Assembly: GCA_017536885.1 (NCBI GenBank)
Contig: JAFWCM010000039.1
Location: forward strand, 1-39,159
Reading direction: 5' to 3'
DNA: 39,159 bases
DNA from: Solobacterium sp.
Lineage (GTDB): Bacteria > Bacillota_I > Bacilli_A > Erysipelotrichales > Erysipelotrichaceae
Shown here: piece by piece, positions 1 to 39,159 of the stretch
Position numbering within the stretch: the first letter of the stretch is position 1
Layout: each line of letters opens with the position of its first letter
The notes under the pieces: generated by a model
What the model was told of the DNA's origin: nothing
Database searches by the model: none
What the model saw: the letters and a program-made list of their open reading frames with translations, nothing else
Translations under genes and position numbers: made by a program

Positions 1-1056
1 CAGAACATTCCTGGCAAAGCGGAAGAAATCTTCGCCCGTCTTTTCGGCACCGTGTTCATCATATTCCCGGGCGGCACCGTACTGGACGAACTGATCCGTA
101 TCCGGATCGACGATGTAGATGCTGAAATAGTCTGCCGCAAGAGCTTCCGACACCTTTTCGTAGGTAATCTTGTCCGCGGCGGCTTTCCTGGCATCCGCAA
201 GCTCCTGCTTCATCGCATCTTCCCGGCGGATTTCATCATCCACATCCTTGAATCCCATCATGACCCCGATCTTCTCTCCGGGCAGATATACCTTATCAAG
301 ATCGATGCGGTAATGCCGGTTTCCGCCTTCCATTTCCCGCAGGAAGCTGACCTCGAACTGATCTTTCGTGCGGAACTGTTCCAGGATATAGGGAAGTCCG
401 ATCTGTACCTGCATGCGTTTGCGGTCTTCTTTGGCGACCATGGTATTGACATACTCCGTTTTGGTATCCGTATACCGGGTGTGGCTCAGGGCGTTGCGGA
501 TCGCTTCCGCATGCACTTCATCGAGATCGGTATGATAAAGAACACTCTCCTCGCTTTCCACATCGCTGATCAGCCACATCGTATTGTAGGCATTGGTCAA
601 TGCGGAGATCACCGCATCCCTTGTCGACTTGTCCATGTCCCGCTGTTCTTTCTTCTCCGTGATATCCGAGATGAACACCACATAAACACCGCCGTAGGAT
701 TTTGTCTCGCTGTAGTGGCCGTAATCATCCACCCAGCGGATCCTGCCGTCACGGCGGGTGATGCGGTATTCCGCATAGTCATTGTGATCTTCGCTTTCGG
801 CGACCTGCCGGAGGATGGATGCGCTGATTCTTTCGTAATCCTCCGGATAAACCATTCCCCGGAAGGTATATCCGGTCAGCTCTTCGAATTCCTTCTGGCC
901 GGCACAGCCGAAAATATCAAACACCGCCTGATTGGCGTAGATCAGCTTTTCCGGTTCCTCCGCTTTATAAATGAAGAAGCCTCCCGGCATATGTCCGCCG
1001 ATTTCTTCGATGACGGCAAGACTCTCTTCCGTCAGTTCAAACTTTCTACCTGCCAT
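1..1056 (-). CDS. PAS-domain signalling protein, C-terminus cut by window edge
   Basis: 352 residues are visible, reading leftward from an ATG at 1056 with CGGAGG four bases upstream. The reading frame stays open to base 1, so the output domain lies outside the window. Residues about 10-130 form a PAS_3-like fold (GGFFIYKAEEPEKLIYANQA, then YRITRRDGRIRWVDDYG and YVVFISDITEKKEQ), which is the usual PAS plus PAC pattern. A second, less conserved sensor-like segment follows, and the visible part ends in what may be another PAS start (DYFSIYIVDPDTDQFVQYG). In related Bacillota such N-termini usually precede GGDEF or histidine-kinase domains; which one applies here cannot be seen. No signal peptide or membrane helix is visible, so it is probably cytoplasmic. 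A hairpin separates it from the lipoprotein gene upstream, so it is probably its own unit. The nearby c-di-GMP genes make a GGDEF output plausible. Confidence 0.75.
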   Translation of the reverse strand, partial: MAGRKFELTEESLAVIEEIGGHMPGGFFIYKAEEPEKLIYANQAVFDIFGCAGQKEFEELTGYTFRGMVYPEDYERISASILRQVAESEDHNDYAEYRITRRDGRIRWVDDYGHYSETKSYGGVYVVFISDITEKKEQRDMDKSTRDAVISALTNAYNTMWLISDVESEESVLYHTDLDEVHAEAIRNALSHTRYTDTKTEYVNTMVAKEDRKRMQVQIGLPYILEQFRTKDQFEVSFLREMEGGNRHYRIDLDKVYLPGEKIGVMMGFKDVDDEIRREDAMKQELADARKAAADKITYEKVSEALAADYFSIYIVDPDTDQFVQYGAAREYDEHGAEKTGEDFFRFARNVL

Positions 1057-1226
1057 CTGGCCTCCGTTTCGAGTTCACCGCTTTCGGACAGGGCATGAAT
1101 GCATGACCCTTCCGCTGCCGGAACTCCTTTTCTTTATTGTCGCACCGAACTGCGGCTTTGAAAAAGGGACAGTTTATCTCAGCCATGGTTTTCTTTCATG
1201 GGAAACTCCCGGAACGGCCAACATGA

Positions 1227-1267
1227 AAAGGACAGAAGTACCGGATGGAAATCTTCTTCTGTCCTTT
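1227..1267 (-). terminator. Intrinsic terminator after the 1327-3936 gene cluster
   Basis: The arms AAAGGACAGAAG (1227-1238) and CTTCTGTCCTTT (1256-1267) are exact reverse complements around a 17-nt loop. Read leftward the hairpin ends in TTTTC, as expected after the lipoprotein gene. The plus-strand T-run is broken, so leftward termination is favoured. Confidence 0.6.
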
Positions 1268-1326
1268 CTTCACAATCCCGATAATGGCGAACGCAGTTCT
1301 GCGTCCCTCACAGGCATGGGGAAAGA

Positions 1327-1728
1327 TCACTCGGTCAGATCAATCTCCCCTTCCAGCATGCCGGATCCTTTTCCGGTCCTGCAGTCAATCGTATACCAGT
1401 CCAGGGTAGCGGTATGATCGCTGAGATCCTCATACAGATGGATCGTCACAAGATCTCCGTCCCTGCTGTCCACGACAACCACCGGCGGTGTAAAGTAATG
1501 GTGCTTTTCATAGTAGCTGCGGGCAAGTACGCACAGCTCTTCGTCGCTGTATCCGTCCGGTTTCGCATCAGGCTCTTCTGTGAGCTCAGGTGTTGGCGCG
1601 GGGGATGGAATCTCGGCAGGAGCGGCGCCCGGTTCCGGTGTTTCAGCATTTGGCCGGACACTGCCGCTTTTCGCGCATCCATTCAGAAGAAACAGGCACA
1701 GCAATGCACTCAGGAGTCTCCGGTTCAT
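1327..1728 (-). CDS. Small secreted lipoprotein of unknown function
   Basis: 133 aa. The N-terminus is a lipoprotein signal peptide (MNRRLLSALLCLFLLNGC) with lipobox LLNGC, so the mature protein would start at Cys18 and be anchored on the outer face of the membrane. Residues 20-60 are a low-complexity Pro/Glu/Ala linker. The folded part is about 75 residues (from GYSDEELCVLARSYYEKHHY) and contains a beta-rich segment, VVVVDSRDGDLVTIHLYEDL. I do not recognise a named family. Its start overlaps the stop of the upstream gene by four bases (ATGA), so the two are translationally coupled. It is the last gene of the leftward cluster and is followed by a hairpin. Confidence 0.8.
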   Translation of the reverse strand: MNRRLLSALLCLFLLNGCAKSGSVRPNAETPEPGAAPAEIPSPAPTPELTEEPDAKPDGYSDEELCVLARSYYEKHHYFTPPVVVVDSRDGDLVTIHLYEDLSDHTATLDWYTIDCRTGKGSGMLEGEIDLTE

Positions 1729-2666
1729 GCGCTTTCCTCCTTTTCCCGGCGGTAATACTCAACAATGATGCGAATCGGAAAGGGAAGTGCATACAGCTTT
1801 CCGGAAATCACTTCCGCTGTCTGAATCATCTGAAACACGGAAGAATCATCGAACTCCCCCGGATCCGCCGCCCGCAATTCATGAACGCAGAGTTCAAAGG
1901 TTCCGAGATTCTCATCCTCAGGCACGGCGGTGTAAAGAACCGCTCCGTCATTTTCCCTGGTTTTGACGGCGTGAACTTCGGCCAGCTTTGCGGCATTGCA
2001 TTCAGGGCTGAGAGTTTTCTTTCCCTGTTTTCCCGGAACCGGTTCCGCGGTCCCGGTGTCGGCAATGACCGCCTTATTTCCTTCATCGTCCGCAAGCAGA
2101 CAGAGGATACGGTTCTTTTCCTCTTTCTTAAAAAGAGAACGGTATTCCTTTGCGGACTCCCCGCGTTTCCATTCGATGAATCCGCCCTCATGAACCCTCA
2201 GTACCGTAAGATCGGAAGAATCCTCTTCAAATACCGCAAAGCTCCAGTCCCGAACTAATGCGCAGAGCTTAGCGGAGAGATAGGAAAGAACGCCGGTGCG
2301 GATCTCGTCCCTGATGAGCAGTTCATAGAGCAGATTTCGGACCGCCGCGGTATCGATGGAAAACGTGTCCTGATACTCATCCTGATACTCTTCGAGATAC
2401 ACCTTTGCATAAATGCTTTCGGGGCAGGATACAACTGCCGGATTCGTTCCGGAGACAATTACCAGATGCCACCCGTTTTCCTGCACTTCATTCCCGTACT
2501 TCACGATGACACCGAGCTTTCCCAATACATTGGCGAGCTGTTCACGAAACCGTCCGGAAAAGGGATCGCCGACCTGATCGATCAGAAAGACGGTCTTTTC
2601 CATAAACGCTTCCGCCATGTCTTCGGATTCTTTTCCGTACAGTGCGGATTTGAATGTTCTGCTCAT
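1725..2666 (-). CDS. Hypothetical protein, 313 aa
   Basis: Begins at an ATG preceded by GGGAAGGAGGCAGAAA, a strong ribosome binding site. No signal peptide or membrane helix is seen. The N-terminal part (EKTVFLIDQVGDPFSGRFRE, then LGKLGVIVKYGNEVQENGWHLVI) looks like an alpha/beta fold. The C-terminal half is beta-rich with many charged residues. I recognise no catalytic motif and assign no function. It overlaps the lipoprotein gene downstream (ATGA) and lies 54 bases after the 331-aa gene, which supports one transcript. The unusual pairing of a soluble protein coupled to a tiny lipoprotein suggests they act together, but that is only inference. Confidence 0.75.
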   Translation of the reverse strand: MSRTFKSALYGKESEDMAEAFMEKTVFLIDQVGDPFSGRFREQLANVLGKLGVIVKYGNEVQENGWHLVIVSGTNPAVVSCPESIYAKVYLEEYQDEYQDTFSIDTAAVRNLLYELLIRDEIRTGVLSYLSAKLCALVRDWSFAVFEEDSSDLTVLRVHEGGFIEWKRGESAKEYRSLFKKEEKNRILCLLADDEGNKAVIADTGTAEPVPGKQGKKTLSPECNAAKLAEVHAVKTRENDGAVLYTAVPEDENLGTFELCVHELRAADPGEFDDSSVFQMIQTAEVISGKLYALPFPIRIIVEYYRREKEESA

Positions 2667-2720
2667 TTTCTGCCTCCTTCCCTACTGTTTTTTTCTTCGG
2701 CAAACGCACTTCCAAAGGCG

Positions 2721-3716
2721 TTATTCTGCCTCTTTCAAAGACGCTTCTTCTGACGCCGGTTTTTCAAGAAGCCCGTCGCATTGAAGGCGGATCTCTTCGT
2801 TTTCAATGAACCGGGAACGAAGCTCCCGGATGATGTCACAGTCTTCCGCTGTCATTGCATAATTCCCGGCATGGGAGAGAAACCTGCGGATGATCTCTTC
2901 CCGGTTTTCCAGAGCGGAAAGACCCGGCATGGGTCCTTCGTCCATCAGGGCAGAGATAATCCTTTTGATCGCCGCAAATTCCGAAGCGTCCGGTCCAAGC
3001 CTCAGCACCTCTTCTGCGCCTGATTTTCTCCAGGCGGCAAGAGCGGAGTAGGAAGGAAGAATGTCATTTCTTACCCCTTCCATGAGAATCCATCTGCGGA
3101 TCTCCTCATCTTCTGCCTCCAGCCGCTCCAGGGCATGAATCCTTCCCCAGCCGGTCACGCTTTTTGCAAGATCGAAGATCTCCCGGTCTGCGTTCTTCCA
3201 TTTCTTCATGATAAAGACGGCGAACAGGGTGAACTCATCACTGCGTCCCACGGTTCTTACCATCCGCTTCAGATCTTCCTCTTCCTCTGTGTCAAACAGT
3301 TCCAGAATCGAAAGCCCGAGCTTTACCATCTCGGTCTCATCCGCTTCCTGAAGCTGTTTCATACCGAACAGAAACAGATTCTCCGCATTCAGATCCTGCG
3401 CATGATTCATGATCCAGCTCTGCATCTCATCGATCACGCCGAGAGTGCGGTACTTTTCAAGGACCGGCATAAGGGCAGCTTCCGCTTCTTCCCATCGGTG
3501 TTCCGAACTCTGTGAAATTCCTTTTTCCATGGCCGACCGGTCCGCATCCGAAAGACGGGGAAGATTCATGTGATACAGAAGAATTCCGTCTCTCGCCCCG
3601 TCCGCAAACTGAATGCCGGAATCTGTGCTTTCAGGCAGGGAAAAATCCGGCGGAAGACATCCGTCTTTCAAAGCGGCCTCAATCTTCTTATACAGAGACT
3701 GCACTGACTTTCCCAT
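2721..3716 (-). CDS. Hypothetical helical protein, 331 aa
   Basis: Almost entirely alpha-helical, acidic and soluble. Repeated helix pairs such as SIMNHAQDLN-type, ILELFDTEEEEDLKRMVR and GWGRIHALERLEAEDEEIR look like HEAT- or ARM-style repeats and would give a scaffold or adaptor rather than an enzyme. No catalytic motif, signal peptide or membrane segment is visible. The ATG at 3716 has AAAGGAA about ten bases upstream, a moderate ribosome binding site. It sits between the zinc-ribbon gene (37-base gap) and the 313-aa gene (54-base gap) in one leftward cluster. No function assigned. Confidence 0.72.
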   Translation of the reverse strand: MGKSVQSLYKKIEAALKDGCLPPDFSLPESTDSGIQFADGARDGILLYHMNLPRLSDADRSAMEKGISQSSEHRWEEAEAALMPVLEKYRTLGVIDEMQSWIMNHAQDLNAENLFLFGMKQLQEADETEMVKLGLSILELFDTEEEEDLKRMVRTVGRSDEFTLFAVFIMKKWKNADREIFDLAKSVTGWGRIHALERLEAEDEEIRRWILMEGVRNDILPSYSALAAWRKSGAEEVLRLGPDASEFAAIKRIISALMDEGPMPGLSALENREEIIRRFLSHAGNYAMTAEDCDIIRELRSRFIENEEIRLQCDGLLEKPASEEASLKEAE

Positions 3717-3753
3717 ACATTCCGGTTCCTTTTCTTACCTTCAATTATATATT

Positions 3754-3936
3754 TCAGTCTTCCATGATCGCGAGAAATTCCAGAAAGTCCCAGTCCTTCT
3801 TCGCCTCTGCGCATCTTTCGCAATAGACCTCTCTCTCAATCACCGCATACTTTTCATATTTCCGAATCTTCTTTCCGCATCTGCAGCATTTCACTTCTTT
3901 CTTTTTCTGCTTTTTATCATTGCCGAATAATCCCAT
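3754..3936 (-). CDS. 60-aa zinc-ribbon protein
   Basis: The chosen start is the ATG at 3936, preceded by GGCGGAGG seven bases upstream. An in-frame extension upstream to 4086 has no comparable site and a composition unlike protein. The protein begins MGLFGNDKKQKKKEVKCC and contains CCRCGKKIRKYEKY followed by CERC, a two-knuckle CxxC...CxxC zinc ribbon. The lysine-rich N-terminus suggests nucleic-acid or phosphate contact. It is the first gene of the leftward cluster. A TATAAT-like hexamer on the minus strand (4066-4071) lies 130 bases upstream and could be its promoter. Function unknown. Confidence 0.72.
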   Translation of the reverse strand: MGLFGNDKKQKKKEVKCCRCGKKIRKYEKYAVIEREVYCERCAEAKKDWDFLEFLAIMED

Positions 3937-4086
3937 GTTCGTTTCCTCCGCCTTAATGATCTCCGCCCGCGCTGACAAAAAAACTTCCATGGGAGAATGC
4001 GGGCACAAAGCCATTCCGCAATCTTCCCGGCATGGGTGCGTTTGCCGATATGGTGGTACACTGAAATTATAAAGTGAGTACAGCAT

Positions 4087-5434
4087 ATGAAATCAGAACC
4101 CCATACCGACATGCCTTCCGATGAGGAAGTCCGCAATGCATTACAATGCCTGGATGCGCCTCTAAGTCCATGGAAGCTCTTCCCTTTGCCTTTCAGCATG
4201 TCATGGCCATGCTTGTCACCAACCTCGTTCCGATGACGCTGGTCACTCTGGCGGCGGTACCTTCCGTCAGTGAAGCGGATATCCTGGTCCTGATCCGGAA
4301 TGCAATGGCTGCGGCCGGGCTCGCGACATTGTTACAGACATTTCCCATAGGAAGGATCGGCTCGGGGCTTCCCATCTTCATGGGGGCGAGCTTCACCTTT
4401 ATCGTGCCCTTAACCGCCATCGCCTCATAAAACGGATACGGTGCCGTCATCGGAACGGTCATCGCCGGGGGTATCTTCGAAGGGCTTCTCGGCCTTTCGG
4501 CCAGATACTGGAAACACATCCTCACGCCGATTGTCTCCGCGGTTGTCATCACCGGCATCGGGCTTTCGCTTCTTCCCACTGCCGCAAGATCCTTCGGCGG
4601 CGGGGATACCCCCGACTACGGTTCAATGGTCAACATCCTGATCAGAAGCGTGACGCTGCTTTCCTGCATCCTCTGGCAGATTCATGCCAAAGGAGTTCAC
4701 AAACAGCTCTATGTACTCGTGGGTCTTGCGGTCGGGTATCTCCTGGCTGTGATCACAGGAACTGTTCATTTTCAGGATCTCTCAGACTGCGGCCTGATCG
4801 CCATTCCGAGACTTCTGCCTTTTCAGCCTTTGTTTCGGCCCGATGCCATTCTTTCCGTCTGTGTGATCTATCTTGTCTCCGCTGTGGAAACGATCGGCGA
4901 CGCATCGGCTCTGGCCGGCGGGGCGCTGGAACGTCAGATCAGCGGCAGGGAAGTCTCCGGTGCGATTGCGGCCGACGGATTCGGATCCGTGCTCGCCGGC
5001 CTCTTCGGCATCACTCCGATCACCTCCTATTCGGAGAATGTCGGCATCACGATCATGACCCGCGTCGTCAACCGAGAAAAATCTCACTGATCGGGGCGCT
5101 GATCATGATCATCGCCGGCTTTCTTCCCCCGATAGGCATCTTCCTCAGCTCCATACCCAGTTCCGTCATCGGCGGCGTTCTGCTTGTGATCATGGGACAG
5201 ATCGTGGTTTCCGGCTTTGAGATGATCGCAAAGGCCGGCTTCACTCCGAGAAACAAACTCATCGCCGCTTTGTCCCTGGCCTTCGGTGTAGGCTTCACCA
5301 CCTCCGGTGAAGCGGGCATCTGGGCAAACTTTCCCGTGTTCGTGCAGTCGATCTTCTCTCAGAATGTCGTTTCGGTGATGTTCGTGACCGCGCTTCTGCT
5401 CGATCTTCTTCTGCCGAAGAATATCGAGGAATGA
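4087..5434 (+). pseudogene. Broken NCS2 (uracil/xanthine-type) permease
   Basis: The three reading frames together spell one NCS2 nucleobase:cation symporter. The start MKSEPHTDMPSDEEV (frame 1, ATG 4087) leads into ALPFAFQHVMAMLVTNLVP (frame 3) after a frameshift near 4165-4180. The second segment carries the family hallmarks GLPIFMGASFTF and ENVGITIMTR (the [QEP]NxGxxxxT[RK] motif of transmembrane helix 10). It is interrupted by an in-frame TAA at 4428-4430, where reading on gives NGYGAVIGTV. A second frameshift near 5072-5085 moves to frame 2 (SLIGALIMIIAGFLPPIG), which runs to the TGA at 5434. Three independent lesions make real gene decay more likely than sequencing error. The intact ancestor would have imported uracil, xanthine or a related base. 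The amino acid pattern is still well kept, so the decay looks recent. Confidence 0.88.
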
Positions 5435-5435
5435 C

Positions 5436-5486
5436 GAAAAGAAAAACAGCGAAGCTTCCGCCGGTTCATTCCTTTCACGGCTTCGC
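5436..5486 (-). terminator. Terminator at the 3' end of the manA operon
   Basis: GCGAAGC (5449-5455) pairs with GCTTCGC (5480-5486). Read leftward the stem is followed by TGTTTTTCTTTTC. It overlaps the last codons of manA and lies between two convergent genes. Confidence 0.5.
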
Positions 5487-6362
5487 ATACGCTGTCATAA
5501 GAACAGCTCTGCCGGAGATTCCGGCTTTTTCTTTCGGAAACAGAATCACGGAATACCCCTTGAAGACGGAAATGCCGTTCCAGAGGAAGGAACCCTCCAG
5601 CACGGTGATGCATGCGAAGACCTCCTCAGGATTTTCAATTTCTGTTTTCCCTTCGATTCGGCGGGAGCTGATCCGATAGCGCTCTGCTTCATAGACGCGC
5701 CCCTCTTCAAACCGCGTCTTCTCTGCCGCAAGCTCCGTATTCAGACAGGCCAGCGCTTTGGAAAGATGAAGCTGACGTTTATTTCCCTGACTGTCGGTGC
5801 GGTCGTAATCGTAGAATCGATAGGTCACATCATTGCTCTGCATGATCTCATAGACCAGGCTTCCGGCGGAGATCGCATGCAGTGTGCCGGGTCTTACATG
5901 AACGTAATCATGATCTTCGATCGCCATGCGTGCGTAGATCTCTTCCCAGCGGTTTTCCGCGATGAGCATTGGAATCTCTTCCTTCCGGCATTTCGTACCG
6001 GCGACGATCGGTGCCCCGGCTCTGAGAAATACCCAGGACTCCTCCTTGCCGTCTTCAAGACCCTCCAGCTCTTTCGCCTTTTCTCTGTCGGGATGAACCT
6101 GCAGGGAGAGATCTTCTCTTGCCGAGACAATCGTGATCGTTAAGGGAAACGGACCAGTCCAGCCAAACTGGTCCGCATGCATGCGGTAATACTCCGCCAG
6201 GGTAATCGGCGGAGTCAGAGAAACGATCAAAGAAGAGCACTTCGGATCGGCACATACCGTGCAGGCTTCTCCGATCATTCCGTCAATGTCATCGCAGCCG
6301 TAATCGAGAAGTGCCTTGTCTCCCCAGATCTTGGCAAGCGGAGCAGGTTTCAGTACAAGCAT
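5475..6362 (-). CDS. manA: Mannose-6-phosphate isomerase, class I
   Basis: Interconverts mannose 6-phosphate and fructose 6-phosphate in the cytoplasm, linking mannose use to glycolysis and to GDP-mannose synthesis for surface glycans. 295 aa, within the range of the short Bacillota ManA forms. The zinc-site pattern is visible: Gln88 and His90 in LSLQVHP, Glu108 in KEESW and His162 in RPGTLHAI. The expected basic residue Arg182 lies in TYRFYDYDR. The C-terminal cupin-like domain is complete. The ATG at 6362 has GGGGAG seven bases upstream. It starts 30 bases after the SBP-PAS gene and is the last gene of the leftward c-di-GMP operon, followed by a hairpin. Its position suggests co-expression with the c-di-GMP proteins, which often control exopolysaccharide, but that link is inferred. 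Confidence 0.92.
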   Translation of the reverse strand: MLVLKPAPLAKIWGDKALLDYGCDDIDGMIGEACTVCADPKCSSLIVSLTPPITLAEYYRMHADQFGWTGPFPLTITIVSAREDLSLQVHPDREKAKELEGLEDGKEESWVFLRAGAPIVAGTKCRKEEIPMLIAENRWEEIYARMAIEDHDYVHVRPGTLHAISAGSLVYEIMQSNDVTYRFYDYDRTDSQGNKRQLHLSKALACLNTELAAEKTRFEEGRVYEAERYRISSRRIEGKTEIENPEEVFACITVLEGSFLWNGISVFKGYSVILFPKEKAGISGRAVLMTAYAKP

Positions 6363-6392
6363 CTGTTCTCCCCGGAGCTTTCGTGCACGCTC

Positions 6393-8399
6393 TTACTCCT
6401 TTGGCATACTTTCCGCATAGGTCACGACGCAGTAGCCGGGACGGACAATCTGCCGGACCGTAAAATGATAAGCCCTGCCGCTCAGGGAATCGGTATGATC
6501 CCGTTCCACCACTTCGCCTTCATAAGCGGCACGTCTTACATCCTCATACCAGATCTCATCCAGATGGGGATACAGTTCCCTGACCTTCTTTCCGATCACT
6601 TCCTGGCGCGGCCGCTGGCCGAGTTCTGAGAACATGCGGTTTGCGTAGATAACCTCGGCGTCGTACAGCCGGCTGTGCTCGGCGTGGGTCACATGATATA
6701 CGCTGACGGAAATGGGCAGATCATCAAAGATCCGGAAATCCTCTTCCGCTGGTTCCTTTTTCTGCACTTCTTTTTCTTTTCTTCCTGCCGCTATGCTTCT
6801 TGCAAGAACGATCAGAAGGGCAAGAATCATAGCGAAGCCGCCGAAGACGAGCAGGAAGTTCTGCTTCAGAAATTCCTCCGTCGAAATCTTTGCGTCTTCC
6901 GTGAAATAGTAGGTCAGCGACGCGTTGACGGTCGAGGCCGGCACGAGGCTTGTGATTTTGGAAAGGATGGAATAGAGAATGGTGTCACTGCGGTTCACCG
7001 CAAAGCAGTAATCCATCCCGACTCCCGTAGACCAGGTAGTCAGATGATACTTCCGGCACGTGTTGGAGATGTTGTTGTAGCGATAGTTACTGATCAGCAG
7101 GCAGTCCGCATTCCGTCCGGCAATCGCCTTCAGGCACTCTTCCGTATTCTCGTAATACGTCGCAAGCCAGTCGGGGAAGTGGTCCAGAAGAAACATGTCG
7201 TAATTCGGATTGTCCTTGTTCACCGCCACCGTGATCCGGTCTTTCTTCGCGAAGTCATACTGTTCCCCTTCGCGCACGATCGCCGACATATCGGTCCGCA
7301 TCAGTGCCGGGGTGATGAAGACATTGCTCACCTCGCCGTCATAGGGGGTGAGGTTGGCCGGGAACACGCAGTCCACCTCGCCCTTCCTGAGTGCCGCAAT
7401 GGCATCCCCGGAGCTTGGATAGCAGACGGCTTCAAAGTCGATATGAGCGTTTTCAAGACAGTCCGAGGCAACGATCAGATAATCCTTCAATGCCCCGGTC
7501 AGCTCCCCCGTTTTCGGATCCTTCGCGCAGAATGCCAGGTAATTGTCCTGATAGCCGACGCGGATCACCCCGTGGCGAGAGAGCCAGGTGCTCTCTTCCG
7601 TGCTGAGATAGCGGTTCAGCCCGGCGCTGTGGAGATATTTCTGGTAGAGATTCTCATTGTAATACTGATCTTCATTCTGAATCCGGGAGAGAGCGCTGTT
7701 GAGTTCTGTCAGCAGCTGCGGCCGGTCATTACTGACCGCAAAGTAGAAATCGGAGGTTCCGATCCGGCATACGGGTTTGACACCCGAGCTTTCAAAGAAG
7801 CCATCCAGAGACAGGTAGAGATCGATCTTTCCCCGCTTCAGCTCCAGGATGTTTTCTTCCTCGGTGCCGCTCAGTTCAATCAGTTCCGCTTTGACCCCGT
7901 TGGCCTCTGCCCACTCATTGAAATACCCGATCTGCACACTGCCCTTGTTGGCGCCGATCCGTTTTCCCTGAAAGGTGGAATAGTCTTCGACGGAGATATC
8001 GTTGTTGGTTTCCTGGGCGTAGAGATAGTATTGTTCGGCTCCCATGGGAAGCGCAGAGAACAGCATTTTCTCCGCCCGTTCCTCGGTAAAGGAGACATCG
8101 CTCAAAAGATCGATTCTTCCGTCTTTGAGCATTTCCAGAAGATCCGACCAGCTGCCTTCCACATATTCATAGGTCCATCCGGTATAGGCCGCAATCTTCT
8201 GCTGGTAATCATAGGAATAGCCCGAGCGCCTTCCCAGTTCATCGGTTGTGTTGAACGGAGATTCGAACCAGCCGACACGTACGATCTGCCCCTTTTCCTG
8301 TGCCTTGATTCCTGTAGGAAACATCATCAATACAAGGACTGCCGGCATCACCGCAGCCATTGCGATCTTCATCAGTTTTCTGCCTATCGAACTGCTCAT
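6393..8399 (-). CDS. Receptor with two periplasmic-binding domains and terminal PAS, no output domain
   Basis: 668 aa. A signal anchor (about residues 8-33) is followed by two tandem SBP_bac_3 (PBPb, amino-acid-binding type) domains. The first is about 37-265 (VRVGWFESPFNTTDELGRRS). The second is about 275-505 (IRVGYQDNYLAFCAKDPKTG). A membrane helix follows (about 517-540, FLLVFGGFAMILALLIVLA) and then one PAS domain (about 560-668, PISVSVYHV...VIYANRMFSELG). The protein ends right after the PAS, with no GGDEF, EAL, kinase or methyl-accepting domain. The extracellular half is a close paralogue of the EAL protein at 10043-12964, sharing strings such as WTYEY, DLLSDVS and PNYD. It probably binds an extracellular solute and signals through a partner, perhaps the diguanylate cyclase encoded 24 bases upstream. 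Start: ATG with GGGAG nine bases upstream. Confidence 0.88.
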   Translation of the reverse strand: MSSSIGRKLMKIAMAAVMPAVLVLMMFPTGIKAQEKGQIVRVGWFESPFNTTDELGRRSGYSYDYQQKIAAYTGWTYEYVEGSWSDLLEMLKDGRIDLLSDVSFTEERAEKMLFSALPMGAEQYYLYAQETNNDISVEDYSTFQGKRIGANKGSVQIGYFNEWAEANGVKAELIELSGTEEENILELKRGKIDLYLSLDGFFESSGVKPVCRIGTSDFYFAVSNDRPQLLTELNSALSRIQNEDQYYNENLYQKYLHSAGLNRYLSTEESTWLSRHGVIRVGYQDNYLAFCAKDPKTGELTGALKDYLIVASDCLENAHIDFEAVCYPSSGDAIAALRKGEVDCVFPANLTPYDGEVSNVFITPALMRTDMSAIVREGEQYDFAKKDRITVAVNKDNPNYDMFLLDHFPDWLATYYENTEECLKAIAGRNADCLLISNYRYNNISNTCRKYHLTTWSTGVGMDYCFAVNRSDTILYSILSKITSLVPASTVNASLTYYFTEDAKISTEEFLKQNFLLVFGGFAMILALLIVLARSIAAGRKEKEVQKKEPAEEDFRIFDDLPISVSVYHVTHAEHSRLYDAEVIYANRMFSELGQRPRQEVIGKKVRELYPHLDEIWYEDVRRAAYEGEVVERDHTDSLSGRAYHFTVRQIVRPGYCVVTYAESMPKE

Positions 8400-8423
8400 C
8401 TTTTCTCCCGCTCCGAAACGGAT

Positions 8424-10046
8424 TCATTTTCTTCCCGCCTTGCGGATCCGCTTGTCTTCGTACATGCGTTCATCCGCCCGCCGGATCACATCGTTCACAT
8501 TGGCATCGCTCTTCGGATCATAGACCGCAACGCCCATCGCAACGTGAACCTGTTCCCATTCATTTTTCGCCGATGCGCTGATTTCCTTCATGGAATCCTT
8601 AAACTGCTTTACCAGCGCATCTCTGTTTTTCAGGTCATCATTCTGCAGGATTACTGAGAATTCGTCTCCGCCGATCCGGAACACGGGGCTGTGCGCAAAC
8701 ACCCGGCAGATCAGTCGGCTGGCTGTCTTGAGATAGATGTCGCCTTTTTCATGTCCGTAGACATCGTTGATGTATTTCAGGTTGTCGCAGTCGAATACGC
8801 CGACCGCAAACTCCGCACCCTGACCTGTTTTGATCTCTTCCTGCAGGTTGTCGATGAAGGTGTTGTAAGCGCCCTTGTTGCGCACCGAGGTCAGTGCGTC
8901 CACATACACCCGCTTGTTGAGATCGGAGATATGATCCTTCATATGTCCGGCCAGGCGTTTGAAGGTAGCGGTGAGGCGGCCGACTTCATCATCCCTGTCA
9001 TAGTCCAGAGTGAAGTCGTAGTTGCCGCGGTCCACCTGATCCGCCGCTTTGGTGAGATCTTCCAGCGGTCTGGTGATGCGCTTTGCATAGTACATCGTAA
9101 AGCCGATTGAACCCGCCAGCACCACTCCGGCAAAGATCAGGATGTTGTAGAGAAGCCGTTTCCAGTCGCCCTCGGTCTCATAGACCGGCACCGTGACATT
9201 CAGCCGCATGCCGTTGCTTAACGGCAGCCAGGCCGCGATCTTCTCCGTGCCGTCATAGGGATAGCGGATGAAGGTGCTGCGGGAGACCGCATCTTCGGGA
9301 ACCTTCAGCCGTTCGTCTTCCCCGAGGGCACTGACATCGATCCGGGGGTGGAAGAAGATATTTCCCTCCGCATCGCTCAGGAAGGCATAGCCGTTGTCGT
9401 AGAGGCGGATGCTTTCCACCTGTTCGGCCATCGTGGAATAATCCACTTCGATGCCGACAACTCCCACGAAGTTTCCCCGCCAGTAAATCGGCTCATTGTA
9501 GGAGATGACCCGTATGTCGAGATTCTCGGTGACATAGGGCGGCAGCCAGACCGGCTCGCCGTTGTATTTGGGAACCGTGAACCAGACCAGCTTTGACGTA
9601 TCCTTCGTGTCATAGCTGCTGATATCGGTCACCTCATGTTCGGTAAATCCCTCCCCGTCAAGGTCGGTATACCAGAAGCCCTTGACGTTGTCGGAGATCT
9701 CGGGATCAATGCGGTAGTAATAGGTCAGAACCCCGTTGGTTCTTGCGGCCATGATGTCAAACTGATCCCGCACGCGCTCCATGTGCGCCGCGAGCTTCTC
9801 TTCTTCCAGTCCGTCCAGATCCGCTTCGACAAAGGCCGCCACCTTGCGGACGGATTTCTGCACGCTGTTGAAGTAGTAGTTGAGGTTTCGCTCTCCCGTC
9901 TCACACAGCAACAGAAGCAGCTGATCGGATTTCTGCTGTTCGGTGGTGCGGATGAATACCACGCTGAGCATGGTCATGCTTGTCACGGTGACGATGATCA
10001 CGCATACGGTAAGCAGTATCATTCTTGTTCGTATGGAACGCATCAC
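8424..10046 (-). CDS. Diguanylate cyclase: dCache, HAMP, GGDEF
   Basis: 540 aa. Makes cyclic di-GMP from two GTP at the membrane under control of an outside signal. Transmembrane helix 1 is about residues 9-32 and helix 2 about 299-319. The 260 residues between them have the dCache pattern (WYTDLDGEGF, FVGVVGIEVDYSTM, DAEGNIFFHP). HAMP is about 320-372 (AKRITRPLEDLTKAADQVDRG). The GGDEF domain is about 379-536 with an intact signature RIGGDEF at 457-463 and the DxLT entry (YVDALTSVRNKGAYN). No RxxD inhibitory site lies five residues before GGDEF, so product inhibition at the classical I-site is not expected. The start codon overlaps the stop of the upstream EAL gene by four bases (ATGA), so a c-di-GMP synthase is translationally coupled to a phosphodiesterase. 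Confidence 0.93.
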   Translation of the reverse strand: MMRSIRTRMILLTVCVIIVTVTSMTMLSVVFIRTTEQQKSDQLLLLLCETGERNLNYYFNSVQKSVRKVAAFVEADLDGLEEEKLAAHMERVRDQFDIMAARTNGVLTYYYRIDPEISDNVKGFWYTDLDGEGFTEHEVTDISSYDTKDTSKLVWFTVPKYNGEPVWLPPYVTENLDIRVISYNEPIYWRGNFVGVVGIEVDYSTMAEQVESIRLYDNGYAFLSDAEGNIFFHPRIDVSALGEDERLKVPEDAVSRSTFIRYPYDGTEKIAAWLPLSNGMRLNVTVPVYETEGDWKRLLYNILIFAGVVLAGSIGFTMYYAKRITRPLEDLTKAADQVDRGNYDFTLDYDRDDEVGRLTATFKRLAGHMKDHISDLNKRVYVDALTSVRNKGAYNTFIDNLQEEIKTGQGAEFAVGVFDCDNLKYINDVYGHEKGDIYLKTASRLICRVFAHSPVFRIGGDEFSVILQNDDLKNRDALVKQFKDSMKEISASAKNEWEQVHVAMGVAVYDPKSDANVNDVIRRADERMYEDKRIRKAGRK

Positions 10047-12964
10047 ACATCACCTCCTCTGTTCTCCAGAAATCTCTTTTCAAAATCCGAAGGATGAACC
10101 GGCTTCGAGAAACAGAACCCCTGCACCAGGGTGCAGCCGAGATCTTCCAGAAGCTTCAGCTGCGCTTCGCTCTCGACCCCTTCGGCAATCACCGGAATGT
10201 GCAGGCTGTCCGCAATGCCGAGAATCAGCGCCACCAGCTGAACATTCTTCCCTTCGCTTCCGATATTGTGAATAAACGTCCGGTCCATCTTCAGCACATC
10301 GATCGGCAGAGCCGAAAGCATGCTTAAGGAGGAATAGCCGGTGCCGAAATCATCCATCTCCACGGTATAGCCCTTCTTATGGAGGTTTTCCACCACGTGA
10401 ATCAGCTCATCCTCATTTTCCGTGTACGCCGACTCCGTGACCTCAAGCTCCAGGGCATTGTGTTCCAGTCCGTTCTGCTGAAGGATGTTGTCCAACACGC
10501 TTTCAAGCTTCGGATCGAAGACATCCACCCGCGAGAGATTGACCGAGACGGGAATCGTCACTCCGAATTCCGCCCGCCATCTGGCAATCTGCCGGGCGGC
10601 GAGGGACCATACATATTTATCCACTTCGGCGATCATTCCCGCGCGTTCCAGCAAAGGAATAAAATCGGGCGGCGCAATCATGCCGAGCTCGGGATGCATC
10701 CAGCGGATCAGCGCTTCCGCCCCGACCAGTTTCGGCGGCTTCTGGCTGATATCGAATTTCGGCTGATAGTGCACTTCGAACTCATAGCAGTCCAGAGCTC
10801 TTCTTAAGTCATTGAGCAGACGCTGATCGAGCAGCTCCTTCTGCTGCAGTTCTTCGTTGAAGATAATAAGATGTTCCTTGAAATGACCTCTTGCCTTGGA
10901 ACAGGCGGTGCGGGCCATATCAAACATCTGTACCGGCTCCACCCCTTCCTGGTAGGGCCTGACCCCCATCCGCAGACGGATGTGAGCGCCGGGGGCGAGG
11001 GTATCGATCTTGCCCTGAAGGCGGTCGAATATTTCCTTGTAAGCATCGCTGTGATCGCAGTACAGATCGAAGCGGTCGGCGCCGAACCGGCCGGCGATGC
11101 CGTTTTTCTCCTCCGCGAACAGACGCATGTCATTGCCGAGAATCCGCAGGATCTGATCACCGAAGTCCCGTCCGTTTAAGGCGTTGATCGCATGGAACTG
11201 CTCGATATTGACGACGATGGCATCCCTTGGCGTTTCGGGATGTTCGCGGTACATCGCATTGGCATACTGGAAAAAGTAATCGCGGTTGTACAGCCCGGTC
11301 AGACTGTCGGTTTCGGTGGCCGAAATCAGTTCCTTTGCCTTCTTCTCCGCCTTCATGCTTTTTAAGAGAAGGTAAAGGATGACGGCGATCAGAACAGCGC
11401 TCACCGCAATCACCGCCGCGAGGTTGTCAGAGACGATATCGCCGATCGTGCGCTTGGAATCCTCGGTGATGTAATAGGACAATGCGGAGTTGACGGCGGA
11501 AGTCGGAATCTGGCTGATCATCTTGGAAAGAACGGAATACAGACGCGTATTCCCCTTTTTCACGGCAAAGCTGTAATCAATGCATGTCGCCGTCGGAAAC
11601 GTCGTCAGATGAAGCTTCTCGCAGAGCCTTGAGATGTTGTTGTAGCGATAGCTGCTCACCAGCACGCAATCCGCCACATGATCGCGTACGGCTTTGAGAC
11701 AGGCTTCGGTATCTTCGAAATAAACCTTGCGCCAGGTGGGATAGTGATCGTAGAGAAAGGCGTCGTAATTCGGATTTCCCTGGTTGACCGCCGCAACCAC
11801 ATATTCCCGGTTGGCAAAGGTATTCACATCCGCCTGGCGGATGATCGCGAAGATATCCGTGTTCATCAGAGACGGAGACATCGTGATGCCGAGCTTCTCG
11901 CCGTCAAAGCCGCCGAGATTGGCCGGGAATACGCAGTCCACCTCATCATTTTTCAATGCCTCGATCGCCGCCTCCACGGTGGGATATGCCGCTGTCTCAA
12001 AGGTGAGATCAGCGTTTTCCAGGCAGTCTTCCGCATAGCCGAGATAATCCCGGATCGCTCCTGTCAGCTCCCCGGTTGTGCGGTCCTTTGCACAGAAGGC
12101 AAGGTAGTTATCCTGATAGCCGACGCGGATCGGACCGTGACCGGAAAGCCAGCTCAGCTCTTCCGGGGAGAGGAAGGAATTTGCGCCGGAAGTCCGGATG
12201 TACTTTTCAAACATCTGTTGGTTGAAATACCGGTTCTCATCCTGAATTGCCTGCATGGCGAGGTTCAGTTCGTTCAGAAGATCCGGACGGGAATTGCTTA
12301 CAGCGAAAAAGAAATCGGAAGAGCCGACCTTGAATACCGGTACGGCACGTTTAGGATTCACAAAGGAGTCCACGGTGACATAGGCATCAAGCTCTCCGGT
12401 CTCAAGTTTTGCCAGGGATTCATCTTCCGTATTCACAAGTTCAATGAGCTCTGCACTCACCCCGTTTTGATCCGCCCACTCGCGGCAGTAATCCGCCTGA
12501 ACGCTGTCCTTGTTTGCGCCGATCCGCTTTCCGTTCAGACTATGGGCATCGGAAGAGGTGATCTCGCGGTTATCGGGGCCGACAAAAAGATAGTATTCCT
12601 CGGCGCCCATAGGAAAATCCGGAAAGAGCATTTTTGTGTTCCGCTCTTCGGTGTAGGAGACATCGCTCAATAGATCGATCTCTCCGTTCACCAGCATCTG
12701 AAGCAGTTGAGACCAGCTGCCGCCGATATACTCATACGTCCATCCGGTATAGGACGCAACCTTCAGCTGATACTCATAGGCATAGCCGGAGCGTCTTCCG
12801 AACTGATCTATTGTGTTGAATGAAGAATCGTACCAGCCCACCCGTACGACTTTCTGTGCCGGCTCCTCGGCGGATACCGGAAGCGGAATGATCATTCTAA
12901 CAGTCAGCAGAAGGAACAGGACTGCCGTAAACATCCTTTTCAGGTATCTGTGAATTTTCACCAT
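10043..12964 (-). CDS. Tandem binding-domain receptor with degenerate GGDEF and active EAL phosphodiesterase
   Basis: 973 aa from the ATG at 12964 (GAGGGG just upstream). A GTG further out at 13030 has no ribosome binding site and would precede the signal peptide. Order: signal peptide (1-33, ending PVSAEE); SBP_bac_3 domain 1 (about 37-265); SBP_bac_3 domain 2 (about 275-505); membrane helix (about 511-534); GGDEF-like (about 548-700); EAL (about 712-965). The GGDEF signature is GADRF (628-632), so cyclase activity is unlikely. The EAL domain keeps Glu750 (AEALIRW), Asn809, Glu841 (LEVTES), Asp871-Asp872 (DDFGTGYSS), Lys892, Glu928 and Gln948, so it should hydrolyse c-di-GMP. An extracellular small solute, perhaps an amino acid given the domain family, would control breakdown. 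It is the first gene of the operon. Confidence 0.93.
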   Translation of the reverse strand: MVKIHRYLKRMFTAVLFLLLTVRMIIPLPVSAEEPAQKVVRVGWYDSSFNTIDQFGRRSGYAYEYQLKVASYTGWTYEYIGGSWSQLLQMLVNGEIDLLSDVSYTEERNTKMLFPDFPMGAEEYYLFVGPDNREITSSDAHSLNGKRIGANKDSVQADYCREWADQNGVSAELIELVNTEDESLAKLETGELDAYVTVDSFVNPKRAVPVFKVGSSDFFFAVSNSRPDLLNELNLAMQAIQDENRYFNQQMFEKYIRTSGANSFLSPEELSWLSGHGPIRVGYQDNYLAFCAKDRTTGELTGAIRDYLGYAEDCLENADLTFETAAYPTVEAAIEALKNDEVDCVFPANLGGFDGEKLGITMSPSLMNTDIFAIIRQADVNTFANREYVVAAVNQGNPNYDAFLYDHYPTWRKVYFEDTEACLKAVRDHVADCVLVSSYRYNNISRLCEKLHLTTFPTATCIDYSFAVKKGNTRLYSVLSKMISQIPTSAVNSALSYYITEDSKRTIGDIVSDNLAAVIAVSAVLIAVILYLLLKSMKAEKKAKELISATETDSLTGLYNRDYFFQYANAMYREHPETPRDAIVVNIEQFHAINALNGRDFGDQILRILGNDMRLFAEEKNGIAGRFGADRFDLYCDHSDAYKEIFDRLQGKIDTLAPGAHIRLRMGVRPYQEGVEPVQMFDMARTACSKARGHFKEHLIIFNEELQQKELLDQRLLNDLRRALDCYEFEVHYQPKFDISQKPPKLVGAEALIRWMHPELGMIAPPDFIPLLERAGMIAEVDKYVWSLAARQIARWRAEFGVTIPVSVNLSRVDVFDPKLESVLDNILQQNGLEHNALELEVTESAYTENEDELIHVVENLHKKGYTVEMDDFGTGYSSLSMLSALPIDVLKMDRTFIHNIGSEGKNVQLVALILGIADSLHIPVIAEGVESEAQLKLLEDLGCTLVQGFCFSKPVHPSDFEKRFLENRGGDV

Positions 12965-13336
12965 ACTCCCCTCTCGAACGTCTGTTGTGAATCTCCGTTT
13001 CAAAAAGCGGCGCAGTTTCCGGGATCCCACAAAAAATATGAATCATCAGAAAATGCGCTTCTTCAGAAAAACAGAGGCAAATCAGGTATCTATAACATGA
13101 TTTTAAAATAATGCGGCTGTTTTTCAAACTATCTTCTCTGCTCTCTTCCTGCCATTGTCGGCAGTAGTATCTCCGTTTTCCTTCCGGACAATGTGCATGC
13201 CGACAATGATCAGGGGCAGTTCCGGGCAAAAGCGGGCACGTTTGCCGGAAATAAAAGAGAGAACCGCCGGCCGCTATGCATGCAGGTACCTTTCCGCCGC
13301 CGGCAATCTTCACTATAGTTAAAGCAGAGCTCAGTC
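12965..13336. other. Divergent intergenic region, 372 bp, with nested inverted repeats
   Basis: Lies between the leftward c-di-GMP operon and the rightward MATE gene. It holds the leftward promoter (13100-13127) and, on the other side, a possible rightward TATAGT (13313-13318). ATTGTCGGCA (13154-13163) is exactly complementary to TGCCGACAAT (13198-13207), and GGACAATG (13186-13193) can pair with the same left arm. TTCCGGGCAAA pairs with TTTGCCGGAA at about 13219-13250. I compared it by eye with the class I c-di-GMP riboswitch and did not find the conserved core. Confidence 0.5.
13100..13127 (-). promoter_or_regulatory. Promoter of the c-di-GMP/manA operon
   Basis: On the minus strand: -35 TTGAAA (13127-13122), a 16-bp spacer, and -10 TAAAAT (13105-13100). 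Each hexamer matches five of six consensus positions. It would leave a leader of about 130 nt before the ATG at 12964. Confidence 0.5.
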
Positions 13337-14701
13337 ATGAAAAACGAAACAGAAGAAAAGAAGAGAACCATCGATATGACGGAAGGCCCGATCCTGAGAC
13401 AGATCGTTTCTTTTTCCTTTCCTCTGATGCTCGGAAATCTGTTTCAGATGATGTACAACACGGCCGATACGATCGTCGTGGGTAACTTTGTCGGCAAGGA
13501 AGCACTGGCGGCGGTGGGTGCCACATCGATGATCACCAACCTCGCCGTGTTTTTCTTCAGCGGCTTTGCGACGGGTGCCTCGGTAGCGATCGCGCGGGCC
13601 TTTGGATCCCGGGACAGAGAAAAGGTTCATGTCGCGGTTCAGACCGCCTTTACGATGACCCTGGCGATTGCGGTGATTTTCACCGCCGCCGGCATCCCGC
13701 TGGCCCGGCCGATTCTGAGACTCATGGGAACGCCGGAAGATGTCTTTCCGGAAGCGGCGAAGTACCTTCAGATCTATTTTGCGGGCATTTCGGGATTACT
13801 GATCTACAACATCGGCACCGGCATCCTGCGCTCGGTCGGTGACAGCCGAAGGCCCCTGGTCTTTCTGATCTTCACCAGCCTGCTGAACATCCTGCTGGAC
13901 ATTGTACTGGTCGTGGTGTTTCAGGCAGGCATCGCCGGCGCGGCGTTTGCGACGATCCTGGCTCAGTTTGTCTCGGCGGGGCTGATCATTTCCCTTCTTG
14001 TATCAACCGAGGATGTCTATCGTCTCAATCTCTCGGACCTCGATATCGATCTCAGCCAGCTCCGCATCATCGTCTCCGTCGGTCTTCCCGCCGGCCTGCA
14101 GTCCGCCTTTACGGCCCTCTCCAATATCGTGATGCAGTCATACATCAACTCCTTCGGCTCGGATGTTATGGCCGGCTGGAGCTCCTACAGCAAGGTCGAC
14201 CAGTTCGTGATGCTGCCGGCATCGAGCTTCGGCATCGCCGCTACGACCTTCGTCTCCCAGAATGTCGGCGCCGGGAAAATGGAACGGGCGGAGCGCGGCA
14301 GCATGCATGCCGCATTCACCGCTGCCGCGGTCTGCGGCATCATTCAGGTTCTCGGCTGGATCTTCGCGCCTGCCGTGATCCGTCTGTTCACCCAGGATCC
14401 CGCGGTCATCTCCTGCGGTGTCGTGTTCATCCGCGTCAACTTCCTCTTCATCACCGCCAATGCGATCGACAATGTGCTCATGGGCACCCTGCGCGGATAC
14501 GGGGATTCCCGCGGACCGATGTACATCATGATCGCCACCCATGTCTTCTTCCGCCAGCTGTATCTCTTTGTGGTCACCCGCTACATCATGAACACCCCGG
14601 CCGCGGTCGGCTTTGCCTATCCGGCAGGCTGGCTCTCCTGTTTCTCACTGCTGGTGCCGTATTATCTCTATCGCCGCTCTCAGGGATTCCTGCGCAGCTG
14701 A
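13337..14701 (+). CDS. MATE family multidrug or metabolite exporter
   Basis: 454 aa, the usual length of a 12-helix MATE transporter. These inner-membrane antiporters expel drugs or metabolites in exchange for Na+ or H+. The N-terminal signature is clear: PILRQIVSFSFPLMLGNLFQ, then MYNTADTIVVGNFVGKEALA and VGATSMI. The second half repeats the pattern (GLPAGLQSAFTALSNIVMQS; FGIAATTFVSQNVGAGKMER). All helices read through without a break. The start at 13337 has only a weak GCAGAG; an alternative ATG at 13376 would remove 13 residues before the first helix, so the exact start is uncertain. A strong hairpin terminator follows. Substrate unknown. Confidence 0.9.
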   Translation: MKNETEEKKRTIDMTEGPILRQIVSFSFPLMLGNLFQMMYNTADTIVVGNFVGKEALAAVGATSMITNLAVFFFSGFATGASVAIARAFGSRDREKVHVAVQTAFTMTLAIAVIFTAAGIPLARPILRLMGTPEDVFPEAAKYLQIYFAGISGLLIYNIGTGILRSVGDSRRPLVFLIFTSLLNILLDIVLVVVFQAGIAGAAFATILAQFVSAGLIISLLVSTEDVYRLNLSDLDIDLSQLRIIVSVGLPAGLQSAFTALSNIVMQSYINSFGSDVMAGWSSYSKVDQFVMLPASSFGIAATTFVSQNVGAGKMERAERGSMHAAFTAAAVCGIIQVLGWIFAPAVIRLFTQDPAVISCGVVFIRVNFLFITANAIDNVLMGTLRGYGDSRGPMYIMIATHVFFRQLYLFVVTRYIMNTPAAVGFAYPAGWLSCFSLLVPYYLYRRSQGFLRS

Positions 14702-14724
14702 TCCGATAAACAATGCCATACGAA

Positions 14725-14753
14725 AGCCCGGGCTGCCCCGGGCTCTCTTTTTC
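14725..14753 (+). terminator. Intrinsic terminator after MATE gene
   Basis: AGCCCGGG, a 4-nt loop (CTGC), CCCGGGCT, then CTCTTTTTC. A textbook rho-independent terminator 24 bases after the MATE stop. The symmetric stem may also serve the leftward small ORF. Confidence 0.85.
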
Positions 14754-14772
14754 ACTACGGAAATTCACTGCA

Positions 14773-14856
14773 TTATTTCTTCTTGTTTTTCATCAGGACA
14801 GTGATTCCGATCACGGTAATCACCGCCATTGCGATATAAGCAAGCAGATCGCTCAT
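14773..14856 (-). CDS. 27-aa single-helix membrane peptide
   Basis: Reads MSDLLAYIAMAVITVIGITV then LMKNKKK and stop. It has a hydrophobic helix of about 18 residues and a lysine-rich C-terminal tail, so it should insert with the tail inside. A strong ribosome binding site, GGAGGAA, sits eight bases before the ATG, which is why I treat it as a real gene despite its length. It lies 69 bases downstream of panE on the same strand and convergent with the MATE gene. The size, hydrophobic helix and charged tail resemble type I toxin peptides or small transporter regulators. No antisense antitoxin promoter was identified, so neither role is established. Confidence 0.5.
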   Translation of the reverse strand: MSDLLAYIAMAVITVIGITVLMKNKKK

Positions 14857-14925
14857 ACGATGTTCCTCCCGATTTCTGCGGATGAATCTTCTTCCCTATT
14901 GTACCGCAGTGCGCCCTGGCTTCTG

Positions 14926-15840
14926 CTATTTTCTGTTTCTTCCTTCCATGGCGTGCACAAGATCCACCATCATCTTCTGCGTCGGCACGGGGACGCCGTT
15001 CTTTTCCGCCGCGCGCACTACCCCGCCGCTGATATAGTCGATCTCGGTGCTCCTGCCGTTCTGCAGATCCGCGCAGATGCTCGTAATGCCGTCCTTTGCG
15101 GCAAGCAGATGATTTTTGATCCGTTCGATCTGTTCTTCCTCATCGAAGTGATAGCCCTCGCTCTTTGCTCCGGCGCAGATTTCTCTGATCAGTGCCGTGC
15201 AGATCTTCCAGGCATCGGGGTTTTCCGCAACATATCCCTGCGGCATCCCCAGCACTCCCGAAAGCACGCTGGAGGAAGCGTTGATCATGATCTTGTTCCA
15301 GACGGCAAACCGCACGCTCTCACTGACCTTTGCCGGAAAGCCGGCCTGTTCAAAGACGTCGCAGATTTCCTTCAGGCGATCCTCCTGGCCCGGGCTCACA
15401 GCCCCGATCATCGTTTCGCCAAGACCGCTGTTGCGGATCGCATGGCCATTTTTCCGGGTGCTTCCCTGAGCTGTGGTTCCGATCAGGACATGATCAATTT
15501 CCGCAAATTTTGCCAGGATTTCCTCATGTCCCATGCCGTTTTGCAGCGTGAGCAGAAAGGTATCCTTCCCGATCATCGCCCGGTTGGCCGCAAGCGCCTC
15601 CTCGCTGAGATAGGCCTTGGTAAACAGGATCACGAGATCCTGAGGTTCTTTTACCTCACCGTTCACTGCGGCCAGGGGATGAAATGTTTCGACTCCGTCC
15701 CGTTCGATTTCAACCCCGAAGCGGCTGATCTCCTCCATATGGGCAGGATTATGACCAACCAGCGTGACCATTGCCGCGGCAGACAGCTTTCCTCCGAATA
15801 AGAGACCCATGGCTCCCGGACCGATTACCGCAATCTTCAT
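14926..15840 (-). CDS. panE: 2-dehydropantoate 2-reductase (ketopantoate reductase family)
   Basis: 304 aa, typical for PanE/ApbA. It reduces 2-dehydropantoate to pantoate with NADPH in pantothenate and coenzyme A synthesis. The Rossmann motif GPGAMG is at residues 7-12. The catalytic pattern is present: Lys183 and Asn187 in WNKIMINASS, and Glu266 in GRSTEIDYISGG. The start ATG has AAGGA five bases upstream. No other pan gene is adjacent. Since the family also includes reductases for other 2-keto acids, the exact substrate is inferred from overall similarity. Confidence 0.87.
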   Translation of the reverse strand: MKIAVIGPGAMGLLFGGKLSAAAMVTLVGHNPAHMEEISRFGVEIERDGVETFHPLAAVNGEVKEPQDLVILFTKAYLSEEALAANRAMIGKDTFLLTLQNGMGHEEILAKFAEIDHVLIGTTAQGSTRKNGHAIRNSGLGETMIGAVSPGQEDRLKEICDVFEQAGFPAKVSESVRFAVWNKIMINASSSVLSGVLGMPQGYVAENPDAWKICTALIREICAGAKSEGYHFDEEEQIERIKNHLLAAKDGITSICADLQNGRSTEIDYISGGVVRAAEKNGVPVPTQKMMVDLVHAMEGRNRK

Positions 15841-15947
15841 TGTTCCTTACCTCACTTTGTCTTTCTCTTCCGCTGAACTCTCAGCTTCTGTTTCTTCGGT
15901 TTCTTTATAGCAAGAAAAGCATATGATTGCCAGCCGGTCCCCTGACG

Positions 15948-15972
15948 AAAAAACGGGAAGCATCGTCCCGTT
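15948..15972 (-). terminator. Terminator after the beta-helix lipoprotein gene
   Basis: AACGGGA (15952-15958) pairs with TCCCGTT (15966-15972) around a 7-nt loop. Read leftward it ends in TTTTTTCG. It lies 30 bases past the stop at 16003. Confidence 0.7.
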
Positions 15973-16002
15973 TCTCTCCGATTCATTGTTGTTAAGCGAA
16001 GA

Positions 16003-17163
16003 TTAATTCTTCACCGGAATGGAGTTTACGGCTTCGCCGTCAATCCGGATCGTGCCGCCGCTGTATTCCGTTCTGCCCTTGCAGTCAAACGGATTTCCGC
16101 CGGTGATGTCGATCGTGCCGCCGCTGACGGTCAGGCTTCCGTTGGTGTCGATGCCGTCGCTGTCTTCATCCGCCAGGGTGATTTTGATCGTGCCGCCGTT
16201 GACCGTGATCTGTACGGTATGAGTGGAGGATTTCTTTCCGGCATTGATGCCGTCGTCATCCGCAAGAATCGTGAGGCTGCCGTCATTGATCGTAATCGAA
16301 GTCGCCTCAAGACCCTCTCTTCCGGTAAGGTCCAGAATTCCGCCGTCGATTCTGAGTTCACTGACCGCATGAACCGCATCATCGGTGCAGGTCACCTTGA
16401 TTACCCCACCGCCGATGTAGATCATGCCGAGGTTGTCATCATCGCTGTTCTCCGCATGAAGGCCGTCATCTTTCGCATTGACCGTGATATCGCCGTCCGC
16501 GATCAGAAGCCGGTCCTTTGCGTCGAGTCCCTTGTTTCCCGCGTTCACAAGAAGCGTACCGCCGGTCACCTTGAGATCATCATTGGAGGCGATGCCGTTA
16601 TCGCCTGATTCCACCGTCAGGCTTCCGGTTCCGTTCAATACGAGATCATCTCTGGAGAAGATCACCGCATCGGCTTTGGTGCTGTCATCCTTCTGAAAGG
16701 TACCGGTTACCTTCAGGGTATTTTCGCTTTCTGCTGCGGTGGTGATGAACACCTTGTCCGCACTTTCCACATAGATGCAGGGTTTGTCGGTATTTGTGAT
16801 CTCCGCCCCGTCGAGCACCAGCTGAACCTTTGCATTCTCTTCCGCCACGGTTACGGTCACATCCTTTGCGCTGCCTTTGAGCACATAGACGCCCTCCGCA
16901 TTGATCTTGATATTTCTGCCGTCGGAAAGCGGAACTTCAATCGCTTTCTTGAGATCCGGGATCTGTTCCTTGTCCCGGTCGGTGAAGTATTCCTCATCTG
17001 TCACTTCGACAGTGGTTTTCTCTGATACGGCTGTATGTACTTCGGGCACTGTCTCCCTCTCGGTGGCGGATGGCGTCTGGTTTGCACCGGCGCATCCGAG
17101 GCTCAGTGCGAAAATCGGCACAAGCAGGGCAGCCCTGAATTTCAGTGTTCTCTCCGGTATCAT
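16003..17163 (-). CDS. Carbohydrate-binding beta-helix lipoprotein (Cthe_2159 family)
   Basis: 386 aa from the ATG at 17163, chosen because AAAGGAG lies eight bases upstream and the lipoprotein signal peptide begins there (RAALLVPIFALSLGC; lipobox LSLGC). A longer frame start at 17226 lacks such a site. From about residue 60 the protein is made of short beta-strand repeats with recurring glycine and asparagine/aspartate turns (LNGTGSLTVESGDNGIASND, GGTLLVNAGNKGLDAKD, DDGLHAENSDDDNLG, DDGINAGKK). This is the Cthe_2159 (DUF4353) right-handed beta-helix, whose founding member binds polygalacturonic acid with calcium. Here it would display a glycan- or cation-binding surface outside the cell. Binding target not determined. 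Single-gene unit with its own terminator. Confidence 0.83.
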   Translation of the reverse strand: MIPERTLKFRAALLVPIFALSLGCAGANQTPSATERETVPEVHTAVSEKTTVEVTDEEYFTDRDKEQIPDLKKAIEVPLSDGRNIKINAEGVYVLKGSAKDVTVTVAEENAKVQLVLDGAEITNTDKPCIYVESADKVFITTAAESENTLKVTGTFQKDDSTKADAVIFSRDDLVLNGTGSLTVESGDNGIASNDDLKVTGGTLLVNAGNKGLDAKDRLLIADGDITVNAKDDGLHAENSDDDNLGMIYIGGGVIKVTCTDDAVHAVSELRIDGGILDLTGREGLEATSITINDGSLTILADDDGINAGKKSSTHTVQITVNGGTIKITLADEDSDGIDTNGSLTVSGGTIDITGGNPFDCKGRTEYSGGTIRIDGEAVNSIPVKN

Positions 17164-17245
17164 CGTCAAAACTCCTTTCCGCTGGTTTGTCAGCCTGTCT
17201 GTATCATACCCCGGAAATCTGAACAAAATGTGAAGAAATAACGGA

Positions 17246-17270
17246 ATTCAGCCGAATTTTCCGGCTGAAT
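17246..17270. repeat. Inverted repeat between divergent genes
   Basis: ATTCAGCCG (17246-17254) and CGGCTGAAT (17262-17270) are exact reverse complements with a 7-bp spacer. It is placed between the divergent lipoprotein and PTS starts. It could be an operator or a transcript hairpin; there is no T-run directly after it on either strand. Confidence 0.5.
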
Positions 17271-17359
17271 CAGGGAGAATGCGCTTTCATGAATCAAACC
17301 TCTTTTTCTTCCGGGATGTGGTATTCTTTTATGCATATATAAAAAAGGAGGCGTTTGAA

Positions 17360-18427
17360 ATGGATATCAAAGCATTTCTGAAACGAAAGAATATTGTATT
17401 CTCCGCCAAACGGTACGGCATTGATGCCCTGGGTGCCATGGCGCAGGGTCTGTTCTGCTCTCTTCTGATCGGAACAATTCTCAAAACCTTCGGCCAGCAG
17501 ATCGGGTCACCTCTCTTTGTCGATATCGGAAGCTATGCGATGAGCGTTTCCGGCCCGGCCATGGCCGTAGCGATCGGCTATGCCCTTCAGGCCGACCCGA
17601 TGGTTCTCTTCTCCCTCACCGCCGTCGGCTGGGCAGCCAACGCGGAAGGCGGAGCCGGCGGTCCCCTGGCGGTGCTTGTCATTGCGATCATCGCCTGTGA
17701 ATTCGGCAAGGCGGTCTCCAGGGAGACCAAGGTCGATATTCTTGTCACCCCGGCGGTAACCATCACGATCGGCGGAATCCTCGCGAAGTTCATCGCTCCC
17801 CCGATCGGCACTGCGGCCAGTTCCTTCGGCATCCTGATCGACCAGGCCACCAAACTGCAGCCCTTCTGGATGGGCATTGCGGTATCGGTGCTGGTGGGCA
17901 TTGCTCTGACTCTGCCGATTTCCTCGGCTGCGATCTGTTCCGTGCTCGGCCTCACCGGCCTTGCCGGAGGAGCGGCGCTGGCAGGGTGCTGCGCGCAGAT
18001 GATGGGCTTTGCGGTCATGTCCTTCAGGGAAAACGGCGTGGGCGGTCTCATCAGCCAGGGGCTCGGAACCTCGATGCTGCAGATGCCGAATATTGTCAAG
18101 AATCCCCGGGTCTGGATCGCTCCGATTGTCACCAGCGCCATCACCGGACCGCTGGCCACCTGTCTCTTTCATCTTGAAATGAACGGAGCACCGATCAATT
18201 CCGGTATGGGAACCAGCGGACTCTGCGGTCAGATCGGTGTCTGGACCGGATGGATTTCTCCCAGCGAAGCGGCGCTTGCCAGAGGCGCATCCGCAATCAC
18301 TCCGGGCATGACGGACTGGCTCGGACTGATTCTCATCAGCTTCGTTCTTCCCGCCGTGCTCGCACCGCTCATCAACATGTTCTGCCGGAAGATGAACTGG
18401 GTTCACGACGGTGATCTCACCATCTGA
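17360..18427 (+). CDS. PTS EIIC-like membrane transporter (PTS_EIIC_2 family)
   Basis: 355 aa from the ATG at 17360, preceded by AAGGAGG; a longer in-frame start at 17279 has no such site. The protein is highly hydrophobic with about nine or ten helices. It carries the glycine-rich repeats of the PF13303 EIIC-like group (GSYAMSVSGPAMAVAIGYAL, AAICSVLGLTGLAGGAALAG, NSGMGTSGLCGQIGVWTGW). Members are the membrane component of a putative phosphotransferase system, but most, like this one, stand alone without EIIA or EIIB. The true substrate and whether phosphate is transferred are unknown. TATATAAA (17335-17342) a little upstream may be its -10 region. Confidence 0.8.
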   Translation: MDIKAFLKRKNIVFSAKRYGIDALGAMAQGLFCSLLIGTILKTFGQQIGSPLFVDIGSYAMSVSGPAMAVAIGYALQADPMVLFSLTAVGWAANAEGGAGGPLAVLVIAIIACEFGKAVSRETKVDILVTPAVTITIGGILAKFIAPPIGTAASSFGILIDQATKLQPFWMGIAVSVLVGIALTLPISSAAICSVLGLTGLAGGAALAGCCAQMMGFAVMSFRENGVGGLISQGLGTSMLQMPNIVKNPRVWIAPIVTSAITGPLATCLFHLEMNGAPINSGMGTSGLCGQIGVWTGWISPSEAALARGASAITPGMTDWLGLILISFVLPAVLAPLINMFCRKMNWVHDGDLTI

Positions 18428-18446
18428 TCCTTAAGAACAAGTCAAA

Positions 18447-18514
18447 GGGCTGAAACTCTCTCTGGGTGATCAGGATCTGCCTGATGTGTCAAAGCGGAGT
18501 TCCGGCCCTTTTTT
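18447..18514 (+). terminator. Long terminator structure after the EIIC-like gene
   Basis: GGGCTGAAACTC pairs imperfectly with GAGTTCCGGCCC around a loop that itself contains ATCAGG/CCTGAT. TTTTTT follows at 18509-18514. It lies between convergent genes. Confidence 0.6.
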
Positions 18515-18545
18515 CGCTGATTCCGGAACTTTGCCCGGGTCTTTC

Positions 18546-20636
18546 TCAGCGCTTCTTTTCCTTCATTTCTTCGGCAATCTGCTCCGCGCACTTTCGCGCC
18601 GAAGCATAGCGGAAGTACCAGAACGGTATGGCATTTCTGCGGCAGAGGTCGGTAACCTTGTAGTATTCCGAATGAGAAATCGCGTTCGGCTGAATCCAGA
18701 CGCCTTCACAGTTCTGGATCAGGGCATCGTTGATCTTTCCTCTTCCGGTATATTTCACATCCCCTTCCAGCATTTCTCTGAACTGCTTCAGCCAGGAATC
18801 GTGCCCTCCGACCACAACAATTCTCTTGCTGACATGAACCGGAAGAGTGATCTTTGTGCTTTTCTCTTCCTGTTCTTCCTCCTGCATATTTGCGAAGAGA
18901 TATTCCCGCAGCTGATGCAGTTCATTCTCTTCCGACTGCTTTTCCTTTTTGTACGCTTCCAGTGTTTCCTTCTGAATGCGGACATCTTTCAGTGCCCGGT
19001 ACAGCTGGTCCCGCAGGGCTTTGTTTTCCTTTTTGAGCTCACCGTACCGGCGAAGGACATCTTCCTGATTCGGCTCCTCCGCCTTTTCTTCCTCTTTTTT
19101 TCCAGCGTACTGAACGGCTTCGTAATAGTCCATGGTGCGGCGGTATTTCACGGCGTCAAAGCAGCGAAGCAGAATCCTGGCCCATGGTTCTTCGGCTTCG
19201 CTCAGACCGAAATCACGCATGATATCTGCGGCATGTTCCGCATCCGCGGCATACCTCGGCATTGTCACCCCGGTATATCGGTAAAGAAGCTGTTCCAATG
19301 TATAAGGAGTCCGGAATTCGATATCCTCGTCATTGCTCTCATACCGCATGTCATTCAGCTCAGGGATAAGATCTTCCATCGGCTCAGGTTCTTCCATTTC
19401 CTCCCATTCCCATCCTTCATCCATGAAATCATAATCATCATGCGCCCAGGGAAGAAACGCCAGGGCATATCTCACGGTCATGACAGAAAAGTAATACAGC
19501 CAGGGCAGTTCATCGTCGTGATCGATGAGATAAAGAATCGCAAAGCAGATCGCATAGGGATCCCTGATCCTGAAGCTCTTCATCGCTTCGCAGAATTCCT
19601 TCGGGCAGAAATCATCATTCACACTCTGCGGCAGTTCAAAATAATCAATCGCAGCATCAGCGAAAATCCGCTCTGCTCTTTTCATCTCATCCAGCCGCAT
19701 GGACACTCGATCGATTTCTTCTCCGATCCCGCGAAGCCGCTTCATTGATTCATTCACGCGTTCGCGGTTCAAATCATGCATGGAGAAGCCTACAGTGAAC
19801 TCCCTGAGATCCTTTTCAATGCGCTTTATTCCCCCGAGCTCCCGCACCATCTCGTCTTCTCTGTCGATCAGCCGGTCATGATTTCTGACCAGACGGTCCT
19901 GTGTTTCGTAGTTTTCCTTCAGCGAGGAAAAGAAAATGCGGGCAAGCTGCCAGAACGATTCCCGATACAGAGTCACCGCTTCATCGATGGACTGCTGATC
20001 CACAAACGACAGCAGGGTTTCCCAGCGTTTTCGGGAGGGACAATCCTGGTGCTGTTTGGCTTTCACCGTTGCCTCATCCAGAATAACCCGCTTCATCGGT
20101 TCGTTTTTCTTCCGGTAAACCCTGCAGTCATCATTGCGGTGAATCAGAATATGGATTACCGACGAGACATGTTCATAGGAAACCGTAAAATCCTCGGCTT
20201 TCACTATCGGATCATCATCCCAGTCCCACTGCGGAATCTCTGAAAGCAGCGTATTCTCAAGCTCGTACATTTTCCTGTTTCTGCTCACATGATCGAGAAT
20301 CCAGTATGCCGCACCCATCAGGATACTGTATTTTTCCTCAAGCAGATCATAGCCGTCAACCACCATCGCATTCAGATATGCCCAGTCACGCTCAAATGAT
20401 GTGACTCCGGGAAAGTCCGGATACACATCCTTCACGTTTTCACGTGCTTCTTTCACGGTTTTCAATGCCGTATCCATCCTCCGGTTCATGATTGCGCTTG
20501 TCCTGTCCAGCCTCTCCGTCAGGCGCGGTGTCATCGGTGATTTCCTGAGGGAGTCGATGAAGTACTTATGAAATGTTTTTTTCAGAACCAGCGGATCCGA
20601 CCAGTCCTCTCTGGAACGATAGTATTCTTTCTGCAT
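18546..20636 (-). CDS. Large coiled-coil protein with C-terminal DUF2325 domain
   Basis: 696 aa, soluble. The N-terminal two-thirds are helical and acidic and match no family I can name. A coiled coil lies at about residues 515-590 (RRYGELKKENKALRDQLYRA and on). The last hundred residues are a DUF2325 domain: VSKRIVVVGGHDSWLKQF, then a strand-helix pattern with GRGKINDALIQNCEGVWIQP and DLCRRNAIPFWYFRYAS. DUF2325 looks like a small Rossmann-like fold and is often found at the end of long helical proteins; its activity is not established. The ribosome binding site is weak (AAGGATTAATGCTGAG), so the start is less certain. It is a single-gene unit between a PTS-like gene and an XRE regulator. Confidence 0.75.
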   Translation of the reverse strand: MQKEYYRSREDWSDPLVLKKTFHKYFIDSLRKSPMTPRLTERLDRTSAIMNRRMDTALKTVKEARENVKDVYPDFPGVTSFERDWAYLNAMVVDGYDLLEEKYSILMGAAYWILDHVSRNRKMYELENTLLSEIPQWDWDDDPIVKAEDFTVSYEHVSSVIHILIHRNDDCRVYRKKNEPMKRVILDEATVKAKQHQDCPSRKRWETLLSFVDQQSIDEAVTLYRESFWQLARIFFSSLKENYETQDRLVRNHDRLIDREDEMVRELGGIKRIEKDLREFTVGFSMHDLNRERVNESMKRLRGIGEEIDRVSMRLDEMKRAERIFADAAIDYFELPQSVNDDFCPKEFCEAMKSFRIRDPYAICFAILYLIDHDDELPWLYYFSVMTVRYALAFLPWAHDDYDFMDEGWEWEEMEEPEPMEDLIPELNDMRYESNDEDIEFRTPYTLEQLLYRYTGVTMPRYAADAEHAADIMRDFGLSEAEEPWARILLRCFDAVKYRRTMDYYEAVQYAGKKEEEKAEEPNQEDVLRRYGELKKENKALRDQLYRALKDVRIQKETLEAYKKEKQSEENELHQLREYLFANMQEEEQEEKSTKITLPVHVSKRIVVVGGHDSWLKQFREMLEGDVKYTGRGKINDALIQNCEGVWIQPNAISHSEYYKVTDLCRRNAIPFWYFRYASARKCAEQIAEEMKEKKR

Positions 20637-20855
20637 GACTCAGCATTAATCCTTACCTGTATTATCCGCTGATCCGAAGAATTCAGAAAGGAATTCCTGC
20701 ATGAAACAGAAGGAATTTCTTTTCATTCGGATCCTCTTCGGAAAAGACGGCCCCTCAGGCGTGCCGGATCATGCATGCATCATATCCCGTCTGCTGTTTC
20801 CGGATGCGGAATAATACATCGTCAATTCTTTGGCTTCCTGATCTTCTGCCCTCAT

Positions 20856-21185
20856 TCAAAACTCACGGTCTGCGATTGCCTGAACCGCTGAAAGTTCATT
20901 CAACAAAGAAATCCGGTCCTGTTCATGGTAAAAAAAAGAAACATCCCGGTGGTCAACCACTAGGATGTCTTCTACCGAAACGTCCCATAGCTTCGCCATG
21001 ATCAGAAGGTTTGAAAGATCCGGAAGCGTCTGCCCCCACTGCCATTTGTAGACAGCCTGAGCAGAGCTGAATCCCAGGATTTCCCCGAGATCCTTCGCGG
21101 ACATTCCGTTCTTCTCACGAAGAGCACGGATGTTTTCGCCTGTCTTTCTCATATTGATGACAGGGTATACAAACATTTCATTCAT
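20856..21185 (-). CDS. XRE-family transcriptional regulator
   Basis: 109 aa. Residues about 12-75 form a Cro/C1-type helix-turn-helix: RKTGENIRALREKNGMSAKD, LGEILGFSSAQAVYKWQWGQ, then TLPDLSNLLIMAKLWDVSVE. This is the common Bacillota version in which the recognition helix ends in VYKWxxGxxLP. The C-terminal 30 residues carry no ligand domain. The start has AAGGAGG seven bases upstream. It is divergent from the aconitase X operon across a 595-bp gap and is the nearest candidate for a regulator acting there, though no binding site can be assigned to it from sequence alone. Confidence 0.88.
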   Translation of the reverse strand: MNEMFVYPVINMRKTGENIRALREKNGMSAKDLGEILGFSSAQAVYKWQWGQTLPDLSNLLIMAKLWDVSVEDILVVDHRDVSFFYHEQDRISLLNELSAVQAIADREF

Positions 21186-21642
21186 AACGGGCCTCCTTTT
21201 TCTGCCTGATTAACAAAAAAGTTATCTGAGATCTTCGCAATATCATTTCGAACCCGGTCCGTATGACTGACCTGTTTGCAACAAAGAATATAGCACAAAT
21301 TTTCTGAATGGGAATATACTGCAGGTTTAATTCTGATTTTTTCAGCTCCTTGATTTTCAAACCTCCCGCCGTAAGAAAAGGTGCCTTCCCGGCTTCCCTT
21401 GTTTCGGCGTCCTGAGTGTGTAAGTGAAGGGGCAGCGCATCCGCAATTGCTTTTTCTGCGCTGCCTTGCCTTCGGTTGAGGACCGGTTGGAAAAACAGGT
21501 GTTTTCTCTCACGGCACCATCCCTGTTTTTCCCCTGCATCCCAGGATTGCTCTTCCTTTATCATTGATCAAGAGTATAAGGATTTGCTGTATGTGCCTGT
21601 TGTAATGCAGAAACAATATAGCGCTTTGAAAGTCCGCTGTCA

Positions 21643-21659
21643 TTAAACCGTCGGTTTAA
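21643..21659. promoter_or_regulatory. Perfect 17-bp palindrome, putative operator
   Basis: TTAAACCG-T-CGGTTTAA: two 8-bp arms around one central base. The inner 15 bp (TAAACCGnCGGTTTA) recur at 28743-28757 with a different centre base. It lies 42 bp upstream of the -35 of the aconitase X promoter. Confidence 0.65.
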
Positions 21660-21699
21660 AAAAGCGTTTCATCACTTCGGCTTCCGCGCACATGCATTA

Positions 21700-21731
21700 C
21701 TGTGACACAGCGGCCGCGCTGCTGATACAAT
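21700..21731 (+). promoter_or_regulatory. Promoter of the aconitase X operon with an overlapping palindrome
   Basis: -35 GTGACA (21702-21707, five of six), an 18-bp spacer, -10 TACAAT (21726-21731, five of six) with an upstream TGn making it an extended -10. The 11-bp palindrome CTGTGACACAG (21700-21710) covers the -35, as an operator for a repressor would. Predicted leader about 42 nt. Confidence 0.6.
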
Positions 21732-21780
21732 AAAACCAGAAGTAAATGAATTTCATAATTGAGAAAGGAGTGAGAACAGT

Positions 21781-23058
21781 ATGATTCTCAACGACGAACT
21801 GTTGTCCGTGCAGAACGGAGAACAGGGAGATGCCATGCGCAGGGTATTGAACACCCTTGTCATGTACGGAGAAGCCTTCGGTGCCGAGCGCATGGTGAAA
21901 ATTACGGGTGAGATGGGGCATGCCGTCATCGGAACCGGTTCTCTTACCTGGGGCCCGGTATTTGACCTCATGGACCGTCTCATGGACGGCGGAGCCATTC
22001 CCCGCCAGTCATTCACCACCGATCCCCGGGGAACAGAAGACCATGTGCCGGTGAACTTCGCCGACCAGGTCATGTTCAAGCTGATCTTTTCCAATCAGAA
22101 GCGGATGGAAAAGCAATGGGAGCGCATGGGCATCAAGGATGCCAATGCCTATACCTGCACAGCCTACATGGAGGAAGTCGGAAACATCCCGAAATACGGG
22201 GACATTCTCGGATGGGCGGAGTCTTCTGCCGTCTCCTATGTCAATTCCGTCATCGGTGCCCGCTGCAACCGCAATTCCGGCATTCTCGAACTGATGTCCA
22301 ATATCCTGGGCTATGTGCCGGAGTTCGGCCTTCTTACAGATGAGGGAAGAAAAGCTTCCTGGATCATCGATGTGCAGTGCAGTGAACTTTCGGAACCGCA
22401 GCTGCTCGGCTCGGCGATCGGCTTTCGCTGCGTGGAGGATGTGCCCTATATCAAAGGCCTGGACCGCTGGCTCGGAACCGAGCTGACCCACACCGTGAAG
22501 GATTATCTCAAGGATATGGGCGCAGCCGCCGCCTCCAACGGATCGGTCGGTCTCTACCACGTGGATCATCTGACCCCGGAAGCCGTGAACCACGGCAAAT
22601 CTCTGATCAGGGAAGATGCCCGGGTATTCGTGATTGACGATGCCGAGATCGAACGCGTCAAGGCCAGCTATCCCATGCCCTGGGAAAGTGAGGGAGAGCC
22701 GCAGCTCGCCTTTGCCGGATGCCCGCATTTCTCCAAACAGCAGCTTTGCATCTGGACCGACCGCCTGCAGAAGGGGCTCGAAAAAAACGGCCGCAATCAG
22801 ACCGTGATTCCGGTGATCTTCTGCGCCGCTCCGGATGTCATCGCCGCCTTTGAAAAGGAATTCCCGGAAAAAGCCGCTTATCTCAAAGAGATCGGCGTAA
22901 CGGTCAGCGGTCTTTGTCCCCTGTCCTTTACGTCCAATCCGCTCAGCGACAAAATCCGCATCATCACCGCTTCCAACAAACTCCGCTATTACAGCAAAGC
23001 GCGCTTCTTTGCGGAAGAGGAGCTGATTGACATTATTACGGGAGGCAGATCCGCATGA
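21781..23058 (+). CDS. Aconitase X (AcnX) large catalytic subunit
   Basis: 425 aa. AcnX enzymes are Fe-S hydro-lyases of the aconitase superfamily. Known members dehydrate cis-3-hydroxy-L-proline (bacteria) or mevalonate 5-phosphate (archaea). The family pattern is visible: ITGEMGHAVIGTGSLTWGPV, NAYTCTAYM, VSYVNSVIGARCNRNSG, AFAGCPHFS and VSGLCPLSF, with cysteines at the places used for cluster binding. It is a split-type AcnX: the swivel subunit is the next gene, overlapping by four bases (ATGA). AAAGGAG lies ten bases before the start. No proline-reductase partner of the hydroxyproline pathway is nearby; the third gene is instead an enoate-reductase-type flavoprotein. The substrate is therefore probably a different 3-hydroxy acid. 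Confidence 0.88.
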   Translation: MILNDELLSVQNGEQGDAMRRVLNTLVMYGEAFGAERMVKITGEMGHAVIGTGSLTWGPVFDLMDRLMDGGAIPRQSFTTDPRGTEDHVPVNFADQVMFKLIFSNQKRMEKQWERMGIKDANAYTCTAYMEEVGNIPKYGDILGWAESSAVSYVNSVIGARCNRNSGILELMSNILGYVPEFGLLTDEGRKASWIIDVQCSELSEPQLLGSAIGFRCVEDVPYIKGLDRWLGTELTHTVKDYLKDMGAAAASNGSVGLYHVDHLTPEAVNHGKSLIREDARVFVIDDAEIERVKASYPMPWESEGEPQLAFAGCPHFSKQQLCIWTDRLQKGLEKNGRNQTVIPVIFCAAPDVIAAFEKEFPEKAAYLKEIGVTVSGLCPLSFTSNPLSDKIRIITASNKLRYYSKARFFAEEELIDIITGGRSA

Positions 23059-23507
23059 AGAAAACATTCAAGGGACGCCCGGTCGTACCGGGTGAGGTGA
23101 GTGCACCGGCACTGGTCACTCACCAGGGATTCAACACCCTCGCCAATCTGAAAACCGCCGGTTCCTTTATGAATCCCAAGGGGATTCTCAAGGATATCAA
23201 CAATCCCGAAATCTACGGGAAGCTCATGCCGGGCAAGGCGCTCTGCCTGCCCGAGACGATCGGCTCCACGACCGGCGGGATGGTGCTCTACTGCGCCTCG
23301 TGCATGAATGTCGGGCCGGCATGCATGCTGTTTCCGAAAAAGGCCGACACCCTGGCGGTAGCCGGGGCTGTGCTCACCGCCAACTGGTCGGATCATCCGA
23401 TCGTTCTTGTGGATGATCTCGGCGATGAGTTTCTCGATACCGTAAAGGAAGGTATGAAGGTAAGTGTGACAAGTGACGGAACGGTCACCGTGGAGGATGG
23501 GGAATGA
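23055..23507 (+). CDS. Aconitase X small (swivel) subunit
   Basis: 150 aa, AcnX swivel domain (DUF126). It begins KKTFKGRPVVPGEVSAPALV, then has ALCLPETIGSTTGGMVLYCA and MNVGPACMLFPKKADTLAVA, the usual pattern of this beta-barrel domain, which closes over the substrate bound to the large subunit. A glycine/serine loop (ETIGSTTGG) takes the place of the family's conserved serine loop. Its start overlaps the large-subunit stop (ATGA) and its stop overlaps the next start (ATGA), so the three proteins are made in a coupled ratio. Confidence 0.88.
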   Translation: MKKTFKGRPVVPGEVSAPALVTHQGFNTLANLKTAGSFMNPKGILKDINNPEIYGKLMPGKALCLPETIGSTTGGMVLYCASCMNVGPACMLFPKKADTLAVAGAVLTANWSDHPIVLVDDLGDEFLDTVKEGMKVSVTSDGTVTVEDGE

Positions 23508-25561
23508 AAAAGGAATATGAAGCACTGTTTACACCATGGAAGATCGGCAGCCTCGAAATCAAAAACCGGATTGTTCTGACTTCGATGGGCGGAACTGATC
23601 TCTTCGGATGGATGGAGAGGAACCACTTTGACAAAGCCGGCGCCCAGTTTATCTATGATGTCGCCAGAAACAACGCCGGGCTTGTTCTTCCCGGCTGTCA
23701 GCCGGTCTACAATCCGATGGGCGGCGAATGGCTGTACAAAAACCAGAAGATGTATCAGGACCTGAAGGCATGGATGCCGGAGTTCCATAAGACGGGGGCG
23801 AAGCTCTTCATCCAGCTGACGGCGGGATTCGGCCGCAGCTTTACGATCTCACAGATGATGGAGACCCTCTACCGGAATAAAATTCTGCGGGCTGTCTCCA
23901 AGCCGTTCATGGATCTCGATAAAATCACGGCCAGCGCATCTCCTTCCCCCAACCGCTGGAGCGATCATGTGCCTTCCCGGGCGATGACAAAGGAAGAGAT
24001 TCACGAATTCGTGGATGCCTTCGCCAAAACCGCGAAGCTGCTTCAGGATGCGGGAGTGGACGGGGTGGAAATCCATGCCGTACACGAAGGATATCTGCTC
24101 GATCAGTTCACGCTGAAATATGTCAATCACCGCACCGATGAATACGGCGGTTCTCTGGAAAACCGCTATCGCTTTGCGGCCGAGATCGTCCAGGCGATCA
24201 AAGCGGTCTGCGGAAAGGACTTCCCGGTAAGCCTGCGCTACAGCGTTGTCTCCAAGACCAAGGGATTCCGCCGCGGCGCACTGCCCGGCGAACCGTATGA
24301 AGAAGCCGGACGCGATATGGAAGAAAGCGAGAAGGCAGTGAAATTCCTGCAGGAAGCGGGCTATGACATGCTCAACTGCGACAACGGCACCTATGATGCG
24401 TGGTACTGGGCGCATCCGCCGGTCTACATGCCGGAAAACTGCAACCTCGAGGATGTCGAACATATCCGCGGCTTCTGTGATATTCCGGTGGTCTGCGCCG
24501 GCCGCATGGATCCCAGGGTCGCCGCAAAAGCGATCGAAGAGGGAAAGCTTGACGGCGCCGGCTTCGCCCGTCAGTTCCTTGCGGATCAGGAATGGGTCAC
24601 CAAGCTCATGGAAGAAAGAGAAGAGGACATCCGTCCCTGCATTCTCTGCCATAACGGCTGTTTCAACATGTGCCATTACAAAGGCGTCCCCAATGATCAG
24701 GATCTCAGTGACTCCCTCCATCTTGCCCGCTGTGCCGTCAATGCGGAGACGATGCAGAGAGAAAAACATTTCATCGAACCATGCACCGAACCGATGACCG
24801 TGCACATTGTCGGCGGCGGAATCGGCGGAATGGAAGCCGCCCGCGTGCTCCGTCTGCGCGGTCATAAGCCGATCATCTATGAGAAGAGCGACGTGCTCGG
24901 CGGCACCTTCATTCCCGCCAGCGCGGAATCCTACAAGGGCAAGTTGCGCGATCTTCTCGAGTGGTACCGAAGGGAAATCAGGAAGCTGGATATCGAGGTC
25001 AACTTCAATTACGAAGTGCGCTCGGTCCTGGAATTCGGGAATGATCCGGTCATCATCGCCACCGGCGCCGTACCGCGTCCCATGCGCTTCATTCCGGGAT
25101 TTGAGAAGATGACGGAAGCATGCGAGTATCTGCGCGGCAAAGAGGTCGGTGAAACCGTTGCCGTCATCGGCGGCGGCCTGACCGGCTGTGAGATCGCCTA
25201 TGAACTGTACCTGCAGGGAAAGAAGCCGTTTATTGTCGAGATGCTCGATGATCTTGTGAAACAGAAAGGCGTCTGCCTTGCGAATTCCTCCTATCTCAGG
25301 GAATACTTCGCCTGGAAAAAGGTGCCGGTCTATCTTGAAACAAAGCTGAAGGAAGTAAGGGATAACGCCGTTGTCTGTGTGAACAAAGACGGGGAAGAAC
25401 TGGTGATCCCGTGCGACTCCGTGATCTGTTCCACCGGCTATCTGCCGGCTCCGCTGGCTTCCGCCGGAAAGAAGAACACCTATCTCGTCGGTGACTGCAA
25501 TGCCGTCGGCAATCTTCGCTCCGTGATCTGGAAGGCCTACGAGACCGCAATGGAGATCTGA
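23504..25561 (+). CDS. Fe-S flavin enoate reductase (FadH/BaiCD/FldZ-type)
   Basis: 685 aa, the usual length. Order: an Old-Yellow-Enzyme FMN barrel (about 1-360; KNRIVLTSMGGTDLFGW, GVEIHAVHEGYLLDQF, HRTDEYGGSLENRYRF); a 4Fe-4S site with Cys379, Cys382, Cys386 (CILCHNGC) and a later cysteine, 390 or 410; an FAD-binding Rossmann motif at about 433 (HIVGGGIGGMEAARVL); and an NAD(P)H-binding motif at about 552 (VAVIGGGLTGCEIAYEL). Electrons pass from NAD(P)H through FAD, Fe-S and FMN to a C=C bond next to a carbonyl. Relatives reduce 2,4-dienoyl-CoA, cinnamate or bile-acid enones. Coupling to AcnX suggests it reduces the alkene made by AcnX. A terminator follows the stop. Confidence 0.92.
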   Translation: MKKEYEALFTPWKIGSLEIKNRIVLTSMGGTDLFGWMERNHFDKAGAQFIYDVARNNAGLVLPGCQPVYNPMGGEWLYKNQKMYQDLKAWMPEFHKTGAKLFIQLTAGFGRSFTISQMMETLYRNKILRAVSKPFMDLDKITASASPSPNRWSDHVPSRAMTKEEIHEFVDAFAKTAKLLQDAGVDGVEIHAVHEGYLLDQFTLKYVNHRTDEYGGSLENRYRFAAEIVQAIKAVCGKDFPVSLRYSVVSKTKGFRRGALPGEPYEEAGRDMEESEKAVKFLQEAGYDMLNCDNGTYDAWYWAHPPVYMPENCNLEDVEHIRGFCDIPVVCAGRMDPRVAAKAIEEGKLDGAGFARQFLADQEWVTKLMEEREEDIRPCILCHNGCFNMCHYKGVPNDQDLSDSLHLARCAVNAETMQREKHFIEPCTEPMTVHIVGGGIGGMEAARVLRLRGHKPIIYEKSDVLGGTFIPASAESYKGKLRDLLEWYRREIRKLDIEVNFNYEVRSVLEFGNDPVIIATGAVPRPMRFIPGFEKMTEACEYLRGKEVGETVAVIGGGLTGCEIAYELYLQGKKPFIVEMLDDLVKQKGVCLANSSYLREYFAWKKVPVYLETKLKEVRDNAVVCVNKDGEELVIPCDSVICSTGYLPAPLASAGKKNTYLVGDCNAVGNLRSVIWKAYETAMEI

Positions 25562-25586
25562 GTCTTTCATTCATGCATGTATGTGT

Positions 25587-25624
25587 CGGCAGAGGATCAG
25601 CGCATGCTGGTTCTCTGCCGTTTT
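25587..25624 (+). terminator. Terminator of the aconitase X operon
   Basis: CGGCAGAG, an inner ATCAGC/GCTGGT stem, CTCTGCCG, then TTTTCC. It lies 26 bases after the stop. Confidence 0.8.
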
Positions 25625-25706
25625 CCGATCTCTTCCTGTCACCTTTTCCTCACTATGATTCATATGGAGCTTTTATGTAAAATATACAGTAAAAGAGGTG
25701 ATGAAT

Positions 25707-27308
25707 ATGAAACACACAAAAACGCTTCTGTGTGCCGTGATTGCGGCAGTCATGAGTGTATTCCTCACTGCCTGCGGTTCCGGCGGTTCCGGAGGAAAAA
25801 AGGAATCTCTGAAAATGATCGATCTTACAGGCATGTCCAAGGCAGATGCCGAAACGTGGATCAACGACAACAATATTGACCGCAGTCAGGTGTTCTACAA
25901 CTATTCGTACAGCGAAACGGTCGCTGAGGGGAAGATCATCTCCCAGTCCATTCCGGCCGGAGAGGAAATCGGCGATCAGAAGCTTACGATTGATGTCTCC
26001 AACGGCATCGATCCGGATGCCGAGATCACCCTGATCGACTTTACGGGCATGTCGCTTGATGAAATACAGAGATGGTTCATCAACGAACACTTCCAGCATG
26101 TGAGCGTCGAATATGACTTTGATCCGAATGTGCCGGTGGGACAGTTTCTCGGTACGAATGTCACAGACGGAAAGGCACTTCGCAGTGATCCCATTGTGAT
26201 CCGCATCAGCGGCGATCCCGAACAGGCAGGCGTCGCGGTTACCATGCCGGACATGACCGGCTGGACGAAAGCCCAGGCGGAGCAGTGGGGCAATGAAAAT
26301 CACATTACGGTTGACTATACGATTACGCTGGATCCGAATGTGCCCTATGGCGATGTCATTTCCTTCTATCCGCCCGCCGGCACCGAAATTATCAAGGGCG
26401 ACCGCATTCAGGTGGTATATTCCGGAGGTTCGCAGGTCGACGCAGTGGATCTCACCGGCCGCTCCAAGGAAGATATCGAAGCCTGGTCGGAAAGCAACGG
26501 CGTTCAGCTCAGCTGGATTCAGTGCTGGAATGCGGCACCTGCCGATACCGTCTATGCCAACAGCCCGAACTCCGGGAAGATGAATGTCGGCGATATCATG
26601 ACGGTCTACATCTCGGTCGGTCCGATTCCGGTCAGAGACTATACCGGCAAGCAGTATCAGGCAAACTTCATGGGCTGGCTCAATTCGATCAATTCCCAGT
26701 ACAACGGCTCCGCCAACCTCAAGGTTGCGGTATCCGAACAGGAGACCAGCGACACGGACAGCGGTGTGATTCTTTCGCAATCGCCTTCCAGCGGCTATAT
26801 CAACCCATATGATACGATCACGCTTGTTGTCTCAAAATACGTCGATCCCCAGCCGACCCCGACACCCGAACAGCAGGTATATGTACCTTCGATGACCGGC
26901 TACAGTGAATCCGATTTCCTGAATGCGCTGAGCTCTCTCGGCGTAAATCCGGGAAAACGCGTTGAACAGTACAGCTCTTATCTTGGTCAGAACTACATCA
27001 TTTCCAATCGGTCGGGCACGGTCGATATCGGTTCTTCGATCGACTATATCGTCAGCCTCGGTCAGTTTAAAATCATCCCTCAGTACTGGGCCTACAAGGA
27101 CATCAGCGATCTGCAGTCCTACATCGACAGTGCAAACCGCATGGGTGCCAACGTCTATCTGAACATCAACTATACGGATACGCAGGACGCTGACTCCCAT
27201 AACAGGATCAGACAGATCAGCGGTCCGGCAGATGACGGCCGGATTGATGTCACGGTCATGCGTCTGCGTGTCTACTCGACAGGCTTTTCCGCTTCCAGGA
27301 GTAACTGA
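25707..27308 (+). CDS. Secreted lipoprotein with about six PASTA domains
   Basis: 533 aa from the ATG at 25707, chosen because AGAGGTGAT fits as its ribosome binding site; GTG and ATG codons just upstream lie inside that site. The lipoprotein signal peptide ends in lipobox LTAC. Repeats of about 65-75 residues open with a PASTA-like strand: MIDLTGMSKADAETWINDNN, LIDFTGMSLDEIQRWF, MPDMTGWTKAQAEQWG, AVDLTGRSKEDIEAWS, VRDYTGKQYQANFMGW and VPSMTGYSESDFLNAL. Each ends in the usual SQSPxxG-like turn and a VxVSxG strand. A seventh, divergent unit closes the protein. PASTA domains bind peptidoglycan or beta-lactams, so it probably sits at the cell wall. There is no kinase or transpeptidase domain, unlike PrkC or PBP2x. 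A threonine-proline linker (PQPTPTPEQ) precedes the sixth repeat. Confidence 0.85.
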   Translation: MKHTKTLLCAVIAAVMSVFLTACGSGGSGGKKESLKMIDLTGMSKADAETWINDNNIDRSQVFYNYSYSETVAEGKIISQSIPAGEEIGDQKLTIDVSNGIDPDAEITLIDFTGMSLDEIQRWFINEHFQHVSVEYDFDPNVPVGQFLGTNVTDGKALRSDPIVIRISGDPEQAGVAVTMPDMTGWTKAQAEQWGNENHITVDYTITLDPNVPYGDVISFYPPAGTEIIKGDRIQVVYSGGSQVDAVDLTGRSKEDIEAWSESNGVQLSWIQCWNAAPADTVYANSPNSGKMNVGDIMTVYISVGPIPVRDYTGKQYQANFMGWLNSINSQYNGSANLKVAVSEQETSDTDSGVILSQSPSSGYINPYDTITLVVSKYVDPQPTPTPEQQVYVPSMTGYSESDFLNALSSLGVNPGKRVEQYSSYLGQNYIISNRSGTVDIGSSIDYIVSLGQFKIIPQYWAYKDISDLQSYIDSANRMGANVYLNINYTDTQDADSHNRIRQISGPADDGRIDVTVMRLRVYSTGFSASRSN

Positions 27309-27368
27309 AGGAGTTCTTCCGGACCAATCCCGTCAGAAACTGATTTCTGACAATTCTCAGATTATTGA

Positions 27369-27414
27369 CTGCAGTGATTTCTTCCCGCATACCGGGGAAA
27401 TCCCTGCAGTTTTT
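27369..27414 (+). terminator. Terminator after the PASTA lipoprotein gene
   Basis: CTGCAG (27369-27374) and GATTTC/GAAATC arms close a long stem ending CTGCAG (27404-27409), followed by TTTTTG. Confidence 0.75.
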
Positions 27415-27586
27415 GTATTTTGAAAAGGCATGGAAATATCCGTGCAGCTGTGATCCGGATTCTCTCAGACTTCGCTGCTGAGCTGCGGGATGAGAGTCGC
27501 AGGCAAAAAGAGCAGAGACCGCTCGCACGGTCAGAGCAAAACCCGTATACAATATAAACCTCTGTTGTTTATTGTTTTTCAGCGAA

Positions 27587-27608
27587 AAAAACGGGAACAT
27601 CCGTTTTT
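27587..27608. terminator. Symmetric terminator hairpin
   Basis: AAAAACGG (27587-27594), a 6-nt loop, CCGTTTTT (27601-27608). It has a T-run on both strands. Read leftward it closes the candidate structured RNA; no gene ends here on the plus strand. Confidence 0.65.
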
Positions 27609-27790
27609 AGTTTTCCCCTTGGAGGCTGTTCAATGATTCACGCGCACTTTCCCCGGATCAGGGTATACGGCAAGGATTCGGGTACCGCAGGGACCAGTAC
27701 AGCTGTCAGGTGAACAACTCCCACCGATTCAAAGAATCGGAAGGAGCTTCACAGATCACACCCGTGCCGATCTGTTCCGGCGCAGCCTCG
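27587..27790 (-). ncRNA. Candidate structured non-coding RNA, family not recognised
   Basis: Read leftward, the sequence folds by eye into a closed multi-helix element. GAGGCTG (27789-27783) pairs with CAGCCTC (27628-27622) as the closing stem. Inside are CCGG/CCGG, GATC/GATC, GGGT/ACCC, GTGAA/TTCAC, CTCC/GGAG and a hairpin CCGATTC-TTT-GAATCGG. An intrinsic terminator follows directly on the minus strand (27608-27587), which favours this orientation. It is about 170 nt before the terminator. No open frame with a ribosome binding site lies within. I considered 6S RNA, SRP RNA, T-box and THF riboswitch and could not match their conserved cores. No clear promoter was found. Confidence 0.35.
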
Positions 27791-28023
27791 CATTGCAAGA
27801 TGCTTGCACAGACCGGACAGTCTCTGCCGGTGCAGTCATGATTCGCTTCGGTTTTGAACTGATCTCACCGCTCATTCCGTTTACTCCCTCGTTTTGCCCC
27901 GCTGCATTCTTCCGGCTGCGCAGTCTGCTCGTCATTCCGATCCCGGAACGTTTTTCAGATCAAAGGCAGAGGGAAACGGAAGTGTCAATGAATCCGGTTT
28001 CCATGCATGCATTCATGCATTTG

Positions 28024-28632
28024 TCAGTAATGATCCACGAGATTCCCGCCGCAGGCAAGATCATAGATATCAGCACCGGTCTTCCGGCTGAAGTAATCGA
28101 CCAGCCGCAGGGTGATGATCTTCTTCTCTTCGGGATAGCGGGGATAACGGCTCTGGATATCCGCAATCCGATCTTCCATCCGCATGATTCCCGAAGCCCC
28201 GCTGATATTGTCACACAGCTGTATCAGGCGGTCGTAATCATCATATACAAGATGCCCCAGTTCTCTCTTCATCTCTTCGATCTCTTCTTCCGCAAGATCA
28301 AATGCTCCGCCATAGCCGTCAATTTCCTGCATGGCAAAGGAATGGGTGAGACATATCCGTCCGATCAGCGGATAGCCCATGGCATTCATCATTTTCCAGC
28401 CATGGTAAACATGCGCCAGCTGAACATTCCCGACGCTTCTTCCGATATCGTGAAGCAGACCCGAGACATAGCAGCGGTCTTTGTCAAGGCCGGATGCCTC
28501 ACCGATCTTTTCGGCGCAGTGCGCCGCATTCCGGCTGTGATCACCCCATCGGCCGGGGTTCTTCAAAAGCCCTTCTTCCAGAAGCTGTTCCGCTTCGTTT
28601 CTTGACGGCAGTCTCTTCTCCGATTTCCTCAT
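28024..28632 (-). CDS. HD-domain phosphohydrolase-like protein
   Basis: 202 aa from the ATG at 28632 (GGAAGAGAG upstream); a TTG five codons further out is a weaker choice. The HD metal site is visible: His32 (WGDHSRNAAHCA), His61-Asp62 (LLHDIGRSVGN) and Asp141 (LIQLCDNISG). Another histidine, in LTHSF, fits the usual extra ligand. Such proteins hydrolyse phosphate esters of nucleotides or related compounds in the cytoplasm; the substrate cannot be read from the sequence. It stands alone, divergent from the small gene at 28869, sharing a 236-bp region that contains a TAAACCGnCGGTTTA palindrome. Confidence 0.83.
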   Translation of the reverse strand: MRKSEKRLPSRNEAEQLLEEGLLKNPGRWGDHSRNAAHCAEKIGEASGLDKDRCYVSGLLHDIGRSVGNVQLAHVYHGWKMMNAMGYPLIGRICLTHSFAMQEIDGYGGAFDLAEEEIEEMKRELGHLVYDDYDRLIQLCDNISGASGIMRMEDRIADIQSRYPRYPEEKKIITLRLVDYFSRKTGADIYDLACGGNLVDHY

Positions 28633-28742
28633 TCTTCTCTCTTCCAATCTGGTCAGTTCTTAGTTTCCGGTGTCATTCTGCCCTCTTTTTTCTCTTCTGA
28701 CAAGCCATCCGCCTTTCTCTTTTCAAAGATCCGGGCAAAGAG

Positions 28743-28757
28743 TAAACCGCCGGTTTA
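28743..28757. promoter_or_regulatory. Second copy of the TAAACCGnCGGTTTA palindrome
   Basis: TAAACCG-C-CGGTTTA, 7-bp arms around one base. It ends exactly where a possible rightward -35 (TTGAAC, 28758-28763) begins. The same 15-bp sequence, with a different centre, is at 21644-21658. Confidence 0.65.
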
Positions 28758-28785
28758 TTGAACTCACCGAAGAATCCGGTAAGAT
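28758..28785 (+). promoter_or_regulatory. Possible promoter for the 87-aa gene
   Basis: -35 TTGAAC (28758-28763), a 16-bp spacer, -10 TAAGAT (28780-28785). The hexamers are moderate matches. The adjacent palindrome supports regulated use. Confidence 0.35.
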
Positions 28786-28868
28786 GAAGAGGAAAGAAAA
28801 ACCCTGCCAGGAATCAGGGATTCTCAGGTCAAGTTTATTCAGTTGACACAGAAGGAGGGTTTTTTCTT

Positions 28869-29132
28869 ATGAAAGTTCTTAGTTTCACTATTCGCAAACG
28901 TTCCATCGAAATCGTCTGGCTCGCCGACGGGCAGAAACATGTCACGATGCTGTACCGGCACAGCGATTATTCCTGGCATCCGGACGCAGATTCCGCAAAG
29001 CTGCTTCCCAAAACCAGGGAAGAGCTGCAGGGCGCTGTCATCGCTCTGCTTTCCCGGACGGTTTCCCGGGCGGAAAAGCCCCGGAAGCGGCGGAACGTCT
29101 GGCGCTTTGAGGATGCCAGTCCCATCTCTTAA
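28869..29132 (+). CDS. Small hypothetical protein, 87 aa
   Basis: The ATG is preceded by AGAAGGAGGG about nine bases away, a very strong ribosome binding site, and a good terminator follows, so it is likely a real single-gene unit. The sequence starts MKVLSFTIRKRSIEIVWLAD with a beta-strand character. The tail is basic (RAEKPRKRRNVWRFED) and may contact nucleic acid. It has no cysteine pair, membrane helix or signal peptide. I recognise no family. It lies 90 bases downstream of the putative promoter that abuts the palindrome, so it may belong to the same regulon as the aconitase X operon. Confidence 0.68.
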   Translation: MKVLSFTIRKRSIEIVWLADGQKHVTMLYRHSDYSWHPDADSAKLLPKTREELQGAVIALLSRTVSRAEKPRKRRNVWRFEDASPIS

Positions 29133-29139
29133 TCAGCGG

Positions 29140-29162
29140 CCCCGATTCTTCGGGGGTTTTTT
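29140..29162 (+). terminator. Terminator after the 87-aa gene
   Basis: CCCCGA, TTCT loop, TCGGGG, then GTTTTTT. It is complete within 30 bases of the stop. Confidence 0.85.
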
Positions 29163-29205
29163 GATTTCCTTCTGTTTAACGCATGGTTTGTGCGTCAAAA
29201 CAGGG

Positions 29206-29211
29206 TATAAT
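29206..29211 (+). promoter_or_regulatory. -10 element of the SDR gene
   Basis: Perfect TATAAT, 43 bases before the ATG. The -35 region at the expected distance (around ATGGTT, 29183-29188) is a poor match, so an activator may be needed. Confidence 0.45.
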
Positions 29212-29254
29212 TAAGCCGCATCATACAACAGAAAGAAAGAGGAAAAACAATTTT

Positions 29255-30028
29255 ATGGGAAGACTTGACGGAAAAACAGCGATTATCACCGGAGCGGGAC
29301 AGGGCCTCGGCCTTGCGATCGCCGAACTCTTCGCAAAGGAAGGCGCCAAAGTGGTCGGCACCGGCCGCCATGTGGACAAGGTGGAAAAGGCCTTTGCGAA
29401 AATCCTTGCGGAACATCCGGACTATCAGATGGCAGCGATGCAGCATGATGTCGCAAGCAAGGAAGAATGGGAGAAAATCGCGAAGGATACCGCCGAGAAA
29501 TACGGCAGTGTCGATGTTGTCGTAAACAACGCAGCGATCATGGCGATGAAGGGAATTCTCGAGGCAAGCGCGGAAGAGTTCCTCAATGTATACAAGACCA
29601 ACTGCCTCGCGGTAATGCTCGGCATTCAGGCGGTTGTCCCCTACATGGAAAAAGCCGGCAAAGGCAGCATCGTAAACATCGACTCGATCGGCGGCCTCAC
29701 TTCCGGTGATGCGGACGGCGGTGACTCCACCTACAGCGCATCCAAGGGCGGAACCAGAGCTCTGACCAAGAATGCGGCGATCCAGCTTGCCGCCAAAAAC
29801 ATCCGGGTCAACTCCGTTCATCCGGGCGGAATCATGACCGAGATGCTGAAATCGGTCTATGCCGCAACCCCCGCATTATGGGACCGCGTGAAGGAGACCT
29901 GCCCGCTTCCCCCGCATGTCAGCGATCCGATCGACATCGCCTACGGCGCATTGTTCCTTGCGTCCGATGAATCGAGATCCATGACCGGCTCCGAGCTTGT
30001 CATGGACTGCGGATACATGGCGCACTGA
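29255..30028 (+). CDS. Short-chain dehydrogenase/reductase (classical SDR)
   Basis: 257 aa, typical of a classical SDR. The cofactor motif TGAGQGLG is at residues 12-19, NNAA at 91-94, and the catalytic triad Ser144 (IDSIGG), Tyr160 and Lys164 (YSASK). The second strand ends in GTGR with Arg37 instead of an acidic residue, which in this family favours NADPH over NADH. It oxidises an alcohol or reduces a ketone in the cytoplasm. Relatives act on cyclic alcohols, steroids or sugars and the substrate cannot be decided. The ATG at 29255 has AGAGGA about eleven bases upstream. Both this and the upstream 87-aa gene have their own signals, so co-transcription is not required. It could supply or remove a 3-keto/3-hydroxy compound for the AcnX operon, but that is a guess. 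Confidence 0.9.
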
Positions 30029-30359
30029 GTTCCATCCACAGGCTTCAGAAATAATCATCGGCAGCTGCCGGTGATTTTTCATTTCGAAGATCGATGACTG
30101 CCTTGGGGAAGAACGGATGCCGAACAGCTTTCACGCTTAATCAAAGAAGCGGTAATCCGCGGAGAATATCCGCAATAAAAACAGCGGCGATGAGCCTGCC
30201 CGGAAAACAAGAAAAGCCGGGCTCATGAGGATCGGTACGATCATGAAACAGTCATGATACGCACTCTGAAGATCAGCGTCCCGGGACTTTTCTGTCATTT
30301 CGAATAATACATTTAAGATCGATCCGTTTCACACGCATTCCGCATGAAACCGTTCAGAA
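30029..30359. other. 331-bp intergenic region
   Basis: Contains the SDR terminator (30054-30078) and an inverted repeat with ATGAGCC/GGCTCAT-type arms around 30188-30230. I see no gene with a start signal on either strand. Confidence 0.5.
30054..30078 (+). terminator. Terminator after the SDR gene
   Basis: ATCATCGGCA pairs with TGCCGGTGAT through a near-perfect palindrome, followed by TTTT. It lies 25 bases after the stop. Confidence 0.8.
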
Positions 30360-30497
30360 TCATGTCAGCTGCGCATCAATCATGCGGTTGGCGACAAACA
30401 GTACAAGCACCAGTTTCAGGAGACTGATGCGTGACAGTTTTGAGATCCATGGTTTGGCGAGAATCAGTATAAGCAGTATTCTGATACTAGGTTTCAT
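30360..30497 (-). CDS. 45-aa hydrophobic basic peptide
   Basis: Starts MKPSIRILLILILAKPWISK and ends VFVANRMIDAQLT-like (visible: LFVANRMIDAQLT). Two short hydrophobic stretches are separated by KPWISKLSR, giving an amphipathic, positively charged peptide able to insert in membranes. AGGAAGG lies ten bases before the ATG, a good ribosome binding site. It lies 72 bases downstream of the FtsK-like gene on the same strand, so they may share a transcript. I know no family. It could be a small toxin, a regulatory peptide or a spurious frame. Confidence 0.4.
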   Translation of the reverse strand: MKPSIRILLILILAKPWISKLSRISLLKLVLVLFVANRMIDAQLT

Positions 30498-30569
30498 CGA
30501 TTTATTACCTTCCTGTAAGTATACACGTATTTTTTTATATCATTATTCCTTCCAAAAGAATATGTTAAA

Positions 30570-32030
30570 TCAGAGAGATTTTGCCTTTTTCATCAGGAGT
30601 CTGCCGAAATTGATGAATTCATCTTCCTTTTCATCAGAAAACGGAATCACCACATCGAAGGACTTCCCCGTACCTATGTCTTCGATCACCCCGGAAAGTC
30701 CCACATCATTCGGACCGGGAAGAAAGTATATATGGATATATCCGTGGGAATCCCTCGCCCGCTTGAAGGTGACCTTATCGATCCGATTGATCGGGACTGC
30801 GATCTCTTCACTCAGGGCAGGCGGATTGGCAAAGACATCATAACTGTTCATGGAGACCGAAGGCGACATGCTTTCAATTCTGATTTTATCGCCGTCGATC
30901 CAGACCGCCTGCTCTTTGCCGTAATGACGGATCTGGGAGTCTTCGGAAGACTGTCTCCGGTAATCATTCTCTCCCCGCCAGGAATAGACGGCTCTCGGCA
31001 TCGAAGCGCGTTCCGGGCCGATCACGCCCCGTTCTTCGAGAAGATCGATCAGTTTCTGTGCCCGATCGGTACTGATGCCGAAATGTTTCTGAAGAATGGC
31101 GGTGCTTGCCTTCTGAGAGGAGATCACATACTGGACCGCTTCCTTGTACAGTTCATCTTCCGGCTCTTCATTCCCGCCGCTCATGATGTCATCGATCGAG
31201 TAGGCCTTGGAATAGCTGTCAAGATCATCGAGGGGATCGGGAAGAACACGCTCTTTGGTCCGGATGATCTCATGGTTCAGAGAGAGGATCTCATCATTAT
31301 CCGCATAGACGGTATTGCACCGGCAGAGATGTCCGTTCCAGAAAACGAACGCCTCCCCCGGCATGACCAGGAATTCCGTATCCCGGATGCCCGTAAGACC
31401 CGCCGCATCTCTGGGGGCGCGGAATGAGATCCGGTTGCTTACCAGAGTTCTGATTTCCGGGGTAACTACCGCACCGCTGATATCTGCGGTCACAAGAAAT
31501 GCATGCGCATGTTCATAAGTGCCCAGTTTCAAAAGCTCGATCAGCGCCGCTTCTCCGCCGCTGAGACCGAGGAGCTTTGCGTAGTCATCGAGAACGATGA
31601 CCATCTCCATCTTCGGAAACGCCTTGTGTACCTTATGGATTTTTTCCCTGAGCCGTTTCAGGGAAGAGACCGGATCATCTCTGTCAAACAGAAACATGCA
31701 GAAAGGATTTTCGGCATAAAAGGCATATTCGCTCTTCCTCGAATCATAGCAGGCAAACGCAAACGCATCCGATTCTTTTTCCATCATCAGCGCGGTCAGA
31801 AGACAATGGATCAGTGTCGTCTTTCCGCCGGAAGGCACGCCGGTGATCAGAAGATGAGTGATCACCGAAAGATCTTCGACAAGCGGCATTCCTCCCGAAA
31901 GCCCCAGCGGCAGCTTGTACTTCTGCCTGGAATTCATGTATGGCCTGGAATGCATCAGAGACAGAAGTTCCGAACTCCCGTAGGCGCTGTCCCAGCTGTC
32001 CTCGGACATATAGTTTACTGTTTTCTTCAT
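30570..32030 (-). CDS. Stand-alone FtsK/SpoIIIE-like ATPase with winged-helix gamma domain
   Basis: 486 aa from the ATG at 32030 (GGGGAGGA eight bases upstream); an ATG 12 codons earlier has no such site. The motor core follows FtsK order: HLLITGVPSGGKTTL (Walker A, residues 64-72), MVIVLDDYAKLL (Walker B, with Asp-Asp in place of Asp-Glu), and RISFRAPRDAAG then GEAFVFWNG, matching the FtsK AxF/DML block. A gamma-type winged helix follows (about 290-340; LYKEAVQYVISSQKASTAIL, then RAQKLIDLLEERGVIGP). The last 110 residues are a beta-rich domain like a bacterial PH-type fold. There is no N-terminal membrane domain and the length is half that of true FtsK, so it is not the division translocase. 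It may pump DNA or move a substrate in a mobile-element or defence setting. Confidence 0.8.
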   Translation of the reverse strand: MKKTVNYMSEDSWDSAYGSSELLSLMHSRPYMNSRQKYKLPLGLSGGMPLVEDLSVITHLLITGVPSGGKTTLIHCLLTALMMEKESDAFAFACYDSRKSEYAFYAENPFCMFLFDRDDPVSSLKRLREKIHKVHKAFPKMEMVIVLDDYAKLLGLSGGEAALIELLKLGTYEHAHAFLVTADISGAVVTPEIRTLVSNRISFRAPRDAAGLTGIRDTEFLVMPGEAFVFWNGHLCRCNTVYADNDEILSLNHEIIRTKERVLPDPLDDLDSYSKAYSIDDIMSGGNEEPEDELYKEAVQYVISSQKASTAILQKHFGISTDRAQKLIDLLEERGVIGPERASMPRAVYSWRGENDYRRQSSEDSQIRHYGKEQAVWIDGDKIRIESMSPSVSMNSYDVFANPPALSEEIAVPINRIDKVTFKRARDSHGYIHIYFLPGPNDVGLSGVIEDIGTGKSFDVVIPFSDEKEDEFINFGRLLMKKAKSL

Positions 32031-32226
32031 CGCGAAATCCTCCCCTCTGAATCCCCTCTTCCGCATGGAAAATGCGCTTGCCGAAAGGCAGTATCTGCGA
32101 AAATGACCCCACTCTGAAACTTCCGAAAAGACCGGTCCGCCCCGGTTATATCGCTGTCCCTTTTTATGAGCGGGTGATCGTTTTCATTCCCCTATATTAT
32201 AAGTAGACCAGCCGGCTTCGGAGCGG

Positions 32227-32242
32227 GATTTCTGCAGAAATC
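32227..32242. repeat. Perfect 16-bp palindrome
   Basis: GATTTCTG-CAGAAATC with no spacer. It lies about 25 bp upstream of a minus-strand TATAAT (32201-32196) that could be the promoter of the FtsK-like gene, so it may be an operator. Confidence 0.5.
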
Positions 32243-32256
32243 ACCGATTTCTCCCC

Positions 32257-32280
32257 AAAAAAAACTCAGCGGCCGCTGAG
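32257..32280 (-). terminator. Terminator of the HIRAN/PARG operon
   Basis: CTCAGCGGCCGCTGAG (32280-32265) is a perfect palindrome, followed leftward by TTTTTTTT. It begins five bases past the HAD gene stop. Confidence 0.88.
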
Positions 32281-32284
32281 TGAT

Positions 32285-32971
32285 TTACGCTGTTATTCTG
32301 ATTTTCTCCGCAAGATCCCCGTAACTCCGCAGAAGAAGTGAGGAATCTTCCGTCCCTGTTCCATCCGGGCTGTAAAGCAATGCATGCATTCCGGAGCGAA
32401 GAGCACCTATGACATCTTTTTCCATCTCATCACCGATGAAAAGACATTCATGCGGCAGGCACTCCGCCCTTTCACAGCAGCGCCGGAAAAAGCCTTCCCG
32501 GGGTTTTTCTTCCAGCGCTTCTTCACTGGTCAAAACGAAGTCAAAATAATCGAGCAGTCCAAGCTTCCGCAGTTTCAGATACTGGACATAGGCGGTCATG
32601 TTGGTGCCGGCTCCAATCTTCAGTCCCGCTTCTTTCAGATCATCCATCGCCTCGCGAAGAAACGGAAAGGGACTGATATTCCGCATGAATTCTTCCCAAT
32701 AGAGCTCATCCATGGCTAATGCGTCGCTCTCCCTGAGGCCGTTTTCACTTGCAAGCATGCTGAAGCGGATCAGGCGGTTATGACTTGCGGCCGTTCCCTT
32801 TGCCTGCCGGTTCAATGCGTCGAAGGCCGTCTGATACGCCTGTGAAAACTGTTCGTTGCTCCATCCCTCTTTTTTCCTGAGGTATTCGCTGACAGCCGCC
32901 AGCCCGTCTTTGTGGGCGGATCCGTAATTGTAAAGTGTTCCGTCAATGTCAAATATCACCGTTCTGATCAT
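32285..32971 (-). CDS. HAD-superfamily hydrolase (YjjG/phosphoglycolate phosphatase-like)
   Basis: 228 aa. The HAD motifs are complete: DIDGTLY (motif I, nucleophile Asp8), GTNMT (motif II), EEKP with the lysine of motif III, and GDEMEKD (motif IV acidic pair). The cap domain is helical and of the C1 type. Such enzymes dephosphorylate small phosphate esters, often nucleotides or sugar phosphates. The start has no clear ribosome binding site but follows the PARG stop by seven bases, which suggests translation by reinitiation. It is the last gene of the six-gene operon. Closeness to an ADP-ribose hydrolase makes an ADP-ribose breakdown product a possible substrate, as inference only. Confidence 0.88.
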   Translation of the reverse strand: MIRTVIFDIDGTLYNYGSAHKDGLAAVSEYLRKKEGWSNEQFSQAYQTAFDALNRQAKGTAASHNRLIRFSMLASENGLRESDALAMDELYWEEFMRNISPFPFLREAMDDLKEAGLKIGAGTNMTAYVQYLKLRKLGLLDYFDFVLTSEEALEEKPREGFFRRCCERAECLPHECLFIGDEMEKDVIGALRSGMHALLYSPDGTGTEDSSLLLRSYGDLAEKIRITA

Positions 32972-32978
32972 GAAACTA

Positions 32979-33839
32979 CTATACCGCGATCAATTCTTCT
33001 GCGGTACTGAGATTTTGCCGGAATGCACGGTAGTTTTTCGTTTCCGCCTCACGGCAATAGACCGCAAACTCCACGATTTCAAAGCGGTTCAGATAATTTT
33101 TCAGTTCTTCATCAAACGCCTTTGAAACAAGATCGGGATCGTTGTGAAAGGCGCCGCAGCCAAACGCACCCAGCACCAGAATCTCCGCTTTTCGAAACGC
33201 CGCGATTTCGAGAATCCTGCGGATCCGGCTGCGGTAAACAGCAGAGAGTTTTTCATCAAGCGCAGGATCAGAACCTCTGTGATATTCCCGGCCGAGTTTC
33301 GGGGCGGCACAGGTGATCACATCTACTGATACAAATTCCTCTTCCTTCAGGCGCTCGGGCAGCGCTTCGTCGGTTTTGCAGATGAGGATGCCGGGCGAAT
33401 AAATACAGGCATCGGTATAGAGGGGATCCATTGCTTTGCGGTTTACAAGATAATACCGATTCCAGAGATCCTCCTGATCCAGCGTGCCGTACAATGTCGA
33501 ACAGCGGCAGAGGCATTCCTCCTGTGCACTTGCCCCTAGAATTACCCCGCCGCCGGGATTGACGGCCGAGGCGAAGTTGAGCACGGCGATTTTCTTTCCC
33601 GGGTTTTCCTTATGAAGCCGCATTGCCGCTTCAAACGTCCGTGCTCCGCTCAGAAAGATCTTCGCCGGCTCGCTGCGCTTTTCTGCCGGAAGCGGTATCT
33701 CTTCGTCCGCCTGGTACAGCACGGTTTCGGCAATGCTTTTGTTTTGCGCTTTGTTTAGCGTTCTGTTTTCCTCAATATATGACAGGGTATCGGCGAACAC
33801 CTCTGCCAGGGAATGATTTCGTTTCGGATTATGATTCAT
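32979..33839 (-). CDS. Bacterial-type poly(ADP-ribose) glycohydrolase (TIGR02452/DUF2263 family)
   Basis: 286 aa. A macrodomain-fold hydrolase that removes ADP-ribose chains from proteins or other targets. The catalytic signature is intact: NFASAVNPGGG (residues 88-98) followed by QEE at 106-108. The neighbouring LCRCSTLYGTL and VITCAAP strings are also typical. The start has AAAGGAGGG just upstream. No ADP-ribosyltransferase is seen in the window, so the modification it reverses would come from elsewhere (another locus, a phage or a competitor's toxin). It stands in an operon with HIRAN, J-domain-like and Sel1-repeat genes, which gives a nucleic-acid or protein-repair flavour. Confidence 0.9.
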   Translation of the reverse strand: MNHNPKRNHSLAEVFADTLSYIEENRTLNKAQNKSIAETVLYQADEEIPLPAEKRSEPAKIFLSGARTFEAAMRLHKENPGKKIAVLNFASAVNPGGGVILGASAQEECLCRCSTLYGTLDQEDLWNRYYLVNRKAMDPLYTDACIYSPGILICKTDEALPERLKEEEFVSVDVITCAAPKLGREYHRGSDPALDEKLSAVYRSRIRRILEIAAFRKAEILVLGAFGCGAFHNDPDLVSKAFDEELKNYLNRFEIVEFAVYCREAETKNYRAFRQNLSTAEELIAV

Positions 33840-33886
33840 CTGTTACCCTCCTTTCTCCGCTTTTCACGCGGTCCATGCATGCATAT

Positions 33887-34279
33887 TCAGTAATCCACCA
33901 GGTAGATGCCGATCCTGACCCGGTAAAAGCCGTCTGCTTCCCTTGCGGAGATGACCTTTGCGATTAAAAGCTTGCCGGCATCCATCAGCCGTGAAAAGAT
34001 CAGATTGTCTCTCTCCGGAATATACCCCAGCTTCTGTTTCCGGGCATTCAGTATCACAATCGCCTGATCATCATAGCGGTTGTTTTCTCTCTGCAGGATC
34101 AGCTTCTCGTTTTCTTCCAGTGCCTCATAGACGGAGTTGTCTTCCGCAAAGGAAGTCCCGGAGATATTGGTGTCAAACAGGTGAATTTCCTTTACCAGGG
34201 GTTTCAGAATCTCTCCAAGACGCCTCTCTTCCACCACTGCAAGCAGATCCTCTTTTCGTACAGTCAGTTCCTGTCTCAT
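33887..34279 (-). CDS. HIRAN-domain protein
   Basis: 130 aa. Residues about 35-128 form a HIRAN domain: GTSFAEDNSVYEAL, LILQRENNRYDDQAIVILNA, LGYIPERDNLIFSRLMDAG. HIRAN is a small beta-barrel that in helicases such as HLTF binds 3' single-stranded DNA ends. Bacterial stand-alone forms are of unknown role. Its start overlaps the stop of the J-domain-like gene (ATGA). A second HIRAN protein is encoded at the start of the operon. Confidence 0.83.
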   Translation of the reverse strand: MRQELTVRKEDLLAVVEERRLGEILKPLVKEIHLFDTNISGTSFAEDNSVYEALEENEKLILQRENNRYDDQAIVILNARKQKLGYIPERDNLIFSRLMDAGKLLIAKVISAREADGFYRVRIGIYLVDY

Positions 34280-35043
34280 GCGTACATCTCCTGAATCGGA
34301 AAGGAATTCAGAATCTCGCTGAGTTCCCCGGAATACTGTTCGTATTCCCGGATCTCCTTCTGAAGTTCCTCCCTTCTCTTAGTTCTCTTTCTGTCATCAG
34401 TCAGATCAAAGCGGTAGGTGTACGGACTGGTCGAAAGAATCCGCTCGATCTCCTTTTCCAATTGTCTGATCTTCTCCTCGATTCCCGGTATGATATGCAT
34501 GCCGCACGAAATTCCCTGTTTCTCCAGTCTGCTGTTCACCAATGTCTCCAGCTCTTCCAGCTCCTGAAGATGATTACATCGGTAGGCGATCACAATCCGG
34601 TTCCAGTATCCCTGAAGTACCGAATCCTCAGCCAGATCCGGGCGCATATCCGGATGAATCATTCTCGCCAGGCGATAGTAGATCTCCTTGATTCGGCGGG
34701 CATCTTCCCGGCTCACCAGCCTGGCATCCCTGGCATTTCGGACCGATTCTTTCAGCTGTTTCAGGGATTGTTCGTATTCTTCCATCTCCCGGCGGACCGC
34801 CGCTTCCATCTCACTTGCGCGGATCTTCTTTCCGAGGTTTACGCACTTCTGACAATAGGCGATGATCTTTTTCTTCCGGATACATTCGATTTTCTTTAAG
34901 AATGCTTCGGTAAGAAGCTCTCCGAATTCGCGAAGATACTCGTCGTAATACTGGTTTGCCTCCCGGCGCAGGTTTTCCTTTTTCAGAAGCAGTTCTTCAT
35001 ACAGAATATATGACGCATTTCCTGACCTAATGATCTCTTCCAT
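34276..35043 (-). CDS. Coiled-coil protein with J-domain-like HPD motif
   Basis: 255 aa, strongly helical and charged. The central segment RIKEIYYRLARMIHPDMRPD contains the HPD tripeptide at residues 130-132 in a helix-loop-helix typical of a J-domain, followed by a third helix (YWNRIVIAYRCNHLQELEEL). This suggests it stimulates an Hsp70 (DnaK). Long coiled coils flank it (about 15-105 and 180-245). The Gly/Phe region and zinc fingers of DnaJ are absent, so it is a specialised J-protein. It overlaps both neighbours: 17 bases with the Sel1 gene and 4 bases with the HIRAN gene. Confidence 0.75.
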   Translation of the reverse strand: MEEIIRSGNASYILYEELLLKKENLRREANQYYDEYLREFGELLTEAFLKKIECIRKKKIIAYCQKCVNLGKKIRASEMEAAVRREMEEYEQSLKQLKESVRNARDARLVSREDARRIKEIYYRLARMIHPDMRPDLAEDSVLQGYWNRIVIAYRCNHLQELEELETLVNSRLEKQGISCGMHIIPGIEEKIRQLEKEIERILSTSPYTYRFDLTDDRKRTKRREELQKEIREYEQYSGELSEILNSFPIQEMYA

Positions 35044-35926
35044 GGTTTACCTCCACGTCATAGATTTCTCTGCTCAGGGCATAGAACGGCTTTCCGCTGA
35101 CCTTCGCCTTCTGAAACAGATCGTTGACGCTGCGGTAACAGCACCCTTCAAACCGGACTGCGGTTCTTCCCTCATCCGGAAAAGAGGAGATGCGGTATTT
35201 CTTTCTTTGATACCGGAAGCTCACGTCATTCGGTTCTTTCAGAAGATAGAACAGATCAAATACATCCAGATCGGAATAGTCCACGGGAATCAGGGCATAG
35301 AGATCATTGACCAGCCATTCCATGACATTGATGTCGCCGAAGAATCCGTTGTATCTGAGGCTGACGGCAAGGTCTTCCTTTGCCCGCAGATACAGATTCA
35401 CCGCTTCTTCCGTCTTCCCCTCTTCCGCCCGGATTGCGGCAAGGCGCGTGCAGATACCGGGAAGTTCTATAAACGAATATTCATCATCCTTATGTTGTTC
35501 GTACAGCTCTTCGATCATGCGGCGGTACGTTTCCTCATTTTTTTCTACAAAGAACCCATGGTGATACATATCTGCCAGCTTCCGTTTCGCGCTGGTTTCT
35601 CCCAGCTGCGCAGCTTCGGAATAATACCTGAATGCCTTCTCATAATCCACTGTCCCGGTACGCCCGTAATACCAGATATAGCCCAGGCAGGTGCTGATTT
35701 CACGATCGCCGAGTTCATATGTCTTTTCGTAGTATTTCAGGGCAAGATCATACTTTTTTTCCCCGTAGTAATACGCGCCGAGGTCTGACGTATACCAGGG
35801 ATCACCGGTTTCTTTCACAAGAAACTCCGTGATCTCGATCAGGGCATCCTCATTGGTATGATCGTGATCCCAGTGAATTTCCCGCTTGTATTTTTCGTAC
35901 AGTTTTCGTGCCTCTTCGATCGTCAT
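35027..35926 (-). CDS. Sel1/TPR-like repeat protein
   Basis: 299 aa. Repeats of about 35 residues run through the first half: WYTSDLGAYYYGEKKYDLAL, STCLGYIWYYGRTGTVDYEK, SAKRKLADMYHHGFFVEKNE and TRLAAIRAEEGKTEEAVNLY. These are Sel1-like/TPR helix pairs used for protein contacts. The C-terminal 110 residues form a beta-rich module (FRYQRKKYRISSFPDEGRTA) that I cannot name. Soluble; no signal peptide. Overlap with the J-domain-like gene suggests they form a complex, perhaps a chaperone adaptor. Confidence 0.8.
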   Translation of the reverse strand: MTIEEARKLYEKYKREIHWDHDHTNEDALIEITEFLVKETGDPWYTSDLGAYYYGEKKYDLALKYYEKTYELGDREISTCLGYIWYYGRTGTVDYEKAFRYYSEAAQLGETSAKRKLADMYHHGFFVEKNEETYRRMIEELYEQHKDDEYSFIELPGICTRLAAIRAEEGKTEEAVNLYLRAKEDLAVSLRYNGFFGDINVMEWLVNDLYALIPVDYSDLDVFDLFYLLKEPNDVSFRYQRKKYRISSFPDEGRTAVRFEGCCYRSVNDLFQKAKVSGKPFYALSREIYDVEVNHGRDH

Positions 35927-35955
35927 CCTTTTTTCTTTTCCTCTCTGCCGTTTTT

Positions 35956-36276
35956 TCAGGCGGTCTTCTTCTCTTCTGCTTTCCGGTCAGTAAGAAGCTC
36001 CGCAATCGCAATGTCATTGATTATGAAACGGACAGTACAGGCCGCTTCAGAATCGAAATCACGATAGATATATCCGGCGGAATGACAGCCATGGGCCACG
36101 CTTGCACAGCTGTTGGCCACATATCCTACCCTGGTTCCTTTTTCTGAATACACACTGATGCTTTCGTCATCGTAACTATTGGGTTCCTTTTTCAGAACAA
36201 GCTTCATTCCCACCGATATAAAGTCGGCGGACATGAAGTCATCCAGATGTGAAATCGTAATATATGTTTCGGTCAT
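35956..36276 (-). CDS. Second HIRAN-like small protein
   Basis: 106 aa from the ATG at 36276, chosen because AAAGGAGG lies seven bases upstream; the longer frame to 36363 has no such site. The core KLVLKKEPNSYDDESISVYS followed by GTRVGYVANS is the HIRAN signature (L.rEp.N.yD..Ai.V ... GYvp). It is shorter than the other HIRAN protein of the operon. A cysteine/histidine cluster (CASVAHGCHS) near residues 60-75 may bind a metal. It is the first gene of the operon, with 29 bases to the next start. Confidence 0.75.
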   Translation of the reverse strand: MTETYITISHLDDFMSADFISVGMKLVLKKEPNSYDDESISVYSEKGTRVGYVANSCASVAHGCHSAGYIYRDFDSEAACTVRFIINDIAIAELLTDRKAEEKKTA

Positions 36277-36536
36277 ATCTGAACCTCCTTTCCCTGATGC
36301 ACTATTACAGTAGAATTGCGCAGATACAAAAAAAACGCCTGTCATCAATGAAAACTTTTTCACAGATACAGTTCATACCCGGATTCAAGACAATAACAAC
36401 CGCAATACGCCGCCTGGAAAGAACGGCCCTTCAGCGATCGGAAGGAATCGCCATGATTCACTTTCCGGGAAGCACCGGAAACATGCATGCAAAGAAGGAG
36501 TACAGTTTAACCAGACACATTGAAATGCATGTGCGG

Positions 36537-36559
36537 CTGCCGCTCAGCAGGCAGTTTTT
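36537..36559 (+). terminator. Orphan terminator hairpin
   Basis: CTGCC (36537-36541), 8-nt loop, GGCAG (36550-36554), TTTTT. No gene ends just before it; it may end an unrecognised small RNA or protect the downstream promoter. Confidence 0.5.
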
Positions 36560-36615
36560 CATCTTCCCTTCCAAACCTCAAACGCCGTATGTTTCTGAAA
36601 CATCAACCAGCCCAT

Positions 36616-36637
36616 AAAACACAGGTAAAACACAGGT
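36616..36637 (+). repeat. Two perfect tandem copies of an 11-bp sequence
   Basis: AAAACACAGGT repeated without spacer (36616-36626, 36627-36637), 70 bp before the start of the double-glycine gene. An 11-bp period places both copies on the same DNA face, as for direct-repeat operators. Confidence 0.6.
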
Positions 36638-36706
36638 GAATTATATTGAAAACTGAATGTCCGGAATCTGACTTTTACGTATAAAAGATTAGGAAGGGTT
36701 TTTCAT

Positions 36707-36967
36707 ATGGAAGATAAAGAAATACTCAATATTATTGAACAGCGCCGGAAGGCAGATCCGGCATTTCGGGAAAAATATGATTTGTTTTTTGCAAAACGCA
36801 GCGGGAAAGCAAAACTGTCTGACGATGACCTGGACGTAGTGAACGGAGGGTTCTACGATGAGACACAATGTCCCAACTGCAAAGAAGGCACTCTGACCAC
36901 CTGGACCATGGGTATCTGGAGTTACTGCAATAAGTGCAAGTACACCGAATGGGGCAGAGGCTGGTAA
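36707..36967 (+). CDS. Small protein with double-glycine leader-like N-terminus and zinc-ribbon tail
   Basis: 86 aa. The N-terminal 49 residues resemble a Nif11/bacteriocin-type leader: a helical start (ILNIIEQRRKADPAF) ending in KLSDDDLDVVNGG, the L-x-x-x-[DE]-L-[DE]-x-V-x-GG pattern that C39 peptidases cleave. The 38 residues after GG (FYDETQCPNCKEGTLTTWTM and on to CNKC...GRGW) contain CPNC and CNKC, a zinc-ribbon pair. So it can be read as a peptide precursor or as a small zinc protein that kept a leader-like N-terminus. No peptidase, ABC exporter or modification enzyme is encoded in the window. AGGAAGGG lies 12 bases before the ATG, and a terminator follows at 37083. Base composition is more AT-rich than its neighbours. 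Confidence 0.68.
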   Translation: MEDKEILNIIEQRRKADPAFREKYDLFFAKRSGKAKLSDDDLDVVNGGFYDETQCPNCKEGTLTTWTMGIWSYCNKCKYTEWGRGW

Positions 36968-37082
36968 TGATCGGATTCAGCCAGTAAGAAAACGGAAAAG
37001 CGCCGAATGAACATCTGCGCTGCACTTCCCGGCATGCCGGCCGGATCACCGGTCACACCGAAATGATCTGCGATGCAAAGAG

Positions 37083-37106
37083 AGCGGGAAATCCTGCTTT
37101 CTTTTT
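37083..37106 (+). terminator. Terminator after the leader-like gene
   Basis: AGCGGG, AAAT loop, CCTGCT (one G-T pair), then TTCTTTTTC. Confidence 0.65.
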
Positions 37107-37381
37107 CTCTGAGCCTGATCCCGCAGGATCATTCGTCTTCTCTATGCAGAGACTGATCGAAAGAAGGCAGGGGAGCTCTCGCCCATTTTCCCTTCTAATC
37201 CGATGCTCGCTTCGCTCCGGGATTGCATGATTTCCTTCCTTTCCTCCTCTTTTTCGTCCGTATCAGAGAAACCGCATCAGAGTTCAGCCCCTGGGCTGTG
37301 AAAAAAGCATATAACCGGATCATCCCTTTCCAAGCTGCAGTTCAGCCGCCGGCAGACATGCGCACCCTGTCTCTTTTTGGA

Positions 37382-37387
37382 TATAAT
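37382..37387 (+). promoter_or_regulatory. -10 element of the GyrI-like gene
   Basis: Perfect TATAAT 40 bases before the ATG at 37428; no good -35 at the standard distance. Confidence 0.4.
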
Positions 37388-37427
37388 ATGATATGGATAT
37401 ATACATTCATCAGGAGAGGTGTGTTTC

Positions 37428-37934
37428 ATGGACGTTGTCTTCGAAAAGAAAAGCGCTATGACATTCATCGGCTGTCACACCTGGATTCCTTACGGCCAGG
37501 ATCAGCTCAGCAATCCGGAATTCCGGGACGAAGAGTATCACAGAGCCATTCAGCGGCTCATGGAAGACGCGGCGTCTTCCGCCTCGGGGAAACAGGCAAT
37601 GACTGATAACAGCATCGGGAAGTATGCGATCTCTTTGCAGTCAAAGCAGGGATTTTTCTGCTGGGTCGCCGGTCTCTATCAGGGCGGGGAGGTTCCCGAA
37701 GGGTTTGGCCTGTATTTTTTCCCGGAATGCACCTGGGCGGTATTCTCCGAAATGGGTCCGCTCCTACAGACCATTCATGCCCTGTATGATGAAGTGACGG
37801 AGAAATGGATCAGCACAGAAGGAGCGAAGCTTCACGCCGACAGTAGGACAATTGTGGAGATGTACTTCGGAAAGGATCCGAAGTCAGAAGACTGCCGATC
37901 AGAAATCTGGGTTCCGATTCATCCCGAACATTGA
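37428..37934 (+). CDS. GyrI-like (AraC effector-binding type) protein
   Basis: 168 aa from the ATG at 37428 (AGGAGAGGTG upstream). The protein has the GyrI-like small-molecule-binding fold as a stand-alone domain: an opening strand VVFEKKSAMTFIGCHTWIP, a middle FFCWVAGLYQGGEVPEGFGL, the WAVFSEMGPLLQTIHALYDE element and a closing SEIWVPIHP strand. In AraC- and MerR-type activators this module binds cationic or aromatic drugs; stand-alone forms act as sequestering proteins or may hydrolyse ligands. There is no DNA-binding domain. Single gene between a leader-like peptide gene and the PSD-like gene. Confidence 0.8.
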   Translation: MDVVFEKKSAMTFIGCHTWIPYGQDQLSNPEFRDEEYHRAIQRLMEDAASSASGKQAMTDNSIGKYAISLQSKQGFFCWVAGLYQGGEVPEGFGLYFFPECTWAVFSEMGPLLQTIHALYDEVTEKWISTEGAKLHADSRTIVEMYFGKDPKSEDCRSEIWVPIHPEH

Positions 37935-38028
37935 ACCTACGGTCCATACTCAGAAGTTCCCGGGTGATCTGCTGCCTGCTCATTCACTGCGGACTTCCTT
38001 TTCATTTATCTGCAGTACAGCTTTTTAC

Positions 38029-38037
38029 TGCTATAAT
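38029..38037 (+). promoter_or_regulatory. Extended -10 promoter of the PSD-like gene
   Basis: TGCTATAAT: TGn followed by a perfect TATAAT (38032-38037), 55 bases before the ATG. Extended -10 promoters need no strong -35. Confidence 0.55.
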
Positions 38038-38092
38038 CCTGATAGGAGCCAAACTTTTTTTACAAAAATAACAATTCGGAAAGGAGCTGTAT

Positions 38093-39159
38093 ATGAAAGG
38101 CTATCTGAACCATCTGATTTCCATGATTCTCTGTGTCGTTCTGACAATTGCGACCGGATTCATAGCCCCGAATCCAACACCGGCACCGGCACCGCAGCCT
38201 GCCGTGACAGTTTCCCAGAACAGTGAACACAGTGTTTCCGCACAGGAATTGAAGAGAATTCTGGAAAGCGATCCCGAACTGATGAAACTCATGGAAAAAT
38301 CCATTGCCAAAGCACACGAGATCAATCCGGATCCAAATACAAATCCGGTGAGCAGTGTGGAGAAATTCTATGATTTTCTCGACTGGGTCGTGAAGGCTGT
38401 CCCGTGGAGAGTGCTGAAAAACGCTGACTATCCAACGATCTATGATCACATCGATATGGGAGTGGATTGTCTCTGGTTCCTTCTGGATCAGCCGCTGGAG
38501 GAGCTCGAAGGAAAAGGATATTACTATCCCACTCTTCAGTATCACGAACCTATCGCTTCCTGGTGTAAAACACATTCCGATGACTGGGGTGCCTTCCTCT
38601 CCAGCGAAGAAAGCTGGAATGATGAATACTATGAAACCATAAAAAATGATCCCAGCATGAACATGCAGTATGGCTGGTACGCAGATCACAATATCTGGCA
38701 TTCCTTCAATGACTGGTTCTCCAGACATCTCTCTGATCCTTCGGTCCGTCCGATCGCTGACAGTGCGGTTGTCTCGCCGGCGGATTCAAAACCTCAGGGC
38801 ATCTGGAACATCGACGGAGATGGAAATCTGATTCAGAAGGAAGGCGTTGATATCAAATCTGCCAATTTCACTTCCATCAGTCAGCTGATCGGACCAGACA
38901 GCGCATATAAAGACGCATTCAAGGGCGGTACCCTTACGCATACATTTCTCGATGTCAATGACTATCACCGCTATCACTTCCCGGTCAGCGGAAAAATTCT
39001 TGAAGTGCGCAAGATCCCCGGTGTCAACGGAGCCGGAGGGATTACGGAATGGAATCCCGAAAAGAAACGGTACACACTGGCAGATACCATTCCCGGATGG
39101 CAGATGATTGAAACCCGTGACTGCGTCATCATCGATACCGGAGAATATGGCCTTGCGGC
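38093..39159 (+). CDS. Exported phosphatidylserine decarboxylase-like protein, 3' end outside window
   Basis: 355 residues are visible. AAAGGAG lies eight bases before the ATG. An N-terminal signal peptide or anchor (MKGYLNHLISMILCVVLTIA) and a Pro/Ala linker (PNPTPAPAPQPA) precede a domain with phosphatidylserine decarboxylase motifs: FNDWFSRHLSDPSVRPI (family FNxFFxRxLK), VVSPADS (family SPVDG, the catalytic Asp) and THTFLDVNDYHRYHFPVSG (the catalytic His). The self-processing LGST motif, which creates the pyruvoyl cofactor, would lie past the window end, so activity cannot be judged. True Psd converts phosphatidylserine to phosphatidylethanolamine on the cytoplasmic side. An exported form with a long N-terminal extension is unusual and may act on another amino-acid-type substrate. 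Confidence 0.85.
   Translation, partial: MKGYLNHLISMILCVVLTIATGFIAPNPTPAPAPQPAVTVSQNSEHSVSAQELKRILESDPELMKLMEKSIAKAHEINPDPNTNPVSSVEKFYDFLDWVVKAVPWRVLKNADYPTIYDHIDMGVDCLWFLLDQPLEELEGKGYYYPTLQYHEPIASWCKTHSDDWGAFLSSEESWNDEYYETIKNDPSMNMQYGWYADHNIWHSFNDWFSRHLSDPSVRPIADSAVVSPADSKPQGIWNIDGDGNLIQKEGVDIKSANFTSISQLIGPDSAYKDAFKGGTLTHTFLDVNDYHRYHFPVSGKILEVRKIPGVNGAGGITEWNPEKKRYTLADTIPGWQMIETRDCVIIDTGEYGLA

Follow-up and report, generated by a model that had tools for sequence, protein, structure and literature searches.

Receptors of the VFT and Cache types usually carry their own enzyme. In the sensor kinases BvgS and EvgS, for example, two VFT domains, a transmembrane segment (TM) and a PAS domain are followed by a kinase. 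CdgH of Vibrio cholerae, a tandem PBPb-GGDEF protein (5GZS), binds L-arginine with its first VFT through T104 and R109, among other residues (PMC5431781), and RmcA of Pseudomonas aeruginosa, a receptor with an SBP_bac_3 domain, is listed as a phosphodiesterase, with L-arginine (PMC8846402). Receptors with the dCache_1UR domain bind uracil plus SCFA, and the cyclase M8 carries such a domain (PMC12415202). The window that we analyzed, a 39,159-nt stretch of DNA from Solobacterium sp., holds four consecutive minus-strand genes in head-to-tail order, P1, P2, P3 and a ManA-like class I phosphomannose isomerase, and the third of them has the look of a receptor that carries no enzyme. We propose that P1, P2 and P3 form a conserved cassette that has probably spread horizontally and would set c-di-GMP from several outside signals with P3 as its regulatory subunit, a reading that we hold to be about evenly poised between right and wrong. 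No published description of such a cassette was found in the open-access literature searched.

The genes and domains expected from the original prediction, an EAL protein, a GGDEF cyclase, an SBP-PAS receptor and ManA on the same strand, are all present, with Pfam recognizing SBP_bac_3, GGDEF and EAL in P1; dCache_1, HAMP and GGDEF in P2; and SBP_bac_3 and PAS_4 in P3. P1 has two candidate starts, a GTG at 13030 and an ATG at 12964, and we consider the ATG the better one because a Shine-Dalgarno-like sequence (GAGAGGGGAGT / GAGAGGGGAG) sits ahead of it; P1 would then span 10043..12964 and have a leader of ~130 nt. A promoter had been placed at about 13.1 kb, and a promoter-like site (TTGAAA-16-TAAAAT, 10/12 matches) does lie at 13100..13127 on the minus strand, ~136 nt upstream of the ATG; its position is good, but the 5 such sites in the 12-kb region are no excess over the shuffle mean of 7.3, and the site is statistically not significant, a weak candidate. 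Farther upstream, the gene for a MATE transporter starts at 13337 and runs in the divergent direction. The supposed ATGA coupling between P1 and P2 did not hold for the window, where the junction actually reads TGATG, with one base common to the stop and the ATG start (or, alternatively, GTGA with a GTG just before); an ATGA junction is present in the relative L031. P2 (8424..10046, minus strand) likelier starts at the ATG at 10043 than at 10046, in agreement with the TGATG junction. P3 (6393..8399, minus strand) follows after 24 nt and the ManA-like gene (5475..6362, minus strand) after another 30 nt, and directly behind the latter stands a terminator-like hairpin (5447..5463, minus strand; CGGCGGAAGCTTCGCTG then TTTTTCTTTT). 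A scan of the P3-manA gap gave no terminator-like sites. Given the P1/P2 overlap, the short gaps and the hairpin right after manA, a single transcript from P1 to manA is plausible. Convergent with manA, a xanthine/uracil permease gene (NCS2; 4626-5434, plus strand) is spread across two or more frames and looks broken or badly assembled. Rfam matches in the window were none.

P1 consists of an N-terminal membrane or signal segment, VFT1 (SBP_bac_3), VFT2, a TM, a degenerate GGDEF domain and an EAL domain, the membrane segments being assigned by eye. As had been noted, the GGDEF domain is degenerate: its motif reads GRFGADRF, the intact GG[DE]EF signature is missing, and among 10 aligned P1-type rows GADRF is found in 6 (the window included), EADRF in 1 and other degenerate forms in 3. 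The EAL domain, by contrast, gives a strong Pfam match (E 1.1e-67), has as its best PDB relative 4rnh, a 'Motility regulator', and retains what we take to be the EAL motif and catalytic residue set (E of EAL, N, E, DD, K, E, Q) in 10/10 P1-type rows, with small changes beside the catalytic residues in some of them. P1 is thus predicted to be a c-di-GMP phosphodiesterase receptor in which the GGDEF half is degenerate.

P2 is organized as TM, dCache_1, HAMP and GGDEF. The GGDEF motif is intact in 10/10 P2 rows, and the alignment has no RxxD ahead of it at the position that we assume for the I-site, so that the earlier description of a cyclase without an I-site stands and P2 is a predicted diguanylate cyclase with product inhibition at the I-site absent. 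What had been overlooked is that P2 has an outside sensor of its own. The closest solved domain to its dCache is that of the Roseburia uracil/SCFA receptor 9HVJ (E 2.1e-34). The structure model of P2 itself is mediocre (pLDDT 72). When residues are mapped through the alignment to 9HVJ, with numbering by residue spacing and by eye, the four SCFA residues of the solved receptor (Y225/H238/Y273/K280; PMC12415202) correspond to Y220/H233/Y262/K269 of P2 and are present in 10/10 P2 rows. The set is not specific to dCache_1UR, however, because the same source also gives it for the dCache_1AA receptor PctA. The eight-residue uracil pocket, with A4 as the reference, is only partly retained: 5/8 residues are identical in the window (R, T, W, Y, N), F129 is replaced by W, D205 by E and N178 by T in 10/10 P2 rows, and N180 is kept in 9/10. 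The changes from F to W and from D to E are conservative; D205 of A4 is required for uracil binding (PMC12415202). With 3/8 pocket residues different, D205->E and N178->T among them, the ligand of the P2 dCache may have shifted from uracil, and these two fixed replacements count against the pyrimidine-like input in our preferred reading. Elsewhere in the same genome, a P2-like dCache-HAMP sequence with 52% identity (L120; G000:C15:1463-2593) lies in a frame that continues, by eye, into a GAF-like and histidine-kinase-like part.

P3 begins like P1, with an N-terminal membrane or signal segment, VFT1, VFT2 and a TM, and then has a PAS domain and a stop. The two receptors align over both VFTs with 49% identity in 600 columns and part ways in the cytoplasm, GGDEF-EAL in the one and PAS in the other, bearing out the claim that they are paralogous receptors with different ends. 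Neither Pfam nor the reading frame reveals an enzymatic output domain in P3; the frame stops 19 residues past the PAS_4 match, no histidine kinase follows the PAS, and six relatives end similarly. In the order tandem VFT-TM-PAS (the TM judged by eye and from a predicted helix), P3 agrees with BvgS, and a fold search with its structure model (a single chain, mean pLDDT 80) returned the periplasmic part of BvgS first (4q0c, E 7.3e-29), then GlnPQ SBD1-SBD2, EvgS (9ilw, rank 4) and CdgH (5gzs). VFT2 superposes on VFT2 of BvgS (3mpk) with Z 23.9 over 230 aligned residues at rmsd 2.8 and on the PBP domain of RmcA (7ejg) with Z 21.7 over 232 at rmsd 3.0. Alignments over the whole tandem give large rmsd, 13.1 against 4q0c, so what is matched are the single VFTs and not their mutual arrangement. 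From the model, P3 resembles a BvgS sensor half that lacks the kinase.

Amino-acid SBPs have an ammonium-binding Asp five residues after a conserved Asp, a spacing also found in AncQR, and it counts against an amino-acid ligand that D199 in VFT1 of P3 stands six, not five, after D193. Other residues of VFT1 speak for such a ligand. S103, R108, S154 and Q156 are kept in 22/22 rows and D199 in 20/22, and our reading of the alignment is that S103/R108 are the counterparts of T104/R109 of CdgH, which contact the bound arginine there (PMC5431781). VFT2 has, by eye, no arginine equivalent to R108 of VFT1.

A scan with short peptide patterns of P3 over 84,980 species genomes (genome_contigs), which finds close relatives only, gave 17 loci. 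At 11 of these (L031-L039, L046 and L047), P2 or a piece of it adjoins a tandem-SBP receptor, and the records label them Clostridiales, Clostridia, Oribacterium, Oscillospiraceae, Christensenellaceae, Atopobiaceae and Coriobacteriaceae. Because the association recurs at 11/17 loci, labelled with two phyla, we conclude from gene order that P1-P2-P3 is a real conserved unit. It is intact, with a PAS-ended P3, in L031, L032, L034 and L035; in L033, P1 (6481-7249) is broken, with an internal loss, and L047 has only pieces of P2 and P3 (9631-10816). L038 has P2 cut by the contig end, and in L039 P1-P2 is accompanied by a third receptor that carries GGDEF-EAL. In the seven relatives measured, the gaps from P2 to the third gene are 12, 4, 4, 4, 11, -4 and -4 nt for hand-chosen starts. 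In the locus recorded as Oribacterium sp. KHPX15 (L036), P2-P3 occurs without P1. Four others of the 17 (L041, L043, L044 and L045), and besides them L116 and L117, have a tandem SBP that runs into a GGDEF (Pfam checked for L041 and L117), and L042 has a P1-type receptor alone. At L040, an amino-acid permease is fused to a P2-type GGDEF (5816-8119), and a gene for a tandem-SBP receptor lies ~1.6 kb away. In L046, P2 is preceded by four tandem genes (120-7256), each of ~590 residues and with similar ends; a PIG-L deacetylase domain is present in the one that was scanned and in a relative in L037.

The headless state of the third gene is not universal, since L037, L038, L039 and L046 have GGDEF-EAL in place of the PAS. 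An output domain may thus have been lost, and P3 could be a decoy or scavenger whose PAS is a leftover and which does not signal at all. We think this improbable: the PAS end is kept in 7/7 aligned P3 rows with many invariant residues, and a PAS of the same type ends another protein of the same genome (C245), there after a GGDEF.

If P3 does signal, the question is to which partner. In the GGDEF tree, the GGDEFs of P2 and of the fused receptors fall into one 17-row clade (100/99), its 17th row being the permease-GGDEF of L040, and the clade contains 0 of the 27 other GGDEFs of the window's own genome that are in the tree (64 matches in the genome). For this background, 28/29 loci were extracted and 27 placed; L025 and L026 are missing, and L014, the window's own P2, was excluded deliberately. 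L110_R, which has two stops, was kept with X in the GGDEF and SBP trees, and L110_R and L111_R form long branches. Two observations connect the receptor with the cyclase: Oribacterium keeps P2-P3 without P1, at least among the matches listed for its draft genome, where the best P1 match is P3 and the others have <=36% identity, which ties P3 to P2; and tandem VFTs are fused to GGDEFs of P2's own clade, which ties the receptor family to the cyclase. The weak point of the second is that the SBP halves of the fused receptors cluster with P1 rather than P3 (89/99), so that the fusion links the family, and not P3 alone, to the cyclase. It also has to be said that P1 and P2 offer no PAS with which that of P3 could pair. 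P3 might instead act on P1, as a brake or ligand-gated partner in a VFT heterodimer, leaving P2 an independent cyclase that shares the transcript. The two proteins share both VFTs as paralogues, dimers are formed by the tandem VFTs of both CdgH and BvgS (PMC5431781), and, besides the window, P1 and P3 occur together in the four intact cassettes and in the one with a broken P1. Set against this are the Oribacterium P2-P3 pair, with no full P1 among the matches listed, and the fusion of the receptor family to P2-type GGDEFs, and we consider direct action on P1 as the sole role of P3 possible but unlikely. Our preferred reading remains that of P3 as a regulatory subunit acting most likely on the cyclase.

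The cassette has probably spread horizontally, as suggested by the placement of the window's P2 with four P2s from Actinomycetota (96/81), by the GC content of the Oribacterium P2-P3 pair (0.50 against 0.42 in its flanks) and by the patchy occurrence of the receptors in the window's own genus; most of the loci are MAGs, and the Actinomycetota labels are those of the records. Tandem-SBP matches with E <1e-100 were found in 3/35 other same-genus genomes and in 0/24 of the same order, where two genomes have weaker matches (1.2e-47 and 7.0e-41). The four loci taken from these three same-genus genomes contained no full-length P2, two of them ending near the receptor, and a search of 392 phylum genomes for P2 with E up to 1e-80 returned the own genome only. 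The receptor of L042, a locus whose record says Erysipelotrichaceae, clusters with those of G010 and G022, two same-genus genomes (100/99), a hint that the window comes from this family. Incorrect binning of the window is weakly excluded by its GC content, 0.52-0.54 compared with 0.50-0.53 in six other stretches of the genome.

ManA serves mannose breakdown and GDP-mannose supply, and the original prediction took the gene as a pointer to a mannose-containing glycan, a model in which manA is the output gene dedicated to the operon. The encoded protein is homologous to a solved ManA (1qwr, E 2.3e-35, residues 4-260), with metal-ligand residues that look kept by eye at the positions where we presume them to be; it barely exceeds the Pfam cut-off for PMI type I (22.9 vs 22 bits) and stays below that of NCBIfam TIGR00218 (73.3 vs 116.2 bits). 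Its place 30 nt after P3, with the terminator-like site behind manA and none in the gap, speaks for a link to the operon, and in the window manA is probably co-transcribed with P3. By tblastn, ManA was found at 0/17 of the relatives' loci, 16/17 of which extend at least 1 kb past the receptor or cassette (in L040 the extension is 2 bases), and the genes listed after P3 in L031 to L036 vary by locus. In the reverse direction, a P1- or P3-like receptor was found near the relatives' ManA at 0/29 loci (~1.5-kb flanks, E up to 1e-8), a sample that is part of the ManA matches listed for the relatives; in the same test, the window's own locus (L079) was positive. The GGDEF profile matched in the flanks of 1/29 (L104), a blunt test that would miss the window itself because its nearest GGDEF is 2.1 kb away and the flanks reach ~1.5 kb. 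The best match to the window's ManA in 39 relatives has 44% identity, and its own genome has six ManA-like matches, the window's and five others. For two of the six, the window's and one on C212 (1.8 kb), a GGDEF lies no more than 2.1 kb away, and the C212 case might be seen as favoring the glycan; with a rough chance of 0.1 per gene, or 0.42 that one or more of the other five have such a neighbor, it does not stand out. We therefore rejected manA as a part of the cassette: it is not a member of the conserved unit, and control of a mannose-containing glycan is a very improbable reading of the operon, the more so as the genome yielded no PilZ.

The search for PilZ targets elsewhere in the genome that had been advised came back empty, with PilZ at 0 in a genome that has 64 GGDEF and 25 EAL matches (controls matched in 5/14). 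Among 60 relatives, the own genome included and many of them drafts, PilZ was found in 1 and GGDEF in 34; among 10 cassette-type host genomes, it was found in 1, Oribacterium. A PilZ protein was accordingly dropped as a candidate, and output of the cassette through one is unlikely. Matches to the P1 domains, on the other hand, number dozens in 5/5 cassette hosts examined. The genome's sole GEMM-I match (L114; G000:C60:4023-4098, minus strand) scores exactly the gathering score of 35 bits, in a search in which no control matched, and lies ~40 nt ahead of a DUF5067 gene. A GEMM-II search had no match in the genome and none in the controls either, so it does not speak for absence.

In the mechanism that we favor, VFT1 of P3 would bind a small amino-acid-like solute, and its TM and PAS would relay the signal to the product of a neighboring gene. 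That partner is most likely the cyclase P2; P1 is a possible further one, if the paralogous VFT halves of the two receptors pair. P2 would read a second input, probably an SCFA in the membrane-proximal pocket and probably a uracil-like molecule in the distal one; P1 would counteract P2 under the control of its own VFTs, and manA would be a passenger or accessory at this locus and not one of the genes that define the cassette. From the idea that an outside solute shifts synthesis against breakdown, we can thus retain, by inference, one sensory unit with a competent-looking EAL and GGDEF; the manA output we cannot. More tentatively, and with less than even confidence, P3 may be a split BvgS-type receptor that acts in trans on a separate cyclase and/or a phosphodiesterase paralogue in a cassette that integrates amino-acid-like, fatty-acid and pyrimidine-like signals, and this in gut bacteria with c-di-GMP enzymes by the dozen and mostly no PilZ receptor; c-di-GMP targets of a class not yet described would then be implied. 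If true, a conserved VFT-PAS receptor that has no enzyme and is kept with a cyclase would serve c-di-GMP signaling as a regulatory subunit in trans; the fused tandem-SBP-GGDEF relatives provide a ready comparison for the split P3/P2. The cassette would also suggest candidate gut signals, amino acids, acetate/propionate and uracil-like compounds, and the absence of PilZ from 9/10 cassette hosts, five of five of which examined have P1-domain matches by the dozen, raises the question of the c-di-GMP targets there.

Among the described systems, BvgS and EvgS resemble P3 in the VFT1-VFT2-TM-PAS order and in the fold matches to 4q0c and 9ilw, and differ in the kinase after the PAS, P3 having no histidine kinase, receiver or Hpt. 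For P2, the dCache_1UR domain is the closest known sensor, sharing 4/4 SCFA residues and differing at 3/8 uracil residues (PMC12415202). RmcA (PMC8846402) likewise combines an SBP_bac_3 receptor with a phosphodiesterase, and VFT2 of P3 matches its structure 7ejg; P1, in contrast, contains two VFTs and is accompanied by a cyclase and a headless paralogue. CdgH (PMC5431781) similarly ties tandem amino-acid-type VFTs to c-di-GMP, and its architecture is that of the fused relatives L041, L043-L045, L116 and L117. In the window, unlike in CdgH, the headless sensor is a protein distinct from the cyclase, and the EAL resides on a paralogous receptor.
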